Below, in pieces: positions 1-64,000 of a stretch of 64,000 bases of DNA. Within the stretch, counting starts at the first letter, position 1, and the number at the start of each line of letters is the position of its first letter. This stretch comes from an uncultured Candidatus Poseidoniales archaeon (lineage in GTDB: Archaea; Thermoplasmatota; Poseidoniia; Poseidoniales; Poseidoniaceae), in assembly GCA_905182125.1 (NCBI GenBank), contig CAJJAV010000009.1, positions 1-64,000 on the forward strand. The letters are read 5' to 3'. The notes under the pieces are model-generated. The model had not been told where the DNA came from. It saw only the letters and a list, made by a program, of their open reading frames with translations, and searched no databases. A program made the position numbers and the translations under genes.

Positions 1-1
1 C

Positions 2-220
2 ATCATTGTCCTGATGTGCATTGAATTGATGCTCAACGCCGCCAACATGCAGTTTGCAGCCGCAGCCATCTATCACGGTGACACCACCGGATGGGTTTAC
101 ACTCTTTTCGCCATTGCCATTGCAGCCAGTGAAGTCGCCATAGGGTTGGCAATCTTCTTGGCAATGTACGGCCAACACGACACGATTTCATTGGACGATG
201 TAAACGTCCTCAAGAACTGA
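2..220 (+). CDS. nuoK: NADH-quinone oxidoreductase subunit K, 3' part
   Basis: Small proton-translocating membrane subunit of complex I, cut by the left window edge. The frame is open from base 2, and the visible 72 residues include IELMLNAANMQF, a conserved NuoK helix with a membrane glutamate, followed by a second helix containing ASEVAIGLAI with the other conserved glutamate. NuoK is usually about 100 residues, so roughly the first 30 are missing. It lies 6 bp before nuoL in the usual K-L-M-N order. The first in-window ATG (14) is internal, not the real start. Confidence 0.93.
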   Translation: MIVLMCIELMLNAANMQFAAAAIYHGDTTGWVYTLFAIAIAASEVAIGLAIFLAMYGQHDTISLDDVNVLKN

Positions 221-226
221 GGTGAG

Positions 227-1840
227 ATGATGGCAGGCGGAGAACTCAAAGAAACCATGTATGTCGCTTCCGACATGTTCCAATACGCCCCTCTGATCGT
301 GCTTTTGCCAATGATGGCTTTCGCAGTGATTCTTTTCCTCGGCCGGGTGTTCAACGGGAACCCCACTTGGAAAAACACCGTCAAAGAAGGCGGTTTGATT
401 GCACTCGGGGTCATGAGTGCAGTCCTCATCATCTCTGTTCTTTTGATCATGGATTTCATCGGCGGTGCTGGTGCAGGTCATGACTCGGTTTTGCACTGGT
501 TTACTTCCGGTGTATGGGACGGCACGTCCGCTGGCGTGACAACAGAGAAATTCGGCTTTGGATTGTATGTCGATCACATCACCGTGATGCTTCTGTTCAT
601 CGCTTCATTCCTCTGCCTGTTGATCAACGTCTTCAGCATTGGCTACATGAACACCGACCCAATCAACGACAACCGCAACCATCGATTCTACGCTGAGTTC
701 ACCTTGTTTTGTTCAGGTATGCTCGGCATGGTTCTGGCGGATTCCTTCCTTTGGTTGTTCATCTTCTGGGAGATCATGGGGCTTTGCTCTTACCTCCTCA
801 TCGGATTCTATTACGAACGACCAAGCGCAGCCTACGCTGCTAAGAAGGCGTTCTTGACCACCCGAATTGGCGATGTGTTCCTGATGATCGGATTGGTCAT
901 GCTCTGGGATCTCTTCGGTTCTTTGGATTACGTCGTTGTGTTCGATACGGCAAACATCGAGCACGTCGCAGAACACTCTGCAGGCACCCTTCAGTGGGCC
1001 CTTGGATTGATGTTCATCGGTGCGGTCGGTAAATCGGCCCAATTCCCACTCCACGTTTGGTTGCCAGATGCAATGGAAGGTCCAACCCCAGTTTCAGCAT
1101 TGATTCACGCTGCGACGATGGTCAACGCAGGTCTCTACCTCGTGGCTCGAATGTTCCCATTCTTTGGCGCTGAAGCCTTGCATGGCGACCTCGCTGACTT
1201 GGCGTACATCATCGCTGTTGTCGGTGGTATCACCGCAGTCATGGCAGCAGCAATCGCCTTCGTCCAAATGGACCTCAAGAAAGTCTTGGCGTACTCCACC
1301 ATGAGCCAACTCGCTTACATCTTCACCGGACTGGGTTGCGCCATGTACCTCGCGAACACGCTGGATTGGCATCACAATGACGCAGATCATTACATCGTTA
1401 TCGTTGCATTCGGAGCAGCATTGTTCCATCTGTTCAACCACGCTATGGCCAAGGGTATGTTGTTCATGGCCAGCGGTTCAGTGATTCACGAAATGCACCA
1501 TGCTCACCATCACCTGCACCACCACGATGGCCACGGGGATGACCATGATGACCATCACGACGACGACTTTGATGCTCAGTCGATGGAGAACATGGGCGGC
1601 TTGGCGTCAAAGATGCCACTCACCGCCACAGCTATGCTCGTTGGTTCTGCCTCGATTATGGGTCTTCCACTGATCGGTGGATTCTGGTCCAAGGAAGGCA
1701 TCATCGCCAACGCTTGGCGAGTCGTTCAAGACGATCCACGGTTCCTCTTCCCTGCCATGTGCGTGCTTATCGGCGCTGGTATGACCGGGTTTTACATGTC
1801 CCGTATGTGGCTCAAAACCTTTGCTGGTAAAGCCGAATAG
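227..1840 (+). CDS. nuoL: NADH-quinone oxidoreductase subunit L, intact N-terminal part
   Basis: Antiporter-like membrane subunit of complex I. Family hallmarks include DSFLWLFIFWEIMGLCSYLLIGF, split here as DSFLWLFIFWEIMG then LCSYLLIGF, plus LPDAMEGPTPVSALIHAATM and the HAMAKGMLFMASGSVIH helix. A SD-like GAGGTG at 219-224 is 5 bases before a second ATG at 230, so 230 is an equally good start. Between the IH motif and the conserved MGGL comes an unusual stretch rich in His and Asp (about 1485-1575). The frame ends at a TAG (1838-1840), but recognisable NuoL sequence continues beyond it, so this is not the natural C-terminus. Confidence 0.93.
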   Translation: MMAGGELKETMYVASDMFQYAPLIVLLPMMAFAVILFLGRVFNGNPTWKNTVKEGGLIALGVMSAVLIISVLLIMDFIGGAGAGHDSVLHWFTSGVWDGTSAGVTTEKFGFGLYVDHITVMLLFIASFLCLLINVFSIGYMNTDPINDNRNHRFYAEFTLFCSGMLGMVLADSFLWLFIFWEIMGLCSYLLIGFYYERPSAAYAAKKAFLTTRIGDVFLMIGLVMLWDLFGSLDYVVVFDTANIEHVAEHSAGTLQWALGLMFIGAVGKSAQFPLHVWLPDAMEGPTPVSALIHAATMVNAGLYLVARMFPFFGAEALHGDLADLAYIIAVVGGITAVMAAAIAFVQMDLKKVLAYSTMSQLAYIFTGLGCAMYLANTLDWHHNDADHYIVIVAFGAALFHLFNHAMAKGMLFMASGSVIHEMHHAHHHLHHHDGHGDDHDDHHDDDFDAQSMENMGGLASKMPLTATAMLVGSASIMGLPLIGGFWSKEGIIANAWRVVQDDPRFLFPAMCVLIGAGMTGFYMSRMWLKTFAGKAE

Positions 1841-2531
1841 ACCGAGGTTGCAGCTCACGTTGGTCCAACCAACACCTGGATCAAGACGCCGCTTGTTTAT
1901 CCTGACCTTTGTCAGCTCTCTCCTCGGTTCTTCCTCGCCGGTATGGGCTTCACTCATTGGGCACCAGATACCGAACACAGTTTCCGTTCTCTGGGCGAGA
2001 AGTCCCTCTTCGATGGCATCCTCTATGAGATGGGGCACGCCTTTGCTAACAGTGACATGTACTTCTTCGTCTTGACTTACATCGCCATCGCCCTTGGTGC
2101 AGTTGCTGGACCTGGTCTCGCTATGGCCTTGTTCGGTGGCCAACTCGAGGAGGGCGAGGACTGCCAAGCCTTGGTTCACTCCGGTCATCCGCACTCAACG
2201 ACTTGGGTTTACAAGGGCCGCTATCAACTGCGACAACACTGCTTTCGCTGACGTCCGCTCTCGCTGTGGCTCTCCAGAACCGCTTGTACATCGACCACTA
2301 TTACGATTTGGCGATGGTCAAGATCGTCGCCGGTTTCTCAAATCGAAGGCTGCTGAAGTTGACACCAACGTCATCGATGGGGCCGTCAAGCAACCATCGA
2401 AGACAGGATCGCAATCGCTCTCAGGCGTATAGTCCGTTCCCTTACAACGGGTTCTGCCCGCGATTACATTCTTGATGGGTCGCGGTTGGGACCTGATGGT
2501 GATTTTCGTGCTTGTTTGGGGGGTGGCTTGA
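1841..2531 (+). pseudogene. nuoL: nuoL C-terminal part, broken by repeated frameshifts
   Basis: The rest of NuoL can be read only by changing frame repeatedly. In order: TEVAAHVGPTNTWIKTPL in the original frame after the TAG, ILTFVSSLLG in another frame (about 1899), then FFLAGMGFTHWAPDTEHSF back in the first, AKPWFTPVIR, ALNDLGLQGPLSTATTLL (from 2191), AAEVDTNVIDGAVK, TIEDRIAIALRR (from 2393), and finally a short piece ending WDLMVIFVLVWGVA with a stop at 2529-2531. About seven frame changes in 700 bases preserve a continuous protein. That pattern fits single-base sequencing or assembly errors better than gene decay; true pseudogenisation cannot be excluded. Confidence 0.8.
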
Positions 2532-3569
2532 TTGTTCGAAGCTGGTACTGATTGGACCTCAATGCAACTCGTTGGTCGTCCCTGCCAATGATGGCAGGTA
2601 TCTGTCCTGTCTGGCGTTCTGACTTCGCGAACACTTTCAGCAGAACGGCACGCAAGAAAGTTTGATTCCTCGATTCGAATGGCGAGTCTTGGAATTACGG
2701 ACTGGCAATGTTTACCATGACGACTCTCATGTTCTCTCGGGTGCTGCTCGCCTGATCACGACGAGGTATGTTCTTCGCAGTGTTTTCGGACACCGTCCAG
2801 TTGGCAGGGCATTTCTTTCAACGACTATGACCACTTCCTTCATCGCTATTCCTATGGAGTGGTGTCCCTGCTTTGGGGATTCATTGGTCGGTTGGTATTG
2901 GACGCTCTTTCGTTCCCAATGGTTTGGCTCACCACCTTCCTGCTGCCCGTCACCATCATCGCCACTTGGCACGAGAAAGAACGGCGCGACCTATTTCCCA
3001 ATCCATCCTGTTGCAATGGGCGGTGCTCTGATTGGTGTCTTCGTCTCGCTTGACTTGTTCATGTTCTATGTGTTCTGGGAATTGACGCTCATTCCAATGT
3101 TCTTCCTGATTCTTGTACTGGGGCGGCGAAGACCGCAAGTACGCCTGCGCAGAAGTTCTTCATCTACACCTTCACGGCCTCAGTCGTGATGCTTTCTCGG
3201 TCTTGTGACTCTGTACTTGCTGCTACCAGATCCCATTGGAGCCGGTGGCTCACTACGGGTACCCTCACCGGTCGGACCTTCGATATTCCAACACTTGTTG
3301 ACCACGCGACTGCTGCAAACCAGAACGTGTCTGGTTCTTGGGCTGAGAAGCATCCAGAAGGTCACTCTTCGTGATGCTCATGCTTGGTTTCCTCGTGAAA
3401 CTCCCAGCGGTGCACCATTCCACACTTGGCTGCCTGATGCTCACGTACAGGCTCCAACTGGCGGTTCGATGCTGCTGGCTGGCGTCATGTTGAAGATGGG
3501 TGCTTACGGTATGTTCAGGCTTCCATTCAGTCTTATTCCCTCACGCTCTGCAGTACTTCCAACTGGCAC
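2532..3569 (+). pseudogene. nuoM: nuoM N-terminal part, broken by repeated frameshifts
   Basis: The first half of NuoM is recognisable only in fragments. Pieces in order are FEAGTDWTSMQLV, LPMMAGI, GLAMFTMTTLMFSRVLLA, LSFPMVWLTTFLLPVTIIA, IGVFVSLDLFMFYVFWEL with [40 protein letters not shown] plus [19 protein letters not shown], and [11 protein letters not shown]. These are canonical NuoM blocks in the right order, separated by frame changes and stops. The likely start is at or near 2532, directly after the nuoL stop, perhaps a miscalled ATG overlapping it. The damage ends at about 3570, after which the frame is clean. Confidence 0.75.
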
Positions 3570-4268
3570 TTGCTGATCTTCGGTATGGTCTCCCTGGTTT
3601 GGGGCGCCATCGTTTGTCTGGGTCAAACCAACCTCAAGAAGATGGTCGCCTATTCCTCGGTATCTCACATGGGTGTCATTCTCATCGGTATCGCAACAAT
3701 GCAACCAATGGGCTGGGCTGCGGCTTTGTTCATGATGTTCGCTCACGGAATTATCAGCCCAATGCTCTTCGCTGTGTGTGGTGCCTTCAAGCATCACTAT
3801 CATAGCATGGAAATTGGTGCTATGCGCGGTATGGCTAAGCATTCGCCTTGGCTTGCCACGTCGATGATGTTCGCTTGGATGGCTTCACTTGGTCTTCCTC
3901 TGCTTGCCGGCTTCGTTGCCGAATTGATGATGCTCATCGCTTTGTGGTACTTCATTGACCTTGAGGGTTGGAGCGTGTTATGGATGGTTGGACCAGCGTT
4001 GGTCTTGGCACTCACAGCTGCATACTACCTCTGGTCGATGCAGCGCACCATTTTCGAAGGTGGCGACGAAACCCAACCACCCGCATCGTTGCACGGTGGA
4101 CCGATCCCAGATATTTCCCGAGAAGAGAAGATTGCCATGCTCATTTTGGCTGCTTTCACCATCCTGTTCGGTGTCATGCCATGGATTGGCCTCGACATGA
4201 TGGACGACTATTGTCGAACATTCTTCGAGCACATGATTTCGAATGGTATTTTCAAGGGAGGTGCCTGA
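3570..4268 (+). CDS. nuoM: NADH-quinone oxidoreductase subunit M, C-terminal part
   Basis: Clean reading frame for the C-terminal half of the NuoM antiporter subunit. It holds [19 protein letters not shown] (the conserved lysine helix), the [15 protein letters not shown] helix and [12 protein letters not shown]. The 232 residues start in the middle of the family; the ATG at 3570 is internal and follows the broken N-terminal region. The stop is 1 base before the nuoN ATG, consistent with one nuo transcript. Amino acid conservation on both sides of the break argues that the real gene is intact and the damage lies in the sequence. Confidence 0.9.
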
Positions 4269-4269
4269 T

Positions 4270-5970
4270 ATGGAAACCACACATGCATTCACTCCTGAGT
4301 TTTACACCGCAGTGATGCCTGAGATGTTGTTGTTCTTCGGCCTTCTGGCGCTGATGATCATCCCTAACCTTGGAAAGGGCACCTTCAGGATTCGAGGCAC
4401 CCAAATCCGTTTGCCTTGGTTCTTGGGCGGTCAACGGTATGCCTGGAGCAGCAACCCTCACCTCCCAGCATGGATTGCAACCATTACACTCACCGGTGCG
4501 TTTTTCGCCGTTGCAGATTCACTCCGCGGTGGAGTTGACGCAGTTCACATTGTCAGCAGTGATGCTGAGTCTGCCAAAGAGATACTCATGATCAATGGCT
4601 TCAGCCGTGTGTTTGAATTGATTTTCTTCGGCGCTCTTGCGCTTGCTTCTTTTTCCAGCATGAACCGGCTCAGGGTCGAAGGCGTTGGAGGGAAACTCAA
4701 GGTTGAGCAACTCTACAACAACCGCCGACAAGCCGACTTTTACATCCTGATGCTCACCTGTGGCTTGGGAATGTCCGTCGTTGCACTGGCTCAAGATCTG
4801 TTTGTTTTGTTCATCGGTTTGGAACTGGCTTCCTTCTCCACGTATGTTCTCGTGGCGTTCTTGAAAGAAACCAAGGCCGGTTCTGAGGCCGGTATGAAGT
4901 ACTTCATCGTCGGATCGGTCGCTTCAGGCGTCGGTTTGTATGGTCTTTCCATGCTCTATCTTTGGGCTGGTTCGCTGCAATTTGACGTGCTTGCATCGAC
5001 CTTTGCCGTTTCCGGTACAGAACCGTTGCCACTGATTGGAATCGGATTTGTGTTGGTTGGCTTTGGATTCAAAGTTAGCGCAGCACCCTTCCACTTCGCC
5101 GCTCCAGATGCATACGCTGGAGCCAGCAGCCCAGTCGCTGGAGTTTTGGCGACTGCAAGCAAAGCCATGGGTATGGTTGGTTTGATTCGCATGCTGCTCA
5201 TCGTGGCAGCACCAGATGCTTCTGACGGATCCGCAGTTTGGTTGGTTTGCCTCGGTGCACTCGCAGCCCTCACCATGACATGGGGTAACCTCGCAGCCCT
5301 TGGAAGCACCAATCCAAAGCGAATGCTTGCGTATTCCTCTGTCGCTCATGCTGGCTATATGTTGGCCGGTCTTACCGCTGTTGGTGCATGGACTTGGGAC
5401 CCAACCTTCGCTGGAAATGAAAGCGATGCTGCCTTGATGATCTTGACTGCCGTGCTGTTCCACCTGCTGGTCCTCGTTGCGTTCAAGCTTGGTGCATTCC
5501 TTGTGCTTTCAATCTTGGAATCCGATGGCGATGCATCCCGCCTTTCCTCGCTCGGTGGCCTGGCCAAAAGAGAACCACTTCTCGCTTTTGCTATGTTCAT
5601 CTTCATGATCTCGCTGGCTGGAGTTCCGCCAATGGCTGGTTTCCTCTCCAAGTTGATGGTCATCATGGGAATCGTCAACGTCGGTGTTGGCACCGGTACA
5701 GGAGGTCTTGGTGACTTCCATTGGGTTTGGTGGCTTGCGCTTCTGATGGTCCTCAATTCTGCAGTTTCAGTGTTTTATTACCTTCGAGTGGCCGTTGTCA
5801 TGTTCTTTGACGAACCTGAAGAAGGCCGTGAAGGACCACTTCCAACAGGGTGGCAAGTCCGAACCTCCATTCTCGTGTGCGTGCTTGCAACCGTCCTGAT
5901 TGGCGTCTTTGGCAATTCGTTGCTGGAGATGTGCCGAGCTGCAGCAGAAAGCCTCACCACCAAATGGTGA
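4270..5970 (+). CDS. nuoN: NADH-quinone oxidoreductase subunit N
   Basis: Third antiporter-like subunit of complex I, 566 residues with about 14 predicted membrane helices. Diagnostic blocks are LFIGLELASFSTYVLVAF, GFKVSAAPFHFAAPDAY, NPKRMLAYSSVAHAGYMLAG and SLAGVPPMAGFLSKL. The ATG at 4270 is preferred over an in-frame ATG at 4243 inside nuoM because a GGGAGGTG ribosome site ends just upstream and the protein then begins METTHAF. Last gene of the nuo operon here; the next gene has its own upstream region. Confidence 0.95.
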   Translation: METTHAFTPEFYTAVMPEMLLFFGLLALMIIPNLGKGTFRIRGTQIRLPWFLGGQRYAWSSNPHLPAWIATITLTGAFFAVADSLRGGVDAVHIVSSDAESAKEILMINGFSRVFELIFFGALALASFSSMNRLRVEGVGGKLKVEQLYNNRRQADFYILMLTCGLGMSVVALAQDLFVLFIGLELASFSTYVLVAFLKETKAGSEAGMKYFIVGSVASGVGLYGLSMLYLWAGSLQFDVLASTFAVSGTEPLPLIGIGFVLVGFGFKVSAAPFHFAAPDAYAGASSPVAGVLATASKAMGMVGLIRMLLIVAAPDASDGSAVWLVCLGALAALTMTWGNLAALGSTNPKRMLAYSSVAHAGYMLAGLTAVGAWTWDPTFAGNESDAALMILTAVLFHLLVLVAFKLGAFLVLSILESDGDASRLSSLGGLAKREPLLAFAMFIFMISLAGVPPMAGFLSKLMVIMGIVNVGVGTGTGGLGDFHWVWWLALLMVLNSAVSVFYYLRVAVVMFFDEPEEGREGPLPTGWQVRTSILVCVLATVLIGVFGNSLLEMCRAAAESLTTKW

Positions 5971-6066
5971 AGCAGTGCAGGACAGGTTTGGGACCACGCC
6001 AACACCTCGCCACTCATGTGCTGTATTGAAGAAGGGTAGGCTGCACGCATAAAGTGGTGGAACCGT

Positions 6067-6738
6067 ATGGGTCGTCGTCGTGAAGAAAAAGTGGACGAGG
6101 AAGAACTCGCCCGGCTTGAATCGCCAGAGGGCTCCTCGGGTGGAAGGATTCGAGTCAAGATGCCAAATCTCAGGGTGAACGAAATGTTTGCTCTTGCAGA
6201 ACAGATCCTTGGTGGACGACGTGTTACAGTCCTGTGTGCCGATGGTGAAACCCGTATGGCACGAATTCCTGGAAAGATGCGCCGTCGTCAATGGGTTCGC
6301 GAAGGCGATTTGATCATTGTCTGGCCGTGGGACTTCCAAGATGCGAAGGCTGACGTCAAGCACCGCTACACCAAAACACAGGCAATGTACCTCTCTCGAA
6401 AGGGCGTTCTCCCTCCAGATGTCGATATCTTTGGCATGAACACCGCTGTTGATGAAGATGATGATCACGATGACTTGTTTGGCATCATGGAAGAAGAAGA
6501 GGATCTCTTCGGCGCTGCTGATGAGCCTGAAGAAGATGATGACGACGATTTGTTTGGCGATGCCGATGAAGCCGTTGTCAGCGATGATGCTGAAGCAACG
6601 GAAGAAGCCACTGAAGAGGCGGCAGAAACCGAAGAAAAGCCCGCTGAAGAACCGTTTGTACCCGTTGAAGAATACCCTTCTGAAGAGGAAGAATCAACCG
6701 ACGAAGAAGACGAAGATTTGGAAGATCTCTTTGGCTGA
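6067..6738 (+). CDS. eif1A: Translation initiation factor aIF-1A with long acidic DLFG-repeat tail
   Basis: Archaeal homologue of eIF1A, which occupies the A site of the small subunit during initiation. The S1/OB-like core is at residues 25-110 (GGRIRVKMPNLRVNEMFA, RMARIPGKMRRRQWVREGDL, VWPWDFQDAKADVKHRYTK). Archaeal family members usually stop soon after this, at roughly 100-115 residues. This one is 223 residues, with a tail of Asp and Glu carrying four DLFG motifs (residues 136, 146, 161, 220) and the C-terminus DLEDLFG. That end matches the L-x-x-L-F-G pattern of the archaeal ribosomal stalk protein aP1, which binds translation GTPases. A TATA-like CATAAAG lies about 35 bases upstream. 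Confidence 0.93.
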   Translation: MGRRREEKVDEEELARLESPEGSSGGRIRVKMPNLRVNEMFALAEQILGGRRVTVLCADGETRMARIPGKMRRRQWVREGDLIIVWPWDFQDAKADVKHRYTKTQAMYLSRKGVLPPDVDIFGMNTAVDEDDDHDDLFGIMEEEEDLFGAADEPEEDDDDDLFGDADEAVVSDDAEATEEATEEAAETEEKPAEEPFVPVEEYPSEEEESTDEEDEDLEDLFG

Positions 6739-6774
6739 CCAAGTTGAGAACCATGCATAGCCGAAGGTGATGTC

Positions 6775-7779
6775 ATGGTCAAAGACAACTGGGACGAACT
6801 GCACGACACCAAACACAACCGTTTCAACCGACGCAGTCGGAAATCGAAAGGCGGTCCCTCTTCAAAATCACGCAACCTCGATGATGAGTACGCAGAGTCT
6901 GAAGAAGATAAGTTTCTCAGCAACCTCGCTTCCAAACAGAGCACCTATGGGTGGATGAAAGAAGCTCGATACAAGCGGATGTTCCGCGACATCGAAACGA
7001 AAATCCAAGGAGCCATGGGAACGGGAACGTTCGATTGGGTCGATCGTCGCGTCTTTGACCAGGTCTTTGACCGCCTCACCTTGATGTCGCTGTATAAACT
7101 GATGAAAACAGGCGTCATCGATACCCTTGACTATCCAATCGCAAGGGGGAAAGAAGCGCACGTTTTCCACGGTACCAACATTGACGGTGGATCTGTTGCT
7201 GTGAAAATCTTTCACACATCAAATGCCGTTTTCAAGAACCTCGTGCAGTACATCGAAGGCGATCCAAGGTTCGGTGGCCTTCGCCGCAGGCACCGGGATC
7301 TGGTTGACATTTGGGTTCGAAAAGAACACAGGAACCTCTCCCGTTTGTCCCGTTGGGGTTTGAACGTGCCCAAACCGTTAGGCATCCACAAGAACGTCTT
7401 GGTGATGGACTACCTCGGTCATGAAACCGGTTCCTCTCCGAAGTTAAGAGAAGTTCAGATCGATGAGCCACAAGAGGTGTTTGATGATCTGCTGGAATTC
7501 CTTGCCGTCGCCTGGCAAAAAAGCAACCTCGTACACGCTGATTTCTCTCCGTTTAACATTCTGTGGCACCAAGGTCGTGCCGTCGTGATCGATGTTGGTC
7601 AGGCTGTGGTCCAAGGCCACCCAAAGGCGGAAGAGTTCCTGGTTCGTGACGTTACACGCCTTGTTGAATGGGGCGTAAAAAACGGTCTGGAAGTGACCCT
7701 TGCTGAAACAATGTATGAGGTGCTCAACATGAACCTCGATCACGTTGAACAAATCGTGTATGATGACGAAGAAGAGTAA
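6775..7779 (+). CDS. rio1: Rio1-family atypical serine kinase
   Basis: Atypical protein kinase of late small-subunit ribosome maturation, 334 residues. The order is a basic N-terminus (residues 1-35), the RIO nucleotide loop ARGKEAHVFHG (123-133), catalytic lysine in VAVKIF (K144), the Rio1 block NAVFKNLVQYIEGDPRF, the catalytic loop LVHADFSPFNIL (D256, N261) and metal-binding VIDVGQAV (D273). It starts 36 bases after the aIF-1A stop in the same direction and ends flush against the convergent KH-domain gene. The eIF1A-Rio1-KH grouping is common in archaea and links initiation with 40S-like subunit assembly. Confidence 0.95.
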   Translation: MVKDNWDELHDTKHNRFNRRSRKSKGGPSSKSRNLDDEYAESEEDKFLSNLASKQSTYGWMKEARYKRMFRDIETKIQGAMGTGTFDWVDRRVFDQVFDRLTLMSLYKLMKTGVIDTLDYPIARGKEAHVFHGTNIDGGSVAVKIFHTSNAVFKNLVQYIEGDPRFGGLRRRHRDLVDIWVRKEHRNLSRLSRWGLNVPKPLGIHKNVLVMDYLGHETGSSPKLREVQIDEPQEVFDDLLEFLAVAWQKSNLVHADFSPFNILWHQGRAVVIDVGQAVVQGHPKAEEFLVRDVTRLVEWGVKNGLEVTLAETMYEVLNMNLDHVEQIVYDDEEE

Positions 7780-8526
7780 TCACTCTTCTTCCCAATCGAC
7801 TTGTTCATCTTCAGCCAATTCCATCATGGATTCAACTGCTTCATCATCTTCAGGATCAACCTGTGAAGCACGCATACGTCGACTTCGTCGTTGAGAGACA
7901 TCTGCTAGACCGGGGACGAGGTTCTCGAATCCACCCGCCAACGGTACTGGGTCATCCTTGATTTCAATGGTTTCTAACGAACGGTTGGTCAAACGAGATC
8001 GTCGTCGGTCGCGTTCAAGGAAGTTGAGGACAGTGCCGTGTTCAGCACCACCTGAAAGCATCTCGACTGCCTGACGGGCAGCGGCTAATCCTTCTTCTTC
8101 TCCAACAAGGACGACCGTGGAATTGTAAATGGTGATCTGCGTGTCAGTTAGGTTTTCGATCAATTTCCGGATTTTACCTTCGCTTCCAATGATGCGGCCT
8201 CGGATTCGTCGTTGCTGATTGGATCGCTTACCGACATAGGAGCGGATATCGACCAATTCGAAGAAGTGTCCATCTTCGAGCAAACGGATGGCTGCTTTTG
8301 GGGCCATGCCTCGTCCGATGGCTTTGATGACATCTGGGAACTTCATAGCCTTGACAGGGTCGTAAGTTCCAGGTTCGCCCCAGACCACTTCCACATCGCC
8401 TGTTTCAGAGTCGATGTCGAACGACTTGCATCCAGCCGCACGGTGCAACGACTTCGCAGTGCTACCTTTGACCCCAATAAGCACCGCAATACGGTTCATC
8501 GGTACACGAGGTAAGGGTTGTCGCAT
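7780..8526 (-). CDS. KH-domain ribosome biogenesis protein (Dim2/Pno1-like)
   Basis: RNA-binding protein with two KH-type domains, homologous to archaeal Dim2/eukaryotic Pno1, which binds near the 3' end of 16S rRNA during maturation. The first KH region reads MNRIAVLIGVKGSTAKSLHR; the second has RGRIIGSEGKIRKLIENLT with the GxxG-type loop, followed by YNSTVVLVGE. An acidic C-terminal tail follows. I chose the ATG at 8526; 8499 (MNRIAVLIG) is also possible, and the frame extends to a TTG at 8556. It is convergent with rio1 with no gap, so the trio is clustered though not co-directional. Confidence 0.88.
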   Translation of the reverse strand: MRQPLPRVPMNRIAVLIGVKGSTAKSLHRAAGCKSFDIDSETGDVEVVWGEPGTYDPVKAMKFPDVIKAIGRGMAPKAAIRLLEDGHFFELVDIRSYVGKRSNQQRRIRGRIIGSEGKIRKLIENLTDTQITIYNSTVVLVGEEEGLAAARQAVEMLSGGAEHGTVLNFLERDRRRSRLTNRSLETIEIKDDPVPLAGGFENLVPGLADVSQRRSRRMRASQVDPEDDEAVESMMELAEDEQVDWEEE

Positions 8527-8552
8527 GGCTGTAGCGTGCCGCCTGCCTCTTT

Positions 8553-10373
8553 TCAAGGTCGTGTTCGGCGCTGGAGCAAGCCAACGACCACACCGACGAA
8601 GAGAAGCACCAGCAATGATGGTGCGAACGAGGGGACAAGTCCGGGTGAACCAACGGCTGCTCCAGTGACCACCAAGTGGTTTTTGTTGTTGCCTTCATCA
8701 TATTCATCGATCACGTTGAGGTAATCGATTACTAAACGCAAATCATACTGGCCAGTTTGTGGCACGGTGTAATTCCAGATCAGAGTTTCAGTGCTGTCAG
8801 ATAGCGTTCCAGAGGGAAGGGTTCTGGCTTCCATAACCGTCCAGCTCACTGATGCCGTACGGTCTGCAGGGGCCGATTCAAGGCGAACGACAACGCTCCC
8901 ACCGTAGTCTTGATTGCTTTCAAGAACGCTCGTGATGGTGATGTTACCAGAGTTTTCCCCCGGGCGTACGATGAGCCTGTCGAGGTTGGTTTGCGTTGCG
9001 TTCCAAGCCAAGTCAAGACCGGGTAGGATTTGGAATGAACTTGGGTTGGAGGCGTATTCATTGCCCGCCTGATCGATCACGACTGCTCGAACCATCAAAT
9101 GCTGGCGGGACTTTGTTGCCCAGTTTGACAAAGCCACGGTGGCGTCAAGTCCAGTGACGCCAAAGTTCAGCCAGCGTCCTGAAAGGTCAGGCGTTTGACC
9201 AACACCGTTGGAGTCAAAGCCGTACTGCATGTAGGATGCTGTGAGGTCCAATCCGGACCCATCGTCTTGGGCGTTGAAACTTACGTTTGCTGGCCCGACT
9301 CGACTTGTGGTCAATTCGTCGATGACCCAGCCGCTTGCTTCAGGGGCCGTCTCATCGATTTGGATGACGACTTGGGACGATGGGCCAATGTTGCCAATGC
9401 GATCCACTGAACGGAACAGGATCGTATGGCTTCCTTCACTCAGGGCAAAGGTTGTCGAATCTGTGGTCACGGTCGACCAGGTGGTGCCATCGGTGCTGAT
9501 TTGGCACGAAGCAACGCCGCTGCCTTGACCGTCATCTGCTGCGGTGATCAAACCGCTCACGGCTACAGTGCCACTGTTTTGCCAGGTGTTGCCGGAACCG
9601 ACCGTCAATGTGCCCAAACTTGGACCACTGCGATCAATACCAATGAACATGGTCTCGCTTGAAGAGAGGCCTGAGTCATCATGAACGGTAAGGCGTGGAT
9701 TATAGGTGCCTTCACTCATTGCGCCACTGGTCCAATCCCAGCCATAGTTGAGCGAAGAAGGGCCGTCGTTCGTTGGAGCGCCAGGGCCTGGTGCGTTGGC
9801 GAGGGTTGCGTAGCTCAGGTCGTCATCGCTTGCACCCCAACGGAAAGCAATGGCTTCATCAGCAGCGATGCCAAACCAAGCGCGATCATTTGCAGAGTCT
9901 CCGCTTCCAACATCAGCGTTTAGGGCTGTGAAGATGGTGATCAGTGGAACTTGATTTGCGATGGCGAAGGTGTCCGAAGTCACCACCACATCTTCATCGA
10001 CGTCAGCATCCCAAGCCGTCGCACGTAGGTTGTACGATCCATTGGCGTGTGCGGTTGAATCGAAGTAGGTCAACCATGGCACGCTGGTGAGGTTGGTGAC
10101 CGTGGTCCACGACGTACCGTCAGAGGACAATTCAATGAGGATTGAAGTTACGCTTGCATCGCCGCTGAGTGAGAAGGTGAGTTGATGTTGTCCAGTGATT
10201 GAATCACCGGTGGAAGGCCCATTTGAGAAGGTCAAGACCAGGTTTGAGTCGGCTGTCATCACGCTGTTTTCGCTCAGGCTTGACGAGCCAGCATCGTGTG
10301 CGTTCCAGAGAGGGGAAGCACCCATGCCTAACAGGAGAAGCACGAGGAACGCTGTGACCGCCGTTCTTCCCAT
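8553..10373 (-). CDS. Secreted, C-terminally anchored Ig/CARDB-type protein
   Basis: Predicted cell-surface protein of about 606 residues, function unknown. It has an N-terminal signal sequence (GRTAVTAFLVLLLLGMGAS), several beta-sandwich Ig-like segments (for example DRSGPSLGTLTVGSG and DETAPEASGWVIDELTTSR, each a typical domain opening), a CARDB-like domain near residues 470-580 ending VIDEYDEGNNKNHLVVTG, and a C-terminal hydrophobic helix followed by QRRTRP. The ATG at 10373 puts the signal peptide at the N-terminus; the frame runs to a TTG at 10418. It lies just upstream of the KH gene on the same strand. Confidence 0.8.
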   Translation of the reverse strand: MGRTAVTAFLVLLLLGMGASPLWNAHDAGSSSLSENSVMTADSNLVLTFSNGPSTGDSITGQHQLTFSLSGDASVTSILIELSSDGTSWTTVTNLTSVPWLTYFDSTAHANGSYNLRATAWDADVDEDVVVTSDTFAIANQVPLITIFTALNADVGSGDSANDRAWFGIAADEAIAFRWGASDDDLSYATLANAPGPGAPTNDGPSSLNYGWDWTSGAMSEGTYNPRLTVHDDSGLSSSETMFIGIDRSGPSLGTLTVGSGNTWQNSGTVAVSGLITAADDGQGSGVASCQISTDGTTWSTVTTDSTTFALSEGSHTILFRSVDRIGNIGPSSQVVIQIDETAPEASGWVIDELTTSRVGPANVSFNAQDDGSGLDLTASYMQYGFDSNGVGQTPDLSGRWLNFGVTGLDATVALSNWATKSRQHLMVRAVVIDQAGNEYASNPSSFQILPGLDLAWNATQTNLDRLIVRPGENSGNITITSVLESNQDYGGSVVVRLESAPADRTASVSWTVMEARTLPSGTLSDSTETLIWNYTVPQTGQYDLRLVIDYLNVIDEYDEGNNKNHLVVTGAAVGSPGLVPSFAPSLLVLLFVGVVVGLLQRRTRP

Positions 10374-10570
10374 GGACCCTTGACGGGTGAGGTTGTCCTT
10401 CAATGCTCCCCTTTGCAAGCGGTTCAGGTTGCCAAATTAAGCCTCGAAAAAACAATCCCAAAGTGCACCTCGAACATCCAATTGGCGAAACCGCATGATG
10501 CATCGGAACCCTGAATTTTTGGGTCTGTTTGAGATGGGTTCAAGTGCTTTGCTGGGCCTCCATCTTCTGT

Positions 10571-13387
10571 ATGGCGAACTCATGGAAGGCAGTTGTTGCG
10601 ATTCTCTTGCTTGGGATGGCCACCTTGCCACTGAACGTGAGCGCTGTTGAAGTTGGCGATATTCAGGCATCTCCATCCGGTGTAGCGTTCTCCCCTTCGT
10701 CCCCGAAAGCAGGGGACACGGTGACGATTTACCTCACCATGTACAACAACGGACAGACCTACGCAACCGATGTTGAATACACCTTTTACCGCAATGCGCT
10801 TGGTTCCAATAACATCATCGAGCAAGGTCGAATTGACATCGATGGAGAAACCGCAGAACAGGTTTCTACCCAGTGGATCAACGTCATCGAAGGGGAGCAT
10901 GAACTGCATGTGCAAATCGAGTACCCCCGGGATTCGGGCACAACGGCTGATTTTTATGTTCCATTCACCGTTACTGGCTTGCCGAATCTCAAAGTAACAA
11001 CGCTTGAGGTTTCACCTTCATCTGGCATCTTTGCAGGTGACACAGTGACCCTTTCCTCCCTTGTTCGCAACACTGGCAGTGAGCCCGCAGGTGCAAGCGT
11101 GTTGCATGTCGATCTTCCAGGCAATGACGATCAAGACCTCGCCACCCCTGGCTTGGCTGCAGACGCTTCGGTTTGGGTCAACACCACCTTCATCGCTCCA
11201 GAAAGCGGCGCACATTCCGTCTTTGTCACCCCCGATTACCAATCAGCCATCGAGGAATCATCGGAAGTGAACAAGCAACAAAGCATCGATTTCAACGTCG
11301 AAACCCGCATGGATGTGTACCATCAAGGTGAACTGACCGTGGAGATTGAACAAGGAGCCCTCGAAGGCCCATGGACCATCACGGGCCGACTTGCTCGAAC
11401 CAATGGAAGCGGCACAACCGAAGTTCCAATGTGGTTGGAAGTTCCAAATGAAAACGGCGGATTGGTGACTTCAGTCCCCTTCACCGTCACCATGACGGGT
11501 GAAGGTTACGCTGAGAAAGAATGGACGCACACGCTCACCTCGAGCGACCTCAGTTCGCTCTCTGTCGGACAACACCAACTCACGGCACAAATCGATCCAT
11601 TTGGTAACGCACCGTTCACTCAAGAATCAACCGCCAATGACCGAACGACAACTTCCCTTTCCATCTACCCAATCCCCGATGTGTTTGTCGATCCAATCGC
11701 CATTGCCTCCAGCCCTTCGGTAAATTCCGGGGACAAAGTGATCTGGCGAGTGAGCATGAGCAACAACGGCGACATTGAGGTGTCAGGAAAGTTGCATTAC
11801 ACTTGGGAAGGGGCAGAAGCCACATCACCCGTGATTTACCTTGACCCTGGTCAAAGCCGTACCTGGGAAGTTGAACTGACAACTTCCCTCGGAGCACACG
11901 ATGCGACCTTCGTTGCTGGCTGGGTTGCCTTGGCAGGAAGTTGGGATTCAAATCCTTTGAACAGTGAAGCAAACGGAGTTGTTGTTGTTGAAGCGGAACT
12001 CCGCCTCGAGTGGTGGCTCTCTTCGTTCAGCATTCTCGATGATGAAGCAAACCTAGCGTCTTCTCCATTGGATGCCGGTGAATCTTACATCTTTGCTATC
12101 GAACTGATCAGCACGGAAACGGGCAGTTTGACCTTCGATTGCATGGACGGAAACAATGAGTTGCTGATGACGCTCAACGCCTCAGTCCTCAACCGTGGCG
12201 ATCGAGTTGCCCTCAACTGCGATTTCACCGCCTATGCGCCGATCTCCACGATCATGCTTGTTCCTTCAGACTCCACCGTCACCTCGACCTTCACCCGTAG
12301 CTTCACAACGGTCCTGACCGATGAAGCCATTGAAGACTTGAACGACAGTGCTGATTTAGGTACATTCAGTCTCATCGGACTGGGAGCACTCGCTCTTCTT
12401 GCCGTCCTCGTGGCTGCAATCCTCATGACCCGGGACCGGGAAGAAGAAGTTGAACGTGACATCTTCGATTATTGCCCTGCTTGCGATGGCGAACTCGAAG
12501 GCACTGAGGACCGTTGCCAACACTGTGCTTTCAACCTCAAGAAGGCAAGAAAACAATTCCACGATTGCGATGAGTGTGGGGAATCGATCCCCGACCTTCT
12601 CGACAACTGCGTTTACTGTGGTGCCGATCAAGATGTTGCTTCGTACTTCGAGCAACGGCAACGTAGGGAAACCAAGGCCAAGGAGACCGTGGCCATCCCT
12701 GATGCTGAAGAAGATGAAAATGAAATCGTCGAAGGTACTGAGAACTTTGCACAAGCAGTCAAGGACTTTGGTTACGATGAAGACAACCTCGAAGAGGAAT
12801 GGGACGAAAACATCATCACCGCTGAAGCAGAAGTTGAAGCAGCATTCGACCGTCGTAACGCTTACGAAATAGAGCGAGAAAACATGACTGATGAAGAGTT
12901 GGAAGCCTACGATCACACGGTGACGACCACCCTCAAGAACATGGACCAACTCAGTGTAGAGGGCATGGATCTCGATGACATCATCAAATCCAAGGGCGAA
13001 ATGATCTCTTTGAAAGATGAAGGTGACGATGGTTCAACCCTCAGTGCAAGCGACGCAAAGATTCGTGGGCGTTTGTACGAAATCACTGGTGAAGACGGTA
13101 TCATGCCTGGCGACGAAGTGAATGTTGGTATGCAGATGACTGATTCATCCTTAGCAGGCAACGAAGTTGCAGAAACCACCGCGGACTTCACCGTCATCGA
13201 GGACGATACGCGCCCCTTGACATCTGAAAACCCCGAATCATCCAAGCCAAAACAAGCTCGTCGACGAGCACCTCGTCGAAAAGCAACTGAAGAGGCGGCC
13301 CCCCAAATGTCTGAATGTGGCGCCTGTGGTGCTGATCTGGCAATGGATGCAAAGGAATGTGGCACATGCGGTGCTAAGTTCGAGTGA
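10571..13387 (+). CDS. Membrane protein with CARDB-type exterior and cytoplasmic zinc ribbons
   Basis: A 938-residue single-pass protein with a receptor-like layout. After the signal peptide (MANSWKAVVAILLLGMATL) come CARDB/Ig-like beta domains outside the cell (SSPKAGDTVTIYLTMYNNGQ; SSPSVNSGDKVIWRVSMSNN). A membrane helix at about residue 610 (GLGALALLAVLVAAILM) is followed by a basic/acidic stop-transfer. Inside are two zinc ribbons (CPACDGELEGTEDRCQHC and CDECGESIPDLLDNCVYCG), a long acidic coiled region, a basic patch (KPKQARRRAPRRK) and a final zinc ribbon (CGACGADLAMDAKECGTCG). The ATG at 10571 is used because it gives the signal peptide directly. Ligand and partner are unknown. Confidence 0.85.
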   Translation: MANSWKAVVAILLLGMATLPLNVSAVEVGDIQASPSGVAFSPSSPKAGDTVTIYLTMYNNGQTYATDVEYTFYRNALGSNNIIEQGRIDIDGETAEQVSTQWINVIEGEHELHVQIEYPRDSGTTADFYVPFTVTGLPNLKVTTLEVSPSSGIFAGDTVTLSSLVRNTGSEPAGASVLHVDLPGNDDQDLATPGLAADASVWVNTTFIAPESGAHSVFVTPDYQSAIEESSEVNKQQSIDFNVETRMDVYHQGELTVEIEQGALEGPWTITGRLARTNGSGTTEVPMWLEVPNENGGLVTSVPFTVTMTGEGYAEKEWTHTLTSSDLSSLSVGQHQLTAQIDPFGNAPFTQESTANDRTTTSLSIYPIPDVFVDPIAIASSPSVNSGDKVIWRVSMSNNGDIEVSGKLHYTWEGAEATSPVIYLDPGQSRTWEVELTTSLGAHDATFVAGWVALAGSWDSNPLNSEANGVVVVEAELRLEWWLSSFSILDDEANLASSPLDAGESYIFAIELISTETGSLTFDCMDGNNELLMTLNASVLNRGDRVALNCDFTAYAPISTIMLVPSDSTVTSTFTRSFTTVLTDEAIEDLNDSADLGTFSLIGLGALALLAVLVAAILMTRDREEEVERDIFDYCPACDGELEGTEDRCQHCAFNLKKARKQFHDCDECGESIPDLLDNCVYCGADQDVASYFEQRQRRETKAKETVAIPDAEEDENEIVEGTENFAQAVKDFGYDEDNLEEEWDENIITAEAEVEAAFDRRNAYEIERENMTDEELEAYDHTVTTTLKNMDQLSVEGMDLDDIIKSKGEMISLKDEGDDGSTLSASDAKIRGRLYEITGEDGIMPGDEVNVGMQMTDSSLAGNEVAETTADFTVIEDDTRPLTSENPESSKPKQARRRAPRRKATEEAAPQMSECGACGADLAMDAKECGTCGAKFE

Positions 13388-13546
13388 CCACCTGGAAAAG
13401 GGTGCCCGTCGGCTTTCATAGGGTACGTCACAGCTTTCGCTCGGCAAGTCCAGACGTCATTCGGGCATTGGAAGGTAGGGGTTCTGTCCTTTCAAACCCT
13501 CGCAAGAGCCTGCACTGATTTGATATGCGAGGCGCGGCTGGGATGA

Positions 13547-14095
13547 ATGATGAAGCGGTACCTTCTGCCTCTTGCACTGGTCCTCACCATGGTGCTTTCC
13601 AACACCGCCGGGTGCATGGGTCTGATTCCAGCTCGAGAGAGCATTGAAGCCATGCGGGGCGAAGCAGAGGAATCAATCACCGTTGAATCCACCAGCTTTA
13701 GCCATGTCTTTGACTCGATTGATATCGAACCTTACACCAACTCATCGACCATTGCAGTCGATGAAGGCGCAACTCAAATCATCATTTACAGGAAAGTTAC
13801 CATCACGGGAACAGACAGTATTTCCTGTTTTGATGGCGGCATAACCCGCTATGTCCGGGCAACACTCATCGAACCGAACGGCGAAACTGCATGGGAATTG
13901 GATGAATGCGAAGATGTCCAGCCGATCACCATCACCCTCACACCTGATCCAACCCTCCCAATTGGCGAGTGGACCCTCTCGGTCGATGCTCGTGGTTTTG
14001 GCATACCAGGTACTGGTGCACAGGACTCCTTCACCGTTACAGTAAGCGTTCAAAGCACTTGCATCATCTATCCACCGAATGATGTTTGCTCGTGA
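13547..14095 (+). CDS. Putative lipoprotein of unknown function
   Basis: Protein of 182 residues with a signal sequence ending in a lipobox-like NTAGC (cysteine at residue 23), so it is probably lipid-anchored outside the cell. The mature part is predicted beta-rich, for example GATQIIIYRKVTITGTDS and EWTLSVDARGFGIPGTGAQD, with a few cysteines that could form disulfides. No family was recognised. It ends 2 bases before the convergent nuclease-like gene. The ATG-ATG start is at 13547; a weak TATA-like GATATG is about 25 bases upstream. Confidence 0.75.
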   Translation: MMKRYLLPLALVLTMVLSNTAGCMGLIPARESIEAMRGEAEESITVESTSFSHVFDSIDIEPYTNSSTIAVDEGATQIIIYRKVTITGTDSISCFDGGITRYVRATLIEPNGETAWELDECEDVQPITITLTPDPTLPIGEWTLSVDARGFGIPGTGAQDSFTVTVSVQSTCIIYPPNDVCS

Positions 14096-14097
14096 AC

Positions 14098-15294
14098 TCA
14101 CACCAATGCTTCGGTGCAAGCGTACCTTCTCGAACAGTTCCTACATTTTCCTGGGCGTTGATGGTTCCTCTTGGCTCCACCTTCGACCATCAACCGTTGA
14201 ATCTCGCCGATGGCAGAAAACAGATCTTGTTTGGCCTTGTCGTTCCATTCAATTTGATGCAGGTTTTCCTTTCCATAGCGGATCACGCCGTATGGTGAAC
14301 TTTTCTTGGTGTTAATTTCCACCAGATGAAGGTAGGCAAGCACCTGCATTCGATGGGAGGGATGTGGCAGTTTTGGCACTTTACCAGTCTTCTGTTCAAC
14401 CGGAATAAATTCACCATCAACAATCACGATTTGGTCAGGCCTTCCTCGCAGGCCTGTGATGCTGTCCACGAGCAGGTTTGTCGATGCGTCATCATCGGAG
14501 TAGGCAACTTCGTGGTCAGGCTCCAAATCCACATCCTTGCGGAGGTGTTCCAAGGCGTTATCTGACAACAGAACCTTCTGCAGTTGCCACGAAGCAGCGA
14601 GGGTCCAAGCCATGGCGGTCATGAAAAGAATAAACGTAGCCTGGGAACGGTCGTCCGCACCGACAAGAGCGATGGCGTGCAAGCCCAAGACAATGGCTCC
14701 GAAGAAGAGTAAAACCTCAGTCCGACCAGCCTCAAACCAACCACCGATGAAGTTTTGTTGTTCAAACACAGGTTGGATTTCCTTGTGCTGGCTGATGATT
14801 CGTGACCTGGTTTGGGACACGGTCTCATTCCATCCCAGCCACTTTCGCCATGGCAAATAGGTCGCAATCAATCCAGCGATCAGCAAAACCAAGGCCCACA
14901 ACACGAGGTATCGGGCGAAGTCAAGTGGGGTCCGTACCACATCGTCGATGTAGTTGAACGCAATACCATCGATGACAAAAGCAACCGTCACTGAAAACCA
15001 CCAGGTCCAGATGATTGTTGCTCGACGCACTGAGGATTTCATTTCTTTGAACGATTCCATTTGTTCATGAATTTCGGCGTGCTTTTTGGCCCCGGCTTCA
15101 ATCGCCTCGCCCTGGCCAGAATTCCCCTCTCGGGAGAGCGCCCATGACATTGGGCAGTATTCGTGGCGTTCGAGATCACTCGCACTCAAATTCAATGCGT
15201 CGTTGTTTTCGTCACGCCAAATGTCATCGTTATGCAAACTGGCTTTGTAGGTCCCGATTTTGGAGCCGGTGGAGTCATCCGATACTCCCGCCAT
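14098..15294 (-). CDS. Membrane-embedded Cas4/RecB-like PD-(D/E)XK nuclease
   Basis: A 398-residue protein that combines the marks of a Cas4-type Fe-S nuclease with four membrane helices. Nuclease parts: LSASDLERHEYCPMSWAL (C47), a His motif GAKKHAEIHE (H72/H76), GRPDQIV (D287), FIPVEQKTGK (E300, K302), RMQVLAYLHL (Q317, Y321) and the C-terminal trio GKCRNCSRRYAC (C384, C387, C393), giving the one-plus-three cysteine pattern. Helices near residues 93-115, 127-148, 192-212 and 219-240 sit between the His motif and the catalytic core. No cas genes are nearby. It is divergent from rps2. Confidence 0.8.
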   Translation of the reverse strand: MAGVSDDSTGSKIGTYKASLHNDDIWRDENNDALNLSASDLERHEYCPMSWALSREGNSGQGEAIEAGAKKHAEIHEQMESFKEMKSSVRRATIIWTWWFSVTVAFVIDGIAFNYIDDVVRTPLDFARYLVLWALVLLIAGLIATYLPWRKWLGWNETVSQTRSRIISQHKEIQPVFEQQNFIGGWFEAGRTEVLLFFGAIVLGLHAIALVGADDRSQATFILFMTAMAWTLAASWQLQKVLLSDNALEHLRKDVDLEPDHEVAYSDDDASTNLLVDSITGLRGRPDQIVIVDGEFIPVEQKTGKVPKLPHPSHRMQVLAYLHLVEINTKKSSPYGVIRYGKENLHQIEWNDKAKQDLFSAIGEIQRLMVEGGAKRNHQRPGKCRNCSRRYACTEALV

Positions 15295-15395
15295 GGCTCA
15301 CAGTAGAGCGCCTTAGCCTTGAGTTCTTCCACGGCTCTGGGTGTCATTTTCACCCTGATTCGGGTTTGGACTTGTTTGGTTTCACTGCGAAGCGG

Positions 15396-15404
15396 TTTAA
15401 TATG
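15396..15404 (+). promoter_or_regulatory. TATA-like box of rps2
   Basis: TTTAATATG lies 34 bases before the rps2 ATG in the 143-bp divergent spacer. The spacing suggests a short leader that includes the GAGGT ribosome site at 15427-15431. The assignment is by sequence and spacing only. Confidence 0.45.
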
Positions 15405-15437
15405 GGATTCAAGTCGACCGACTGCTGAGGTCTTGCA

Positions 15438-16046
15438 ATGTCCGAAGAAATGAATTTACTCATCCCGTTTGAATCCTATGAGGAAAACGCCGTTAACATC
15501 GGTACTCAACAAAAGAGTGCTGACATGGCCCGCTTTATTGACACCGTCCGCGAAGATGGTCTTTACCTTCTCAATGTCAACATGACCGACTCACGAATTC
15601 GTGCCATCGCAGAATTCCTTAACCGCTTCGAGGCACCTCGAATCATGGTTGTATCAGCTCGTCAATACGGCCAACGCCCAGCTCGTAAATTTGCAGAGTC
15701 CATTGGAGCAAACGCTGCTGTTGGTCGTTTCATCCCAGGTTCGTTGACCAACCCGGTCTTGCGCTCCTACGTGGAACCAGACATCCTCTTCGTCACCGAC
15801 CCTGCTGCAGATCAGCAAGCACTCCGTGAAGCAGTCAACTCCGGATTGCCAATTGTTGGCATCGTTGACGCTAACAACAACCTTCGCAACGTCGACGTGG
15901 CACTCCCTGCCAACAACAAGGGTCGTCGCTCGCTCGCACTGGTTTACTGGCTCTTGGCCCGTGAAGTGCTGAAGGTCCGTGGCGCTACCACCGACGAGGC
16001 CTGGGCAGAGAGCCAAGACCTCGAAGAATGGCAGTCCACCTTCTGA
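15438..16046 (+). CDS. rps2: Small-subunit ribosomal protein S2 (uS2)
   Basis: Archaeal S2 of 202 residues, a small-subunit protein on the back of the head/platform. Characteristic blocks are NIGTQQKSADMARFIDTVRE, APRIMVVSARQYGQRPARKF, GRFIPGSLTNPVLRSYVEPD, LFVTDPAADQQALREAV and GLPIVGIVDANNNLRNVD. The length is normal for archaea. A GAGGT ribosome site lies 6 bases before the ATG. Unlike many archaea, it is not flanked by RNA polymerase subunits or enolase here; it stands alone between a divergent nuclease-like gene and a convergent dus gene 5 bases away. Confidence 0.96.
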   Translation: MSEEMNLLIPFESYEENAVNIGTQQKSADMARFIDTVREDGLYLLNVNMTDSRIRAIAEFLNRFEAPRIMVVSARQYGQRPARKFAESIGANAAVGRFIPGSLTNPVLRSYVEPDILFVTDPAADQQALREAVNSGLPIVGIVDANNNLRNVDVALPANNKGRRSLALVYWLLAREVLKVRGATTDEAWAESQDLEEWQSTF

Positions 16047-16051
16047 GCAGA

Positions 16052-17107
16052 TCACTCAGCGGCTTCGCCCGCTAGGAACAAACTGATACCTTCAGCGAAA
16101 GCCTCGGGTGTTGGAGCACCATGCATCACTGCTCGAACCTTTTTCCCCCCAGGTAACCCCTTTGTGAACGCCACAGCATGACGTTGCATCCATCGCGGTT
16201 GAAGACCCACGGTTTGATTTGAAAATTCGATGTACTTGTCCCAACACCAACGTCGAGCAGCAAATGATTGCCCAATAGGGGAGCGGTCGTACCAATCATC
16301 AGCGTTTGCTTTGACCCAAGGAAGATCTTCTAATTTCATCCACCCGAGGCCGACTTTGATTTCACCAAACACAGAGGGACGCCCAATCGCTCCTCGCCCG
16401 ACCATAAGTCCAGCAGCTCCGGTCACTTCCAAGCAATCTCTGGCACTTGCAGTATCCATCACATCACCGTTGGCGACCACAGGGGTCTCAACAGCGTCGA
16501 CGATGGCCTTGATTGAATTCCAATCCGCTTCGCCAGAATACCGTTGCCGCAAGGTGCGGCCGTGAACGCAAAGGCGCGCAGTCCCAATGTCTTCCAATGA
16601 TTTGCAGATGTCAAGGGCGTTGTTCGCACCTTGTCCCGTGCCTAGTCGCATCTTTGCAGTCACTGGGACATCGACCCGCTGGATGATACCATCGACCATT
16701 GATACCAAATTATCAGGTTCACCCATCAACGCTGCTCCAGCACATATTTTGGTCACCTTTGGCGCAGGGCAGCCAAAATTGAGATCGATGATGTCTGCTG
16801 TTGGTGCGAGCATTTCCGCTGCAGTGGCCATGTCGCCAGGGTCACCGCCAAAAATTTGAGGGATAAAAGGGACCTCTGTTTCATGGGATTCCATTTTTCT
16901 CCAGGACACGGCAGCCTCGCGAGTCAACGCGGTGCTGTTGGTAAATTCAGTGATGGTGACATCAGCACCGCATGCTTTCGATAGCAATCGAAACGGTAGA
17001 TCCGAAACTCCGGCCATTGGTGCAAGGAACAAAGGCCGTGGCTCACCATCCCAAGCACCGGGTTTTGTAGCGATGTGTTGTGACAACCAACGGCCTCCTT
17101 CAAGCAT
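16052..17107 (-). CDS. dus: tRNA-dihydrouridine synthase
   Basis: FMN-dependent enzyme reducing uridine to dihydrouridine in tRNA. The TIM-barrel signatures are LFLAPMAGVSDLPFRLL, the active-site IIDLNFGCPAPKV with its catalytic cysteine, PVTAKMRLG, CVHGRTLRQRYSGEADW, PVVANGDV and GLMVGRGAIGRP. Its length (351 residues) is typical. I use the ATG at 17107 rather than the TTG at 17122. It overlaps the upstream regulator gene by 8 bases, suggesting coupled translation with that winged-helix protein. Confidence 0.94.
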   Translation of the reverse strand: MLEGGRWLSQHIATKPGAWDGEPRPLFLAPMAGVSDLPFRLLSKACGADVTITEFTNSTALTREAAVSWRKMESHETEVPFIPQIFGGDPGDMATAAEMLAPTADIIDLNFGCPAPKVTKICAGAALMGEPDNLVSMVDGIIQRVDVPVTAKMRLGTGQGANNALDICKSLEDIGTARLCVHGRTLRQRYSGEADWNSIKAIVDAVETPVVANGDVMDTASARDCLEVTGAAGLMVGRGAIGRPSVFGEIKVGLGWMKLEDLPWVKANADDWYDRSPIGQSFAARRWCWDKYIEFSNQTVGLQPRWMQRHAVAFTKGLPGGKKVRAVMHGAPTPEAFAEGISLFLAGEAAE

Positions 17108-18206
17108 CGATTTCTTCGACAAGTTCAGCGACCCTTCTCATTCGGCGCAACACTCGATCGAGGCGTTCAGTAACCTTTCGAGCGACATCTTCAGGGCGTT
17201 CTCCAGCCATCCGATGCCCCATAGGCAAACGGCCACCGAGTAAATTGAGGAGCAACATTTGTTCAGAAGGCTCGATGCCTTTCATGCCCTCTTCAACATC
17301 TTCGACTTTGAGTTTCCCTTTTTTCAACAAACCTAAGAATTGAGACTGCTGTTTCGTGTTCAACAAACGTTGGAAGCCACCCTTTTTCAGCATCCAATCC
17401 TCGCCTCTTCGTTGATGTTGGGCCATCATGGCAGCCCACAGGGCGACGCTGAGGCGATCAATCCGTGGAACCCTCTCCACGGCCCCACTTGTTCGGAACC
17501 TCTCTAATATCCGCCCTAGCCGGGCTTTTGGTCCATCAACAAGTTCAGCAGCCTCATCCAAAGACAAGGGTGCCCCTCGTGCAAGCAACATCTCAAACAG
17601 TTGAACTGAGATTGAATCAGGATTTGCTTCCTTGCCAGGTCGTTCGCCAAGCAGACCAAAGTCCCCCATCCATTGAGAGATTTCACTGGTGTTTCCTTCA
17701 TTGGGCAACGGTCGAACTTCAACAACACCAAGAGCGAGGGGGGGCGTGTCACTTTCTGGCACTTCGAGCGCCATGCGAACCGGTTCTCTCGTCCAGTGTT
17801 CAGCGATCAGTGACAGCCGTTGACGGACGATGGTTTGGCATTGAACGGTGAAAAACTCAATGGCGTTGCTCAAGGAACCGCCCCGCAAGTAATAGCGTCG
17901 CCATCCCTTTCCTTCATTGGTGTAGCCAACAAGGCCGGATTCAACCAACCGGGACAGGTGGTGATTCAACGATGCAGGTGTCAACGCCAATTCATCAGCA
18001 AGCATTTGGGCGTCCCAACTCGATGTTGGCTGGACAAAAAGGAAATCTCTGAGCAAGCGATGAACAGGACCAGCCCGTCCTAAGTCTGCTGTTGCCTCGC
18101 CTCGTTTTCGAACCAAGCACAAACTTTCGATGAACCAAGCGACGAGACCATCGATGTCGCGTTCGGTGGTCGGAAGTGGAACTTCTTGAATTCGAACACT
18201 GAACAT
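17100..18206 (-). CDS. ArsR-like winged-helix regulator, 368 residues
   Basis: Predicted DNA-binding regulator. A winged helix near residues 55-130 reads RLLRDFLFVQPTSSWDAQML then ADELALTPASLNHHLSRLVE and SGLVGYTNEGKGWRRYYLRG. A second possible HTH lies in the C-terminal half (LSLDEAAELVDGPKARLGRI), ending in a helical, basic tail (ERLDRVLRRMRRVAELVEEI). No ligand domain was recognised. The ATG at 18206 is preferred over longer frames. It sits between another winged-helix gene and dus, all on the minus strand, with an 8-base overlap into dus. Confidence 0.75.
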   Translation of the reverse strand: MFSVRIQEVPLPTTERDIDGLVAWFIESLCLVRKRGEATADLGRAGPVHRLLRDFLFVQPTSSWDAQMLADELALTPASLNHHLSRLVESGLVGYTNEGKGWRRYYLRGGSLSNAIEFFTVQCQTIVRQRLSLIAEHWTREPVRMALEVPESDTPPLALGVVEVRPLPNEGNTSEISQWMGDFGLLGERPGKEANPDSISVQLFEMLLARGAPLSLDEAAELVDGPKARLGRILERFRTSGAVERVPRIDRLSVALWAAMMAQHQRRGEDWMLKKGGFQRLLNTKQQSQFLGLLKKGKLKVEDVEEGMKGIEPSEQMLLLNLLGGRLPMGHRMAGERPEDVARKVTERLDRVLRRMRRVAELVEEIDA

Positions 18207-18292
18207 GGCCCTTGTGCCTCGACGAGGGTCTTTGAAGACTGTGCAGTAAATGACGCTGGAGCGGCGAAAATTAGACCTGTTTCTGAAAACGG

Positions 18293-18955
18293 TCAGCGTC
18301 GTTCGTCCGTCCAATCATAATCGACGCCTTTCGTACCGTGCCACTCGATATCCATGTTGATGTGAGGCATCATTTCGATTCGATCTTCTCGCAAAATACC
18401 TCGCCGACGGAGGACCTTGACCGCCGAGTGAGTTGTGGCCCTTGAACGACCGATTCGCCGTGCGAGTGCTGCTTGGCTTCGAGGAATTCCTTCTTTGACG
18501 ATGTCCTCGACGATGAGGCGCTGAACAAGAGACAGGCCGATCGGCAGGGCTGATGCAGCGCGTTCTTCATTGACGTTAATCCCGCGTAGGATTTCGATTT
18601 GGGTCGGAGCTCCAGCAAAGTAACAGGTTCGACCGTTCACGGGCAAGACAGTGACGCTGCGGCGGGTTTGAAGCACGTCAAGGTGGTGCCGGAGGGTTCC
18701 ATTTGCTGCATTGAGCGTGGCTTGTAACTCTCGGTAGCACAAACCCGGATGACGTTCCAGTGTGGAGAGGATACGGCGTCTCAATGGGTGCTCTAGGGCA
18801 CGTGCTTTGGTCGAAACACTTCCAAAAGCCATGCCGCCAACAGCGCCTGCAGCAGCAACAAAGCCTCCTGCAAGCCCCGTAACGCCTCCAGCCGCAGATG
18901 CGAATCCAGCGGCCAACCAAGGACGCTGTCGAACCCACTGGGCAAGCAAAGGCAT
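18293..18955 (-). CDS. Membrane-anchored two-domain winged-helix regulator
   Basis: About 220 residues. The N-terminus has one or two Gly/Ala-rich hydrophobic segments (LAAGFASAAGGVTGLAGGF) that should place it in the membrane. Two winged-helix domains follow: HPLRRRILSTLERHPGLCYR with ELQATLNAANGTLRHHLDVL, and LVQRLIVEDIVKEGIPRSQA with ALARRIGRSRATTHSAVKVL. Alternative starts are GTG at 18994 and ATG at 18955; the ATG still keeps the membrane segment. This family layout recurs in archaea, but its signals are largely unknown. It is first of a likely three-gene set with the next regulator and dus. Confidence 0.75.
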   Translation of the reverse strand: MPLLAQWVRQRPWLAAGFASAAGGVTGLAGGFVAAAGAVGGMAFGSVSTKARALEHPLRRRILSTLERHPGLCYRELQATLNAANGTLRHHLDVLQTRRSVTVLPVNGRTCYFAGAPTQIEILRGINVNEERAASALPIGLSLVQRLIVEDIVKEGIPRSQAALARRIGRSRATTHSAVKVLRRRGILREDRIEMMPHINMDIEWHGTKGVDYDWTDERR

Positions 18956-19014
18956 GCCTTGTGCTTGACCTTCTGGTTTGTTAAAGCATCCCACACCTGC
19001 TCCGGCGATGAACC

Positions 19015-19476
19015 TCAGTCATCAGAGAGCAGCATGCCAGCGTGAATTTTCAAATGAGCCACGAGGGGTGAAAGCAAACGTCCACAGGTTCGCCCGTGTT
19101 CACTCAGAACATACGAAACACGCACCGGTGGGCCTTCCTGAACCTGACGGTGCACGAGACCTTCTTCGACCAAAAAGCGCAACTTATCTGAAAGCGTGCG
19201 CGACGAAATACCCTGCAGGAGATTCTTCATTTGATTAAATCGACGTGGGCCTGCGATGTAGAGGGCGGTGAGAATTTCTGTGGTCCAACGGGAGCCAAAG
19301 ACATGCAAGGCTTCCTCTGCACGTCGAACTTCCCAGTGGAGGGTGTTTGCTGGGCTGCCGTCTGTCTGGTTGCCAAGGATGTTTCGGATTTCGCCTCCGC
19401 TGGTGATCGTTGATTCGATAGAGGCACGAACAGCCTTGTATTCTGCGCGTGGGATTTTTAGCGGGGGGGTGGACAT
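19015..19476 (-). CDS. HxlR-family transcriptional regulator
   Basis: A 153-residue MarR/HxlR-type winged-helix protein. The core is EEALHVFGSRWTTEILTALY, GPRRFNQMKNLLQGISSRTL, SDKLRFLVEEGLVHRQVQEG and VSYVLSEHGR, matching the HxlR order of sensor-adjacent helix, recognition helix and wing. There is an N-terminal extension of about 50 residues without known motifs. A 158-bp spacer separates it from the divergent glycosyltransferase gene, which it could regulate; this is inference from position. Confidence 0.87.
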   Translation of the reverse strand: MSTPPLKIPRAEYKAVRASIESTITSGGEIRNILGNQTDGSPANTLHWEVRRAEEALHVFGSRWTTEILTALYIAGPRRFNQMKNLLQGISSRTLSDKLRFLVEEGLVHRQVQEGPPVRVSYVLSEHGRTCGRLLSPLVAHLKIHAGMLLSDD

Positions 19477-19634
19477 TTATCTTCCTCAAATCTGCGGAAT
19501 TCTTCCACCTACTTAATGTCATTTTTACACCGAGCATACACTTTGGTACGAACAAGGTGGAAAAGAGCAGGTAGAGCAACGAATTCCCACCCAGCACAAC
19601 TCATCTTCAAGAGGGGCAAACCCTTGGTGTATCC

Positions 19635-20807
19635 ATGGCTCGGAAGGTGACGCTGGTACGAGGCGGTGTCCTTGGTGCCAACACTGGCATCGGTGGAGCC
19701 CATCACGCCCTTGTGGGGGCCCTCGAAGGGGAGCAGGTTGATGATTGGCGATTACAGGGTGTGGCTGAATACGACCTAGGGCCTCATCCAAACCTGCTAC
19801 GTCGAGTCATGCAGCGCTGGTTCACTCATCCTCGGAAGGTGAGTTCATTGGCCAATTCAGAACACAGGCCAGACCTCATTCACATCACCGATCAAGAGCA
19901 GGCTCACTTGGTTCCAAAGAGCTGCAAAGTCCCTGTCGTCGTCACGGTGCATGATCTGTTTCATTTGTTTCCTAAGCACCTTAGCGTGGGCGCAACAAAC
20001 GTCGAAATTGGGCACCTCAAACCGCCTTTGATGCGTCGTCGAGATCTCTCTCAATTGAAGCGAGGGCTTGCTCGTTCTGATCTGCTGCTCTGTGACTCAT
20101 ACGCTACGCTTGAAGCCTGTAAGATTCATTTTCCAAATGTAGATTCCTTGTGGCTTCCACTCGGTTTGAACATGGATGCATTCTCACCGAAAGAGGGTGA
20201 TCAACGGGCACCGATCGGTCCTGCTTCAGAGTTCCAGAAAGGTTGCCACCTGCTCATTGTCGGCAGCCACGATCCACGAAAGCGCATGAGTTTCCTGATG
20301 GAAGTGCTTGGAGGTTTGGAAGACAGCATCAAACATGACCTCCATATCCACCATGTCGGCACCAGCATTTCTTCTTCAAAAGAGGCGAGCATTGACCATC
20401 TTGCAGAGCAACATGGAGTGATGAACTTCACTGCCCATGGCGGCGATCTCTCAAGCGAGGCTCTGATGAACCTCCGGCATGCTTCTGAAGTCCTTCTGTT
20501 CCCCAGCGTGAGTGAAGGGTTCGGCTATCCACCAATCGAAGCAATGGCGACCGGCACCCCTGTGTTGTGCGCAGACATGCCGTCTCACAACGAACTCATG
20601 CCGCCGGGCAGTTGCCTCTCAGCAAATGAAGCAAGTGAATGGCAAAAGAGGATTGCAGAGGTCCATTCTGCTTGGAAAGACCGAAGCGTTTCAGATTCGA
20701 ATCACGTTTGGCCAGAACCCGATCACACCTTGATTGAACATGCGCGCACCTTCGACATCGGTGCCTTTTGCCAACGCACATCCGATGCTTACAACCGTTT
20801 CTTCTGA
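19635..20807 (+). CDS. GT4-type glycosyltransferase
   Basis: GT-B-fold retaining glycosyltransferase of 390 residues. The N-terminal domain has GIGGAHHALV and the VTVHDLFHLFP strand. The C-terminal nucleotide-sugar domain has LIVGSHDPRKRM and the signature EGFGYPPIEAMATGTPVL, which provides the E-x7-E motif contacting the sugar donor. Donor and acceptor cannot be told from sequence. It stands between the HxlR gene and the acyl-CoA fusion gene; a second GT4 gene lies 5 kb downstream beside gmd, suggesting a surface glycan or glycolipid function. Confidence 0.88.
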   Translation: MARKVTLVRGGVLGANTGIGGAHHALVGALEGEQVDDWRLQGVAEYDLGPHPNLLRRVMQRWFTHPRKVSSLANSEHRPDLIHITDQEQAHLVPKSCKVPVVVTVHDLFHLFPKHLSVGATNVEIGHLKPPLMRRRDLSQLKRGLARSDLLLCDSYATLEACKIHFPNVDSLWLPLGLNMDAFSPKEGDQRAPIGPASEFQKGCHLLIVGSHDPRKRMSFLMEVLGGLEDSIKHDLHIHHVGTSISSSKEASIDHLAEQHGVMNFTAHGGDLSSEALMNLRHASEVLLFPSVSEGFGYPPIEAMATGTPVLCADMPSHNELMPPGSCLSANEASEWQKRIAEVHSAWKDRSVSDSNHVWPEPDHTLIEHARTFDIGAFCQRTSDAYNRFF

Positions 20808-20857
20808 GCGGAACGATGGGCCGCATTGTTCATGTGCGATGTTCCGTTCGCAAAGCC

Positions 20858-22948
20858 ATGCAACCAATTCAGCGTGTGGCGATTGTCGGTGCAGGAAACA
20901 TGGGTTCCGGCATTGCACAGAAGACGGCTCAGGAAGAATTCGATGTCCAGATGGTGGACCGAGAACAACAATGGGTTGACCGGGGACAAGGAATCATCCG
21001 TGATTTTCTCTCAGAAGCAGTTGAACGCCGTATCTTCTCACCAGCACAAGTTGAATCGATCCAAGGTCGAATCACCGGCGTGGTTGGCGTGGAAAACACC
21101 GCTGCAGACACCGACCTCGTCATCGAGGCAGTGTTCGAAGATTTTGATGTGAAGACCGCTGTGTTCACAACCCTTGATGCAGCCTGTGGCCCCGACACAA
21201 TCCTTGCCTCCAACACCTCTTCGCTGTCGGTCAATGCGCTCGCAGAAGCAACCGGCCGAGCCGATCGATTCGTTGGTTTGCATTTCTTTTACCACCCAGC
21301 AAAGAACCGCTTGGTCGAAGTCATTCCAGCAACATCATCGAGCCCAGAAACGGTCGAGAAGGTTGTTCAATACTGCAAGATGCTTGGAAAGGTCGTCATT
21401 GTTTGTGGCGATCGGCCTGGCTTTGTAGTCAATCGGTTTTTCGTACCTTGGCTCAATGAAGCATGCCTGCTCTTGGAAGAAGGCATTGCCACTGCTGCCC
21501 AAATTGATGCAGCAGCTCGCAAGGCGTTCCGGATTGGCTTGGGACCTTTCGGATTGATGAACCTCACCGGTCCTCCGATTGCTTTGCACTCCACCGACTA
21601 CTTGGCTGAACAACTCCACACGCCTCGGTACGTTGGTGCACAAAACCTTCGTGACTTGATTGAAGCCAACGAACATTGGGATGTCTCAGGCGATGAAGCA
21701 TTCTCTTCTGAACAGTATACCACCATTGCAGAACGCCTCTACGGTGTTGTCTTTGGCGTTGCAGCTCAGATTGTTGAAGAAGGCGTTTGTTCCATGGAAG
21801 ACGTCGACCGTGGTGCCAAGGTTGGCCTTCGTTGGGCCCGTGGTCCGTTCGAAATGATGAATCGCGTTGGTATCAAAGAAGCCAACAGAATGGCTGAGGC
21901 TTATGCTGATTTGAGTGCAAAAACCGATCCTGAACGTGCCTGGTCAGTCCCCGCTTTTTTCACTGAGCAAGCCACTGCAAACACGCCATGGCATTTCGCT
22001 TATGTTGACACCTCGATCGAAGCTGGTGTTGCGACCCTCACCATCAACCGTCCAGAGGCCATGAACGCCCTCAACGAAACCGTCGTTGGTCAATTAAGCG
22101 AAGCCTTGGACGAGGTCAATGCCGATCCTTCAGTGCATACAATTGTGCTCGATGGTGCTGGAAAGGCCTTCGTCGCTGGTGCTGATGTCAAGTTCTTTGT
22201 CGACAAAATCCGTGCAGACTCAATACCCGACATCGTGACGTTCACTGCAGACGGTCACACCATGCTCAACAAATTGGAATCGTCTTCGAAGACAACCATT
22301 GCTTTGACGACTGGACTTGCCCTTGGTGGCGGATTAGAACTCGCTCTGGCCTGCGATTATCGCATTGGCACCCGTCGCACACAATTCCGCTTCCCAGAGA
22401 CTTCGATTGGCATCTATCCTGGATTGGGTGGTTCACAACGCCCGGCCCGAATTTGTGGCATCCCAGCAGCGCGCTGGGCCGTGCTTGCAGGAAACTTCAT
22501 GGATGCACAAACAGGCCACGATCTGGGCTTGTTGACTCATCTGGTCGATGTAGCCTCGGTCAACACATGCATGGCGGAACTCGCTTCTGCTGGAAAACCA
22601 GCCAACAAATACCCCGGAGCGCCTGCGAACCCTTCGAGCGCTGTTGCTGCATTTGCCACGTCCTTTTTCAGCGATGACAACATGTCAGCGATCATGAATG
22701 GGGCCTGCCCAGATGGCTTCAATGCTGAAGACAAATCCGTTGCTCGTCAAATGAAATCACTGTCCCGAACAGCCCCGATCGCTCTCAGAATGGCGAGCGA
22801 CCTGATCGATGCAACAGCCTCAACTTCGTTGGCAGACGGCCTGCAAATGGAACTGGATCATTTGACCGAGATTTTCTCAACTGAAGATTCGCTGGAAGGG
22901 CTCTCCGCCCTGATAGAGGGACGGAAACCCGCCTACACCAACAATTGA
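20858..22948 (+). CDS. 3-hydroxyacyl-CoA dehydrogenase/enoyl-CoA hydratase fusion
   Basis: Bifunctional beta-oxidation-type enzyme of 696 residues. The N-terminal NAD domain carries AIVGAGNMGSGIAQ and VIEAVFEDFDVK, then ILASNTSSLSV, GLHFFYHPAKNRLVEVIP and the C-terminal dehydrogenase lobes (GDRPGFVVNRFFVPWLNEA). From about residue 380 comes a crotonase domain: LTINRPEAMNALNE, GAGKAFVAGADVKFF (oxyanion hole), GLALGGGLELALACDYRIG and PETSIGIYPGLGGSQR. The dehydrogenase-first order is the archaeal arrangement, opposite to bacterial FadB. I use ATG 20858 (MQPIQRVAIVGAG); 20816 is an alternative. Its 3' end overlaps the convergent orphan by 72 bases. Confidence 0.92.
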   Translation: MQPIQRVAIVGAGNMGSGIAQKTAQEEFDVQMVDREQQWVDRGQGIIRDFLSEAVERRIFSPAQVESIQGRITGVVGVENTAADTDLVIEAVFEDFDVKTAVFTTLDAACGPDTILASNTSSLSVNALAEATGRADRFVGLHFFYHPAKNRLVEVIPATSSSPETVEKVVQYCKMLGKVVIVCGDRPGFVVNRFFVPWLNEACLLLEEGIATAAQIDAAARKAFRIGLGPFGLMNLTGPPIALHSTDYLAEQLHTPRYVGAQNLRDLIEANEHWDVSGDEAFSSEQYTTIAERLYGVVFGVAAQIVEEGVCSMEDVDRGAKVGLRWARGPFEMMNRVGIKEANRMAEAYADLSAKTDPERAWSVPAFFTEQATANTPWHFAYVDTSIEAGVATLTINRPEAMNALNETVVGQLSEALDEVNADPSVHTIVLDGAGKAFVAGADVKFFVDKIRADSIPDIVTFTADGHTMLNKLESSSKTTIALTTGLALGGGLELALACDYRIGTRRTQFRFPETSIGIYPGLGGSQRPARICGIPAARWAVLAGNFMDAQTGHDLGLLTHLVDVASVNTCMAELASAGKPANKYPGAPANPSSAVAAFATSFFSDDNMSAIMNGACPDGFNAEDKSVARQMKSLSRTAPIALRMASDLIDATASTSLADGLQMELDHLTEIFSTEDSLEGLSALIEGRKPAYTNN

Positions 22949-23827
22949 ATTGGCCTTCTTGAGTTCTTTTTTCAACCCGTTTGAAAGCGTTGAGACTCGG
23001 AAGGAAGTGGCGATGTCATTGATCATTGCAAGAACGTATACTGCAGTGTAATCAGCGCTTGGAAGTTCCGTCTGACCAAATTCCGGCTGAATGCAAAAGA
23101 TTTGCTTTGTCTCTTGACATTGAATCTTTGGCACCCCCCTCGAACTGCCGTTTGGTTGAATCAGCCAGACCAGTCCAGAATCGCCTTTGACAACAAGACC
23201 ACCGTCTCCGTTGACAAGGGTTCGGTCAGGTTGTTCAGCAACGGTTTGATGCAAGAACTTGAGGGCACGGCGTTCATTTTGGGGGAGTCTATATTCGAGG
23301 GTTAAATGCATACGAAGCGCCTGTTGCCTCAACCTTAAAGCGTTCAAAACGCCATGATGGCCATGCCATATTTCCACGAACAGCTTCGTCGTTCTGAAAT
23401 CGATCTTTCCTTGTAATACACCGCGTTTTTCGTAGGAACACACCCCTTCCTCATCCAAAATCATGTATGGTGCAAGGGCATGCCACTCAGTTTGAGAAAG
23501 GTGCGCACCTTCCTTCAGCGCCCTTGCTTCCAGTTGGTGGACCAGGTTTTCATCAATGTAGCCCATACAATGCATCATCAATTCTGCGACGGTATTTGGG
23601 ATCTCAACGAGTGGGAATGATGGTTTTGGTTCATCTTGTAAACCGCGTAACAGTGTTTCATAATCGAGCCTCGGTGCCTCAAAAAATGGTGTTGCATCAA
23701 AGGACTCAGGTTCTGGTAAGTGGGTGTTCCAGCCGCGAGCAAGTTTTTGCCGTTGAGATTTTTTAGGCGACCATGCATGGCATAAAACGCAATTATTCCC
23801 GCAACAGTCATCGGGTCCTATGGTCAT
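22877..23827 (-). CDS. Orphan protein with CC-x3-C-x2-C N-terminus, last gene of E1-JAMM operon
   Basis: A 316-residue protein of unknown function. The N-terminus has DDCCGNNCVLCHAW, a compact four-cysteine site resembling the oxidoreductase-like N-terminal motif (CCGxxCxxC) known from short domains. The middle is helical; the C-terminal third reads like a mixed alpha/beta domain (GGLVVKGDSGLVWLIQPNG, KQIFCIQPEFG, YTAVYVLAMINDIATSF). The ATG at 23827 has an AGGTG ribosome site 6 bases before it and starts 9 bases after the previous gene's stop. Whether the C-terminal domain is an E2-like fold with the cysteine in FCIQ is a speculation from context. The gene runs 72 bases into the convergent fusion gene. 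Confidence 0.72.
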   Translation of the reverse strand: MTIGPDDCCGNNCVLCHAWSPKKSQRQKLARGWNTHLPEPESFDATPFFEAPRLDYETLLRGLQDEPKPSFPLVEIPNTVAELMMHCMGYIDENLVHQLEARALKEGAHLSQTEWHALAPYMILDEEGVCSYEKRGVLQGKIDFRTTKLFVEIWHGHHGVLNALRLRQQALRMHLTLEYRLPQNERRALKFLHQTVAEQPDRTLVNGDGGLVVKGDSGLVWLIQPNGSSRGVPKIQCQETKQIFCIQPEFGQTELPSADYTAVYVLAMINDIATSFRVSTLSNGLKKELKKANSIVGVGGFPSLYQGGEPFQRIFS

Positions 23828-23836
23828 TTGAATCAC

Positions 23837-24076
23837 CTAAGCGTTTTCATTTTGGAGGTCAACCATCTGTTTGATCAAGACCTTGAGGTCAATCGTTTCC
23901 TGGGTTTCCTGGGCAAACTCAATGCGGTTCTTCACAGCTCCAAGGAACGCTTCATCAGGCTCATGGCCGAGGAATTCGGTCACCACGTCGACCAAACTCG
24001 TCCCCATGCCCAATGCAAGAGCAAGGCGTGCCTTCCGGCATTCCTCATCGTCCTTGGGATGACGAACTCCGGTCAT
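23837..24076 (-). CDS. 79-residue helical protein in E1-JAMM operon
   Basis: Small gene beginning MTGVRHPKDDEECRKARLAL. Its ATG overlaps the TGA of the JAMM gene (ATGA), so translation is coupled, and it ends 9 bases before the next ATG. The protein is predicted all-helical and acidic (FLGHEPDEAFLGAVKNRIEF, LKVLIKQMVDLQNENA). It lacks the beta-grasp pattern and the C-terminal Gly-Gly expected of a ubiquitin-like modifier. No family was recognised; it may be an adaptor or subunit for the neighbouring enzymes. Confidence 0.75.
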   Translation of the reverse strand: MTGVRHPKDDEECRKARLALALGMGTSLVDVVTEFLGHEPDEAFLGAVKNRIEFAQETQETIDLKVLIKQMVDLQNENA

Positions 24077-24630
24077 ACATTCATCTCCTGCATTGTTGTT
24101 GAATGGAGGCGTTCGTAGTAAGCCTCCCATGGCAAAACCGGTTCAGCCGTCCAAAGATGAAGCGGACCGCTTGGCATGATCCGTAGGGATGTTTGCTCGA
24201 TTGTGTTGAAGGATTCGTTCAGCGCTTGCTTGATGCCGGGGGATCCAAGAACCAACGCTCTTGAGACAATGGTTCCAGCGATGGCCAGACTTCTGGTGTC
24301 GGTGCCACTCCAATATGCCTCAAAACCCGGGTGGGTATGCGTCCACACTTTGAACGGTGCAACGCAACCAACAGGTGGCGCAAGAGCGACGCGCCCAGGG
24401 CTCCCCCAATCAACGGAAACTGTGTCTTCAGCATCGATCAGCACTGATGTTTCTAGTCCCGCCAAGAGCGACAGGGTATAGACCACATCCCACCGTTCGA
24501 GAAGAGCGGCTTTCGATTGGACTCCAATCAACTCCTCATTGGTGACCTCCCTTGCCGTTGCCAAAGCACACAAGCGCTCCCATTCTGCGCTCGACACGTC
24601 GAGTTGGTCCAAATTTGGAATGAAAATCAT
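24073..24630 (-). CDS. JAMM/MPN-type metalloprotease
   Basis: A 185-residue protein with a complete JAMM zinc site: WTHTHPGFEAYWSGTD gives H98-x-H100, seven residues, S108, two residues, D111. A glutamate upstream (E60 or E68) could complete catalysis. JAMM proteases cleave isopeptide or peptide bonds after ubiquitin-like tails, or process sulfur carriers. The start overlaps the stop of the E1-like gene by ATGA and the end overlaps the next gene the same way. The pairing with an E1-like enzyme is typical of prokaryotic ubiquitin-like pathways; the modifier itself is not visible nearby. Confidence 0.85.
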   Translation of the reverse strand: MIFIPNLDQLDVSSAEWERLCALATAREVTNEELIGVQSKAALLERWDVVYTLSLLAGLETSVLIDAEDTVSVDWGSPGRVALAPPVGCVAPFKVWTHTHPGFEAYWSGTDTRSLAIAGTIVSRALVLGSPGIKQALNESFNTIEQTSLRIMPSGPLHLWTAEPVLPWEAYYERLHSTTMQEMNV

Positions 24631-25271
24631 GCGCTCACCTCAGAAACTGCTGGGAAGTTGAAAGCCCCATAGGTCAGGGACCCCATCGCTTGCACTGGAG
24701 GCTGATTTCCTCTCAGATGTTGAACCACCCATTGTGCTCCATAAGCCGCAGCAACAGCGAATCCAAATTCGAGGTTTCCATCCTCGAGTGCTCCAGGGTG
24801 CTGGCAACTCATCGGCTCGTGGTCGGGCGTCATGTGGTTGACCAAATGTTGTGACGATTCCGAACTGAGCATCACGTACCCATCACCCCCACATCGTAAA
24901 TCGAGCCATGGAGTTCCTGTTGCATGAACAAGACGGCGCGGTTCGGGACGATCGACGCAAGCGACGACCAAATCATAGCCTTCGAGTTGGTGAGGTTGAC
25001 GAAGGTTTTCCGCGCAAGCAACCACCTCAATACCGCTGCCTTGTTCGCCCCATCGCGATGCCAGAGCCTCAACCTTTTTCAGACCTAAATCTGCTTCAGT
25101 GTATCTTTGGTGGCCTAAGTTTCCAGCTTCGACGACATCGCCGTCCATCAGGGTAATTTGAGCATCAAGCCCCAAGCGCTGGAGTGCTGGAATCAACAGT
25201 TCAATCAAATTGGTGCCGATGCCACCAACGCCAATAAGGGCCATTCTTTTTACGGTACTTTCGATGTTCAC
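24627..25271 (-). CDS. E1/ThiF-like adenylating enzyme
   Basis: Minimal ThiF/E1 adenylation domain of 214 residues. The Rossmann loop is ALIGVGGIGTNLIELL; the next blocks are LMDGDVVEAGNLGHQRY (acidic nucleotide binding, Asn and Arg), DLGLKKVEAL (conserved Lys), YDLVVACVDRPEPRR and PWLDLRCGGDGYV. A late cysteine in SCQHPGALEDGNLEFGFA is where E1 cysteines or zinc ligands usually sit. Such enzymes adenylate the C-terminus of a ubiquitin-like or sulfur-carrier protein. The start is GTG at 25271, or ATG at 25244. It lies 24 bases after a glycosyltransferase and overlaps the JAMM gene. Confidence 0.87.
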   Translation of the reverse strand: MNIESTVKRMALIGVGGIGTNLIELLIPALQRLGLDAQITLMDGDVVEAGNLGHQRYTEADLGLKKVEALASRWGEQGSGIEVVACAENLRQPHQLEGYDLVVACVDRPEPRRLVHATGTPWLDLRCGGDGYVMLSSESSQHLVNHMTPDHEPMSCQHPGALEDGNLEFGFAVAAAYGAQWVVQHLRGNQPPVQAMGSLTYGAFNFPAVSEVSA

Positions 25272-25295
25272 ACAAAGGAACAGGCCTACTGTTTA

Positions 25296-26621
25296 TCAAC
25301 GACTCAACAATCTCTCAAGTGCTTCAATTTGGACCTTCAATGCGAAGTTTGCTTCAACATAGGTCCGTCCAGCCTCGGCCCAAGCGTTGCGCAGGACTGG
25401 ATCTTTAGCGTCTAAGTACGCTGATTTCCAAGCCCCAAAGTCTCCCCGGGGTAACAACCGTCCGGAGTTTGATTTCGCCATCGTGTCTGCAAATCCACCC
25501 TCATTGACCATGAGAGCAGGTGTGCCAACCGCCATCGCTTCGATGGGCGTCAAACCAAAGGGTTCCATGTGAGCGTGGCTGACCATGGCTCGAGCGCCAC
25601 GCACCAGTGCACAAAGCGCCACATGTGGAAGACGAGGCATGCAGACCACTTCCACGCCAAGGGTTTGGCCATGCTGAATCAACTCGGTCTTGTCGGCTTC
25701 ATCGCCGCCACCAACCTGGACCAGTCCTAAGCCCGTGTCGCGCAGCGATTGAACGGTGGACCAAGCGCCTTTGACATGGCCAACACGGCCGACGGTAACG
25801 ACGTATTCGTTAGGCTGAGGAGGTATGTTTTCCAAAGCAACCGCTTCATCCTTCCTCGCTTGAGAAGGCCACAAGGAGGGGTCGATCACATGCATGAGAT
25901 GGGTGGCTTCCATCAGCCTGTGCCCTTCATCGCGCTGTGGTGGCTCTCCATTGGCTTTGTTTGGATTGCTTGAAATCCCATACAATTCTGAGATCCATCG
26001 TTGTATCCAAGGCGAATTTCCAGACAGTGTGGCGTGTGGTCGAGCGATCAGTTTGCCGACAAACATCTGGTCGCGTCGACGCTGGATGCTGAACAGCAAC
26101 TTTGTGATCCATAGCGGTCGTTTTGGCGTTCCGTCGAGCCGTCGATGCAACACGTCCTCGTACAACCAGCGTGGTGGCTCAAGGCAGTGGTAGTGGACTG
26201 GAATACCTTCAGGGATCATCGGCAGGACCTCAAGGGAACCTCGGCACACCGATATGTGAACAGCATCGTAGGATGCAAAGGGAATCTCCATCTTTTTCCA
26301 GGCCTTCTCAGCAGCCTTACTGGCTGAAGCGGTCACTTCTGCAAAGGAGCCTTCTGGCCATTGAATTGGCGTTGAGGGCTGATGCATTCGTACCTCGGCC
26401 TCTCCGAGCAATTCAACCGCTTCATTCGACATTTCGAGGGTTGCTAATCCAACCGTCCATCGCTTGTCGACGTTGCGAAGCAGTTGCAGCAATTCCCGCT
26501 CTGCTCCACCCAATGCGGCGAATGAAGCACGTACGACAAGCACACGGAGGCGTGACTTCCCCTTTGCCAAACCCGCTGCCATGCGTCGCTCAACCCTTGA
26601 CCACCCTTCAAATCCACCCAT
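25296..26621 (-). CDS. GT4-type glycosyltransferase
   Basis: A 441-residue GT-B glycosyltransferase. The N-terminal domain has LRVLVVRASFAALGGAEREL, the GG-x-E start of many GT4 enzymes. The C-terminal domain has YVVTVGRVGHVKGAWSTVQS and the E-x7-E block EPFGLTPIEAMAVGTPAL. ATG at 26621 is used; the frame continues to a GTG at 26690. It is divergent from gmd across 77 bases, so GDP-sugar supply and this transferase may share control, and it is the first gene of the operon that continues into the E1-JAMM cassette. Confidence 0.87.
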   Translation of the reverse strand: MGGFEGWSRVERRMAAGLAKGKSRLRVLVVRASFAALGGAERELLQLLRNVDKRWTVGLATLEMSNEAVELLGEAEVRMHQPSTPIQWPEGSFAEVTASASKAAEKAWKKMEIPFASYDAVHISVCRGSLEVLPMIPEGIPVHYHCLEPPRWLYEDVLHRRLDGTPKRPLWITKLLFSIQRRRDQMFVGKLIARPHATLSGNSPWIQRWISELYGISSNPNKANGEPPQRDEGHRLMEATHLMHVIDPSLWPSQARKDEAVALENIPPQPNEYVVTVGRVGHVKGAWSTVQSLRDTGLGLVQVGGGDEADKTELIQHGQTLGVEVVCMPRLPHVALCALVRGARAMVSHAHMEPFGLTPIEAMAVGTPALMVNEGGFADTMAKSNSGRLLPRGDFGAWKSAYLDAKDPVLRNAWAEAGRTYVEANFALKVQIEALERLLSR

Positions 26622-26698
26622 CTTTACAAAAATTGAAATCCACTTTGCAAGATACGACGAAACGACCGGTTCAAAAAGGGAAATGCCCACGGAACATC

Positions 26699-27763
26699 AT
26701 GAGCGGCAAAACAGCCATGGTCACCGGCATCACAGGCCAAGACGGTTCATACCTTGCAGAACTCTTGCTTTCAAAGGGCTACGAGGTCTATGGATTGGTA
26801 CGAAGAGTCTCCCAACCAACATCTGGACGAAGCCTCATCAATCACCTGTTGACCAATGAGAAATTCCATCTCGTGAACGGCGATCTTGCTGACCAAAATT
26901 CCATCGATAACGCCATTGTGCGCTCACAACCTGATGAATTTTACAACCTCGGTGCCATGTCCTTTGTTCCTGAATCATGGCGCTCCCCAATGATGACCGC
27001 TGACATCACCGGCCTTGGCGCTCTGCGCTGCCTTGAAGCCATCCGCAAGCACGCTCCAAAATGCAGATTCTACCAAGCGGGTTCCTCGGAACAATACGGT
27101 AAGGTGCGCGATGTGCCTCAAACAGAAGCTACACCCTTCCATCCTCGTTCACCGTATGGATGCGCTAAGGTTTTCGCCTTCGAGATCACTCGAAATTATC
27201 GAGAGTCCTACGATATGTTTGCCTGCACAGGTATCCTCTTCAATCACGAAAGCCCTCGCCGTGGTCTCGAATTCGTGACCCGCAAGGTCACGATGACAGC
27301 GGCTCGCATCGCCAAAGGGTTCGATGAATGCTTGTGGATCGGCAACGTCGATGCCAAGCGAGATTGGGGCTTTGCCGGCGATTACGTCGAGATGCAATGG
27401 CGCATGCTTCAGCAAGACAAGCCTGGCGACTATGTCGTTGCAACAGGTCGAACCCACAGCGTTCGTGACATGATCACACTGGCGTTCAGTCACGTTGGCA
27501 TGAACCTCGTTTGGTCAGGTGACGGCGTTGACACCATCGCTACCGATCAAAACGATGTGATCCGTGTTCGAACCAATCCCAAGTTCTTCCGCCCTGCAGA
27601 AGTTGACTTGTTGATTGGCGACCCTGCTCTGGCTGAGAAGGAACTCGGTTGGGTTCCAGGCACAACCTTCGAAGAACTTGTTCAGATGATGGTCGATTCT
27701 GATGTCGCTATCGTCGAAGAAGCCGTCTCCGGTGGTTACGCTCCACCGATTCCACCTGAGTGA
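26699..27763 (+). CDS. gmd: GDP-mannose 4,6-dehydratase
   Basis: Extended short-chain dehydrogenase converting GDP-mannose to GDP-4-keto-6-deoxymannose, the entry to fucose, rhamnose and perosamine-type sugars. The NADP loop is VTGITGQDGSYLAELLLSKG; also visible are GDLADQNSIDNAI, FYNLGAMSFVPESWRSPMMT, the active-site SEQYGKV and SPYGCAK (Y-x3-K), LFNHESPRRGLEFVTRKVT and KRDWGFAGDYVEMQWRMLQ. It has 354 residues as expected. The ATG at 26699 is chosen because family similarity begins there. Confidence 0.95.
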   Translation: MSGKTAMVTGITGQDGSYLAELLLSKGYEVYGLVRRVSQPTSGRSLINHLLTNEKFHLVNGDLADQNSIDNAIVRSQPDEFYNLGAMSFVPESWRSPMMTADITGLGALRCLEAIRKHAPKCRFYQAGSSEQYGKVRDVPQTEATPFHPRSPYGCAKVFAFEITRNYRESYDMFACTGILFNHESPRRGLEFVTRKVTMTAARIAKGFDECLWIGNVDAKRDWGFAGDYVEMQWRMLQQDKPGDYVVATGRTHSVRDMITLAFSHVGMNLVWSGDGVDTIATDQNDVIRVRTNPKFFRPAEVDLLIGDPALAEKELGWVPGTTFEELVQMMVDSDVAIVEEAVSGGYAPPIPPE

Positions 27764-27779
27764 TGAAGGAGGCCATTTG

Positions 27780-28388
27780 ATGGCGCTCCCGATCCTCTAT
27801 TCGTTTCGCAGATGCCCGTACGCCATGCGCGCTCGGATGTCCATTGTTCACACCAATTTCCAAGTGGAGCTTCGTGAAGTGATCCTGAGGGACAGACCTG
27901 AACACATGATGGAAGTCTCACCCAAAGGCACGGTCCCTGTTCTGTTGTTGGATCGCGGAGACGTCATCGAAGAAAGCCTTGAGATCATGCAACACGTTCT
28001 CAATTGGACATTGTCAGAAGATGAACAGCATTGGATTTCACGCAACGATGATGAATTCAAATTCCATCTTGACCGTTACAAATACCCCAATCGCTACGAA
28101 GGCGTGGATGAGGTTGAACAGCGGACGCTTGCTTCGGCTTACCTCTTGGATTTGGATGAGCGTTTAGGGAGCAGCGAAGCGTTCGGTGAATCATTGAGCG
28201 ATGCTTTGTTCCCATTCGTTCGCCAATTCGCGAATCACGATCGGGATTGGTTTGACTCTCAGCATTGGAGCAACGTGCTTGAGTGGTTGAAAGAAAACCT
28301 CGAAAGTGAGGCGTTCAAGTTGTGCATGAAGAAGCACAAGCAGTGGGTTGACGGGGATGACTTGGTTCAGTTTCCGACAAACGAATGA
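27780..28388 (+). CDS. Glutathione S-transferase-like protein
   Basis: A 202-residue thioredoxin-fold protein: LPILYSFRRCPYAMRARM with a CPYA active site, then PKGTVPVLLLD (cis-proline) and the substrate-edge EESLEIMQHVL. A helical C-terminal domain follows, giving the omega/glutaredoxin-like GST layout. A strong AAGGAGG ribosome site lies just before the ATG at 27780, 16 bases after the gmd stop. Most archaea lack glutathione, so the thiol partner is unclear, and bacterial origin is likely by family distribution. Confidence 0.85.
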   Translation: MALPILYSFRRCPYAMRARMSIVHTNFQVELREVILRDRPEHMMEVSPKGTVPVLLLDRGDVIEESLEIMQHVLNWTLSEDEQHWISRNDDEFKFHLDRYKYPNRYEGVDEVEQRTLASAYLLDLDERLGSSEAFGESLSDALFPFVRQFANHDRDWFDSQHWSNVLEWLKENLESEAFKLCMKKHKQWVDGDDLVQFPTNE

Positions 28389-28511
28389 CACACTGCAGGC
28401 CATTGTAGTCGGTAGCGACGAATAGCACCCACTAAGAGCCCTTGTAAACACTAATTTTGAGCACATGGGTTTGAGCATAGACCCTTGAGATCGATCATCT
28501 ATGGTAATACA

Positions 28512-29039
28512 CTACTCAAAATTATCTTGCTTAGTATGTGCAAGGAGTGCTGAAAAATCCCTCCACTTGACTGGAAGATCTGTGTCTTCTAGAATAACTT
28601 CAGTGATTCCATTATCTTCAACTTCATATTCATCCCAGTCTACTCCGTCCCATTCCATGGATTCCACAACATTGTCCATCCAATCGGTCAATCCTTCTAG
28701 AGTGAGTAATACCGCATCTCTCACTTCATCCCAACCGAAGCCGGATTCATCATCGCGCATTGAAAACTTGAGTCCTTCTTTTGTGATTGACCAAGGGATT
28801 CTTGCTGGCATAGTATAAGTGTGTAAGGGAGGACGTGAATATTTAGCCGTAAACGGTTGAAGTGTTATCACTTCATATCCATAATTATCTTGTTTTTTAT
28901 GGCATTCTTCATTATGACATTCACCCCAAGACCCTACAGTGTCGCCATCAAATGCAATCACACCAACAGTACAACGAGGACATTTTTTAACAAATCCTTC
29001 ATCCTCAGACATATTATCCATCTCATCAGAATCCGCCAT
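28512..29039 (-). CDS. AT-rich zinc-ribbon orphan
   Basis: A 175-residue acidic protein without recognised family. Near the N-terminus is a zinc-ribbon-like set (KKCPRCTVGV and ECHNEECHKK). The rest has an aromatic, acidic segment (WDGVDWDEYEVEDNGITEVI). The gene and its upstream region are visibly richer in A and T than neighbours, with many A/T-ending codons, which suggests recent acquisition. ATG at 29039 is preferred; a longer frame reaches 29102. A TATA-like TATAAGGCG precedes it on the minus strand. Confidence 0.7.
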   Translation of the reverse strand: MADSDEMDNMSEDEGFVKKCPRCTVGVIAFDGDTVGSWGECHNEECHKKQDNYGYEVITLQPFTAKYSRPPLHTYTMPARIPWSITKEGLKFSMRDDESGFGWDEVRDAVLLTLEGLTDWMDNVVESMEWDGVDWDEYEVEDNGITEVILEDTDLPVKWRDFSALLAHTKQDNFE

Positions 29040-29099
29040 AATCGCCTTATACATCATATCTATTTGAAATGAACTAATCATAATGAAGAAACATGCGTT

Positions 29100-29118
29100 C
29101 ACAAGGGGAGCCCTTGTG
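29100..29118 (-). terminator. Perfect hairpin downstream of taw1
   Basis: CACAAGGG and CCCTTGTG form a perfect 8-bp stem around a GAG loop, 31 bases past the taw1 stop on the minus strand. No long T-run follows, so it is a candidate terminator or RNA 3' stabiliser, or possibly a protein-binding dyad for the next gene. Confidence 0.4.
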
Positions 29119-29148
29119 CATGTGGGCGACTACAACGGTACCCACTGC

Positions 29149-30150
29149 TCAACTCATCATCGGAAGATGCTTGACCGAAGGAGCCATTCCCAGATCTTCT
29201 GGGAAGAACATGGTTGCCTTAGGAACCGGAATCGGTACGATTTCTCGTCCGACGAGCGCCACTCGGCTTGGGCGTGAGTCCGAAAGAACCTCTCGGTTGG
29301 TGAGCGGGGCAATTTTGTTGGAGAAATCAAGAATGTCCTCATGGCTTGGCATGTTTTCCATCGTGAGGTTTTCACGACTGTGCCCGACGAACACATACCC
29401 TTTGTTTTCGATGAAATCAGGATCGGCTCTGTTGTCGAGTGCTGCGAATTGTTCGATGTGCTTGTCGGACATGTTGATGCCTTTCATCAAGGTGTGACGG
29501 CAGACAATACGCGTGTCAAGTGAAGGCAAGAGGTCGATGGTTTCCTCGAATTTATCCCACGCGTTGGTGTTCCATTTTGGCTTGCACACCGCATCGAAGA
29601 CCTCCTTGTTCGGCGCATCGACAGAGACATAGAGCTGGGTTGGCAAGGTGTCCAACTTTTCCAGCACCTTTGGCAGGGTGCCGTTGGTGACGAGCATTGT
29701 TGTCATGCCGTGCTTGTGGCACAGGTCCATGTATTCGGAAAGCCGAGTGTAGAGCGTTGGCTCGCCATTGAGCGAAATCGCAACGTGCTTGGGGTTTTGC
29801 GCGTCCAACCACTTTTCGCGAGGCACCTTTGGGTTGCCTTTGAAACCGGAGAGCAAACGGCGTTGAGCGCGTACAGATTCATACAACAAATCGAGCGGAT
29901 CTTGGTCGGTTAATTCCAGTGTATCCATGTGAGGTTCTCGCCAACAGTAGGTGCAAGCGAGATTGCACTGATCAACCACTGGTGACATTTGCATGCAGTT
30001 GTGGCTCTCAATCCCGTAGAATTTGCCTTTGTAGCACTGGCGGTCTCGAAGCAGTGATTCTTTGGTCCAATGGCAAGTTTTGACCCCACCATGCTCACCA
30101 ACAATGTGGTAGCGTTGCTTCTGCAACTTGGCTTTGAGTGCAAGATCCAT
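29149..30150 (-). CDS. taw1: tRNA-Phe 4-demethylwyosine synthase (Taw1)
   Basis: Radical SAM enzyme making the tricyclic base 4-demethylwyosine from m1G37 and pyruvate in tRNA-Phe. The SAM cluster motif is CNLACTYCWREP (C-x3-C-x2-C), followed by HVAISLNGEPTLYTRLSEYM, TMLVTNGTLP and QLYVSVDAPNKEVF. An upstream block, GGVKTCHWTKESLLRDRQCY, carries extra conserved cysteines of the family. Length is 333 residues from the ATG at 30150; an ATG at 30234 is an alternative. The next wyosine enzyme (taw2) lies 24 kb away. Confidence 0.93.
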   Translation of the reverse strand: MDLALKAKLQKQRYHIVGEHGGVKTCHWTKESLLRDRQCYKGKFYGIESHNCMQMSPVVDQCNLACTYCWREPHMDTLELTDQDPLDLLYESVRAQRRLLSGFKGNPKVPREKWLDAQNPKHVAISLNGEPTLYTRLSEYMDLCHKHGMTTMLVTNGTLPKVLEKLDTLPTQLYVSVDAPNKEVFDAVCKPKWNTNAWDKFEETIDLLPSLDTRIVCRHTLMKGINMSDKHIEQFAALDNRADPDFIENKGYVFVGHSRENLTMENMPSHEDILDFSNKIAPLTNREVLSDSRPSRVALVGREIVPIPVPKATMFFPEDLGMAPSVKHLPMMS

Positions 30151-30292
30151 TCCCACGTAGGTCACCGTCCAGAGCGTTGTTCCACGGTATCGCACCTGCG
30201 AGGTCGGGTGAGGCTCGGATAAGCAACGGTCCATCCCTTCGCCTATCAATGCCTCGCTGGACCTCAAGCCATCATGGCTGGCTTGGTTGTGC

Positions 30293-32416
30293 TCAGCGGT
30301 TGAGGATTGGCCAGAAGGCATTGGCTGCCTTTTCACATGCGTTTGCCACATCGTCAAGTCGCTGAAGCACGCGGTACATGTGCATGGCTGCGAGGGGTGC
30401 ATCATCGCCGTGTGTGAACACGTAAGCAGCGGCCATGGCTTCGACACCATCGGCCTCATGCTCCCTGATGTTTACTTCACGAATGAGTTCAGCCAACGCC
30501 AGCTCTGCAGCTTTGGTTTGTCCACTGATGGTGAAGTCACGAAGGGCTTCAACAGCATCTTCGTACTTTGCAACCGTGTCAGCAACGGCCTGAGCCATCT
30601 TCTTCAGGTTGGCCTTGGCTTCATCGTCATCGAACAGTGGGCGGAAGGCCAATTGCTCAGCGACGTTCTGTGCATAATCTGCAATGCGATCTTGGCGAGT
30701 CACCATGTAGAGGAAATCATCCATACTGACCTGGACGCCCATGCGCATGTCGTTCAAGGCCAATCGGCGGACTTCGCTCTTGATGTTGTCAGCTTCAAGT
30801 TCAGCATCAATCGTCGCTTGGATTGCCTCACTTGCGTCCTCATCATCGCAGGCTGTGTTGACGGCCTCAAGCATGTGTTCGACCGTTTTTTCGACCGCTT
30901 GGGCGTGAGCATGGAACAACTCGAACGGTGTGATTGAATGGCCTTTGCCACCCACATCAGAGAGTGCTTCTTCGACGTGCACTTCACCACTGCTCTTCCA
31001 GATGGCGTAACCCACAGCCATGAACGAGAGTGGAAGAATGACCATCATGTTGATCGATTCGCCACCCGAAGCGACAAAGAGAACGATGGCTCCGAACGCA
31101 GCAGCGGGAACACTGGCGACCCATGAAGCGGCAATTTTACCGAACACTCTGAAGTCAACCGCCTTGGCACCTCCAGCAAGCCCAACCCCAACAACAGCAC
31201 CAACAAGGGTGTGCGTGGTTGAAACAGGAACGGCAAGGAACGGCATGGAGAACACAAGAATTGTGGTCGCTGCTCCAAATTCAGCAGCAAACCCGCGAGT
31301 GGGGGTGATGTCCGTGATCTTCTTTCCGATGGTTTCCATAACGCGCCATCCCCAGGTCATGACACCGATCGCGATACCAGCTGACCCAAGCAAGATCAAC
31401 CATAATGGGATGTCTGCTTTCGCTGCAAGTTCACCAGTGTCGCTGCTCAACACTTGCCAAACAGCTGCCATTGGTCCAATGGCGTTTGAACGGTCGTTAG
31501 CACCGTGAGCAAAGGCCACATAAGCGGCTGTGATGATTTGAAGCCAAACGAAAATACGCTCAACGCCACGGAACCCTCGCTTCTCTTCCGTGATGTCGAT
31601 CCTGCGGAGGGCGATGTAGAGGATTGCGCTTCCAAGAGCTCCAATGCATGCGGCGAGCATTAGCGAATTGATTGGAATCCAAGCGTTGTCAGCCCACGGG
31701 TCGAACACACCGTCTTCTTTGGCGGGTAACCAGTCGTACTTGTTCTCAATCCAGCCGTTGGAAGCGGCTTTCGAAATAAAACCCTTGAGCGCCTTGAATT
31801 GGAGGGCGAGCCCGAGCACGAAGAAGGTCGGGAAGGCGAGGATTGGAGCAAGCCAGCGTGATCGATCGATTGGGTTCTCGTTTTCAAGAATCAATTTCTT
31901 GATGATCATGAAGGAGAAGAAACCGAGCAAACCGCCCATGAGTGGGCTTGCCACCCAAGACATGACGACTTTCTGAACGACGTCCCAATCGATCAGTGAG
32001 GTGTTGTGCTTGACTTCAAGAATCAATCCGACACCGAGAATTCCACCGATGATCGAGTGAGTTGTCGAGACCGGCAAGCCCCACCGGGTGGCAATGGTTA
32101 ACCAAGTGGCGGCAGCCATCATGGCAGCAATGAACCCAAAAGCGATGTCTTGGGAAAGAACAGCATCCACCGTTCCATCGCTAAAGTCGACGTTGAGGAT
32201 CCCCTTTCGAACGGTATCTGTTACCGCATCACCTGCGAAGAAAGCCCCACAAAACTCGAACACAGCAGCAATGATCACCGCTTGCTTGAGCGTTAAGGCA
32301 CGGGAACCGACGGAGGTTCCCATGGCGTTTGCAACATCGTTGGCACCGATGTTCCATGCCATGTAGGCGCAGACCACCAAGGCCAAGCCAATCAGAACCA
32401 ATGTTTCGCCATCCAT
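30293..32416 (-). CDS. pit: PiT phosphate transporter fused to a PhoU-like domain
   Basis: Low-affinity inorganic phosphate transporter of 707 residues. Both PiT half-signatures are present: NIGANDVANAMGTSVGSRAL at the N-terminus and AHGANDRSNAIGPMAAVW in the middle, plus GLPVSTTHSIIGGILGVG and AVPVSTTHTLVGAVVGVG. About 11 membrane helices end near residue 480. The last 230 residues form a helical PhoU/DUF47-like domain (FELFHAHAQAVEKTVEHMLE; DDFLYMVTRQDRIADYAQNV), fused to the transporter rather than encoded by a separate gene. Divergent from phoU across an AT-rich 81-base spacer. Confidence 0.94.
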   Translation of the reverse strand: MDGETLVLIGLALVVCAYMAWNIGANDVANAMGTSVGSRALTLKQAVIIAAVFEFCGAFFAGDAVTDTVRKGILNVDFSDGTVDAVLSQDIAFGFIAAMMAAATWLTIATRWGLPVSTTHSIIGGILGVGLILEVKHNTSLIDWDVVQKVVMSWVASPLMGGLLGFFSFMIIKKLILENENPIDRSRWLAPILAFPTFFVLGLALQFKALKGFISKAASNGWIENKYDWLPAKEDGVFDPWADNAWIPINSLMLAACIGALGSAILYIALRRIDITEEKRGFRGVERIFVWLQIITAAYVAFAHGANDRSNAIGPMAAVWQVLSSDTGELAAKADIPLWLILLGSAGIAIGVMTWGWRVMETIGKKITDITPTRGFAAEFGAATTILVFSMPFLAVPVSTTHTLVGAVVGVGLAGGAKAVDFRVFGKIAASWVASVPAAAFGAIVLFVASGGESINMMVILPLSFMAVGYAIWKSSGEVHVEEALSDVGGKGHSITPFELFHAHAQAVEKTVEHMLEAVNTACDDEDASEAIQATIDAELEADNIKSEVRRLALNDMRMGVQVSMDDFLYMVTRQDRIADYAQNVAEQLAFRPLFDDDEAKANLKKMAQAVADTVAKYEDAVEALRDFTISGQTKAAELALAELIREVNIREHEADGVEAMAAAYVFTHGDDAPLAAMHMYRVLQRLDDVANACEKAANAFWPILNR

Positions 32417-32497
32417 GTACCAACCTAGTCACACTCAGTATATATCGTAAATCATGTATATTCTATATAGGCCTATGGAGTAGGGGGGTTTGATCAC
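32417..32497. promoter_or_regulatory. Divergent pit/phoU promoter region
   Basis: Very AT-rich spacer between two divergent phosphate genes. It contains AGTATATATCG (about 32437) and TATATTCTATATAGG (about 32457), two TATA-like elements suited to opposite directions. The second contains a short TATA-rich dyad. The AbrB domain of the PhoU-like regulator would be the obvious binder; that is inference. Confidence 0.5.
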
Positions 32498-33541
32498 ATG
32501 GCACTCGGACCTGGGCAAAACGAAATTCGTAAATTACAAGCGACCGGCGGAAGTACGTTCACAGTGAGCCTTCCCAAGCCGTGGGTGTTGGCCCAGGGGC
32601 TCAGCGCTCGCGATTCAATGCGGATGGATTGGCGGCCAAGTGGAGCTTTGCGAGTCACGCCTCTGGATTTGGGAGAATCCGCGATCCAACAATCGTTCTT
32701 TGCGACCAAAAACCTTCCCGAGAACAGCCTTCACGACCATCTGATGGGTGCGTATATTTCAGGTTCCGACGAGATTCATATTGAATTTCAACCAGAGGAA
32801 GAAAAATCTATCAAGGCCCAAGTACGTCACTTCCTACGCAGCACCCGTGGTTTTGAAATCATGGACGAAGAGGGTGAAACTATTATGCTAAAATGCCTGA
32901 TGAATGCTGGTGACATGCCTTTGCATGCCAGCCTCAACCGCATGTACCTCCAAGTGACATCCCTCAGCAGGGATATTCTCGGCGTCTTTGAAGGTGCAGG
33001 CCATCAGTACATCGCAGATGCAGAGGAGCGAGAAAACGAAGTGGACGCTTTGTTGTACCTCGTGGAACGTCAAACCAGGATTCTTTTGAATTCTCATCTG
33101 GTGGCCACGAAATTGAATCTAACGCGCACCGAAGCGGTGGAGTATGCTAATCTTGCTCGCTCTTTGGAGCGGATGATGGATCATGCTTACAGCATCGCCA
33201 CAATGATTCTTGAGAACCCAAAGATCACTAAAAACATGATCGACAGAGGTCCAATTAAACAAATTTCGAATTGGCAGGCAGGTTTGAAAGAACTGATGAT
33301 CAACATCAGAACGCGCGATTCAACCCGCATCGAAAAAGCCCGCTATGAACTGAAAAAGGCGCAGCTTCTGTTGATGGAGCATGAACAAGACCTGTTGGAA
33401 CATCACCGTACAAACGAGTGGATGGCCTTTGATTTACGCCTCTCGGAATCGGTTCGGCGCTTGTGCGCTTACGCCCGAGATTTTGGAGAAATTTTGCTCA
33501 ATATGAAGGTGTTCAGCGAACTGCATCGCACCCGCCCTTAG
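32498..33541 (+). CDS. phoU: AbrB-PhoU phosphate regulator
   Basis: A 347-residue regulator. The N-terminus is an AbrB/SpoVT-type DNA-binding domain (IRKLQATGGSTFTVSLPKPW, then LSARDSMRMDWRPSGALRV). Two PhoU-type three-helix repeats follow (LNRMYLQVTSLSRDILGVFE; EYANLARSLERMMDHAYSIA; RLSESVRRLCAYARDFGEIL). In archaea such proteins sit beside phosphate transporters. Facing pit, it is likely to regulate that gene and itself in response to phosphate. Confidence 0.9.
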   Translation: MALGPGQNEIRKLQATGGSTFTVSLPKPWVLAQGLSARDSMRMDWRPSGALRVTPLDLGESAIQQSFFATKNLPENSLHDHLMGAYISGSDEIHIEFQPEEEKSIKAQVRHFLRSTRGFEIMDEEGETIMLKCLMNAGDMPLHASLNRMYLQVTSLSRDILGVFEGAGHQYIADAEERENEVDALLYLVERQTRILLNSHLVATKLNLTRTEAVEYANLARSLERMMDHAYSIATMILENPKITKNMIDRGPIKQISNWQAGLKELMINIRTRDSTRIEKARYELKKAQLLLMEHEQDLLEHHRTNEWMAFDLRLSESVRRLCAYARDFGEILLNMKVFSELHRTRP

Positions 33542-33629
33542 GTATTAAAAATAACACTTGGTTTATTTATAGAACCTATGTGTTGGCCAATTCACCATTG
33601 GTTGATATAGGTCCGGTTACAAATATACA

Positions 33630-33649
33630 CTGAAGACAAAAGACTTCAG
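33630..33649 (+). promoter_or_regulatory. Hairpin in the leader of the microprotein pair
   Basis: CTGAAG and CTTCAG flank an 8-base spacer, ending 11 bases before the ATG at 33661. The dyad could extend by one A/T pair. It could be an operator or an RNA hairpin near the start; there is no terminator-like T-run. Confidence 0.35.
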
Positions 33650-33660
33650 GCGGAATGAGA

Positions 33661-33825
33661 ATGGATATTGAACTGGAAACATACGTAGACGGAATTATGG
33701 AACAACAACGACATCGCAGTGGGATCTTTGGTGACCTCTTCATAGGGCTCATCAACGCCATCGCCGATTATCGAGCCACGCCCAACACCCGTGGTGTTTA
33801 CCACGCACCAGGGGGGCGCTTCTGA
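33661..33825 (+). CDS. Microprotein 1 of a tandem paralogous pair, 54 residues
   Basis: Short frame starting MDIELETYVDGIMEQQRHRS and ending APGGRF. Support comes from its neighbour: the next frame encodes a related peptide with the shared pattern YVD-x2-M-x2-Q-x2-R-x-GIF, which two random frames would not show. Its TGA overlaps the next ATG (A of TGA is the A of ATG), so translation is probably coupled. The protein is likely an amphipathic helix followed by a hydrophobic stretch (GIFGDLFIGLINAIADY). No family recognised. TATA-like elements lie upstream in 33542-33630. Confidence 0.65.
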   Translation: MDIELETYVDGIMEQQRHRSGIFGDLFIGLINAIADYRATPNTRGVYHAPGGRF

Positions 33826-33941
33826 TGGATGCATACCTCGCCTCGTATGTTGATTCCGTGATGGATGCTCAAGAATCGCGAGACGGAATCTTTACGGTTT
33901 CGATCTTTAATCGAATTCGAAATCGACTCAACAAGAGCTGA
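33825..33941 (+). CDS. Microprotein 2 of a tandem paralogous pair, 38 residues
   Basis: Frame reading MDAYLASYVDSVMDAQESRD followed by GIFTVSIFNRIRNRLNKS. It aligns with the preceding 54-residue protein without gaps over YVDSVMDAQESRDGIF, 9 of 16 identical plus conservative changes. It shares one base with the previous stop. The C-terminus is basic and amphipathic, unlike its partner, whose extra 16 residues are polar. Function unknown. It precedes the AlkB-like gene by 37 bases and could be co-transcribed with it. Confidence 0.6.
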   Translation: MDAYLASYVDSVMDAQESRDGIFTVSIFNRIRNRLNKS

Positions 33942-33978
33942 AACCAAAGACCAATAACACAAGGGCTAATCACCAGCC

Positions 33979-34932
33979 ATGAACCGATGGCAACCTCACC
34001 TCTTTGGTTTGCTTGCCCCATGCCTCACATTTGCATGCCTTTTGGTTGGTTCGTGGTGGATGGGGCTCACCATACCCGTTGTTCTGATCCTCTACCCACT
34101 CTTGGACAGAATTGCAGGAACCAGCACTGAAACCGATCCGCTTCAAGAAGGTCGTGGCCATAATTTCATTGTTCATCTACACGGCTTTTTTGTCCCAATC
34201 CTTCTTTTGACGATGTTCTGGCGAATTTCTGTCGATGGACTGACCAATTATGTTTGGTTGGGTGTCGTATCCACTGGTCTGATCACCGGTGCATCAGGTA
34301 TTGTTGCTGCTCATGAACTCGGCCATCGGCGATTGCGTTCACCAAGTTGGTGGCTGGCCCGTCTGGACCTGCTCTGTGTGTTGTACCTTCATTTTACCGT
34401 CGAACACAACCACACCCACCACAAGCATTGGGCTCGGCCGGTTGACCCTACGTCTTCACCTTGGGGCAGGAGCATCTATGTTCATTTTGTTCGTACGGTT
34501 CCCCTCCAAGTCATCGGTGCCTGGCGGACTCGGCGTACCGACACCGCCCGGTCATTGCTGGTCGAATTCATCCTGTTGGTTGTGCTCTATGCTCTGAGTC
34601 CAGCGTTCCTTTTCGCCTTCGTCGTCCAAGCAGGGATTGCGGTGTTCCTTGTCGAGTTTGTGAATTATCTTCAGCATCACGGCCTTAGCCGAGGCCCAGA
34701 CGAACGTCCGAACGCAGGGCACGCTTGGGAAAGCCGTCATCGTTGGTCCCGGTGGACGCTGCTCGAATTGCCACTTCACCCATCCCATCACCTCAAATCC
34801 AGTACACCTTATCACAAACTCGAGGTCTACGACACAGCCCCCCAACTCCCGTTCGGATACTACGTCATGTTCTGGGCGGCCCTATTCCCACCGGTGTTTC
34901 ATCGTTTAATGCGCCTAAGTGCTCAAAAATAA
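33979..34932 (+). CDS. AlkB-like diiron membrane hydroxylase/desaturase
   Basis: A 317-residue membrane protein with about six helices and the histidine motifs of the AlkB alkane monooxygenase branch of the desaturase superfamily: HELGHRR (112-118), EHNHTHH (142-148), the AlkB-type NYLQHHGL (229-236) and HPSHH followed by a conserved Tyr (267-278). Such enzymes use O2 and two irons to hydroxylate or desaturate alkyl chains; classical AlkB is about 400 residues, so this is a short form. The substrate is unknown and could be a lipid rather than an alkane. Confidence 0.82.
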   Translation: MNRWQPHLFGLLAPCLTFACLLVGSWWMGLTIPVVLILYPLLDRIAGTSTETDPLQEGRGHNFIVHLHGFFVPILLLTMFWRISVDGLTNYVWLGVVSTGLITGASGIVAAHELGHRRLRSPSWWLARLDLLCVLYLHFTVEHNHTHHKHWARPVDPTSSPWGRSIYVHFVRTVPLQVIGAWRTRRTDTARSLLVEFILLVVLYALSPAFLFAFVVQAGIAVFLVEFVNYLQHHGLSRGPDERPNAGHAWESRHRWSRWTLLELPLHPSHHLKSSTPYHKLEVYDTAPQLPFGYYVMFWAALFPPVFHRLMRLSAQK

Positions 34933-35023
34933 GGTATTGGGCCCCGTGAAGGCACTGGAATTTAGACTAAAACGGAGGGTTTTCAATCAAACTCCTCAAG
35001 TACTTGATGCTTGACGCAGGACC

Positions 35024-35215
35024 ATGCCTCAAGGTACAGTTAAGTGGTTTAACCAAACAAAAGGATTCGGATTTATTGAAATTGAAGGTGGCTCAGACCT
35101 CTTCGTGCACATCTCAGAAGTCGAAGGTGAGATCACCGACGGCGACACAGTCCAATTCGAAGTTGGAGAAAGCGACAAAGGACCAAACGCCACAGGCGTT
35201 AGCAAAGTCCAGTGA
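35024..35215 (+). CDS. cspA: Cold-shock domain protein
   Basis: A 63-residue single cold-shock domain, beginning [23 protein letters not shown]1 is KGFGFIE and RNP2 is LFVHIS; the fold ends with [17 protein letters not shown]. It binds single-stranded RNA or DNA as a chaperone, normally at low temperature. The length matches bacterial CspA, and such genes in marine archaea are considered bacterial in origin. Confidence 0.95.
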
Positions 35216-35451
35216 ATGCTGAAGCATCGCATCACCTCTAGGTGCTTGCGTCGTTTCACCTCCCCGAAGAACAACTCACGTATTGAGCGTAAGCCTTGTG
35301 CTGCAAAACAGCATACGGTGGACGCACAAACTCAATTTAACCCGCAACTCATCAAGTCTCCTTGTTGATTTCCTTTGGATTTGAAGCCATTTCCAGAACA
35401 AACGGGTGCATCTCAAGAGGTATGGTTTCGTAAGTACTGCTGAATGCGTCT
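35216..35451. other. Gene-free spacer after the cold-shock gene
   Basis: 236 bases without a supported gene, tRNA or repeat. It separates the cold-shock gene from a decayed ABC ATPase fragment. Short out-of-frame stretches occur on both strands but none has codon bias or a recognisable product. Confidence 0.5.
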
Positions 35452-35622
35452 ATGCTGGAAGTGAACAAGTCAGCCAAAACATTTGGATCTGGGTCCAACA
35501 AGGTGCAAGTGCTGAAAGGCGTTGACATGAGCATCAAAAAATGAGAAATAGTTGCTCTCATGGGTCCTTCGGGCTCCGGAACCTCAACCCTCCTGAACAT
35601 TATCTGTGGCTTGCTTGCGGGC
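35452..35622 (+). pseudogene. Decayed 5' fragment of an ABC ATPase gene
   Basis: 57 codons that align without gaps to the start of the intact ATPase at 36426, 44 of 57 residues identical. Shared blocks are [27 protein letters not shown] and STLLNII. The copy has an in-frame TGA at codon 31 and a Walker A lysine changed to Thr (GPSGSGTST), and similarity stops after GLLAG. It is therefore a dead partial duplicate. It sits directly upstream of the tetR gene, suggesting that the ABC operon was once rearranged here. Confidence 0.85.
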
Positions 35623-35720
35623 GTCGCGGTGAGGTTCTCACGGGTGCTCTTTTTCTCACCAGGGCAACCCAACAAAGGTACTTATACCGGGGGTCAGACC
35701 GGCGGTTTGAAGGCACTGTC

Positions 35721-36383
35721 ATGGCACTCCAACGCTTCCTTAATCTTCCTAAAGAAGAGAAGGACAAGGTGCTCGGCATCGCCAAGAAGCAATTCGCGCA
35801 GTACGGTTATGACCAAATGTCGCTCAACTTCTTTTTGAAGGAACTTGGCATTTCCAAAGGTCAGTTCTACTATTGGTTTGAAGATAAGGCCGACCTGTTC
35901 CTTACCATAATTAAAGAAGGACTCGACCTTCTCCATGAACGTTTGATTGACCACGGTATGCCAACATCAAAGTCTGTATTTTGGGACCATCTTGGGGAAG
36001 AGCGAGCAATTGCTGAAAAATTATGGCAAGAGAAGGGGCTTGTGGAGATTGGTCGCATGATTTCACAACAGATTACCCCACTAAACCCAATCAACCAACG
36101 ATTGGATGAATACGTGCTCCCTTTGAAATCTCGTGATCTTTCTGTATTGGAACTGGGGCGAGGATGGGGTATAGTTCGAACAGATATCGGTCTGAACACG
36201 CTGTATGAATTGGTCGAGTCTGTTCAAAGAGCATTTTATTCAGTCATAGGGGGATTATACTTCAAAAATCCGCCGGAACTTGAGGATTATGAAACAATTC
36301 AAGCGATGCTTGACCAGACAATACGTTCCCTTCTGGAACACAAGGACAGAGAATCCGGCAAAGGATTGGAAAACAGGCATTAA
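35721..36383 (+). CDS. TetR-family regulator
   Basis: A 220-residue regulator. The N-terminal TetR DNA-binding domain reads KDKVLGIAKKQFAQYGYDQM then SLNFFLKELGISKGQFYYWF and EDKADLFL; the C-terminal ligand domain is helical and not recognisable. The ATG at 35721 is used, with a TATA-like CTTATACC about 40 bases upstream. It precedes an ABC transporter operon by 42 bases on the same strand and likely controls it. The second half of the gene is AT-rich compared with neighbours. Confidence 0.87.
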   Translation: MALQRFLNLPKEEKDKVLGIAKKQFAQYGYDQMSLNFFLKELGISKGQFYYWFEDKADLFLTIIKEGLDLLHERLIDHGMPTSKSVFWDHLGEERAIAEKLWQEKGLVEIGRMISQQITPLNPINQRLDEYVLPLKSRDLSVLELGRGWGIVRTDIGLNTLYELVESVQRAFYSVIGGLYFKNPPELEDYETIQAMLDQTIRSLLEHKDRESGKGLENRH

Positions 36384-36425
36384 TATATCAATTTTAGAGA
36401 AATGAAAATGTAAGGAGGAAAAAGT

Positions 36426-37154
36426 ATGCTGCAAGTCACAAATCTTACCAAGGCCTTTGGGTCCGGATCCAACAAATTACACGTGCTCAAGGGCGTGGAT
36501 ATGAGCATTAAACAGGGCGAAATGGTTGCCTTGATGGGTCCATCTGGCTCAGGGAAATCCACCTTACTGAACATCATCGGCGGTCTTCTAGCCGGCGATA
36601 AAGGTTCAATCGTTCTAGGTGACAAAACATACGGCACAAAAAACCCTTCCAACGTTGTCGATGTACGCAGGGAATACGTTGGTTGGATCTTCCAAGACTT
36701 CCATCTGCTTGACAACCTCACAGCCGTAGACAACGTCGCCATGGCCCTCGAACTTTCGGGGATGCCCGCACGGGAAGCAGAGCAAGCTGCAGAGGTGGCT
36801 TTGACCAAGGTTGGACTGAGCGATCGAATGCATCACATTCCCGACCAATTGTCTGGTGGACAACAGCAACGCGTCGCTATTGCACGTGCTATTGCAGGCA
36901 ACCGCCCGTTGCTCTTGGCAGATGAGCCAACAGGCAACCTCGATATTGCAAGCGGTAAAGAAGTGCTTCAATTGTTCAAGGATTTGTGCCACGACGAGGT
37001 CAATCCAATTTCCATTCTGATGGTTACTCACGATCCCGATTTGGCATCAAATGCAGATCGCATGTTGCTTTTGAACGACGGCAAAACTGAGGCTTCCGAC
37101 ATCCGCTCCGCATGGGGCCTGGATGATGACACTCAAGGGGGCGAGGAAGAATGA
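36426..37154 (+). CDS. ABC transporter ATPase, LolD/MacB type
   Basis: ATPase of 242 residues for an FtsX-type permease. Walker A is [10 protein letters not shown]-loop in [19 protein letters not shown], signature [14 protein letters not shown], Walker [13 protein letters not shown] and switch histidine in MVTHD. An AAGGAGGA ribosome site, strong for this window, lies 7 bases before the ATG. The stop overlaps the permease start (ATGA). A dead partial copy of this gene lies 0.8 kb upstream. Confidence 0.94.
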
Positions 37155-38191
37155 GTGAAAAAAAGAAAACGCTCAAGTTGGTTGAATCCGATTTCTCACC
37201 TTCCCAAAGCCTCGCAAAGCGCATCATGCACAAAGTGACGGAGACTCCAGGGCAACTTCGTCTCGCAGGTCTAAGCGCATGGCGCGGCAAAGAGCGCGGC
37301 CTTGCTGTGATCGCTGGTGTGTTTCTTGCTTCTCTTGTCATCACCACGGTTCTTGCTTATGGCGTTGGTCTGTCTCAGTTGTTCTTTGAAGAATCTCTTT
37401 CGAACGAACCATTCGATGCAAAGATCGAATACGCTCGGACGCCTGTGGAAAACAGCACAGGTTGGTCCAACAACACAACCACCATGACGAATGTGTGTGC
37501 TGAGTTGATGGATGAATTCACTGAATTCAATGATTGTACGCTTGTGCTCGGCAGGCAAGGCATTCACAGTGGCGGTTTCTTCAATCAAGAATTCATTGTC
37601 GCTCAACCGCTTGAAATGCTGGCCATCACCGACGATGCAAACCCGTACTGGGGCAACGTCACGTTCGATTATCCAGAACTTGAAGACGCCGGACCACCAA
37701 TTTCGTCAAGCAGAGCCGTACGGTTCCTCGGACCTGGAGCGTTTGATGGCGTGTTTGCAGATCGGCTTGGTGAAAATGTCATCGCAGGTTTTGGTGAATG
37801 GCCAAGTCCTGAGGACGCTCGCACACAACGTGGTGTTATTCTTCCTTCAACGGTTGCCTCAGAAGCCAAAGCCAATGTTGGTGATGTGCTTGACTCACTC
37901 ACCTTTGCTTATGTTGTCGACGAATCGACTCTGTTCGAAGCGACCGTGACCAACGAAAACTGCGACGGCGAAGTCACACCAGAAGAGAATGAAATGGTCT
38001 ACTGCCGCATGCCAATGACGGCTACCAACCTCACTGTTCTCGGTATTTACGAGCCGTGGGATCTCGGAAACCCGACCCTCGGACCCAATCCAATTTTCAC
38101 CACTTGGGAGGTGTTGGAAGAGACCCAGCGGGCTGCCCTCATGGACAACGACCACATGTACCTCGGCGTGACCATTGACCGAGGGCAACTT
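37151..38191 (+). CDS. FtsX-type ABC permease, 5' part before a frameshift
   Basis: N-terminal portion of a large MacB/LolE-like permease: a short cytoplasmic lead, the first membrane helix (KERGLAVIAGVFLASLVITT) and most of the first periplasmic-type domain (LEMLAITDDANPYWGNVTFD; RTQRGVILPSTVASEAKANV). The frame stays open to 38605, but sequence that belongs to the protein ends near 38191. There the coding frame shifts: removing one base near 38192 joins DRGQL to PTSSTADAAEWLEDLG and restores a protein of about 1220 residues. Confidence 0.8.
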
Positions 38192-40817
38192 ACCGACCAG
38201 TTCCACCGCCGATGCAGCAGAATGGTTGGAAGACCTCGGAACTCGCGTTCAAGACGGAAACTACACCGACGAAGGTGTGGAATTGTACTACACAGACATT
38301 GTGAGCGGAACCATCACTTTCCTGAATATTTTCCTCGGCTTGATTCAAATCTTCGATTACATCATCATGATTCCAATCGTTATTCTTTCCATTTCAGTCC
38401 TCATCTACGGATTGGTGCTTTCACTCGAGCAACGGCGGAGGGAAGTGAGCATTCACCGTGTGATTGGTGCGGACGGAAAAAGGTTGCAAAGCATGGTGTT
38501 GCTGGAGTTATTCGTCATGTCTTCTGTGGCGTGGTTGGCTGGTTACTTGTTGGCTCTTTTCGCCGTTCCAATCGTTCTTTCAGCGGTCGGGTTCATGGAG
38601 TTTAGAACGGGCGACTTTGATGTCAACCCGACGTTGGGCATCGGTTCAACATTGTTCACAGCGATCACAACACTGGGACTCGCGCTTCTGTTCGGACGAA
38701 GCCGCACCCGTGATTTCATCGCCCTTGAAATTGAAGAAGGGGTTCGTAAAACAACCGCTAAATCTGAGCCAAAGCGATGGCTTCACTGGCTTTCGTTCTT
38801 GTTTGGTATGCTGGCGGTCTCCGATGCATGGCTCAAGCTCAACGGAAGCGAAGATGGATTGAATCTGAATTTCTTTATCAATGGGTTACTCGGAATATTC
38901 GGACCGTTTGCACTCTGGATTGGTGGCGCTTTGCTCCTTGGACGGATCGGTGCTCGAGGTCCACAAATCATGCAATTGTTGTTTGGAAGAACCCCCCTGC
39001 TGAACGACGTCAAGCGTGGTCTGAAGGGTTCGGGCTCCGCTGAATCTGTCAACCGCCTTGCAGTCATCATGATCCTAACGCTTTCCATTGTCACGCTTGC
39101 TGCGGTGCAAGGATACACTGGGACGCTTGTCGATGAAAAGACAACTGATGCTACGGTTGGTTCTGATTTACAGATTACGCTCGAACAGAGTTACGATGAA
39201 GCCCAATTGTTATCATTGGTTTCAATCTTTACCGATGCTGAAGTCACGGCTACTGCAACAACCGTTCCAAGTCTCTTCTTATCGGATTCAAACGGTGGAG
39301 ATGAATTGCTAACATGGGTTGTGCTTGACGAGAATGAAGATATTCTTCGATGGAGTGAACAATCGATTCCTGGGACCAACATTGATGCAACAATGGCTGC
39401 TTATCGCAACGGTGGTTTTACTGCTGGAGAAGATGCTGCATACTCATTGGATATTGCAGGCTCTGGGCGTGGCGATGAAAACCGTCTTGATGATGTTCTC
39501 CTGAAATCTACAGACTCACAGTCTGAAGAGTTCGCTTTCGTTTGGGAAGAACTCTCGTTCAACTTTACGACCGGTGGAACCGACCAACCGGATGTTATGG
39601 CCTTCTTCGGAGCGATTCCTTCACTTCTCGAAGGTGACTGGTCGAATCTCAATTTGTCAGGACAAGACCTCAGCGGACGTGACTTTGGCGCAGTGGACTT
39701 TTCCGGTTCTGACCTATCTGGAGCGAACCTTGAAGGTGCAAACTTAGCCCAATCATTGCTTATTGACACCAATCTTGAAGGAACAGATTTGTCAAATGCT
39801 AATCTTTCAAACACCATCATTTTCAATTTCATGGGCGGTTCGCTGGAAGGCACAAACTTCAACGGCGCTAACTTAACTGGAGCGTTTGGTGGGTCTGAAA
39901 CCATCGAATCATTCGGAATGACCATACCCTCGGATACCAATTTATCAGTCGCTAACCTTGGTAATGCGACATGCCCCGATGGAACATCTGCTGAAGATAC
40001 AAACTGTTCTTCGGGACTTTCACTGACTCCTCCACCGCTTCTGGCCCCGTTCTTCTTGGAAGGTTCGACCGTGGAGATCATCAGCACACCGTATCAATCC
40101 ACCCTGTATTACATGGGTGTTCACGAGTATATTCCCGGAGTCAGTTCAGCAACCATGAGTTCGTCATTGATTATCGGTGAATCTTCTTGGCAATCCTTTG
40201 TTGGTGCCGATGCAGTTTCAAACCATACATCGACAACTTGGATTGTTGATATTGAAGGATTGAGCGAAGATTCTCTCGAAGCACTTGCATCGACCTTGTC
40301 TGCAGACTTCCGAGTCTCCAGCGTTTTGGATTGGCCAAGTTCACACAAGCAAGTCGAGCGAAACGGTGGATTGATTTTCGGAACACCAGGTCTTCTCTCC
40401 TTACAATTCGTTGTGGCCAGTATTGCGGCAGTTGCTTCCAGTTTCGTCTTCTTGTCGTTGGTTTTGAGCCAACGTCAGAAAGAACTGGCGGTGTTGCAAG
40501 CAATTGGAGCCTCACCAAACCAAATCATCCGTTTGGTACTGTTCGAAATTCTATCCATCGTTATGGTCTCCATGGCGCTTGGAATTGTACTTGGAGTTGG
40601 AGTAGCGCTTTCCTTCAACGGCTTCTTTGACATCTTCGGGTTCATCTTCCAAATCTTTGCCGGTGAATCGACCACGATTACAAGGACGCTGGTGTACCCA
40701 TGGACTCAACTGTTGGTGGTGTCTTTGTCGGTGTTTGCCGCTGTGGTCGTTGCCTTGTTGGTGACCACGCGCAGGGCGCTGAAGTCGGACTTAGCCAGTG
40801 TGCTCAAGGGGGAGTGA
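38192..40817 (+). CDS. FtsX-type ABC permease, 3' part with pentapeptide-repeat insert
   Basis: Continuation of the dual-FtsX permease in another frame. The first FtsX core reads FDYIIMIPIVILSISVLIYG then LEQRRREVSIHRVIGADGKR; a middle set of helices (HWLSFLFGMLAVSDAWLKLN; FGPFALWIGGALLLGRIGAR) leads to a second extracytoplasmic domain, and the C-terminal FtsX core is FVFLSLVLSQRQKELAVLQA with IGASPNQIIRLVLFEILSIV. Inside the second outer domain (about 39648-39890) are pentapeptide repeats (LSGQDLSGRDFGAVDFSGSD and similar A(D/N)LxX units). Macrolide or lipoprotein export is the family role; the cargo here is unknown. Confidence 0.82.
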
Positions 40818-40820
40818 AAC

Positions 40821-41801
40821 ATGAAAGACAGTATTCTGAAAGCAGATGGACTCTACCACGTGTACGAATCAAAGGCAGAAGATGGCAACGTCGTTGCACT
40901 CAGAGGCCTTCACATCGATATGAAAGAAGGCGAAGCAATCGCTGTTGTGGGCCCCTCTGGCTCTGGCAAATCCACACTGATGAAGTGCCTTGGTGGTCTG
41001 ATGAAGGCGAGCGCAGGCTCGGTGTCATTGGCTGGTAAGAACATGACACGGCTGACGGGCCAAGAACTCGTTGAACTGCGACAGAAGACCGTTGCGTTCA
41101 TTTTTCAAGAAGGAAATTTACTGCCACAAATGAACGCCCGTGACAACGTAGCACAACCACTGCGTCACCAAGGTGTTTCTTCCCGAAAGGCGCTCAAGCT
41201 GGCGGATCAAATGCTAGATCGCCTCGGCATGCTTCACAGGGCCCACGCCTTGCCAATGATGCTGAGTGGTGGCGAACAACAGCGCGTCGCCATTGCCCGT
41301 GCGTTGATCACCAACCCTCGCCTCATTCTTGCAGATGAACCGACAGGTGCGCTTGACCCAGTCACCGGCCGAGAAGTGCTGTCCTTGTTCAAGGACCTGC
41401 ACGACAACGATGGCGTCTCGTTTTTGATTGTGACGCACTCCAAAGAAGTCGCAGCCTTTGCCAACCGTTCGCTCGAACTGAGGGACGGCCGGTTTGTTGC
41501 TGAACACGGCGCTGACATCGATGTCGAAAACCTCGGCAAGGACCGTGAACTGATCATCGACGAGACCGGAACGGTCACGCTCCCGCCAGACCTGCTTGTC
41601 CGAATTGGTGGCGCAGGTCGGTACACGGTTGGAAACGCCGACAGTGGCTACCTTTCGCTTCAAGGCGAAGCGATTGAAGCCATGGGCAAGATGGAATTGG
41701 CCAGCACCTGTCCGGCATGCAAGCATCTGTACGATGGGGTCGAAGAGCAACTTTGCCCCTCGTGTGGCTCCAGCCGTCCGATGGTTGAGGTCAAAGCATG
41801 A
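40821..41801 (+). CDS. Second ABC ATPase with C-terminal zinc ribbon
   Basis: 326-residue ATPase. Walker [11 protein letters not shown]-loop FIFQEGNLLPQMNARDNV, signature [14 protein letters not shown], Walker B LILADEPTGALD, switch histidine in IVTHS. After the ATPase core (about residue 225) comes an extra domain of 100 residues ending in a zinc ribbon (TCPACKHLYDGVEEQLCPSC). It starts 3 bases after the permease stop with a GGGGGAG site and overlaps the following gene by ATGA, so the permease has two distinct ATPase partners in one operon. Confidence 0.92.
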   Translation: MKDSILKADGLYHVYESKAEDGNVVALRGLHIDMKEGEAIAVVGPSGSGKSTLMKCLGGLMKASAGSVSLAGKNMTRLTGQELVELRQKTVAFIFQEGNLLPQMNARDNVAQPLRHQGVSSRKALKLADQMLDRLGMLHRAHALPMMLSGGEQQRVAIARALITNPRLILADEPTGALDPVTGREVLSLFKDLHDNDGVSFLIVTHSKEVAAFANRSLELRDGRFVAEHGADIDVENLGKDRELIIDETGTVTLPPDLLVRIGGAGRYTVGNADSGYLSLQGEAIEAMGKMELASTCPACKHLYDGVEEQLCPSCGSSRPMVEVKA

Positions 41802-42100
41802 AGTCACTGATCGCTTTTGTTGGCTACCTCGAAGGCTTCTCTTTTCTCATCTTGATGGGCTATGCAATGCCGCTCAAGTACATTGCAGGCGATCCTGAGA
41901 TGGTCAGCCTCATGGGTTCGCTTCACGGAGGATTGTTTGTTGCTTACATTGGATTGTTGTTCCTTGGTGTTGGAAAGCACTGGAACCTCACCGCATTGAT
42001 TCACGGAAGCATTGCTGCGGTTGTCCCGGCAGGCCCGTTCTTGTTTGAGGGCATGCTTGTCTCCGGTGAATACGATCTCGCCGCTTCTGAAGACGACTGA
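41798..42100 (+). CDS. DUF3817-type membrane protein
   Basis: Integral membrane protein of 100 residues with three helices. It contains the DUF3817-like pattern of a family of small bacterial membrane proteins: VGYLEGFSFLILMGYAMPLK, LMGSLHGGLFVAYIGLLFL and LIHGSIAAVVPAGPFLFEG. Function unknown. Its ATG overlaps the ATPase stop, making it the last gene of the TetR-ABC operon. Confidence 0.85.
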   Translation: MKSLIAFVGYLEGFSFLILMGYAMPLKYIAGDPEMVSLMGSLHGGLFVAYIGLLFLGVGKHWNLTALIHGSIAAVVPAGPFLFEGMLVSGEYDLAASEDD

Positions 42101-42159
42101 GAGGTCGAAATCAGGCGAATACCGCAGGAATCAAAGAAATGACCCGAATGACGGGCATA

Positions 42160-42180
42160 CCTTTTTATTGAGTAAAAAGG
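42160..42180 (+). promoter_or_regulatory. Hairpin/TATA region before the 42196 gene
   Basis: CCTTTTT and AAAAAGG pair perfectly around ATTGAGT, 15 bases upstream of the next ATG. It may be the terminator of the ABC operon, and the TTTTTATTG part could also serve as a TATA element. Sequence alone does not decide between these. Confidence 0.4.
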
Positions 42181-42195
42181 AAAGTTGCATACAAG

Positions 42196-42825
42196 ATGAG
42201 CAACGACCCAGTCAGGAAAAATACCACTTTTGGTTCCACGATGTCGTTCGATCTTGAAAAAAACCCAGAGCCCAAACGGCGAAAACGGAAGGACGATTTG
42301 AACGGTGAAGACCCGCCAGAATTTACGCCAAGTCCAGATGGAATCGATTGCCCTGGTTGCGGGCATAACATGGATGAAGATGAATGGCTGCAAGCTTTAA
42401 TTGGTTTTATTTCAGGGGCACGGGATTTCGAGATCGGCAATCCAGTTCGCGCTCGAATTGTGCAAACATTGCACAACACCGCAACCAACATGGACACTCC
42501 TCATCCCAGAGATGTATGGGAGGTCAGCATCGTTTCACGTTTGATGAAAGAGATTGAACGGATTGTTAATGCTGAAGTGCTTCGACATCAAGCAGAAAAC
42601 AGCCAGCAACAGTATTCGTTGTCAGAACTTCAACATTACATTCAAGCGGCGGAAGTCGAGACGGCTGCAAGGGTTCAGTCCGAACTCTATGCCCAGGTCG
42701 CAGAGCAAGTCCAGCAAGATATCGAGCCAGTGCTACGACGACAAATCGAAACGGAGTTGTGGCAAGAATTCGAACAAGAATTGCAACGCAGAACAGACCA
42801 ATCAACCATCGATCAAAAGGAATGA
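42196..42825 (+). CDS. Coiled-coil protein with CPGC motif, unknown
   Basis: A 209-residue protein without recognised family. The N-terminus is basic (NPEPKRRKRKDD), followed by DCPGCGHNMDEDEWL, half of a zinc site with no clear partner cysteines, so metal binding would need a dimer. From about residue 105 to the end it is strongly helical with Glu and Gln-rich coiled-coil character (SELYAQVAEQVQQDIEPVLR). It stands between the ABC operon and a convergent cupin gene. Confidence 0.72.
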   Translation: MSNDPVRKNTTFGSTMSFDLEKNPEPKRRKRKDDLNGEDPPEFTPSPDGIDCPGCGHNMDEDEWLQALIGFISGARDFEIGNPVRARIVQTLHNTATNMDTPHPRDVWEVSIVSRLMKEIERIVNAEVLRHQAENSQQQYSLSELQHYIQAAEVETAARVQSELYAQVAEQVQQDIEPVLRRQIETELWQEFEQELQRRTDQSTIDQKE

Positions 42826-42843
42826 ATCGTTCTTGTTCAACGG

Positions 42844-43206
42844 TCACGCACTTTGGACGCCTTCAGGCCAAAGCACCAGAATGAGGGTTTTCCCTCGAGT
42901 TTTTGGCGTGTGGGTTGTTTCTCGGTTCATCCACACCAAGGATCCTGCAGGATAGGTTCCATCTTCGTCCCACACTTCGCCCTCCAGCACAATGTAGGCT
43001 TCTCCACCAGGGTGGCTGTGAGGCATAAACGCATCAACAGTGACTTCGGAGTCTGCCTCGTAGAGCACAAGCGAACACGCATCTTCTCGATACAAGCGTC
43101 CCAATCGAACCCCTGTGCCGAAGTCCTTCCAGCGAACGTTCTCTTCCAACCAGGCTTTGTCGATGTTAAAACCGAGCCAGTCGGCCATGTTGTGTGTGAA
43201 GGGCAT
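42844..43206 (-). CDS. Single-domain cupin (ChrR-like)
   Basis: A 120-residue cupin. Motif 1 is PHSHPGGEAYIVLEGEVWDE (two His, Glu), then the turn GTYPAGSLVWMN and motif 2 containing THTPKTRGKTLILVLWP. The arrangement resembles the anti-sigma ChrR C-terminal cupin and related metal-dependent proteins. The substrate is unknown; no anti-sigma part is attached. It is convergent with the coiled-coil gene and divergent from the next winged-helix gene. Confidence 0.85.
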   Translation of the reverse strand: MPFTHNMADWLGFNIDKAWLEENVRWKDFGTGVRLGRLYREDACSLVLYEADSEVTVDAFMPHSHPGGEAYIVLEGEVWDEDGTYPAGSLVWMNRETTHTPKTRGKTLILVLWPEGVQSA

Positions 43207-43306
43207 GCTTGACCCATTCGGTGCCTGCTCAAGAGGACTTCGGAACTGGTGAATGGGGCTTTCAAATCAATCTCTTTTTTTAATGGGGTTGGTTTACCCT
43301 CTAACT

Positions 43307-43651
43307 ATGGAGAAACGTCGGCGAGACCTTCCGGTGACGATTTATCGGATTCTGCTTTATCTGTCGCGAATGCGAGAGCGTGAAGGTGATGCAAGGCGTT
43401 TGATGCGAATCGAGCGAGCCGTGAGCGTGGACCGCAAGGAATTGCGTTTGCATCTTGAACGGCTCAATGAAGCTGGCCATGTGAGCATCACAGAACGGGA
43501 GGCGAGGGGCCGAGGGGGCCATGCAGTGCTCGTGTACAGCATTACTGAAAACGGGCGTACCCTACGCTCTGACATTGGGCGATGGATCGATTTGGGTGTG
43601 CGCATGGGCTACTATCCTGACTCGTTTTTCTATCTGCCAAGTGACGATTGA
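43307..43651 (+). CDS. Small winged-helix regulator
   Basis: A 114-residue DNA-binding protein: VTIYRILLYLSRMREREGDA, ERAVSVDRKELRLHLERLNE (recognition helix region), AGHVSITEREARGRGGHAVL (wing) and VYSITENGRTL. The ATG at 43307 is preferred to earlier codons in frame. It ends 5 bases before a 26-bp near-perfect palindrome that lies over the promoter of the next gene, so it is a natural candidate to bind there. Confidence 0.82.
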   Translation: MEKRRRDLPVTIYRILLYLSRMREREGDARRLMRIERAVSVDRKELRLHLERLNEAGHVSITEREARGRGGHAVLVYSITENGRTLRSDIGRWIDLGVRMGYYPDSFFYLPSDD

Positions 43652-43656
43652 TTGCG

Positions 43657-43682
43657 GGTAATTTATACCGGTATAATTTACC
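43657..43682 (+). promoter_or_regulatory. 26-bp near-perfect palindrome over a TATA-like promoter
   Basis: The core TTATACCGGTATAA (43663-43676) is a perfect palindrome; arms GGTAAT and TTTACC extend it to 26 bp with one mismatched pair (43662/43677). It includes TATA-like sequence about 45 bases before the ATG at 43719. This is the size and symmetry of a dimeric regulator site, probably an operator of the small membrane-protein genes. Confidence 0.65.
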
Positions 43683-43718
43683 ACGCCGGGTTAAGTACCT
43701 CAGCACTATCCCAGAAAC

Positions 43719-43997
43719 ATGTCCGGCAAGAAATCGGTTGACAAGGTCTCCAAAGGCCTCACTTCACTCATCGATGAGTTTTCATCAGCAGTGAAAGAGA
43801 TGGTCAACGCTGGTGAAGCAACGGTTGTCGAATTGGCGGTTGGCTCGAGTCGAGTCATCAAAGCTGCCATCAACGCAACAGGTGAAGTCACCAAGATCAC
43901 GGTCGAAACCGCAGGTAATGTGGTGAGCACTGTGGCCTCAGGCGTCGTGAAAACCGTCAGCCCGAAAGCCCGAAAAAACGAAAACGAGGAGGAATGA
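43719..43997 (+). CDS. 92-residue amphipathic helical protein
   Basis: Predicted long amphipathic helix with repeating Val/Thr/Ala faces (KAAINATGEVTKITVETAGN, VVSTVASGVVKTVSPKARK). This style, with lysine borders, resembles lipid-surface binding helices such as phasins or synuclein-like repeats, but no family is assignable. The C-terminus is charged (ENEEE). Its stop overlaps the next start (ATGA). First gene behind the palindromic operator. Confidence 0.75.
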   Translation: MSGKKSVDKVSKGLTSLIDEFSSAVKEMVNAGEATVVELAVGSSRVIKAAINATGEVTKITVETAGNVVSTVASGVVKTVSPKARKNENEEE

Positions 43998-44176
43998 AGT
44001 TGATACAAAACACATTAGTAAGCATGATTGGAATTGGAATTGCCTCAGTGGTGGCTGGCGTTGCTGTAAGCACGTACAAACACTATTATGAGAAGTATGC
44101 TGATTTAGAAGATATGAAAAACATCGGAATTCAAGAGGTTGTACTCGTCAGCGAAACCACTGAGGTGGAAGAATGA
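43994..44176 (+). CDS. 60-residue single-pass membrane protein
   Basis: MKLIQNTLVSMIGIGIASVV starts one hydrophobic helix (about residues 7-27), then a short acidic tail ending TTEVEE. No family recognised. The ATG overlaps the previous stop and its own stop overlaps the next start, so it is translationally coupled on both sides. Confidence 0.65.
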   Translation: MKLIQNTLVSMIGIGIASVVAGVAVSTYKHYYEKYADLEDMKNIGIQEVVLVSETTEVEE

Positions 44177-44349
44177 TTCCACTAGCTGTTGGTGCAATCG
44201 CTATTGGATTGATGACTGCAGAAATCATGACTTATGCTGCAACTGCAGGGGCCGGTCACGCACTTGGTCGAAAGTATGGGCGAATTATTTGTCATAAATT
44301 GGATCAAGTAGAAACCGTGCTAAAATCTTCTATTGATAAATTCAAGTGA
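44173..44349 (+). CDS. 58-residue small hydrophobic protein
   Basis: Reads MIPLAVGAIAIGLMTAEIMT then YAATAGAGHALGRKYGRIIC, with a helical polar tail. Likely one membrane helix, or two short ones, at the N-terminus. Its ATG lies in an ATGA overlap with the preceding gene, which supports it as real. Unknown function; it resembles no named family. Confidence 0.6.
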   Translation: MIPLAVGAIAIGLMTAEIMTYAATAGAGHALGRKYGRIICHKLDQVETVLKSSIDKFK

Positions 44350-44381
44350 AAGGTTGATGTGAATCAGGAGTATGGGCAAGC

Positions 44382-45191
44382 GTGGCACAACCATTGCAAC
44401 TGCCTGAACTCCCTCCTGAAGGGCCGTGGGCAGCTTACGTTCTCGTTGTCATATGGTTTCCGTTGCTTTTACGGATCATGTTTCTCCTCTTCCCCTTTCG
44501 AAGAGCCCTGATACGTTTGGCCCCACATACAACTTGGGCGATCAAACAACTTCGCGACCTTCCGATTAAAGGAATTGGAATATTGGCAATAAACGAAATC
44601 ATTGCCTTCAGTATCCCTCCGTTAATCGTTTTGGGATTGCGTGGTTTCCTGGATCCAATCGGATGGCAAACATGGGCTCAGATTCCTAATTCCGGTATTG
44701 CTTTTCTGATATTAGCATTCATCGTGTGGATATTTTTTGATTTCCTCAGAATTGCTCGTGTGCGTCGAATGATGAAAGCAATCGAAAAACATGATATCGA
44801 AAAGATCAAAAAAATTGCTGATGCAGGATTAAAAACTCGCAAATGGCTACGTGCATTCTCAAGAAAGAAGGAAACTAATGTTGCTTCCATAGGGGAAACG
44901 ACAGGAGAAGTCGTCAACAAGTCAGCCAAACGCTGGGGCAAAAGAATTCTCTTGACCCGTAAAATTACTCCAGCAGGATTGCTAAGTTCTGTTGCCCTAA
45001 CCGCGTCTGTTCAGCTTGCACGCACAGGAGCTGGAAAAATAACTGATGCAGTTGATGCTCGACTTCAACGGGAATTCGACAGCATCGCTAAAACAAACAC
45101 CAAAACCTTGATCATTTTGTTGATCCGAGATTTAATGATGGGCATTATCCCAATTGCCATTCTTGCAGGATTGCCCATTTTACTCGGATGA
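44382..45191 (+). CDS. Integral membrane orphan of the small-gene module
   Basis: A 269-residue protein with helices near residues 18-40, 62-86, 104-122 and 243-268, and a basic cytoplasmic segment between the third and fourth (FSRKKETNVASIGETTGEVV; SAKRWGKRILLTRK). The start is GTG at 44382, with an AGGAG site 11 bases upstream. No family was recognised. The AT-rich composition is shared with the three small genes before it, supporting a common origin. Confidence 0.7.
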   Translation: MAQPLQLPELPPEGPWAAYVLVVIWFPLLLRIMFLLFPFRRALIRLAPHTTWAIKQLRDLPIKGIGILAINEIIAFSIPPLIVLGLRGFLDPIGWQTWAQIPNSGIAFLILAFIVWIFFDFLRIARVRRMMKAIEKHDIEKIKKIADAGLKTRKWLRAFSRKKETNVASIGETTGEVVNKSAKRWGKRILLTRKITPAGLLSSVALTASVQLARTGAGKITDAVDARLQREFDSIAKTNTKTLIILLIRDLMMGIIPIAILAGLPILLG

Positions 45192-45245
45192 GTTCGCCGC
45201 CATGTTCATGGAGAACCGTCGCTGCCCCTTACACAGGGAGTTCTT

Positions 45246-45959
45246 ATGTCGCTGCTCATTTTAATGCGCCACGGTCAATCGATGTGGAACGCTGCTCAAC
45301 TTTTCACCGGATGGGTGGACGTACCGCTCACCAACGTTGGAATCGAGGAAGCCATTGCTGGAGGAAAGCAAATCGCTCACCTCGACATCGATGAAGTTCA
45401 CGTCTCGACCCTCATCCGCGCTCAGATGACGGCCATGCTGGCTCTTGCTCAGCATAACGGCGGTAAAACCCCGGTGTTTCGCTACCCTGAGCCAGAGGGT
45501 GGTCTTTCTTCGGTCTCAGAAAACGAAGCACGCATGATCGAATGGGCACAGATTCGAGGCGATGCAGGAGCTGCAGACCTTCTCCCAGTCCACGTGTCTT
45601 GGCAGTTGAATGAGCGAATGTATGGCGATTTACAAGGCTTGAACAAAGACGCAACTCGAGAAAAGTATGGAGAGGAACAAGTGCACATCTGGCGACGTTC
45701 TTTTGACGTACCTCCTCCATCGGGCGAATCCCTCAAATTGACGGCTGAGCGCACCATTCCCTACCTCGATTCCACGCTGATCCCCTCCCTTCAATCCGGC
45801 AACAACATCTTTGTCGCCGCACATGGAAACTCTCTTCGCAGCATCATCATGCACATCGAAGGGCTGAGCGAAGAGGAAGTGCTCTCGCTTGAAGTCCCAA
45901 CTGGCCAACCGATGGTGTACCACTGGTCAGAAACAGGTTGGAAACGTCATGACCTCTGA
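45246..45959 (+). CDS. gpmA: 2,3-bisphosphoglycerate-dependent phosphoglycerate mutase
   Basis: Histidine phosphatase-fold enzyme interconverting 2- and 3-phosphoglycerate. The active-site MRHGQSMWN carries the phosphohistidine and LFTGWVDVPLTNVGIEEA follows in GpmA order; also present are LNERMYGDLQGLNKDATREK (acid/base Glu), YGEEQVHIWRRSFDVPPP and AAHGNSLRSIIMHIEGLS (second His). Length is 237 residues. Many archaea use the cofactor-independent enzyme instead, so this one may be of bacterial origin. The next gene overlaps it by 11 bases. Confidence 0.93.
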   Translation: MSLLILMRHGQSMWNAAQLFTGWVDVPLTNVGIEEAIAGGKQIAHLDIDEVHVSTLIRAQMTAMLALAQHNGGKTPVFRYPEPEGGLSSVSENEARMIEWAQIRGDAGAADLLPVHVSWQLNERMYGDLQGLNKDATREKYGEEQVHIWRRSFDVPPPSGESLKLTAERTIPYLDSTLIPSLQSGNNIFVAAHGNSLRSIIMHIEGLSEEEVLSLEVPTGQPMVYHWSETGWKRHDL

Positions 45960-46440
45960 GCGCCCCTTGTTGAAGCGTTCAACCGTTATCTTGGTTGTTG
46001 GAGCGTTGATATCACCGTGGCTTCTTTGCCAAGTCTGGATCCTTACAAGTGCAGGAGATGAGCCTTTTGAGACCATGCCTACATGTGAGGCAGACAGCAT
46101 GAATTGTGCTCATTTGGGTGGTGGGGCTGATTTCAGAATGGACACACTCGTTCTCGTTACGAACGCCTCCTTCGAAGACGTACAATCCAACCTTGATGGC
46201 TACATTGAGGGCACCAACGGGGACGTGTTAACCAGCAACAGTGACGAATCCAGTTCCTATGTTCACTTCGTCGAACGAACTTCATTCTGGCGGTTCCCAG
46301 ACGATGTGGCTGTGGGTTTGACGGTTGAAGACGATGGCACAATACGGCTGGAATTGCATTCCCAATCACGGCTTGGCCAAAGTGATCTTGGCGTCAATCC
46401 TGACCGCCTTGAGGGCCTTCACGCTGCATTGGTTGCTTGA
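45949..46440 (+). CDS. DUF1499-like membrane-anchored protein
   Basis: 163 residues with one N-terminal membrane helix (STVILVVGALISPWLLCQVW) and an exterior domain whose C-terminal half has the DUF1499 pattern: FVERTSFWRFPDDVAVGLTV, then IRLELHSQSRLGQSDLGVNP followed by an Arg/Leu helix. The role of DUF1499 is unknown. ATG 45949 lies inside the gpmA end, suggesting coupling. Its end overlaps the convergent JAMM gene by 22 bases. Confidence 0.75.
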   Translation: MTSERPLLKRSTVILVVGALISPWLLCQVWILTSAGDEPFETMPTCEADSMNCAHLGGGADFRMDTLVLVTNASFEDVQSNLDGYIEGTNGDVLTSNSDESSSYVHFVERTSFWRFPDDVAVGLTVEDDGTIRLELHSQSRLGQSDLGVNPDRLEGLHAALVA

Positions 46441-47180
46441 TTATCGAAGGCTTCCCAACCGTAGGGGTAGCCCTGTTCATCGACCATCAATACATTGATT
46501 CCAAGACCATTTTTATGGAAAGCAATCAACTGAATTTCATGTATCTTGTGCCCGCTTGGAGCCACACCGAGCACGGGTAATTTTTGGCGTTCGAAAAACG
46601 ACCTCCGTCGGGTTTTTGTCGGTTCAACAACGGCTTCTTTCCCAACCCGTCGACGCTGCCCCTCGACATCATCGAACCATGGGAGTGGGCCTTCAGGCGA
46701 AAACCGCAACCCAAGGATCATGTCAATGCCGAGCGTTTCTTGTGCAGCATCAGCATCCGCTCCACTGGGAATGGCCGGGGCGTTTGGGTGAGTGTGGAGC
46801 CAATGAGTGAATCGTCCAGCGCGTGAACCACGTGAGGTCGAGAACATATCGTCGGTCCAATCTTCGGGTAAATGGTGGACTGAGTACGAGTCACCACGGT
46901 TGACAATGTGTGCCTCTTTGATCGTGTAACCTTGGCCCTGGAACAGGTTAGGTGTGCTTTCAGTGCCACTAAAACGAGCGTCAACTTCGGCCACGTGGGG
47001 AGCATCAGCATCGATGTCGAGTCCCACAAGAATTTCGTCAGGAAGCGATTGTAATGCCCACCAAACGAGGTTCTCAAAGACCTTACCAGGGATGTGGACT
47101 TGCGCAGTGTACGCCTCTCGACCGCTGTATGACTCCTCGTTATAGGCAGTCATCAATTCAAGGAGCCAAGATTCAACCAT
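46419..47180 (-). CDS. Second JAMM/MPN-type metalloprotease
   Basis: A 253-residue protein with the full JAMM site HWLHTHPNAPAIPSGADADA: H129-x-H131, seven residues, S139, two residues, D142. An upstream Glu (E49 region, PDEILVGLDI) fits the catalytic position, and YTIKEAHIVNRGDSYSVHHL resembles the linking strand of MPN domains. It stands alone, divergent from an acidic orphan and without an E1 nearby, unlike the JAMM gene at 24.1 kb. Possible roles are processing of a sulfur-carrier/ubiquitin-like protein or deconjugation. Start ATG 47180; 47153 is possible. Confidence 0.8.
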   Translation of the reverse strand: MVESWLLELMTAYNEESYSGREAYTAQVHIPGKVFENLVWWALQSLPDEILVGLDIDADAPHVAEVDARFSGTESTPNLFQGQGYTIKEAHIVNRGDSYSVHHLPEDWTDDMFSTSRGSRAGRFTHWLHTHPNAPAIPSGADADAAQETLGIDMILGLRFSPEGPLPWFDDVEGQRRRVGKEAVVEPTKTRRRSFFERQKLPVLGVAPSGHKIHEIQLIAFHKNGLGINVLMVDEQGYPYGWEAFDNQATNAA

Positions 47181-47275
47181 CGTCCTCAACCATGCCAGAA
47201 CTCCCTGTTGAATGAAGTGTCCGGAGACACCCAATGTGAAGAATCTTTGAAAAGGGCCGATGCTTTGCTGTCACC

Positions 47276-47992
47276 ATGGCGAAGAAAAAAGGCGGCTTTG
47301 GACGCTTTCTCGGAGCCATCACAGGGACTCCATACGAGCGCCTTCTCAAGCAAGTTGACAAACTCGTCAAGGAATTCGATGACGACGACCGCAAGTTGGC
47401 GAAAAACCTCAACAAATTGGTCACCATGGTCGGGACTCAATACGAAGAGGAGAACCTCGACGAAGAAGAACACGACTTGATCATTGAAGCGATCGAAGAA
47501 GTCGACCCTGAAGGGCGATCTTTTGGGAAGTTATCGGATGAGGAAGACTCTTTTTACGCTGGCAGCGTTCCAGATGCACCGGACTTGAAGCGTGAAAAGC
47601 GAGCCAACCTCGACGATCTCATGCAATCGAAAGGGGATGAATTCCTTGGCAGTTATGGCAGGGATGAATTCGAAGAATTCAAAGCTCGAATGAGTGATGA
47701 CTTCATCGCGGAATCCGATGACGCAATTCGCCAAGGCGACCATCAAGCCGAAATCATCACCGAAAACCGCGTCTTCGCTGACGCAGATGAGGAACTCGAG
47801 CGCGTAAAGCAACAAATCTCACAAGACTCAGGCTTGGTCGATCCAAACGCTGAGGAGGAAGTGGAGGAAGAGGAAGAAGTCGATGGTTATTCCATCGATG
47901 AAAACGGCGTCGAGTGGTTCGAGGATGAGGACGGTTACTGGTGGTTCCGAGAAGAAGGCCAAGACGAATGGCAACCTTACGATGAAGACTGA
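47276..47992 (+). CDS. Acidic protein with Trp-rich C-terminus, unknown
   Basis: A 238-residue protein. The N-terminus is basic (MAKKKGGFGRFLGAI), the centre is helical and acidic (DKLVKEFDDDDRKLAKNLNK; DDLMQSKGDEFLGSYGRDEF), and the C-terminus is an acidic tail followed by closely spaced WF-type motifs (VEWFEDEDGYWWFREEGQDE, then WQPYDED). These look like short OCRE/WW-like aromatic repeats for protein contacts. No family recognised. Its 3' end overlaps the convergent membrane protein by 16 bases. Confidence 0.75.
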   Translation: MAKKKGGFGRFLGAITGTPYERLLKQVDKLVKEFDDDDRKLAKNLNKLVTMVGTQYEEENLDEEEHDLIIEAIEEVDPEGRSFGKLSDEEDSFYAGSVPDAPDLKREKRANLDDLMQSKGDEFLGSYGRDEFEEFKARMSDDFIAESDDAIRQGDHQAEIITENRVFADADEELERVKQQISQDSGLVDPNAEEEVEEEEEVDGYSIDENGVEWFEDEDGYWWFREEGQDEWQPYDED

Positions 47993-48894
47993 TCAGGTTC
48001 GCGAGTCGGACTGAATTGAACAATCAATGACACCCAGGCCGTCAGAATCAATGCTGCAACCAAAAGGTTCGCTGCTGCTATGAGGCTAACGACGTACATA
48101 CAAACGTAAAACACGGCGAGTGCCACCGCCAAGGCCATCATGACAAACGGAGCATAACGGCGTCTTGGGTCAATGAAGCTGTACACATAGAAACCACTCC
48201 CGTGGTAGGCATTAACGTAGGCAAAGAAGACGTAGAAAAGCCCCATGCCTACACAAACCAGGGATAGCTCTGGTCGCAGTGTTGGGACGACAAGCACCAT
48301 TTCAACAGCCAAAAAGATCGCAGAAAAATTGTGCATCATTTGTTCATGATACTTGAATATGAAATCGGAACTCCGGTCAGATTGGAAGAGTTCGGGTAGG
48401 ATGACATGCCTGACCACAGCTGCTGTCAAAAAGGCAGTACCGCACGCTATCGCAAACATGATTGTTTGAAGGGTCTCGATCCAAAGAGGGACCTCAACCC
48501 CAATGATTGCAAGAAGGGATGCTGCTCCAGCGCTTGAAAAATACAAGATGTTGCTGATCAAGGTCCAAGAACTGAATGTGACAAACTTCTCACGTCCAAC
48601 CGGTGCGAGCATCTTCATTGCTCGTTCTTCATGCATCAGCACCTGCATCGTGCCTGCACCAATTCGAAACATGGAGACAACCGCTCCAATACCAATCCCT
48701 GCACATGCTATTCGCCACAACAGCACAACCGTTGGGTTGGCCCATGAATCATTGAATGATTCAGCGCTGGTGTGTATGATGTTGCTCCAATCCAAGCCGA
48801 GAGAGAGCCATACAAGCAGCCCTGCAACCACACCCATGAGAGCAAATGTTTGCCTGTCTGTCTGCTGGCTTCCGTAAACCAGACCTTCTTCCAC
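47977..48894 (-). CDS. Seven-helix membrane protein, unknown
   Basis: 305 residues with about seven membrane helices (FALMGVVAGLLVWLSLGLDW, FAIACGTAFLTAAVVRHVIL, LVCVGMGLFYVFFAYVNAYH, FVMMALAVALAVFYVCMYVV). A conserved-looking segment, SGFYVYSFIDPRRRYAPF, recalls AIG1/FAR-17a membrane proteins, but this is a weak impression. Start is GTG at 48894; an internal ATG is possible. Same strand as the following membrane protein gene. Confidence 0.65.
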   Translation of the reverse strand: MEEGLVYGSQQTDRQTFALMGVVAGLLVWLSLGLDWSNIIHTSAESFNDSWANPTVVLLWRIACAGIGIGAVVSMFRIGAGTMQVLMHEERAMKMLAPVGREKFVTFSSWTLISNILYFSSAGAASLLAIIGVEVPLWIETLQTIMFAIACGTAFLTAAVVRHVILPELFQSDRSSDFIFKYHEQMMHNFSAIFLAVEMVLVVPTLRPELSLVCVGMGLFYVFFAYVNAYHGSGFYVYSFIDPRRRYAPFVMMALAVALAVFYVCMYVVSLIAAANLLVAALILTAWVSLIVQFSPTREPDQSSS

Positions 48895-48938
48895 ATTTCG
48901 TGGATTTGAGAACAGCCTTTGAAGGTTCGTCCAGAGCC

Positions 48939-49667
48939 TTAACGAAGATCGGGCAGATCGAATTGGGATGGCTCACGGACTCGGCGTGGATCTGTTTTGA
49001 CTTTAACCGGGATTGGGTCGCCGTTTTCGTCTAAATTTTCAGCAGCTGCTCGTCGTTTTATCGTCCGCATTTGGACGGTTATACTGAGCGTGAAAAGCAA
49101 CAGCACAATCGCAATGGTCGAGCTGTTTGTTGCGTCGAGGTCAGTTAATTGCCGGCCGTTTACAACCAGCATCCCACTAAGCGTAGCAATGCTTCCGAGG
49201 AATGCTGAAACGAACAACGGAAGTTGCTTTCGAATCTTAATAACTGAGAAAAAGGCAAGCACACTGATTGCGTTGGTGATGAGTTCACTGTCTGCAATAT
49301 CGACCCCCTGCCCCTCAAGCCATTGGAACAATGACCTAACGGCAATGAAAAATATAAATGATCCCATCAATGCAATACTGACTTGGATGGTGGCCAACAG
49401 AATCCCTGCAGTTAGCAACATCAAGATGCCCATCACGTGAATTTGCTCCAAAACTCCAACGTAGGGGGAAACCAGCGAATAGATTACTGGTGTGAGGACA
49501 TAGCCGATGCCGGCTCCAGTCGCTGCAGCAACGTAGGCCAAACTCTCGTGGCCTCGTACCATCAAAAACAAACCAAGAGCAATTAGCACCACGCCTAAAA
49601 CCGGTCCAAGTGCTCCAAGTTCATCAATCACCGAGAAGCCAACATCGGGTGTATCGAAGTCAACCAT
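48939..49667 (-). CDS. DUF4203-like membrane protein
   Basis: 242 residues with seven or so hydrophobic helices (GPVLGVVLIALGLFLMVRG, YVAAATGAGIGYVLTPVIYS, ILMLLTAGILLATIQVSIAL, FIFFIAVRSLFQWLEGQG) and a cytoplasmic basic/acidic tail. The glycine-spaced helices and repeat pattern resemble TMEM198/DUF4203 proteins. Function unknown. The ATG at 49667 is clear. It is followed on the same strand by the GTG-started membrane gene. Confidence 0.65.
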   Translation of the reverse strand: MVDFDTPDVGFSVIDELGALGPVLGVVLIALGLFLMVRGHESLAYVAAATGAGIGYVLTPVIYSLVSPYVGVLEQIHVMGILMLLTAGILLATIQVSIALMGSFIFFIAVRSLFQWLEGQGVDIADSELITNAISVLAFFSVIKIRKQLPLFVSAFLGSIATLSGMLVVNGRQLTDLDATNSSTIAIVLLLFTLSITVQMRTIKRRAAAENLDENGDPIPVKVKTDPRRVREPSQFDLPDLR

Positions 49668-49716
49668 GCTTCGCCCAAAGGTGGGCAGATTTTAGCCTCA
49701 TCGCCTAAAAGACCCC

Positions 49717-50073
49717 TCATGGCGCATTCCATATGTCCAATGTATGAAGGTCGAATTTGATAACTTGGTAATTGGCACCCTTTGCGAGCATCACCGCATT
49801 TGGCCCGGCTTCACTCGACATCGCAACGATTGTTGGCGGGCGAACAGCGTTCCCTTTCGCAACGGCTTCGTTGAGCAATTGAAGCACTTCTAAGCCAGTG
49901 TAGGGGGGCATGTAGTGATCGAGCAGCAACACATCTGGGCGTATTTGCGCTATGTGCTCGAGTGGATGGCTTGAATCCCAGCGTTGAGTGATGTGGGAGA
50001 TTTGATGTTTGAGACCTGCACTCTCAAGCAATGCTTCGATGTCATAGGAGTCTTCGAATGCCAACACCCGCAC
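49717..50073 (-). CDS. Stand-alone response regulator receiver domain
   Basis: A 118-residue receiver without output domain. Acidic pair in LAFEDSYD (E7, D8), phospho-acceptor D52 in VLLLDHYMPPYTGLEVLQ, the switch serine in VAMSSEAG and lysine in YQVIKFDL (K106). The start is GTG at 50073 with a GAGGTG ribosome site 5 bases upstream; it follows the S15-type hydrolase gene by 9 bases. No histidine kinase is in the window, so its partner is elsewhere. Confidence 0.88.
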   Translation of the reverse strand: MRVLAFEDSYDIEALLESAGLKHQISHITQRWDSSHPLEHIAQIRPDVLLLDHYMPPYTGLEVLQLLNEAVAKGNAVRPPTIVAMSSEAGPNAVMLAKGANYQVIKFDLHTLDIWNAP

Positions 50074-50082
50074 AGAACCACC

Positions 50083-51984
50083 TCAGGCAGGGATTGGTTG
50101 TTGGTCCCACCAGTGAGGTGATTCAAACCACGCTTCATGGGCAGAGGGCCGATCGATGATTGGCAAACCGAAGGTGCCGCCATTGACCGTCAGGCCGCCA
50201 GCTGGATTCGTGGCGCAGGGTCCCGGCAGGTAATCTTCTCCTGTTTCACTTAACTCCAGCCGCAGCGAATGACCAGCAGGGAGCACAACATCAAGCGGGT
50301 TGAATTCCATCAACATCGTGTATTGACTGAATGGAAGTGCTGGCTGAGCGTCGTAGCCACCGTCTCGATAGCGGATGTCCATCGTTGCATGGCCGAGGCG
50401 AAGGTTGTCTGTGTCATCGTAGAGGGTTGCAAAGATTTGTCCTCCGTTACAGGCTTGTGTTGTCACGTCAATGTGTAAGGTTGGAAGGCCCGAAATGTGG
50501 GTCGTATTCTCGAAGGCAGGGCTGGTGAGGGTCACGCCGGTGCCGAGACCATTGACGGTTCCAAGGCTTCCCCATGAAGCATCGATGGTGTGCATATCCC
50601 ACATGACATCGGCGGGTGGCCATGTGTCCTCAACGTGCCACCTCCCGTCATTGGTTTGTATTTGCACCATCGGTTCAGGTTCGTCACCGATACCTTTCAG
50701 ATAATAATTAAACCAGCCATACAACTCAACAGCCCAGTCCATGCGGCTCATGTTTGGGTAAGCCTCCTGACCGTAACCGCTGTCTAATTCACTGTGCCGG
50801 TCGGGCTGATCGGGATAATTGTGAGCCCATTGACCCGAGATTGCTCGTGCGTTGATACCAGCATCGATGAGCAACTGATAGGTCGGGAAAGCATGGTATG
50901 GATCCACGTTCCAGTCTTGTAAGCCCCAGACGATGTAGACGCTGCCACGGTAGTTTTCCAAGACATCAGGGAGATGGCGTCGTTCGTCCCAGTAATCGCT
51001 CCAATCAGCACCGCCAAATTCTGCCCAACCCCAAGTCGAAAACGGGTTCAGAGGTCCGATTGCATCATCTGAACACACCCGCATATCATCGGTTGTTAAA
51101 TCGGTGGTTGCGGCTTGGTAAGCGGCATCGTAGCCCATGGCTCGTGCCTCAGAAGAACCGTTTCGATAGAACATTTCTTGGACGCCAATTGATCCTGAAA
51201 TTGGAACGATTGTCTTCAGGTGAGGTGATGGGTTTTGAGCGGCTTCCCAATTGGTTGTGCCTGCGTATGATTTCCCCATCAATCCAACGTTGCCATTGGA
51301 CCAGTTCTGCTGACCAAGCCAATCGGTCACGGCTTGGATTCCAGTTTGTTCACCAAGCCCTTTGACATCTTGGCAGTGCGTTGATTGACCAGTCCCAAAG
51401 GTCGAGGCCTGAGCGAAAGCGTAGCCGTGAGGAAGGAAAGTGTCGTAGATCCACTTGCCCACACCACCGTCAGGCACCGTGTTGGGGGACGAATCATCAC
51501 CGAGGCCTGGCATACCTTCACCTCCAAAGTCATAGTATGGGTGAATGGTCATGATCACTGGAACTTGAGTGCCTTCTGGGACGTTTGGAAGCCACAAAGA
51601 CACGTGCATGAGCGCAGGACCAGGGAAACCAACATCCTGTTCACTTGCAGGAAGTTCAACTTCGATGAAGTGTTCTGTGTAAGGCAACGCTTCGTAGGTA
51701 CCGTTCACTGGCAGTTGTGCCCTCAATGTGTCCATTGGGAGATCCATTTGATGACGCAGATGAAGGGGCGTGTTCCACCACTCACCCTCGAAGTCATCTT
51801 GAGCGGATGAGGATACCAATGATTCACCAAATGTCATCGCCAACAAAAGAAACACTACGGCGACTGCAATGGTTCCAGCAGCAGAGAAGTTCAATTGCCG
51901 GCGAGCGGCGTTAGCTGGTTTGAATTCAGGGATCAACAGCGCCTCGATTGAAGCGGTGACCTCGGACTCCTCGCTATCAGCCAT
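50083..51984 (-). CDS. CocE/NonD-type peptidase S15 family hydrolase
   Basis: A 633-residue alpha/beta-hydrolase fixed to the membrane by an N-terminal helix (AAGTIAVAVVFLLLAMTFGE), acting outside the cell. The nucleophile is S239 in GKSYAGTTNWEAA; the acid lies in GLQDWNVDP and the histidine in GQWAHNYPDQ. The C-terminal jelly-roll typical of Xaa-Pro dipeptidyl-peptidases and cocaine esterases follows (AGHSLRLELSETGEDYLPGP). Substrate could be N-terminal dipeptides or esters. An external hydrolase fits a life on dissolved protein. Confidence 0.88.
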   Translation of the reverse strand: MADSEESEVTASIEALLIPEFKPANAARRQLNFSAAGTIAVAVVFLLLAMTFGESLVSSSAQDDFEGEWWNTPLHLRHQMDLPMDTLRAQLPVNGTYEALPYTEHFIEVELPASEQDVGFPGPALMHVSLWLPNVPEGTQVPVIMTIHPYYDFGGEGMPGLGDDSSPNTVPDGGVGKWIYDTFLPHGYAFAQASTFGTGQSTHCQDVKGLGEQTGIQAVTDWLGQQNWSNGNVGLMGKSYAGTTNWEAAQNPSPHLKTIVPISGSIGVQEMFYRNGSSEARAMGYDAAYQAATTDLTTDDMRVCSDDAIGPLNPFSTWGWAEFGGADWSDYWDERRHLPDVLENYRGSVYIVWGLQDWNVDPYHAFPTYQLLIDAGINARAISGQWAHNYPDQPDRHSELDSGYGQEAYPNMSRMDWAVELYGWFNYYLKGIGDEPEPMVQIQTNDGRWHVEDTWPPADVMWDMHTIDASWGSLGTVNGLGTGVTLTSPAFENTTHISGLPTLHIDVTTQACNGGQIFATLYDDTDNLRLGHATMDIRYRDGGYDAQPALPFSQYTMLMEFNPLDVVLPAGHSLRLELSETGEDYLPGPCATNPAGGLTVNGGTFGLPIIDRPSAHEAWFESPHWWDQQPIPA

Positions 51985-52039
51985 GATTCTGCCAAGTCCT
52001 TCTCCGTCAAGAGCATGACGCTTTCAACTTGAACAGATT

Positions 52040-52429
52040 TCAAGCCTCAGCGGTCGCAGCCTCTCGGGCTTTTCGTGCTGCAATGAAGGAGCGGACACAA
52101 AAGACAGTGTAGATTGTACCAGTGATCAGCAACATCAACGTTGACCCTGAAGCGTAGTCAATACCGTCGCTCATGACCATGAAAAATCGAGTGCCGCCAA
52201 GCGCACAGAGCAAACCAAAAGTTGCTGCGATGTGCATCCATAGTTTTCGCTTCTCAGGCATACGAATGGTCATGATGCCTGAAACCATCAATGGGAGGCC
52301 AAGAAGGCTCGGGAAATAGGATGTGATGGACTCTGAACTCGAGAGAATTGAGACTGCTATGCCCCACAGCAAGAGAAAGGTGCCGTAGCCAAGCGTAACG
52401 TTGGGAATGAAGTTTGATTGTTGTTCCAT
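52040..52429 (-). CDS. Four-helix small membrane protein
   Basis: 129 residues with four hydrophobic helices (GYGTFLLLWGIAVSILSSS, LLGLPLMVSGIMTIRMPEKR, IAATFGLLCALGGTRFFMV, TLMLLITGTIYTVFCVRSFI) and a short basic-to-acidic tail. Reminiscent of small uncharacterised membrane families; no function. It is divergent from the cyclophilin gene with 90 bases between the ATGs. Confidence 0.72.
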   Translation of the reverse strand: MEQQSNFIPNVTLGYGTFLLLWGIAVSILSSSESITSYFPSLLGLPLMVSGIMTIRMPEKRKLWMHIAATFGLLCALGGTRFFMVMSDGIDYASGSTLMLLITGTIYTVFCVRSFIAARKAREAATAEA

Positions 52430-52519
52430 GTATGTTTGACAGTTCCCCCCCTTTTTGGTCTATGGGTCAGGACGGACATTCTCCGCACGATTCATGGGGG
52501 AGGACCGACTGGCCTAACC

Positions 52520-53530
52520 ATGAAAGGACGACTTGCTTGCCTGCTCGTCCTGAACCTTCTGTGCATGACTGCAACGGTGGTGCCCTTGGCTCATGCTGAC
52601 ACCGGCAACAGCGGATGGCGCAATGTAGGGGTCGATCCTGCAACGTGGCTTGAGGGCCCAGACCCAGAAGAAACCCCTATGAAAGACACCTATCAAGGCA
52701 ATGCGATTGTTGAGATTGAAGTGTCGTATGTCCCTGCGCACTTCACTTCGCGCGCTTATGGCGTGATTGTTATTGAGTTGTTTGAAGCGTGGGCTCCAAT
52801 CACCACAGAGAACATGATCACCAACGTCGAAGATGGTATTTATGATGGCATATTCTTCCATCGAGTCATCGATGATTTCGTGATTCAAGGTGGCGACCCT
52901 AGTTGCTCGACGGTCGGATTTTATCCGGTAACAAATCCTCAATGCGGTAACGGAGGAACGGGAGACACCATTCCGCTTGAGCGAAACCCGAACTTGTCTC
53001 ACGTCGACGGCGCCATCGGTATGGCTCGTGGTCAAGATCCAGATTCTGCCGATGCTCAATGGTACATTGCTGAAACAGAAGCCCACAACCTCGATCCGGA
53101 AAACCGAGACGATGAAGGGTACGCAACCTTTGGAATCGTGCGCGATGGTATGAGCCATGTTCGAGGTATTGCCTTGACTCCAACATCAGATGATCCAACG
53201 GGGGAAGAAGACATTCAGAATCCAGCTTCTTCAGCTGGTCGGCCGAGTTATGAGGCAGAAATCATCTCTGTGCGCATGGTTGGGGTCTCTGACCCCGATG
53301 GCACCGTTCGGTTCGGAGATGGGCTGGAAGACGATACGACCTCATGGCTCTCAACGCTTGGTGACGCTTTCGCCGTCATTGGTTTGAGCCTTGGTGCGGT
53401 CCTCCTCCTTGCTTTTGCTGGCTTCTTGGTGTTCTATGTTGGACGCATCGACGCCCCTCTTGGCCTTGATAGCGCTTCGTCTGCTCCAGTCTACGACGCC
53501 GTGTTGATCGATGACCCACCGCCAAAATAA
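52520..53530 (+). CDS. Extracytoplasmic cyclophilin-type prolyl isomerase
   Basis: 336-residue protein with signal peptide (RLACLLVLNLLCMTATVVPL), cyclophilin domain and C-terminal membrane helix (AVIGLSLGAVLLLAFAGFLV). Cyclophilin blocks are IVIELFEAWAPITTENMITN, DGIYDGIFFHRVIDDFVIQG (catalytic Arg), IGMARGQDPDSADAQWYIAE and YATFGIVRDGM. It likely folds secreted proteins outside the membrane. ATG 52520 places the signal peptide at the N-terminus. Confidence 0.92.
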   Translation: MKGRLACLLVLNLLCMTATVVPLAHADTGNSGWRNVGVDPATWLEGPDPEETPMKDTYQGNAIVEIEVSYVPAHFTSRAYGVIVIELFEAWAPITTENMITNVEDGIYDGIFFHRVIDDFVIQGGDPSCSTVGFYPVTNPQCGNGGTGDTIPLERNPNLSHVDGAIGMARGQDPDSADAQWYIAETEAHNLDPENRDDEGYATFGIVRDGMSHVRGIALTPTSDDPTGEEDIQNPASSAGRPSYEAEIISVRMVGVSDPDGTVRFGDGLEDDTTSWLSTLGDAFAVIGLSLGAVLLLAFAGFLVFYVGRIDAPLGLDSASSAPVYDAVLIDDPPPK

Positions 53531-53546
53531 CCGACGCTAAATCCTC

Positions 53547-54722
53547 TTACGCTGTTGAACATTTTACATCCAGAACGATGTGATAAACCCTTGGAGCATA
53601 GGATTTCACCCGCTCAAGGTGCTCGGCTTCAATGCTCCAAACACGGCCAAGTTCTTTCGACAAATGTTGAAGTGAATCAATGGTTTCTTCGCACCATTCA
53701 TCGATGAACTCTTCACCGACATTCATGTGAATATGCAACCGCCCACCCTCGGGTTTGAGGCAATTCAAGGCATGGGGCCAAACCGCTTCAGATGACGGAA
53801 GCAAACCAAGGTGACAACGGTCAGCAATGCCGATCAGCGAGGGAAGCGTTGTCTGATTATCCCCTTGATGAACGGTGAGCTGATTCGCAACGTTGTTCGC
53901 TTCAGCCCCCCATTGCAAACCGTCGATTGAGGCAGGGTTCATTTCGCATGCATGAACATGCAGCGCTCCACTTCGCACCAGCATCGGGAGGGTGTAGTAG
54001 CCAGTTCCAGCATAGGCGTCAACGACGGTTTCTCCTTGCATGTTCATCCCACCAATACGGTGCCTTTCCGTGACGTTTCCCGCTGAAAACATCACGTGCT
54101 GGGCATCAAATCCAAACTTCACTCCATGGTCTGAAAATTCAACCCACGAATGTTCACCATACAACATTTCGAGTTGCGGACTTCGGAGTGCATTGTTCAT
54201 GATTTGGGCTTGACGTGCAAGCCGAGCCCCACCCAGTGCCGCCGCTACATTCCGCCATAATTCTTGACGGTTGGAGCGGCTTGCAGCCTCGAGGCGCTCA
54301 CACCAAACATCGTCTTGAAAAGCACCGATAGGGAGTACGATAAGGTCGCCAAGTCGCTCCCACTTGCTCGGCAGAGTCGCCCCTAATTTTCCGGGGAGCA
54401 CAGCCCCTCGGTGTCCAATCCAACTCAAAACACATCGTCGAAGCCGATCATGAGGGTTCACCGATGGGCCAACATCGCGAACGATGAGCACTTCCTGCTC
54501 AAATTGGTAGGGGAAGACAGCTCTGAGTTGATCCATTTGCTCGAGGCTTAGAGCAGAATCTTGCAGGCACGGGAAGCCTATTTTATCGATTCTTTCGGTT
54601 CTCGAACGCCCCATTTTATCAAACCAGTTGAGGGCCTTGAGGGCTGCATGGAGTTCAGAACCAAGGTGCTGCGATGTCCAGACGACCACCCCAAGGCGAG
54701 AGGGGTTATCTGTGGTATCCAT
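53547..54722 (-). CDS. taw2: Wyosine aminocarboxypropyltransferase Taw2
   Basis: Class I methyltransferase-fold enzyme that moves the aminocarboxypropyl group of SAM to 4-demethylwyosine in tRNA-Phe. Key blocks are VKFGFDAQHVMFSAGNVTER, VVDAYAGTGYYTLPMLVRSG (motif I), HVHACEMNPASIDGLQWGAE and LGLLPSSEAVWPHAL. LGLxPSS replaces the NPP motif of Trm5 methyltransferases, which identifies the Taw2/TYW2 branch. 391 residues from ATG 54722. Complements taw1 at 29.1 kb. Confidence 0.88.
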   Translation of the reverse strand: MDTTDNPSRLGVVVWTSQHLGSELHAALKALNWFDKMGRSRTERIDKIGFPCLQDSALSLEQMDQLRAVFPYQFEQEVLIVRDVGPSVNPHDRLRRCVLSWIGHRGAVLPGKLGATLPSKWERLGDLIVLPIGAFQDDVWCERLEAASRSNRQELWRNVAAALGGARLARQAQIMNNALRSPQLEMLYGEHSWVEFSDHGVKFGFDAQHVMFSAGNVTERHRIGGMNMQGETVVDAYAGTGYYTLPMLVRSGALHVHACEMNPASIDGLQWGAEANNVANQLTVHQGDNQTTLPSLIGIADRCHLGLLPSSEAVWPHALNCLKPEGGRLHIHMNVGEEFIDEWCEETIDSLQHLSKELGRVWSIEAEHLERVKSYAPRVYHIVLDVKCSTA

Positions 54723-54772
54723 AGTGGTTTCAAGGGGGGAACGCCTATGAATGTGCGTGGTAACCCTCGTGC

Positions 54773-57700
54773 ATGACCGAACAGCACCGTTGGTCCAACA
54801 TTCGTCAGCAGACGCTGGCTCACATGTTGATTGGATTGATGTGTCTTTCGATTTTCGTACCAATGGCTGCTGCTGCAGGCATGACATCATGCAACACGCC
54901 TCTCGTGCCTGGAATCTGCGACACCTATGTGGATTCCCATGACGGGACGCCTGATTACAAAGATTGGATCGAAGGTACCTATGATTTCACCATGCTCGGA
55001 ACGGACCAACTCCAATTGGAGTTGACATGGGCCATTCGTGAATTTGACCGAGCAGCGCTTGGTCTGGATAAAGAGCCTCTTGCAAGCATGCTAGCGAACG
55101 ATGGGCTGGAGGCCAAGGACGGCGCTCCAGCGGATTTAATTCGAAATTATATGGATCAAGAGACAGACGGTCCGGGATCCCCAACCGTTGGCGAAAAACT
55201 CCAAACTAAGATTGCTTCTGCTATCGCCGAGTCGCTTGGAAGTTTTGGCGAGGTATCGGTCAGCACAGGTTATGTCAACCAATACGTTGAATCAGGTGTG
55301 ACTACCGCCTGTTCCACCGTTGCAACAACGGACTCAGAAGAAGAGGGTGCTTCGGAAAACAATGCGTTCAACCCACCAATTTGTCTTTCGACAAACGCCT
55401 TGATTCAACTTGATGAATCGACGTTCAACTTGGCGGAAAGCGACGACCTCAATCTTGAGCGTGCTTACCAAGGTTTGATGGTGATGGGCTCCGAAATCAC
55501 CACCTCGTTCGATTTTACTGCTCGAAGTGGCCATCTAGCGACCTATACCGTGAACCCCCCAAATTACGCCAACATTGCTTCGGTCGACAGCACAGGTCAA
55601 ATCGTCGAAAAATTTGACACCGAAATCTTCAATTCTGGTTCCTGGGTGCTTGACCACAGAACTGCAAATGATGCTGATTCAGACCTGATTCAACCCGTCG
55701 AACTCACCTTAGTCCATCGGAACCGTTCGGACACTCAGACGGTGAATGTTCCCGAAGGATCCAAGGCGATGGACATCTTCATCACACTCAATTTGGAGGA
55801 TGAATCCGCAGCGACTCTTGGTTTCACTGCAGGAATGTATTACCTCGATGCTGCGACGCTTGAGGATTGGGGGGTCTCTCTCACGGATTCCGCTGAAAAG
55901 GCCACAGTCCCCATCGTGACTTCTGATGGTATCCGTCTGGCCTACCACAACGGTCTTGTTGATTTATCAAATTTCACATCCCAATTCCCTGTGGATGATA
56001 TTGCAGAGGGGGTGTCATCAACCGTTGCAGGCATTGATACGATTACAATGAGCGAGATGCGTTGGATTTCATCGAGGCCAGCGATCGGCTCAATGCCAGC
56101 TGGAGGACTGAATTATTCTCACTCAACCGGCTGCTCTGAAGTTCCAAGCGGGGGCGTGGATCTCAATTATTGTATCAGAGGAGAAGCGGCAATGGGCGTA
56201 ACGAACCCAGTCTATCTGGAAACTTCAAGTCGACCCTTTTCGATGCGGTTGATCGATATTCTCTCTGAAAACAACAACAATGATGAAATCGGAAAAGTCC
56301 TCGCTGAACTCAAGAAGGAGGATTTCGAACGCGTGCTCAACGCAGGGCTCACTTTGGAGACAGTGCTCAACAGCAGTTACCTCTCTGACATTGTCCCTGC
56401 AAACCTCCCACCTTCGGAGGTGACCCTTGAGATTATTCTTCCAGATTGGGTGAGAACGGCAAACGGAACCGACCGCCTGATCCTCAAAGATACGCTCGGA
56501 GGGAACGATAGAAATACAATCTCCTTTGCAGGAACCGACCCTTATGATTGGAGGCATGCCATTCGTGGCGAGGATCAAAATGTGATTTGTAAGAGCACAA
56601 ACAAAACATGTGTCATAAGTTCCATCGAAATGGACGCATTGTCCTTTGACATAAATGAATGGGATTTATCCTTGGCCTTCGAATTCGCCCTCGATGCAGA
56701 TGTGTCAGTCTACCGAATTGGAATCCCTTCAGAATTCTTAGACGGTATCGACACGGGTGAACACAGCGTTAGTATGCAGGCGTTGCCTTCGGACTTGATT
56801 CGCCTTGGGCTTGAGATTGCAAGTCGTGTTGACCAACCGCTTAACCGAACGATTGATCTTGGAGATATCTTTGGATCGTTTTGCCCAGGTTTTAGTATCT
56901 GCAACGAATCTTTAACCTTTGAATTCACTTCAGAAGGTCTCATGGCTTTTGTCAAACGGGTTGGTGAACTGTTCACGCAATTTATTCAGGAAGCGGCCAA
57001 AGAACTGATGGAATTGGATAATTTCAATTTTAAGGAAATAGACATCAGTGATTTCCAAGTGAAGACACGTTTGAAGGGTGTTGGAGTGCCTGATCTCGAG
57101 GTCGGCGATGACGAACCGTTGAGCCTAACCCTGCAGATCCCTAAGGTCAAGTTTTCATTAAAAATCGATCCGGACTTACAGAAAATCAGAGAAGGCAACA
57201 CGACCGGACTGAAAGTCAGCTTGGTCACCGATGTCATTCGGTCTACATTTATTGAACCGATGGCTCTGATGATGCAAGGCATCACTGGCATGCTCACGAA
57301 CAGCATCGTTGGACTTGGAGGCCTGACTCTGCCGAACGGTGCCGACAATGCCAACGATGTCCTCACAGTCCCATTTCCGATAGAATCGACCACCTTGAAT
57401 GAAGAGTTTGAATTAGCAGTCAATGGTCCAATAAAAATAATCTTACCTTCTGGAATTACATTGGAAAACCTAAAATCTTCTCAGGGAAGCATCTATTCAG
57501 AGAAGATCGATGGCCGTCAAGAGATCACTTACACCTTGCCTGCGGGTGATGTGGATGACGAGATTAGCTTCCAACTCCATTTGTCATGGGTGTATTTCTT
57601 GGTTCAATTCTGGAAATACCCAGCCATCATGCTGATCTTACTGATGCTCTATGTTCGTCGTCGAAGGAAGAAGCGAGCAAAGAGAAACACCCGTAAGGCA

Positions 57701-57973
57701 AAATTTGCTATTGCGTCAAAACCAAAGATTGGCGACAATGAATTTGCAGACTTATCGGGTTTCCACAGCGATGCGATTCACGGCGAGCTTGAAGAGTTTA
57801 AGGAACTCAACAAACCAAGTCCACCTCCATTGCCCTCAGGCCTGTCACCTCTCAATGCCCCCCCCACACCCATTGATGAATCGTTGAAAGAAGCGATTTC
57901 ACTTCCAACCGAACTTATCGAAGGGATCGAGGAAGAGATCCTCGAAGATGTCGGTGAAGAGCGCTTCGACTGA
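54773..57973 (+). CDS. Large surface protein with C-terminal anchor
   Basis: A 1066-residue protein of unknown function. Signal peptide near the N-terminus (LAHMLIGLMCLSIFVPMAAA), then about 900 residues predicted outside the cell, including Cys-containing stretches (CNTPLVPGICDTYVDSHDG; CPGFSICNESLTFEF) and mixed beta/alpha segments (WVYFLVQFWKYPAIMLILLM is the C-terminal helix at about 940-960). It ends with a basic stop-transfer and a Pro-rich, acidic cytoplasmic tail (KPSPPPLPSGLSPLNAPPTP). It faces taw2 divergently, and its stop is flush with the convergent uvrC stop. Confidence 0.8.
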   Translation: MTEQHRWSNIRQQTLAHMLIGLMCLSIFVPMAAAAGMTSCNTPLVPGICDTYVDSHDGTPDYKDWIEGTYDFTMLGTDQLQLELTWAIREFDRAALGLDKEPLASMLANDGLEAKDGAPADLIRNYMDQETDGPGSPTVGEKLQTKIASAIAESLGSFGEVSVSTGYVNQYVESGVTTACSTVATTDSEEEGASENNAFNPPICLSTNALIQLDESTFNLAESDDLNLERAYQGLMVMGSEITTSFDFTARSGHLATYTVNPPNYANIASVDSTGQIVEKFDTEIFNSGSWVLDHRTANDADSDLIQPVELTLVHRNRSDTQTVNVPEGSKAMDIFITLNLEDESAATLGFTAGMYYLDAATLEDWGVSLTDSAEKATVPIVTSDGIRLAYHNGLVDLSNFTSQFPVDDIAEGVSSTVAGIDTITMSEMRWISSRPAIGSMPAGGLNYSHSTGCSEVPSGGVDLNYCIRGEAAMGVTNPVYLETSSRPFSMRLIDILSENNNNDEIGKVLAELKKEDFERVLNAGLTLETVLNSSYLSDIVPANLPPSEVTLEIILPDWVRTANGTDRLILKDTLGGNDRNTISFAGTDPYDWRHAIRGEDQNVICKSTNKTCVISSIEMDALSFDINEWDLSLAFEFALDADVSVYRIGIPSEFLDGIDTGEHSVSMQALPSDLIRLGLEIASRVDQPLNRTIDLGDIFGSFCPGFSICNESLTFEFTSEGLMAFVKRVGELFTQFIQEAAKELMELDNFNFKEIDISDFQVKTRLKGVGVPDLEVGDDEPLSLTLQIPKVKFSLKIDPDLQKIREGNTTGLKVSLVTDVIRSTFIEPMALMMQGITGMLTNSIVGLGGLTLPNGADNANDVLTVPFPIESTTLNEEFELAVNGPIKIILPSGITLENLKSSQGSIYSEKIDGRQEITYTLPAGDVDDEISFQLHLSWVYFLVQFWKYPAIMLILLMLYVRRRRKKRAKRNTRKAKFAIASKPKIGDNEFADLSGFHSDAIHGELEEFKELNKPSPPPLPSGLSPLNAPPTPIDESLKEAISLPTELIEGIEEEILEDVGEERFD

Positions 57974-59701
57974 TCAGTTGTGAAGCGAATCATAGATTCG
58001 CTTTGCAAGCGATTGTCCGATACCAGGAACCGTCATCAACTTCTCAGCAGAAGCGTGCTGGATGCCTTGCCTTCCTCCAAAATGGCGGAGCAGGTTTTGC
58101 ATTTTCTTCGCACCCAACCCTTCCACACTTTCGAGAGGGTCTGTCATTTTGCTTCGCCCCCGGCGTTTACGATGGTATGTGTTGACAAATCGATGAGCTT
58201 CATCCCGTGCATGGACCATGACCCGTCCTTTTCGATCCAAGATGATTGGCTCATGTCCGTTCCTGAAGATTGTTTCTTCACGCTTTGCTAAGGCTGCTAG
58301 AGCAAATTTGTCGAGCACATCATGTTCTTTGAGCAATCGAGTGATCGTCGAGAGGTGTGTTTCTCCACCATCAATCAGCAGCAAATCAGGCCATGTATCC
58401 TGGCGTTTCAACCATCGTTCGACCACTTCACTCATCATGCGGAGATCATCCATAGCCTCACTTTTCACAATGTAAGTTCGGTACTCTTTCTTCGCTGGCC
58501 GGCCGTTGCGGAACGTCACGCTTGCCCCGACCCGTTCATCACCAAGCAGTTGAGCCATATCGAAGCAGACGATGTGATTTAATTGATCCATTCCAAGAAC
58601 GCCTGCCCCATCATTGGCTGCACGCTGTTCCAATGAACCGCTGGTGGCGTTGGCTAATCGGGTCATCTGGATGTCTGCGTTTTGTCGGGCTAAGGTCAAC
58701 AAAGTCACTAAATCACCTCGCAATGGAGTTCGAACTTCGACTTTGGCTTTCCGACGGGTGCACAACCATTCTTCAATCCCATCCAAAAGTGGAGTTGGAG
58801 TCAGCAGCAACCTTGGCGGACGTCGATTCGCGTAATGTTCGGAAACAAAACTGGCGACGGTTTCCCCAAGGTCACCTCGATGAACCATGGGCCAGACCTC
58901 TTGGCCTCTCACTACGCCTTTATCGGCATGCATGATGACAACGGCGGCCATCTCCCCTTGGGCCACAATGCCGATAGCGTCACAGTCCCGATACACTTTG
59001 CTCGAGACAACATGCTGGCCGGTGGTTGCTCGAACGGCTCGAATCGTGTCTCGGTGGGCTGCGGCCTGTTCAAACTGCATACCTTCAGCGGCTTGGTCCA
59101 TTTCAGTGGCCAATTCCTCAAGCAAAGCGACAGCGTCGCCGTTGAGTACCCTGCGTACGGTGTTGACGCTTTCTGTATAGCCCGCTGCATCAATGCAAGG
59201 GCCAGAACACAAACCAATGTGCATCGAGAGACAACCTTGAGGGAGCAATTCTTTACAATCACGGATACCGAATTGTCTGCGCAGAAGTTGCATCACCTGT
59301 TTCGCAGCACCTGCATTTGGAAATGGCCCCCATCTGAGGCTGTTTTTTGGTGGATGGCGAGTGTACATGATCCTTGGAATTTCTTCCTTTGTCAGCACCA
59401 AGAACGGGTAGGACTTGTCATCCTTTAGCATCGAATTGTATCTTGGTTTATGTTGTCGAATTAATTGACGTTCGAGGATCAGTGCCTCTTCTGGAGAGTT
59501 TGTCACAATGCATTCAATGTCATCAGAACGTTTGACGAGTTCAGGAATCATTTGACGGTCTGGACTTTGCGCAAAATAAGAACGAATGCGTTCGTTGAGC
59601 TTGGTAGCCTTTCCGACATAGAGCACCCGCCCTTGATTGGTTTTGAACAAGTAAACCCCTGGACGCTTCGGGAAATCCACCGAAGCAAGGGTGACAGGCA
59701 T
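57974..59701 (-). CDS. uvrC: UvrABC excinuclease subunit C
   Basis: Nucleotide excision repair dual-incision nuclease, 575 residues. The N-terminal GIY-YIG domain shows GVYLFKTNQGRVLYVGKATK; then NSPEEALILERQLIRQHKPR, the Cys region CLSMHIGLCSGPC, the UVR domain (DQAAEGMQFEQAAAHRDTIR), an RNase H-like half (HIVCFDMAQLLGDERVGASV; PDLLLIDGGETHLSTI) and C-terminal HhH (VEGLGAKKMQNLLRHFGGRQ). Bacterial-type repair in an archaeon; uvrA and uvrB are not in the window. Confidence 0.95.
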   Translation of the reverse strand: MPVTLASVDFPKRPGVYLFKTNQGRVLYVGKATKLNERIRSYFAQSPDRQMIPELVKRSDDIECIVTNSPEEALILERQLIRQHKPRYNSMLKDDKSYPFLVLTKEEIPRIMYTRHPPKNSLRWGPFPNAGAAKQVMQLLRRQFGIRDCKELLPQGCLSMHIGLCSGPCIDAAGYTESVNTVRRVLNGDAVALLEELATEMDQAAEGMQFEQAAAHRDTIRAVRATTGQHVVSSKVYRDCDAIGIVAQGEMAAVVIMHADKGVVRGQEVWPMVHRGDLGETVASFVSEHYANRRPPRLLLTPTPLLDGIEEWLCTRRKAKVEVRTPLRGDLVTLLTLARQNADIQMTRLANATSGSLEQRAANDGAGVLGMDQLNHIVCFDMAQLLGDERVGASVTFRNGRPAKKEYRTYIVKSEAMDDLRMMSEVVERWLKRQDTWPDLLLIDGGETHLSTITRLLKEHDVLDKFALAALAKREETIFRNGHEPIILDRKGRVMVHARDEAHRFVNTYHRKRRGRSKMTDPLESVEGLGAKKMQNLLRHFGGRQGIQHASAEKLMTVPGIGQSLAKRIYDSLHN

Positions 59702-59786
59702 AGGCTCTGCTCATCGCCGCCCCCAAAAAAGGAAACCCCTCCGCTCATCAAGATTGATGCAGGAAAAGCGATGGTTAGAAATCAGC

Positions 59787-62015
59787 ATGGCCATTGGAAG
59801 TGACATGGTTGGTGCCATTTCGACCCCACAAGAGCGTATTTTACGCTGGCTTGGGCGTTCCTCCCCAGCCATGGAGAAGGCTTGGGACGTCAACCGAGAC
59901 CTTTCCGTGCCTGGAATCAGCGAGGCGCTGGGCGTCGTGCGCAGTGCCCTGAACATCCCGTTGAATGTCTTGGAAGAACAAGGTCTGATTTTCAAGCGAA
60001 AAGCTCACGTGATCGGCGGTGGTTCTCGGCGCAGGCATGTCTATCACCTTACCGAAGATGGCCGTCAAAAGCTTGAATCGCTTGGTGAAACGAAACAAAA
60101 GAAAAAGTCATCACGCGGGACTTCGTTTGGAACATTGCCAATCCTTGGACAAATACATGGCCGTCAGCACCTTGCAGCCGAAGTGAGTGAGCAGGTCCTT
60201 GAGCAACATTGCTTGGCTCTCAGTGGTTTACCTGGAATTGGGAAAACGACGATCGGTGGTCTTGTCAGCGAACATTTGCTGGAATCAGGTGCCAATGTTC
60301 GCTGGGCACGGGTTGGTGAATTTACTGACCTTCATGGCTTATGCGAGCAATGGGGCTTCAAAGCACCACTGCCAAAAAGCAACCAAGCCTTGGTCGAATA
60401 TGCTGGCGAGAAATGCAAAGGAGAAATGCTGGTCATCGATGACGCTCACCTTATTTCTGAGCGCCACATCGATTCAATTCGTTCTTTTTGCTCCCAACTT
60501 AGTCAGAAGCAAGCGTCTCATATGCTGCTGATTGGAAGGGAGCCCATGCCGTTTTCAGAAGCGTTTCCTCGAATGGCCATTCCATCGCTTGAGGTCCAAG
60601 ATGCAGCCCTCTTGCTCGGTGACACGCTGGCGGAGGACGAACGCTTGCGCATCGCAGAACGCCTGGGCGGTCACCCATTGGCCATTTTACTTCATGAAGA
60701 TGGAATACCTCTTCCCGAAGCAGGCGCTGATGTCCAATCCTATGTGGAGAATGTCGTGCTTTCAACCCTCGATGATTCCACCAGAACAGGCCTTGACCAC
60801 ATTGTGATGGCACCGATGCCAATCGAAGCAAGTAAGGCGTTTGACAGCGACGTCGTCGGTATTTTGGATGACTACGCCCTTTTGCGATGGACTTCAAACC
60901 TCGAGAAAATGGAAATTCAGCATTTGGTTCGAAACGTCCGTCGTTCTGCGCTTGATTACGAGGCGACGCAACGATTGCATCAAGCTGCAGTCACCCACTG
61001 GGAAACCTTAGCAGAAACAGCAGATGATCATATCATTCTCCTTTACCATCGCATAGCCAGCCTTGAGGAAGGCATTGATGCTCAACTCGATCTTGAGATG
61101 GAACGGTTGGTTGAAACTCATTCGGGGGCCTTCTCAGTGCTGTTGGAGCAGGCCATCAAAGCATCTCCAAAGCCTTCGCATTTGCACTACCTCGCAGGCA
61201 AGGTTGCCATTGAGCGCTGTGAGCCCGAACATGCCCGACGCCATCTCGAATCGATTGAGGATTTGGCAGAATCGAGGCAGGTAGCCTTCGGTTTGGCCAT
61301 GCTCGATGGCAGGGTGGAACAGGCTGAGGAAATCATCGAAGCAGGTTTGTCTTCCGAGGTGCAAAGTGAGACCAACCGAATGGCGATTGCAGCGGCAGCA
61401 CGTCGGCTTGATGACCGCATTCACAATCAAACTGATACAACATTATCGGGCGATGTCAAACATTACCTCTCGAAAGTTAAACTTCCTCAAGACGCACCTG
61501 AGGAACGTTCTGTCACCCTTGTCGCAATGTCAATGATTCAACATGCTTTGGCGCTTCAGGAAGAGGATTTCGAGAAAGCACAACGCCTTCGGACCTCGTT
61601 GGCAGGGATTGGTGGTTTGGCTCAACCTCTTCTGCAAAGCATGGCGGCAAAAGCAACCCTGCTGAAGGCCAAAAGTGATCTTGAGGTTGCACAAGGACTT
61701 GAGGAAATGCACCTTGCAATCGAAGCCCAGACCAATTCGATTCGTGCCGACGCGCTTCGCCTCGCTCTCGTTGAGTACCTTCAGGAGAACGACGCGGTGA
61801 AGGCAAAAGAAATCTTTGACACCATCGATACCCCAAAACGATCAGCCAACAACGCAACGCTCCATCGCCTCAATGCCCGTTGGTGGACCTGCAAGTCTTA
61901 TCTGCAGTCAAGCATGCGCCGAGTTGCTTTGAGGGAAGCCATCACTCAGCATCGTGCAGCAGGATGCCCACGGGCGGCGAAGACGCTCGAAGCTCAACTT
62001 CATTCCCTTCTGTGA
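59787..62015 (+). CDS. Winged-helix/STAND-type ATPase with helical repeats
   Basis: A 742-residue multidomain regulator. N-terminal winged helix (STPQERILRWLGRS; DLSVPGISEALGVVRSALN; VYHLTEDGRQKLESL), then a P-loop NTPase with Walker A ALSGLPGIGKTTIGGLVSEH and Walker B EMLVIDDAHLISERH, a GxP-type helical region, and a C-terminal array of helical, TPR-like hairpins (HYLAGKVAIERCEPEHARRH; AKEIFDTIDTPKRSANNATL). This is the layout of signal-dependent STAND regulators. ATG 59787 is chosen; 59805 is possible. Confidence 0.82.
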   Translation: MAIGSDMVGAISTPQERILRWLGRSSPAMEKAWDVNRDLSVPGISEALGVVRSALNIPLNVLEEQGLIFKRKAHVIGGGSRRRHVYHLTEDGRQKLESLGETKQKKKSSRGTSFGTLPILGQIHGRQHLAAEVSEQVLEQHCLALSGLPGIGKTTIGGLVSEHLLESGANVRWARVGEFTDLHGLCEQWGFKAPLPKSNQALVEYAGEKCKGEMLVIDDAHLISERHIDSIRSFCSQLSQKQASHMLLIGREPMPFSEAFPRMAIPSLEVQDAALLLGDTLAEDERLRIAERLGGHPLAILLHEDGIPLPEAGADVQSYVENVVLSTLDDSTRTGLDHIVMAPMPIEASKAFDSDVVGILDDYALLRWTSNLEKMEIQHLVRNVRRSALDYEATQRLHQAAVTHWETLAETADDHIILLYHRIASLEEGIDAQLDLEMERLVETHSGAFSVLLEQAIKASPKPSHLHYLAGKVAIERCEPEHARRHLESIEDLAESRQVAFGLAMLDGRVEQAEEIIEAGLSSEVQSETNRMAIAAAARRLDDRIHNQTDTTLSGDVKHYLSKVKLPQDAPEERSVTLVAMSMIQHALALQEEDFEKAQRLRTSLAGIGGLAQPLLQSMAAKATLLKAKSDLEVAQGLEEMHLAIEAQTNSIRADALRLALVEYLQENDAVKAKEIFDTIDTPKRSANNATLHRLNARWWTCKSYLQSSMRRVALREAITQHRAAGCPRAAKTLEAQLHSLL

Positions 62016-62249
62016 TCAAAGTTCGGCACCGATGAGGGTCTTGGTATCAGCAATGCCATCGATGATTCGAATGTCTTCGACGATGCATCGTGTGAGCGTG
62101 TATTCATCATCGGCTTGGACTCGAGCAATCAGGTCATATTCACCGAATAACATCCATCGGTCCGTGACGAATTCAATGCCATCCAAGGCCTTGCGCACTT
62201 CATGTTCACGTCCAGGTTGCGTCGTAATGAGTACAAATCCAATCGCCAT
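62016..62249 (-). CDS. Lrp/AsnC ligand-binding (RAM) domain protein
   Basis: A 77-residue RAM domain without the DNA-binding helix. It has the Lrp C-terminal pattern (FVLITTQPGREHEVRKALDG, WMLFGEYDLIARVQADDEYT, IRIIDGIADTKTLI). Such proteins form ring oligomers that bind amino acids and may modulate full-length Lrp regulators. It lies 9 bases downstream of a paralogous RAM gene, with a TGA-terminated tail facing the STAND gene. Confidence 0.87.
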   Translation of the reverse strand: MAIGFVLITTQPGREHEVRKALDGIEFVTDRWMLFGEYDLIARVQADDEYTLTRCIVEDIRIIDGIADTKTLIGAEL

Positions 62250-62258
62250 TTTCTCACC

Positions 62259-62492
62259 TCAATATTCGACCGCAATGAGGGTCTGTGTTTCTTTCACACC
62301 CGAAATCTGACGGAATTCTTGCATCAACATCGATGTTAATTCACCGGCGTTTTCTGAACTGACCCTTACCAGAAGATCAAATTCACCATAGAGGGCGTGA
62401 ACTTCTGCAATCGATTTGTGCCCAGCAAGCGCTAAGTACACCTCTCGCTCGTGCGAGGGGAGGGTTTTGAACAGGACAAATGCCTCAGGCAT
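62259..62492 (-). CDS. Second RAM-only Lrp-type protein
   Basis: 77 residues: PEAFVLFKTLPSHEREVYLA, ALYGEFDLLVRVSSENAGEL, FRQISGVKETQTLIAVEY. It is clearly related to the next gene on this strand, so the pair arose by tandem duplication and could form hetero-oligomers. ATG 62492 is used; a GTG codon at 62498 is an alternative, and GGTG precedes the ATG. Confidence 0.86.
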   Translation of the reverse strand: MPEAFVLFKTLPSHEREVYLALAGHKSIAEVHALYGEFDLLVRVSSENAGELTSMLMQEFRQISGVKETQTLIAVEY

Positions 62493-62607
62493 GGTCACCC
62501 CAGTGAAAGTCCGGCCTTATTGGTTGCGAATTTCAATCTCCACCATGGGCCTTTGACAGCACCCACGAAGGGGAACCATTGAAATGCATTTGCGGCGACC
62601 TGTACCT

Positions 62608-64000
62608 ATGCAACCCAAGCCCCTTCGCCAATGGTCAGCCTTGATGCTGGTTGCTTTGCTGATATGCACTCCATTTACGGGTGCCCTTTCATCGATTTCG
62701 GACCCCCTTGAAGACGAGGTTTCAATACCGGAACGTGCTTCTCCAAAAGCCCAAACGACATGGTCTGGGACCGTGACGGTGACCACCTCATACACCGTTG
62801 CGGTGTTTGATGAATTAATTGTAAGCGCATGCACTCAGATTGAACTTGGTGCTGGGGCTCGGATTTACGTGGAAGGCCGCCTTACGGTGGAAGGGACGAG
62901 CAGCTGTCCTGTTGTGATGTACTCTTTCGCCACCTTAGACCATGAAGGTCTTCAATTCAACAGCAGCTCAAACGGTCGTGGATCCGTGATTCATAACTTA
63001 ACCATTGAAGACGCCATTTATGCTGTGACCATCTTCGGAAGCAATCCACTGTTCACCAACCTTACCATCATCAATCCTGACCGCGTTGGTCTTGATCTCT
63101 TCAGCAGTGCTTCCCCGGTGATTCATGACCTTTACATCGACCAAGCCGGTCGAATGGTTCCCGTTCAGAACGATTGGCGTTACGGGCTTGGTCTTTCGAT
63201 TGGTGACGGTTCAACTCCGATCATTGATGGAGCCTACTTCACAGATATTTTGACGCGTGGCATCAACATTTGGGGCGGGTCTGGAGGCCTGCTCCGGAAC
63301 ATCGTCATGGACAACGTCAGCGGTTCTTCTTGGGTCACAGCAGCAGGGGTTTGGGTGGAAGACAGCCAACCGTTGCTCACCAACCTCAGCATCGATAAAT
63401 CGGACAATGGTATCGTTGTGCAGCACATTGATGATGGCGGTTACACCCGGGCTGTTATCAAAGACGCAACGGTAAGCAATTCCATGTACAGAGGCGTTTA
63501 TGTTGACAAATTCAACCATACGAATTACACCAACTACGAGACCGCAGATTTCACCAACCTAACGGTTCGTGGGACCGGTGGGCCTGGTGCAAAAACCGCA
63601 AACATCGGGTTCGCAGCGATTGATGTCAATGCAACAGGGGCTTGGTTTGAGAACACCTTGGTTGAGGACTCAACCACCGTGGGAGTTCGCCTTTATTTCG
63701 TTGACAGTTCGACCACCTTCCGCAACCTAACTGTGCTCGACTCCGGTGATCCAGGACAAGGCCCTCACGAAGCAGGAGTGGCTGTTCGTTCGTCCTTTTT
63801 TGCACCTCATTTTGACGGCTTGACCGTTTCAGGTTCTGCTGGGCCTGGCGTGTCATCAACTTCAGGCGGTGCCATGCAGGGTTCAGATTGGAACCTGCAT
63901 AACAATTCCAAAGATGGCCTCTTCATCGACAAAGCAACGGTGATTGTCGATGGCCTTCAACTGGCCGACAACGCTGAGTCTGGAGCTCATGTCTATGATG
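62608..64000 (+). CDS. Secreted parallel beta-helix protein, cut at window end
   Basis: The frame is open from the ATG at 62608 (or 62584) to the window end, over 460 residues. A signal peptide (LRQWSALMLVALLICTPFTG) is followed by many repeats of a right-handed parallel beta-helix type, for example IHNLTIEDAIYAVTIFGSNP, FTNLTIINPDRVGLDLFSSA and FRNLTVLDSGDPGQGPHEAG, with the NLT ladder spaced regularly. Such proteins bind or degrade polysaccharides or act as surface adhesins. The C-terminus and any anchor lie outside the window. Confidence 0.85.
   Translation, partial: MQPKPLRQWSALMLVALLICTPFTGALSSISDPLEDEVSIPERASPKAQTTWSGTVTVTTSYTVAVFDELIVSACTQIELGAGARIYVEGRLTVEGTSSCPVVMYSFATLDHEGLQFNSSSNGRGSVIHNLTIEDAIYAVTIFGSNPLFTNLTIINPDRVGLDLFSSASPVIHDLYIDQAGRMVPVQNDWRYGLGLSIGDGSTPIIDGAYFTDILTRGINIWGGSGGLLRNIVMDNVSGSSWVTAAGVWVEDSQPLLTNLSIDKSDNGIVVQHIDDGGYTRAVIKDATVSNSMYRGVYVDKFNHTNYTNYETADFTNLTVRGTGGPGAKTANIGFAAIDVNATGAWFENTLVEDSTTVGVRLYFVDSSTTFRNLTVLDSGDPGQGPHEAGVAVRSSFFAPHFDGLTVSGSAGPGVSSTSGGAMQGSDWNLHNNSKDGLFIDKATVIVDGLQLADNAESGAHVYD

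Follow-up and report, generated by a model that had tools for sequence, protein, structure and literature searches.

Archaeal translation initiation factor 1A (aIF1A) has been described as having no acidic C-terminal extension (PMC6412873, PMC7531240), and reviews name the missing extension among the reasons for doubting a contact between archaeal aIF1A and aIF5B. In eukaryotes the C-terminal tail of eIF1A binds eIF5B and is required for efficient subunit joining (PMC7531240; PMC6122471). The window analysed here, a stretch of DNA taken at its full length of 64,000 nucleotides, encodes an aIF1A with a long acidic tail, the end of which resembles the C-terminus of the ribosomal stalk. Is this tail peculiar to one protein or conserved among its relatives, and what might it bind?

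The named close relatives of the window DNA are Candidatus Poseidoniales and Poseidoniaceae (marine group II). The protein of interest (Table 1) matched the PF01176 (eIF-1a) profile over residues 38-100 with 68.6 bits against a gathering cut-off of 30.2, and its best PDB match was archaeal IF1A 1jt8 (1.5e-26). An eIF-1a/IF-1 OB domain scoring above the curated cut-off identifies it as archaeal translation initiation factor 1A. This was its sole Pfam match; the stalk domain PF00428 was not matched. It was also the one eIF-1a family member found in the window's genome, which is 82% complete. Past the neighbouring RIO-family kinase gene lies a KH-domain protein gene on the opposite strand. Shine-Dalgarno signal is scarce in the window, with a 5-base upstream match in 5 of 30 genes versus 3.4 after shuffling, the start codons being unrefined.

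Table 1. Coordinates of the aIF1A gene, its tail motifs and the adjoining gene in the window.
Feature	Position	Strand	Basis or remark
aIF1A gene, 223 aa	6067..6738	+	ORF; PF01176; best PDB match
OB-fold core of aIF1A (Pfam eIF-1a match)	6178..6366	+	Profile search
Acidic C-terminal tail, residues 124-223	6436..6735	+	Begins after the conserved ...VDIFG closing the archaeal core; modelled as coil, at low confidence
Internal DLFG motif 1, residues 136-139 (HDDLFG)	6472..6483	+	Sequence
Internal DLFG motif 2, residues 146-149 (EEDLFG)	6502..6513	+	Sequence
Internal DLFG motif 3, residues 161-164 (DDDLFG)	6547..6558	+	Sequence
Terminal motif DLEDLFG, residues 217-223	6715..6735	+	Conserved element: acidic run, then hydrophobic-[DE]-x-[LFM]-F-[GA]
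RIO-family kinase gene (context only)	6775..7779	+	PF01163, 7.3e-50; starts 36 bases downstream of aIF1A, same strand

The tail comprises 100 residues, is acidic and ends EDLEDLFG. Structure prediction placed no helix or strand after residue 111, a result that at a mean pLDDT of 50.6 is usable only as a tail without predicted structure. An earlier note on this DNA had reported an acidic extension carrying four DLFG motifs and ending DLEDLFG. Both observations were confirmed, the motifs being three internal and one terminal; only the interval given for the extension (6448-6738) needs correction, as it begins four residues inside the tail. The DLFG repeats are encoded by differing synonymous codons, and a recent tandem duplication of DLFG units was ruled out, the corresponding DNA tandem repeat being absent there.

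To follow the tail among relatives, aIF1A was sampled from genomes of the same genus and order, from other genera of the family, from the sister order and the phylum, and from named genome records. The 114 distinct Poseidoniales tails ranged from 41 to 122 residues, and 112 of them ended in h-x-x-[LFMIV]-F (h, hydrophobic) with up to three residues permitted after the Phe, counts that refer to sequences related by descent and hence not to independent events. Of the two exceptions, one (L257) seems to result from a frameshift. Among 1,000 composition-preserving shuffles such ends averaged 0.74, with a maximum of 4. The commonest ends were DIDSFFG, DIDSLFG, DIDALFA, EINDLFG and DLEDLFG. Counting from the tail end, position -2 was Phe in 112 of 114 tails, positions -3 and -6 were hydrophobic in 98 and 99%, position -5 was acidic in 85%, and positions -7 to -13 were mostly Asp. 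The residues seen were I, L or V at -6, L, F or M at -3, F at -2 and G or A at -1. A free C-terminal Gly is dispensable, since part of the order carries A, D or E at -1 and PA follows FG in certain tails.

When 109 sequences were compared codon by codon, in pairs sharing at least 60% identity across their last 20 residues, pN/pS was 0.12 for the last six codons versus about 0.4-0.6 at codons -20 to -15, and 0 at the Phe codon; synonymous sites were saturated in this comparison. Nearly all tails retain the extreme end; the rest of their length changed freely. Internal xhF[GAS] motifs averaged 1.84 per tail versus 0.06 in shuffled tails, and were absent from 47 of the 114, including all 17 tails ending SFFG. 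Conservation among relatives, on which the earlier note had let its proposal depend, therefore extends across the order. Its fourfold DLFG arrangement holds for the window and is elsewhere an elaboration of part of the lineage, the general feature being the terminal motif alone.

The aIF1A of the sister order (L134-L138) stops at IPEILDIY, with no tail found, and the more distant Thermoplasmatota proteins examined stop at or shortly past the core, with no acidic h-x-x-h-F tail. None of 20 cases from other Thermoplasmatota chosen for long open frames had the tail; their extra length was N-terminal. The tail is therefore a Poseidoniales trait within a sample confined to the phylum Thermoplasmatota.

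How specific is the terminal pattern? Across 12 genomes the strict form [DE]h[DE]xhFG-stop occurred in ten places, eight of which were aIF1A. D-[L/F]-F-G-stop was present in three places of the window's genome, namely aIF1A, the stalk protein aP0 and one apparently antisense in another gene, and aP0 was the only other gene found there with a DLFG end. The loose form h-x-x-[LF]-F-G-stop was near background level genome-wide and so says little by itself. Besides the 131 C-termini with an h-x-x-h-F end in the examined loci, all from aIF1A and the stalk genes on whose account these loci had been chosen, 32 other acidic C-termini were present, and none of them ended this way. A generic acidic tail of the marine proteome was ruled out by these 32 C-termini and by the near confinement of the strict pattern to aIF1A. 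As a separate observation, a 384-aa protein with a weak HEAT-repeat match (L293 366-1520 (+), G074:C1:453458-454609) ends DDDDEEFSGLGSLFG, its last seven residues being those of aP1 with an acidic run before them; no relative was found in 18 other genomes of the class.

The earlier note took the tail for a mimic of the stalk C-terminus, a reading that comparison with aP1 and aP0 (PF00428) from the same genomes partly supports. In nearly all cases aP1 ends G-F-[DE]-G-L-G-S-L-F-G, and aP0 mostly ends GLGDLFG, each preceded by an acidic run; the stalk genes of the window's genome lie elsewhere, on contig C20. The aIF1A tail likewise has an acidic run followed by hydrophobic-x-x-L-F-G at its extreme C-terminus, and in a C-terminal alignment its hydrophobic residues coincide with the L, L and F of the stalk. 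Strict L-x-x-L-F-G is confined to part of the aIF1A tails, for example the DLEDLFG of the window, whereas the hydrophobic pattern is that of the 112. In contrast to the stalk proteins, aIF1A has no stalk N-terminal domain, its end has neither the GLG glycines nor the GF[DE] lead-in with the preceding Phe, and F at -3 and A, D or E at -1 are tolerated. We looked for co-variation of the two ends (SFFG versus SLFG) in the same genomes and did not find it: the 17 aIF1A tails end SFFG while the stalk in such genomes keeps SLFG, and therefore the two ends do not co-vary. Strict mimicry is disfavoured by the unchanged stalk of the SFFG group, the variable -1 residue, the PA added to certain tails and the missing glycines. 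In Pyrococcus horikoshii aP1, deletion of L106-F107-G108 disrupted aEF1A binding, and the conserved Phe of the stalk is surrounded by hydrophobic residues in its complexes with aEF1A, aEF2, aIF5B and ABCE1 (PMC6791870).

The aIF5B proteins of these genomes were also aligned. The Poseidoniales C-terminus is of the archaeal type (...HRKxxxFWG), as in relatives with a tailless aIF1A, and a loss of this type, looked for in the alignment, was not found. A structure model of Poseidoniales aIF5B contains two C-terminal helices in domain IV and does not settle the question of an aIF1A site. Several further features were seen in this protein. About six extra residues (GSERQA-type) stand just before the switch-1 region in Poseidoniales aIF5B (alignment A4, columns 26-31, for example L172); neither the sister order nor, with few exceptions, the other aligned Thermoplasmatota have them, a distribution matching that of the aIF1A tail. 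The aIF5B of the window's genome (L172, G000:C12) has a Cys/His-rich, zinc-knuckle-like insertion of about 30 residues between domains, around MCSKCSEVFPRVQFKDHTKKGSC, which is shared by the window's genus and one neighbouring genus and missing in the other Poseidoniales aligned. The same genome holds a second aIF5B-like region split over several frames (G000:C11:10944-12834), which may be a broken copy or reflect sequencing errors or contamination. The only aIF5B found in genome G003 (L173, G003:C5:161674-163599) is strongly divergent, matching in two pieces of 292.9 and 121.3 bits, below the family cut-off.

We propose, with about an even chance of being right, that late in initiation the tail serves as a flexible arm to which a translation GTPase docks, most probably aIF5B; partner, pocket and initiation step we infer from established stalk and eIF1A biology. 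Poseidoniales aIF1A would have gained a disordered acidic arm, the extreme C-terminus of which forms a docking peptide, hydrophobic-[DE]-x-[LFM]-F-[GA]. From an OB domain lodged in the small-subunit A site, the arm would extend outward and its terminal peptide could capture a translation GTPase, with aIF5B as prime candidate, given that aIF1A and aIF5B cooperate at subunit joining. The docking site would be a hydrophobic pocket like the one that accommodates the L-x-x-L-F peptide of the stalk. Charge and reach of the acidic run may aid docking, and internal DLFG repeats could add avidity in part of the order. Capture of aIF5B would be followed by subunit joining, after which aIF1A and aIF5B would both leave.

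The same two proteins might instead meet in the eukaryotic manner, the tail end binding aIF5B domain IV as the DIDDI of eIF1A binds the eIF5B C-terminal domain, through a contact that evolved independently and makes the stalk likeness incidental. The layout shared with yeast and human eIF1A points this way, as do the five tails ending DIDDLFG and the identity of proteins and initiation step with those of eukaryotes. The most constrained residue, however, is the Phe at -2, which DIDDI does not contain, the aIF5B C-terminus is still archaeal-type, and according to a review a supplementary helix of archaeal aIF5B occupies the site where aIF1A would be expected (PMC7531240); we consider this contact rather unlikely. 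Since the archaeal stalk end binds aEF1A, aEF2 and ABCE1 as well as aIF5B (PMC6791870), a look-alike could also bind these factors rather than aIF5B and hand them over or block them around initiation. Such a role appears improbable, as aIF1A departs from the ribosome before elongation (PMC7531240) and its end is no exact copy of the stalk end.

Other explanations give up the GTPase partner altogether. The acidic tail adjoins a basic OB domain and might fold back on its surface, or mimic RNA, with the FG motifs serving that purpose; contact of the eIF1A C-terminus with the ribosome-binding surface of the same protein has been reported (PMC6122471), the eIF1A tail carries scanning enhancers (PMC6412873), and the scarce Shine-Dalgarno signal of the window would fit. 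The probability of this explanation is low in our view, for it does not account for a fixed extreme end beside a remainder that is free, internal FG motifs included. Docking of a partner outside the translation GTPases is the reading that we hold least probable. In its DIDSFFG form the tail end is similar to the hydrophobic half of a PCNA-binding box, but the Gln of PCNA boxes is missing, no other protein class with the strict end recurred in the 12 genomes, and beyond this translation factor the motif is shared, loosely, by the stalk alone.

How does this aIF1A compare with known systems? Its components are of known kinds: aIF1A itself, an acidic tail and an L-x-x-L-F peptide. What appears to be new is their combination on archaeal aIF1A, and we found no description of a conserved, order-wide stalk-like tail on this factor in the open-licence literature. 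As in other archaeal aIF1A (PF01176; PDB 4mno, 5jb3, 1jt8), there is an OB core with a C-terminal helix, and a single copy was found; the difference is the acidic tail, present in nearly all Poseidoniales sampled. This marine order breaks the rule of an aIF1A without acidic extension, and its tail end is conserved like a binding peptide, which turns direct contact between aIF1A and a GTPase in archaea into a question testable with peptides.

The tail layout resembles eukaryotic eIF1A at least as much as the stalk. Human and yeast eIF1A, the ends of which (DDDEDIDDI and EELDIDDI) were confirmed against PDB chains, share in outline an FG motif after the OB core, an acidic linker and a hydrophobic-acidic end. 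An acidic tail follows the OB core in Poseidoniales too, its disorder being indicated by the low-confidence model alone. Five Poseidoniales tails end DIDDLFG, and the Poseidoniales pattern resembles DIDDI in part, having the I-D-x-hydrophobic core but adding F-G. In contrast to the eukaryotic tail, that of Poseidoniales ends F-G or F-A with a near-invariant Phe, is up to about three times longer and in part of the order carries DLFG repeats. The tail is absent from sister archaeal lineages, so we infer convergence with eukaryotic eIF1A. It is possible, though the balance leans against the full claim, that a eukaryote-like aIF1A C-tail for direct recruitment of aIF5B arose independently in this order, with the stalk L-x-x-L-F grip replacing DIDDI, and gave the small subunit a second, initiation-specific GTPase-catching arm. 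The Poseidoniales tail suggests that the link known from eIF1A and eIF5B could arise more than once.

What the first reader, a model, noticed from the sequence alone, without database searches (positions are those of the whole stretch)
14098..15294. Cas4-like nuclease with four membrane helices in the middle
All Cas4/RecB hallmarks are visible, including the 1+3 cysteine cluster, but about 150 residues with four helices separate the His motif from the GRPD/E-x-K core. Membrane-bound Cas4-like nucleases are not a standard family. DNA uptake processing or defence at the membrane are possible; no CRISPR genes are near.
Basis: partly seen in the sequence, partly recalled or inferred. Interest (0 to 1): 0.7.

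Follow-up and report, generated by a model that had tools for sequence, protein, structure and literature searches.

The report
Membrane-anchored Cas4-type DNA nuclease
A DNA-cutting enzyme related to CRISPR Cas4 has membrane-spanning hairpins inserted into its middle; this is a conserved family across an archaeal phylum, exists naturally cut into two membrane proteins in some lineages and on bacterial plasmids, works without CRISPR here, and appears not to have been described.

Summary
Window 14098-15294(-) encodes 398 aa with every Cas4/Dna2-type motif (C47, H72, D287, E300-x-K302, Q317xxxY321, C384/C387/C393) and a four-helix hydrophobic insert between the His helix and the GRPD core. The AlphaFold model (pLDDT 81) superposes on Cas4 structures at Z 19.5 over 184 residues, more than the C-terminal core alone holds, so both motif blocks form one nuclease fold. 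The gene is in 51/51 Poseidoniaceae genomes searched (>=85% complete); homologues with the insert at the same place occur throughout Thermoplasmatota, with one to four TM hairpins that are internal repeats. In three families (f6, f14, f25) and on Bacillus and planctomycete plasmids the protein is naturally split in the loop between the helices: a ~90-aa protein carries Cys1, His and one TM; a ~170-aa protein carries one TM, the core and three Cys. Cas1 is absent from 79/79 Poseidoniales genomes. Best reading: a cytoplasm-facing, membrane-tethered Fe-S exonuclease acting on DNA ends at the membrane, most likely incoming DNA. Architecture well supported; biological role inferred. New variant of a known kind.

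The parts
14098..15294 (-). membrane-inserted Cas4-type PD-(D/E)XK nuclease gene, 398 aa
   Evidence: ORF; Pfam Cas_Cas4 2.9e-10, PDDEXK_1 4e-9; 51/51 Poseidoniaceae genomes
15154..15156 (-). Cys47 (first Fe-S cysteine, YCP motif)
   Evidence: C in 85/87 homologues, unknown residue X in the other two
15079..15081 (-). His72, predicted metal ligand of the N-terminal helix (GxxxH)
   Evidence: H in 85/87
14947..15012 (-). TM1 (residues 95-116), continuous in the model with the His helix (63-119)
14857..14922 (-). TM2 (residues 125-146)
14659..14724 (-). TM3 (residues 191-212)
14587..14649 (-). TM4 (residues 216-236), runs on as a helix to residue 255; W230 conserved in 82/87
14101..14523 (-). 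catalytic core, residues 258-398
14434..14445 (-). GRPD (Asp287)
   Evidence: D in 86/87
14389..14397 (-). E300-x-K302
   Evidence: E 82 + D 5 of 87; K 87/87
14332..14346 (-). Q317xxxY321 (QhxxY motif)
   Evidence: Q 85/87, Y 87/87
14116..14145 (-). C384-C387-C393 (three Fe-S cysteines)
   Evidence: 86/86 sequences with residues there

Best explanation
It is an integral-membrane member of the Cas4/Dna2/EXO5 branch of [4Fe-4S] PD-(D/E)XK nucleases. The nuclease lobe faces the cytoplasm and stands on a helical stalk that continues into one or more TM hairpins inserted between the His helix and the Asp/Glu-Lys core (shown by sequence and model). The two halves of the active site and of the 1+3 cysteine cluster are brought together by the hairpin, which is why the protein can be cut in the extracytoplasmic loop and still be kept as two single-TM proteins (split shown; assembly inferred). 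By family knowledge it should be an Fe-S, metal-dependent nuclease acting on DNA with free ends (inferred). Tethering would confine it to DNA ends at the membrane, where linear DNA enters the cell, sparing the closed circular chromosome: most likely it degrades or trims incoming DNA, a standing barrier or processing step independent of CRISPR (inferred; this role about 40% likely, the architecture above 90%).
For: Motif conservation across the phylum. AF2 model pLDDT 81.4, pTM 0.71; Z 19.5 and 19.2 to Cas4 structures 7mi4 and 8d3l over 184-187 residues spanning 30-398, though the core after the insert is only 141 residues, so the N-terminal block is superposed too. Loop charge pattern: K/R fraction 0.04-0.05 in outer loops against 0.14-0.23 in inner segments. 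Same insert position in all 63 single-chain homologues, 2 to 8 TM; a hairpin model built only from the last hairpin finds at least two hairpins in 49 of 64 proteins and all four in L126, against 2 double hits in 128 reversed or block-shuffled controls. Split pairs in 30 of 30 f6/f14/f25 loci examined and on Bacillus, Paludisphaera and Singulisphaera plasmids. Not CRISPR: Cas1 0/79. Bacterial pairs sit beside a type IV DinG-like helicase (PADLOC E 2e-117), a PADLOC phage-defence candidate PDC-S54 (E 1e-148) and type IIG-like methylases.
Against: Archaeal neighbourhoods are stable housekeeping loci (uS2, lipoprotein, GlmS and so on), not defence islands, and the gene follows taxonomy; this fits a core cell function at least as well as defence. 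It is missing from seven genera of the sister family f2 with small genomes, so it is dispensable. No activity, localisation or Fe-S cluster has been measured. The bacterial defence neighbours rest on three plasmids.
Confidence: 0.55

Rival explanations
1. A core DNA maintenance enzyme: membrane-tethered Dna2/EXO5-like nuclease that trims chromosomal DNA ends or replication and segregation intermediates where the chromosome touches the membrane.
For: Vertical inheritance and stable housekeeping context; a TPD (CDIN1-like) gene lies directly upstream on the same strand in 10 loci of four families, 7 of them with gaps under 60 nt.
Against: Dispensable in seven f2 genera that keep TPD: TPD is in 76/79 genomes whether or not the nuclease is present. 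Bacterial versions found are on plasmids.
Confidence: 0.3
2. Processing of DNA taken up by or exported through a membrane channel (natural transformation, conjugation) rather than its destruction.
For: Two planctomycete pairs lie near a MobF relaxase and the Bacillus plasmid carries Tad-pilus-like genes, primase and helicase.
Against: No uptake or secretion genes recur next to the archaeal copies.
Confidence: 0.2
3. Ordinary CRISPR Cas4 (as NCBI's TIGR00372 would name several of these proteins).
For: L124, L126, L128 and L142 pass the TIGR00372 cut-off; PADLOC Cas4 models hit.
Against: The window protein is below the cut-off (63.4 against 65); Cas1 in 0/79 genomes of the order with working controls; TM insert and split forms are foreign to Cas4.
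Confidence: 0.03
4. The hydrophobic insert is not membrane-embedded but a soluble hydrophobic helical bundle, or the gene is decayed.
For: TM4 of the window is only moderately hydrophobic.
Against: Segments reach 2-3 on the Kyte-Doolittle scale in homologues, obey the positive-inside rule, come in hairpin multiples, and end split proteins as single terminal TMs; motifs are invariant, so not decayed.
Confidence: 0.03

Closest known systems
CRISPR Cas4 (PF01930, TIGR00372; structures 7mi4, 8d3l, 4ic1, 4r5q)
   Same: Fold, H-D-ExK-QxxxY active site, 1+3 cysteines
   Different: TM hairpins inserted between His helix and Asp strand; no Cas1; single gene in a housekeeping locus; natural two-protein forms
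Solo-Cas4 (Hudaiberdiev et al. 2017, PMC5704561)
   Same: Cas4-family nuclease encoded away from cas genes
   Different: That survey's main text never uses 'transmembrane' or 'Thermoplasmat-'
Dna2, AdnA/AddB and EXO5 nuclease domains
   Same: Same Fe-S PD-(D/E)XK fold, Z about 10-15
   Different: No helicase in the chain; membrane insert; EXO5 and Dna2 are soluble (own knowledge)
ACE1, Argonaute-associated Cas4 family protein (9iab, 9iac)
   Same: Cas4-family fold, Z about 12
   Different: Membrane insert; no Argonaute among the recurrent neighbours I named

Membership tests
PD-(D/E)XK nuclease superfamily, Cas4/Dna2 Fe-S branch | H, D, E-x-K, QxxxY motifs in order | tested here: met
PD-(D/E)XK nuclease superfamily, Cas4/Dna2 Fe-S branch | 1+3 cysteines | tested here: met
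   C47, C384, C387, C393 conserved in practically all of 87
PD-(D/E)XK nuclease superfamily, Cas4/Dna2 Fe-S branch | fold | tested here: met
   Z 19.5 to 7mi4, rmsd 2.9, 184 aligned
PD-(D/E)XK nuclease superfamily, Cas4/Dna2 Fe-S branch | bound [4Fe-4S] cluster and nuclease activity | not testable with these tools
   needs purified protein
CRISPR-associated Cas4 | encoded with cas1/cas2 | tested here: not met
   Cas1 in 0 of 79 Poseidoniales genomes, controls positive in 9 of 14
CRISPR-associated Cas4 | score above the TIGR00372 equivalog cut-off | tested here: not met
   63.4 bits against 65 for the window protein; several relatives do pass
Integral membrane protein, N-in/C-in | TM helices with inside-positive charge bias | tested here: met
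   prediction only
Integral membrane protein, N-in/C-in | membrane localisation | not testable with these tools
   needs fractionation or a tag topology assay

The most novel reading that the evidence does not exclude
A cross-domain class of membrane-gate nucleases in which the active site and a [4Fe-4S] cluster are assembled by a TM hairpin, in some lineages between two separate single-TM proteins (one Cys from one chain, three from the other), giving a spatial self/non-self rule: any DNA end at the membrane is attacked.
Probability: 0.35. Interest if true: 0.85.

Novelty: new variant of a known kind. Interest (0 to 1): 0.72.

Why it matters
Cas4, Dna2 and EXO5 relatives are known as soluble nucleases. 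A phylum-wide branch with the membrane domain built into the middle of the catalytic fold, with repeat expansion from one to four hairpins and natural two-protein versions, ties DNA cutting to the membrane in archaea that, in this order, have no CRISPR adaptation genes. It makes a clean question testable (what DNA end is cut at the membrane?), warns that several are likely to be misnamed CRISPR Cas4 by automatic annotation, and the split pairs offer a natural test of Fe-S cluster assembly between two chains. In the bacterial plasmids the upstream half of each pair is annotated as a hypothetical protein, so its partner reads as an incomplete nuclease.

Tried and rejected
First AF2 run on order-level sequences only gave pLDDT 64 and an unresolved core; replaced by the phylum-wide alignment. 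Programmed frameshifting as the reason for split ORFs: rejected because relative frames are 0, 1 and 2 in different f25/f14 members and starts often overlap or abut stops. Functional coupling to TPD by co-occurrence: not supported, TPD is nearly everywhere in the order. Viral or phage origin: no match in viral contigs or phages at those sensitivities. Neighbour profiling across the phylum gave no shared partner. A search of the own genome with PF01930 missed even the window gene, so it says nothing about other copies; the protein search found one copy. Literature: no open-access paper holds 'membrane-bound Cas4', 'split Cas4' or similar; subscription papers are not covered.

Full report
What is there. 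The reverse-strand ORF 14098-15294 encodes 398 residues. Pfam recognises Cas_Cas4 and PDDEXK_1 in residues 261-394; NCBI's Cas4 equivalog just misses its cut-off (63.4 of 65 bits). The N-terminal block (SASDLERHEYCPMSW, then GAKKHAEIH) carries the first cysteine and the histidine; the C-terminal block carries YSD, GRPD, EQK, QVLAY and CRNC-x5-C. Between them lie about 175 residues with four hydrophobic segments.

Reality of the gene. The window is from the archaeal order Poseidoniales (record titles; genome G000, 1.85 Mb). A homologue is in 51 of 51 Poseidoniaceae (f1) genomes of at least 85% completeness and in four genera of the sister family f2, but in none of seven other f2 genera, whose genomes are smaller (the family names f1/f2 are labels of the tool, Poseidoniaceae is from record titles). 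The locus is syntenic: divergent ribosomal protein uS2 and a convergent small lipoprotein-like gene flank it in nearly all of about 119 loci, some of them redundant. All catalytic residues and cysteines are invariant or nearly so among 48 sequences down to about 50% identity, and so are residues of the membrane part (W96, W98, D109, P148, GGW184-186, E193, H206, WT230-231, LQ238-239).

The wider family. A profile search of 294 Thermoplasmatota genomes found relatives in 184. Outside the order nearly all match as two blocks, because the insert is too divergent to align. I fetched 76 stretches plus the search loci. In every single-chain relative examined the insert sits in the same place. It holds 2 TM (f3, f11, f12, f13, f18, f23, f30), usually 4, and about 8 in f10, f24 and f28. 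A model trained only on the last hairpin recognises earlier hairpins in most proteins, with controls far lower, so the membrane domain grows by hairpin duplication. In an 87-sequence alignment the active-site and cluster residues stay put while the insert drifts, except W230. Core-domain phylogeny follows taxonomic families (few columns, deep forks unresolved).

Natural splits. In f14, f25 and f6 the gene is two adjacent, usually overlapping ORFs. The first (about 90 aa) has Cys1, His and a C-terminal TM; the second (about 180 aa) has an N-terminal TM, the core and three Cys. Frames differ between members and start and stop codons overlap or abut, so these are two genes, probably translationally coupled. 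A protein search of plasmids then turned up the same split pair in Bacillus subtilis plasmids (81 + 162 aa, the first annotated hypothetical) and in planctomycete plasmids (91 + 169 and 88 + 169 aa, four-base overlap). Representative C-halves and N-halves aligned together with the window protein keep every motif.

Structure. With the phylum-wide alignment AlphaFold2 gives pLDDT 81, pTM 0.71. The His helix (63-119) runs straight into TM1, and TM4 runs out to residue 255, so the nuclease stands on a helical stalk. Best matches are the Cas4 parts of 7mi4 and 8d3l (Z 19.5 and 19.2, 184-187 residues), then AdnA, EXO5 and Dna2. Since only 141 residues follow the insert, the N-terminal block must be part of the superposition. 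The model file could not be opened, so distances between active-site atoms were not measured. Charge bias puts both nuclease blocks in the cytoplasm.

Role. Cas1 is absent from all 79 order genomes tested while controls ring, so it is not CRISPR adaptation. Archaeal neighbours are housekeeping genes; the only recurrent operon-like partner is a TPD gene (PF14811; human relative C15ORF41/CDIN1, own knowledge, cf. PMC7261414) in 10 loci of four families, but TPD is nearly universal in the order. Bacterial pairs sit beside a type IV DinG-like helicase, a PADLOC phage-defence candidate and restriction-methylase-like genes. Putting a DNA-end-dependent nuclease at the membrane suggests a barrier to, or processor of, incoming linear DNA; a chromosome-maintenance role is the main rival. 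Neither is shown.

Known or new. The main Cas4 phylogenomics paper does not mention transmembrane forms (PMC5704561), and full-text searches found no description. I class it as a new variant of a known kind: fold and chemistry are Cas4/Dna2; the membrane architecture and two-chain forms are not described as far as I could search.

Noticed in passing
L142, L143, L173, L176, L178, L181, L182 (f14 split genes): The downstream half has no ATG at the junction: an ATA codon (TTG or ATG in sisters L179, L174, L180) follows GAGGTGAT or similar, a Shine-Dalgarno-like sequence inside the end of the upstream gene, and overlaps its stop (ATAG). Suggests a conserved non-standard start with translational coupling.
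   Followed up: partly
L133:4977-6884(+): Eight-TM version with a TRAM (nucleic-acid-binding) domain fused at the C-terminus (Pfam E 1.3e-10).
   Followed up: no
G003:C6:85765-86948: A second, broken copy of the nuclease (frame breaks, in-frame TGA) in a genome with an intact copy on C7; decayed duplicate or contaminant.
   Followed up: no
L224:11339-14420 (B. subtilis plasmid NRS6116_2): A type IV CRISPR DinG/Csf4-like helicase lies two genes before the split membrane Cas4 pair on a plasmid stretch with no other cas gene annotated.
   Followed up: partly
L225:3973-6372 (Paludisphaera plasmid PALBO2): PADLOC phage-defence candidate PDC-S54 (E 1e-148) close to a split membrane Cas4 pair.
   Followed up: partly
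L121, L122, L123, L134, L136, L146, L147, L157, L185, L188: TPD/CDIN1-like gene directly upstream of the membrane nuclease, a possible nuclease operon.
   Followed up: partly
window 13547-14095(+): Convergent 182-aa lipoprotein-like gene (signal-like start then AGC) kept next to the nuclease in nearly all Poseidoniales loci; no Pfam match.
   Followed up: no

Follow-up and report, generated by a model that had tools for sequence, protein, structure and literature searches.

Two bacterial operons described by Iyer et al. in 2006 (PMC1779556) bring together much the same parts as the genes considered here. Operon 6d encodes a ubiquitin-like protein (Ubl), a JAB protease, an E1, an E2-like protein and a helical protein, and operon 6e encodes a polyUbl of 2 to 3 domains, an E1-JAB fusion and an E2-like protein. 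The antiphage system Bil has an E1, an E2 and a JAMM protease, and its modifier, BilA, is a tandem two-domain Ubl that needs processing by the JAMM protein BilC (PMC11354881). In the ubiquitin operon of the archaeon Caldiarchaeum subterraneum, an Rpn11-like JAMM protease removes the C-terminal tail of pro-Ubl to expose GG, after which the E1 and then the E2 act (PMC5654768).

Judging by sequence, a locus within the 64,000-nt window (the whole stretch of DNA that we analyzed) quite probably encodes, in one cluster, the enzymes of a dedicated Poseidoniales system for Ubl conjugation. We based this assignment on gene content, gene order, co-occurrence, conserved catalytic residues, a beta-grasp prediction and di-glycine ends. 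Our searches turned up no earlier description of a Ubl system in Poseidoniales, one of the most abundant archaeal groups of the ocean.

The chromosomal locus and its genes

The original prediction, a same-strand layout of four genes, was exact to the base: all four ORFs lie on the minus strand, the E1 and JAMM genes and likewise the JAMM and 79-aa (S79) genes overlap by the 4 bases ATGA, and the gene for the 316-aa protein, P4, follows after a 9-base gap (Table 1).

Table 1. Positions of the four genes and of selected features within the window
Feature	Position	Strand	Basis
E1-like adenylating enzyme, 214 aa, GTG start	24627..25271	-	ThiF Pfam match, invariant motifs
Cys156 codon of E1	24804..24806	-	lies in SCQ
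JAMM/MPN metalloprotease, 185 aa	24073..24630	-	E60 and HxHx10D motif
HxHx10D codons of JAMM	24298..24339	-	
S79, 79-aa helical protein, triad gene 3	23837..24076	-	conservation in Poseidoniaceae
P4, 316 aa, stop inside coordinates	22877..23827	-	Cys cluster and E2L domain
E2L (E2-like) domain of P4, residues 183-292	22952..23281	-	AlphaFold model, invariant residues
Cys245 codon of P4, predicted catalytic cysteine	23093..23095	-	family motif ICI[DHQ]

In about ten relatives, all four proteins are 48 to 95% identical and their order is kept, which far exceeds chance. E1-JAMM-S79 forms a conserved chromosomal triad of the Poseidoniaceae (Marine Group II, MGII), present at 72 of the 73 chromosomal loci with enough downstream sequence, so the possibility that the cassette is not kept together in any relative can be set aside. 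The triad occupies a single conserved chromosomal site with housekeeping genes adjoining and looks vertically inherited. The operon had also been taken to begin with a glycosyltransferase. A co-oriented gene of this kind does stop 24 bases upstream, yet it is no constant neighbor, lying directly upstream of the triad at only 38 of 68 testable loci, and none was seen at readable Thalassarchaeaceae or viral loci. We regard it as local synteny and rejected it as a member of the system.

The E1 matches Pfam ThiF (E=2.8e-19). The nucleotide loop G14xGGIG, D43/D45, N51, Q55, K66, D107 and Cys156 are invariant across 11 divergent rows, giving the protein the adenylation motif and catalytic cysteine expected of Ubl conjugation, and it is predicted to be active. 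Its top NCBIfam match is PRTRC_ThiF, at 56.9 bits against the 144.75-bit cut-off of TIGR03736, and it scores far below the cut-off of every NCBIfam equivalog, MoeB/UbaA and ThiF included. The JAMM protein has a weak Pfam match to Prok-JAB (0.014) and carries HTHPGFEAYWSGTD, an HxHx10D motif; E60 and HTHPGF[DE]AYWSGTD are invariant. Its PDB relatives are of the Rpn11 type, the best being the Caldiarchaeum Rpn11-like protease (E=0.005), and from its motif (E...HxHx10D) it is predicted to be a deconjugating or processing protease.

The probable modifier, co-occurrence and viral versions

The modifier had been thought missing from this system, but the same genome encodes one, unlinked, on contig 26: a 145-aa protein of two tandem ubiquitin-like domains that end in LVGG and in LVGG followed by MAKAEC. 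We traced it by way of relatives in viruses and mobile elements that encode a Ubl, a P4-like protein, an E1 and a JAMM protein together. Genes of this family encode 2 to 6 tandem domains, and all 131 domains have a GG or AG terminus. The end falls exactly at GG in 62/62 viral and 59/69 cellular domains, the remaining 10 cellular domains, from one clade, having AG instead; viral tails past the GG are 0 to 2 residues long. An AlphaFold model of a viral relative, rather than of the contig 26 protein itself, has the order beta-beta-alpha-beta-beta-alpha-beta (pLDDT 82), and the Foldseek matches of this model are dominated by ubiquitin, SUMO and ThiS, at E-values of only 0.015 and above. PDB profile searches with the Ubl gave nothing significant. 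Aligned to ubiquitin and NEDD8, the Ubl profile stays in register through Gly76 and beats 60 of 60 shuffles. The modeled fold and the C-terminal glycine suggest a beta-grasp modifier. No such Ubl was found among 390 genomes of the phylum beyond the order Poseidoniales.

The two orphan proteins of the cassette had been proposed to fill the missing roles. This holds in part, in that P4 is probably the E2, but neither orphan is the modifier. We rejected S79 for that role as it is predicted to be helical, has no GG and was not found in viral loci, and P4 as it has 316 residues, carries an invariant cysteine and does not end in GG.

We scored 100 relatives for E1, Ubl and P4-like genes and found all three in 44 and none in 43 (Fisher tests: E1/Ubl, p=8e-17; E1/E2L, p=5e-21). 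Every E1-positive genome (50/50) had an E2L, and none of the 100 had an E1 or a Ubl without one. In the six genomes with an E1 and no Ubl, the contig broke off at the Ubl site or beside it (four) or the locus was absent (two), and we read them as gaps. The expectation that an E1-JAMM pair marks a Ubl-conjugation system is supported by the tandem Ubl in the genome, by physical linkage and by co-occurrence.

The physical linkage comes from loci where Ubl relatives adjoin the E1, namely in viruses, in mobile elements and in one Thalassarchaeaceae lineage. Viral loci have the order Ubl-E2L-E1-JAMM, with the complete set in 61 of 87. Other linked loci have a Ubl followed by an E1-JAMM fusion (L156 and L157), the order E2L-Ubl-E1-JAMM (L151, L152, L158 and L160) and three E2L genes with a Ubl, an E1 and a JAMM gene (L162). 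Viruses of Poseidoniales thus appear, on gene content, to carry their own complete copy of the system. The viruses with the complete set are probably MGII viruses; we go no further than "probable" because the INPHARED phages included no close relatives of the viral E1, Ubl or E2L. Recent capture of the E1 by viruses from their hosts was unsupported, the viral E1s forming their own long-stemmed clade in a tree whose rooting is poor.

The same chemistry might serve antiviral defense in the manner of Bil or CBASS, with the viral copies being counter-defense or captured versions. The system is patchy in Thalassarchaeaceae (11/40 genomes carry it) and was co-lost in 14 of 60 genomes of the same genus, the set occurs in viruses of these archaea, and the E1 has weak matches to the PADLOC E1-E2 and BilD models (E=0.002 for BilD). 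We nonetheless consider a defense role unlikely: the Poseidoniaceae triad sits at its housekeeping site with apparently vertical inheritance, the cellular Ubl gene adjoins rpoP- and RFC-like genes, and neither a defense-island context nor an effector gene was seen.

P4, the E2L family and a proposed mechanism

P4 has an N-terminal C8-x4-C13-x2-C16 cluster, a helical middle and the C-terminal E2L domain. Its family has no match in Pfam, NCBIfam, PADLOC or PHROGs; in Pfam there was nothing credible for S79 either, and a Cas3_HD match of P4 (E=0.078) fell short of the cut-off and was disregarded. A single genome encodes at most five members of the family; paralogues of 803 and 258 aa accompany P4 in its own. 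Cys245 is invariant in 101/101 distinct E2L domains, and only Gly215, Asp259 and Asp271 share that status. The cysteine lies in a G-x-ICI context, like that of E2s, and the HPN motif is absent. In the AlphaFold model of P4 (pLDDT 70), the E2L domain runs alpha-beta-beta-beta-beta-Cys-alpha, with 12 residues from the cysteine to the helix. When aligned with eukaryotic E2s in hhalign, E2L is covered from alpha1 to alpha2 with its cysteine on the catalytic cysteine, at a probability of only 2.8% and a score of 19.6; the best of 100 column shuffles reached 16.6. A PDB profile search with E2L and a Foldseek search with the P4 model gave nothing significant, a chain of a bacterial E1-E2-Ubl complex ranking second in the latter (E=2.8). 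Canonical E2 (PF00179) was absent from 59 of 60 genomes, including every E1-positive one; the sole match, partial and in a genome without an E1, was rejected as an E2 for this system. From these sequence features, P4 is probably an E2-like conjugating enzyme.

Direct transfer from E1 to target is thought to occur with archaeal SAMPs. The Ubl might likewise be conjugated by the E1 directly, with P4 and its family acting as a Ubl-binding reader, an adaptor or a preferred substrate. The fold evidence for an E2 is weak, E2L proteins range from 230 to 850 aa and carry large additional domains and Cys clusters at the N-terminus, and at most Poseidoniaceae loci no E2L adjoins the E1, all of which would suit a protein other than an E2. 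Against this stand the invariant cysteine in its E2-like context, the strict companionship of E2L with E1, the order, conserved in viruses and mobile elements, in which E2L stands beside the Ubl and E1, and the register on the catalytic cysteine that topped every shuffle; we think such a role quite unlikely. We regard as very improbable a sulfur-carrier or cofactor route, in which the E1 would make the thiocarboxylate of a ThiS-like carrier and the JAMM protein would merely trim a precursor: the Ubl does resemble ThiS in Foldseek and hhalign, with the GG in register, and ThiF is among the single-domain E1s of similar size, but the JAMM protease, the tandem Ubls (2 to 6 domains) and the Cys-bearing partner family favor conjugation, the complete viral copies fit the route poorly, no sulfurtransferase was seen at readable loci, and the genome encodes elsewhere both a MoeB-type E1 (contig 28) and a ThiS-family protein (contig 4), which also disfavors the earlier suggestion that the target is a sulfur carrier elsewhere.

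Under the preferred reading, conjugation with P4 as an E2-like enzyme, the JAMM protease would trim the contig 26 precursor after each di-glycine and probably also strip the Ubl from targets, as its motif and the Caldiarchaeum Rpn11 suggest. The E1, going by its invariant motifs, would adenylate the C-terminal glycine of the Ubl and load it onto Cys156. The Ubl would then be handed to Cys245 of P4 and to the P4 paralogues, which would attach it to target lysines. S79, which also occurs at the Thalassarchaeaceae loci L295 and L296, might, as a guess, assist the chromosomal version as a helper or adaptor. No E3 was identified and no RING was found.

If confirmed, the system would extend the archaeal ubiquitin-like lineages beyond Aigarchaeota, Crenarchaeota and Asgard archaea, and would also add an unrecognized E2-like family with several members per genome and archaeal viruses that encode complete Ubl systems. 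More speculatively, and with considerable doubt, these marine archaea and their viruses may each run a complete Ubl system with separately evolving E1s. On this view E2L would be a new class of Ubl-conjugating enzymes, perhaps of independent origin, that has expanded to several paralogues in each genome, and virus and host would tag each other's proteins during infection.

Comparison with described systems

With operons 6d and 6e, PRTRC included, the Poseidoniales system shares Ubl, JAMM/JAB and E1 parts and probably an E2-like one, in keeping with PRTRC_ThiF as the top NCBIfam match of the E1. It differs in that its genes are split over the chromosome, are archaeal and viral, and lack the plasmid ParB/PRTRC context. 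We rejected PRTRC membership: the E1 scores below the cut-off, there were no NCBIfam matches to PRTRC proteins B and C, hhalign showed no similarity of E2L to protein B and nothing significant for E2L or the Ubl against B and C, and ParB was not seen in the window or at readable loci.

A tandem Ubl, an E1 and a JAMM protease are common to Bil and the Poseidoniales system, but BilD has two adenylation domains, whereas the 214-aa E1 has a single ThiF domain, and the CEHH motif of BilB is not conserved in E2L; on both counts we did not assign the system to Bil. CBASS type II (Cap2/Cap3) likewise pairs an E1 bearing a catalytic cysteine with a JAMM protease, and a search with the E1 profile picks up Cap2 (E about 5e-6). 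Cap2, however, is an E2-E1 fusion that conjugates a cGAS-like enzyme without a Ubl, whereas here the Ubl is separate and the E1 stands alone, and no cGAS-like gene was noticed among readable neighbors; we did not assign the system to this type. In the archaeal SAMP/UbaA system, too, an E1-like protein activates a beta-grasp modifier, but the Poseidoniales genome has its MoeB-type E1 and ThiS-family protein besides the cassette E1; with this separate protein and equivalog scores far below the cut-off, we assigned the system to neither SAMP/UbaA nor ThiS/ThiF.

Caldiarchaeum subterraneum provides the best PDB relative of the JAMM protein, but it has a canonical UBC E2, a larger E1 and a RING E3, in contrast to the single-domain E1 and unrecognized E2-like family of Poseidoniales. 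The best reading is that Poseidoniales and their viruses have a dedicated system that is a variant of the known prokaryotic Ubl systems.

The E1-JAMM cassette and its conservation

The four genes of the cassette were confirmed where the original prediction had placed them, all on the minus strand, with the same two 4-base overlaps and one 9-base gap between them. The top NCBIfam match of the E1 was PRTRC_ThiF, but its score lay well below that model's cutoff, and the JAMM protein was barely detected by Pfam despite its full metal motif.

Genes of the cassette and their family assignments
Gene	Position	Strand	Features
E1	24627-25271	minus	single ThiF domain, Pfam E=2.8e-19
JAMM	24073-24630	minus	complete HxHx10D motif
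S79, 79-aa helical protein	23837-24076	minus	no credible match in family search
P4, 316 aa	22877-23827	minus	no credible match in family search

Its relatives place the window genome, a metagenome-assembled one, in Candidatus Poseidoniaceae (Marine Group II). About ten genomes in the genus encode all four proteins together, with identities of 48-95%. We used the E1 to scan 85,000 species genomes, keeping 80 of the 101 relatives found. The order E1-JAMM-S79 was retained in 72 of the 73 loci with enough downstream sequence, so that the cassette search that had been proposed as a check did find the genes conserved together in relatives. This triad mostly occupied one chromosomal position, adjoining the same 3-hydroxyacyl-CoA dehydrogenase gene. 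Since a P4-like gene came next in only 11 of those loci, we regard the triad as the core and P4 as a linked extra of some clades.

A Poseidoniaceae E1 locus was also borne by a contig labeled uncultured Rhodobiaceae bacterium (CALDQY010000051, our L106), a label that is probably a binning error. In one related genome, G003 (L031/L043), frameshifts split P4 and the adjoining dehydrogenase and the end of JAMM resembled that of another clade, reflecting either sequencing errors or a mosaic locus.

A predicted tandem ubiquitin-like modifier and a probable E2

The original prediction regarded the modifier as missing or unrecognizable, which was not borne out. Two loci, L102 and L104, differed from the others in combining a T7-like single-subunit RNA polymerase (PF00940, E=1e-46), and P4-like proteins, followed by a small open reading frame terminating in LPGL[IV]GG plus a tail and then by E1 and JAMM. 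A profile of the small frame identified a 145-aa gene on contig 26 of the window genome that encodes two tandem copies of a ubiquitin-like modifier (Ubl), ending in LMPGLVGG and MVPPLVGG+MAKAEC. Tandem genes of 2-6 copies were found throughout the genus and family; single copies of 71-73 aa are present among Thalassarchaeaceae, and at L156 and L157 a single Ubl directly precedes an E1-JAMM fusion. The AlphaFold model of a viral Ubl (pLDDT 82) had the beta-grasp order beta-beta-alpha-beta-beta-alpha-beta, and ubiquitin-like proteins dominated its Foldseek list, with weak E-values. The Ubl profile aligned in register with ubiquitin and NEDD8 up to the final GG, beating 60 of 60 shuffles.

In one clade (L137, L140, L146, L159, and L165), AG (PALQAG/PALLAG) replaces GG at both repeats; such domains make up 10 of the 69 cellular Ubl domains, and E1 is present in those genomes. 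The tandem gene of Poseidoniaceae (L147:6945-7200 and relatives) is flanked by a 2-thiouracil-desulfurase-like gene and by genes for a 49-aa zinc-ribbon (RpoP-like) protein and an RFC-like protein, and the Ubl gene of some Thalassarchaeaceae adjoins FtsZ and ribosomal L15e. Contig ends in four genomes (G001, G016, G023, and G050) suggest that assemblies break at tandem Ubl genes, which would conceal the gene from metagenome surveys.

Iterated searches placed P4 in a family of cells and viruses, E2L, whose members are 230-850 aa long and have in common an approximately 100-aa domain with the motif ICI[DHQ]..PLGD......L.ND. All 101 distinct domains share the same Gly, the same Cys, and the same two Asp residues. 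Besides P4, the window genome encodes two further members, one of 803 aa on contig 6 and one of 258 aa on contig 10. The P4 model (pLDDT 70) comprises a helix, four strands, the predicted catalytic Cys245, and a helix that follows it by 12 residues, as in E2 enzymes. We aligned E2L by hhalign with four eukaryotic E2s, whose sequences were checked only by mutual alignment. The alignment spanned helix 1 to helix 2 and put the E2L Cys on the catalytic Cys, scoring 19.6 against 11.3 +/- 2.0 (maximum, 16.6) over 100 column shuffles. Because the hhalign probability was only 2.8% and Foldseek gave no significant match to the P4 model (the second-ranked hit, at E=2.8, was one chain from a bacterial complex of E1, E2, and Ubl), we grade P4 a probable, not a proven, E2. 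At L033-L041, E2L paralogues of roughly 700-800 aa adjoin conserved thioredoxin-like, TFIIB-like, and PD-(D/E)XK helicase-nuclease genes.

Viral and mobile copies

With the E1s of two IMG/VR contigs as queries, we obtained 121 viral relatives and kept 80. Ubl, P4-like, E1, and JAMM genes lay in this order within about 10 kb at 61 of 87 viral loci (some overlapping contigs being counted twice), and the remainder were mostly cut off at locus ends. The viral Ubls (65-89 aa) all terminate in GG with 0-2 further residues. Neighbors include a TFIIB-like gene between the P4-like gene and E1, as well as genes for TCP-1/cpn60 chaperonin, replication factor C, ATP-dependent ligase, and ribonucleotide reductase. 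This gene content, from which we infer the name, fits magroviruses, the order Magrovirales of viruses of Marine Group II (MGII) archaea (PMC12999244). Recent capture of E1 by viruses is not supported, since the viral E1s form a separate clade on a long stem.

Several contigs in Poseidoniaceae metagenome-assembled genomes (L102, L151, L152, L158, and L160), most with the PF00940 polymerase or a homologue upstream of E2L-Ubl-E1-JAMM, probably represent a second virus or mobile element type of these archaea, separate from the IMG/VR group. The densest cluster observed, on a small contig of genome G067 (L162, 7.5 kb), holds three E2L genes with Ubl, E1, and JAMM. Three IMG/VR contigs of 90-140 kb (L122-L124) encode remoter E1-like proteins (about 35% identity), with no Ubl, E2L, or JAMM recognizable nearby.

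Co-occurrence, proposed function, and known systems

E1, Ubl, and E2L were each searched separately in 100 related genomes; 44 had all three and 43 had none. Fisher tests gave p values of 8e-17 (E1/Ubl), 5e-21 (E1/E2L), and 1e-19 (Ubl/E2L), which ignore shared ancestry and so overstate the number of independent events. Co-occurrence is still striking given the two families and the unlinked gene positions; in Thalassarchaeaceae alone, 10 genomes had all three, 29 had none, and 1 lacked only E1. Six genomes had E1 without Ubl. In four, the contig breaks off right at the Ubl site or no more than a few hundred bases from it, in one case within the final 20 residues of a Ubl; the other two lack the Ubl locus entirely, so we take all six as assembly gaps, not true exceptions. 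Canonical E2 (PF00179) was absent from 59 of the 60 genomes searched, and the sole positive genome had no E1. The window genome also encodes a separate MoeB-type E1, a ThiS-family protein, and proteasome subunits.

Support at the sequence level covers the components, predicted catalytic residues, di-Gly ends, linkage, and co-occurrence. By analogy with Caldiarchaeum (PMC5654768), JAMM would process the tandem Ubl precursor. The E1 would activate Ubl on its predicted catalytic Cys156, Ubl would pass to a P4-type Cys and be attached to lysines, and JAMM may take it off again. The single chromosomal site of the triad beside housekeeping genes favors a role in regulation; patchy loss and the viral copies favor one in conflict with viruses.

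An earlier survey (PMC4327156) listed one MGII genome as having RING and UCH genes, with no mention of a system of the present kind. Our literature search never found "magrovirus" with "ubiquitin" or "MGII" with "ubiquitin-like" (subscription journals and key magrovirus papers fell outside its scope, and an earlier mention is possible), and its matches to "Poseidoniales" with "ubiquitin" were unrelated to this system. By the tests that define each, the Poseidoniales system is neither PRTRC nor CBASS type II. Nor is it Bil (PMC11354881) by such tests, although the two would work alike. It would also work like the Caldiarchaeum system and the bacterial Ubl operons 6d and 6e of Iyer et al. (PMC1779556).
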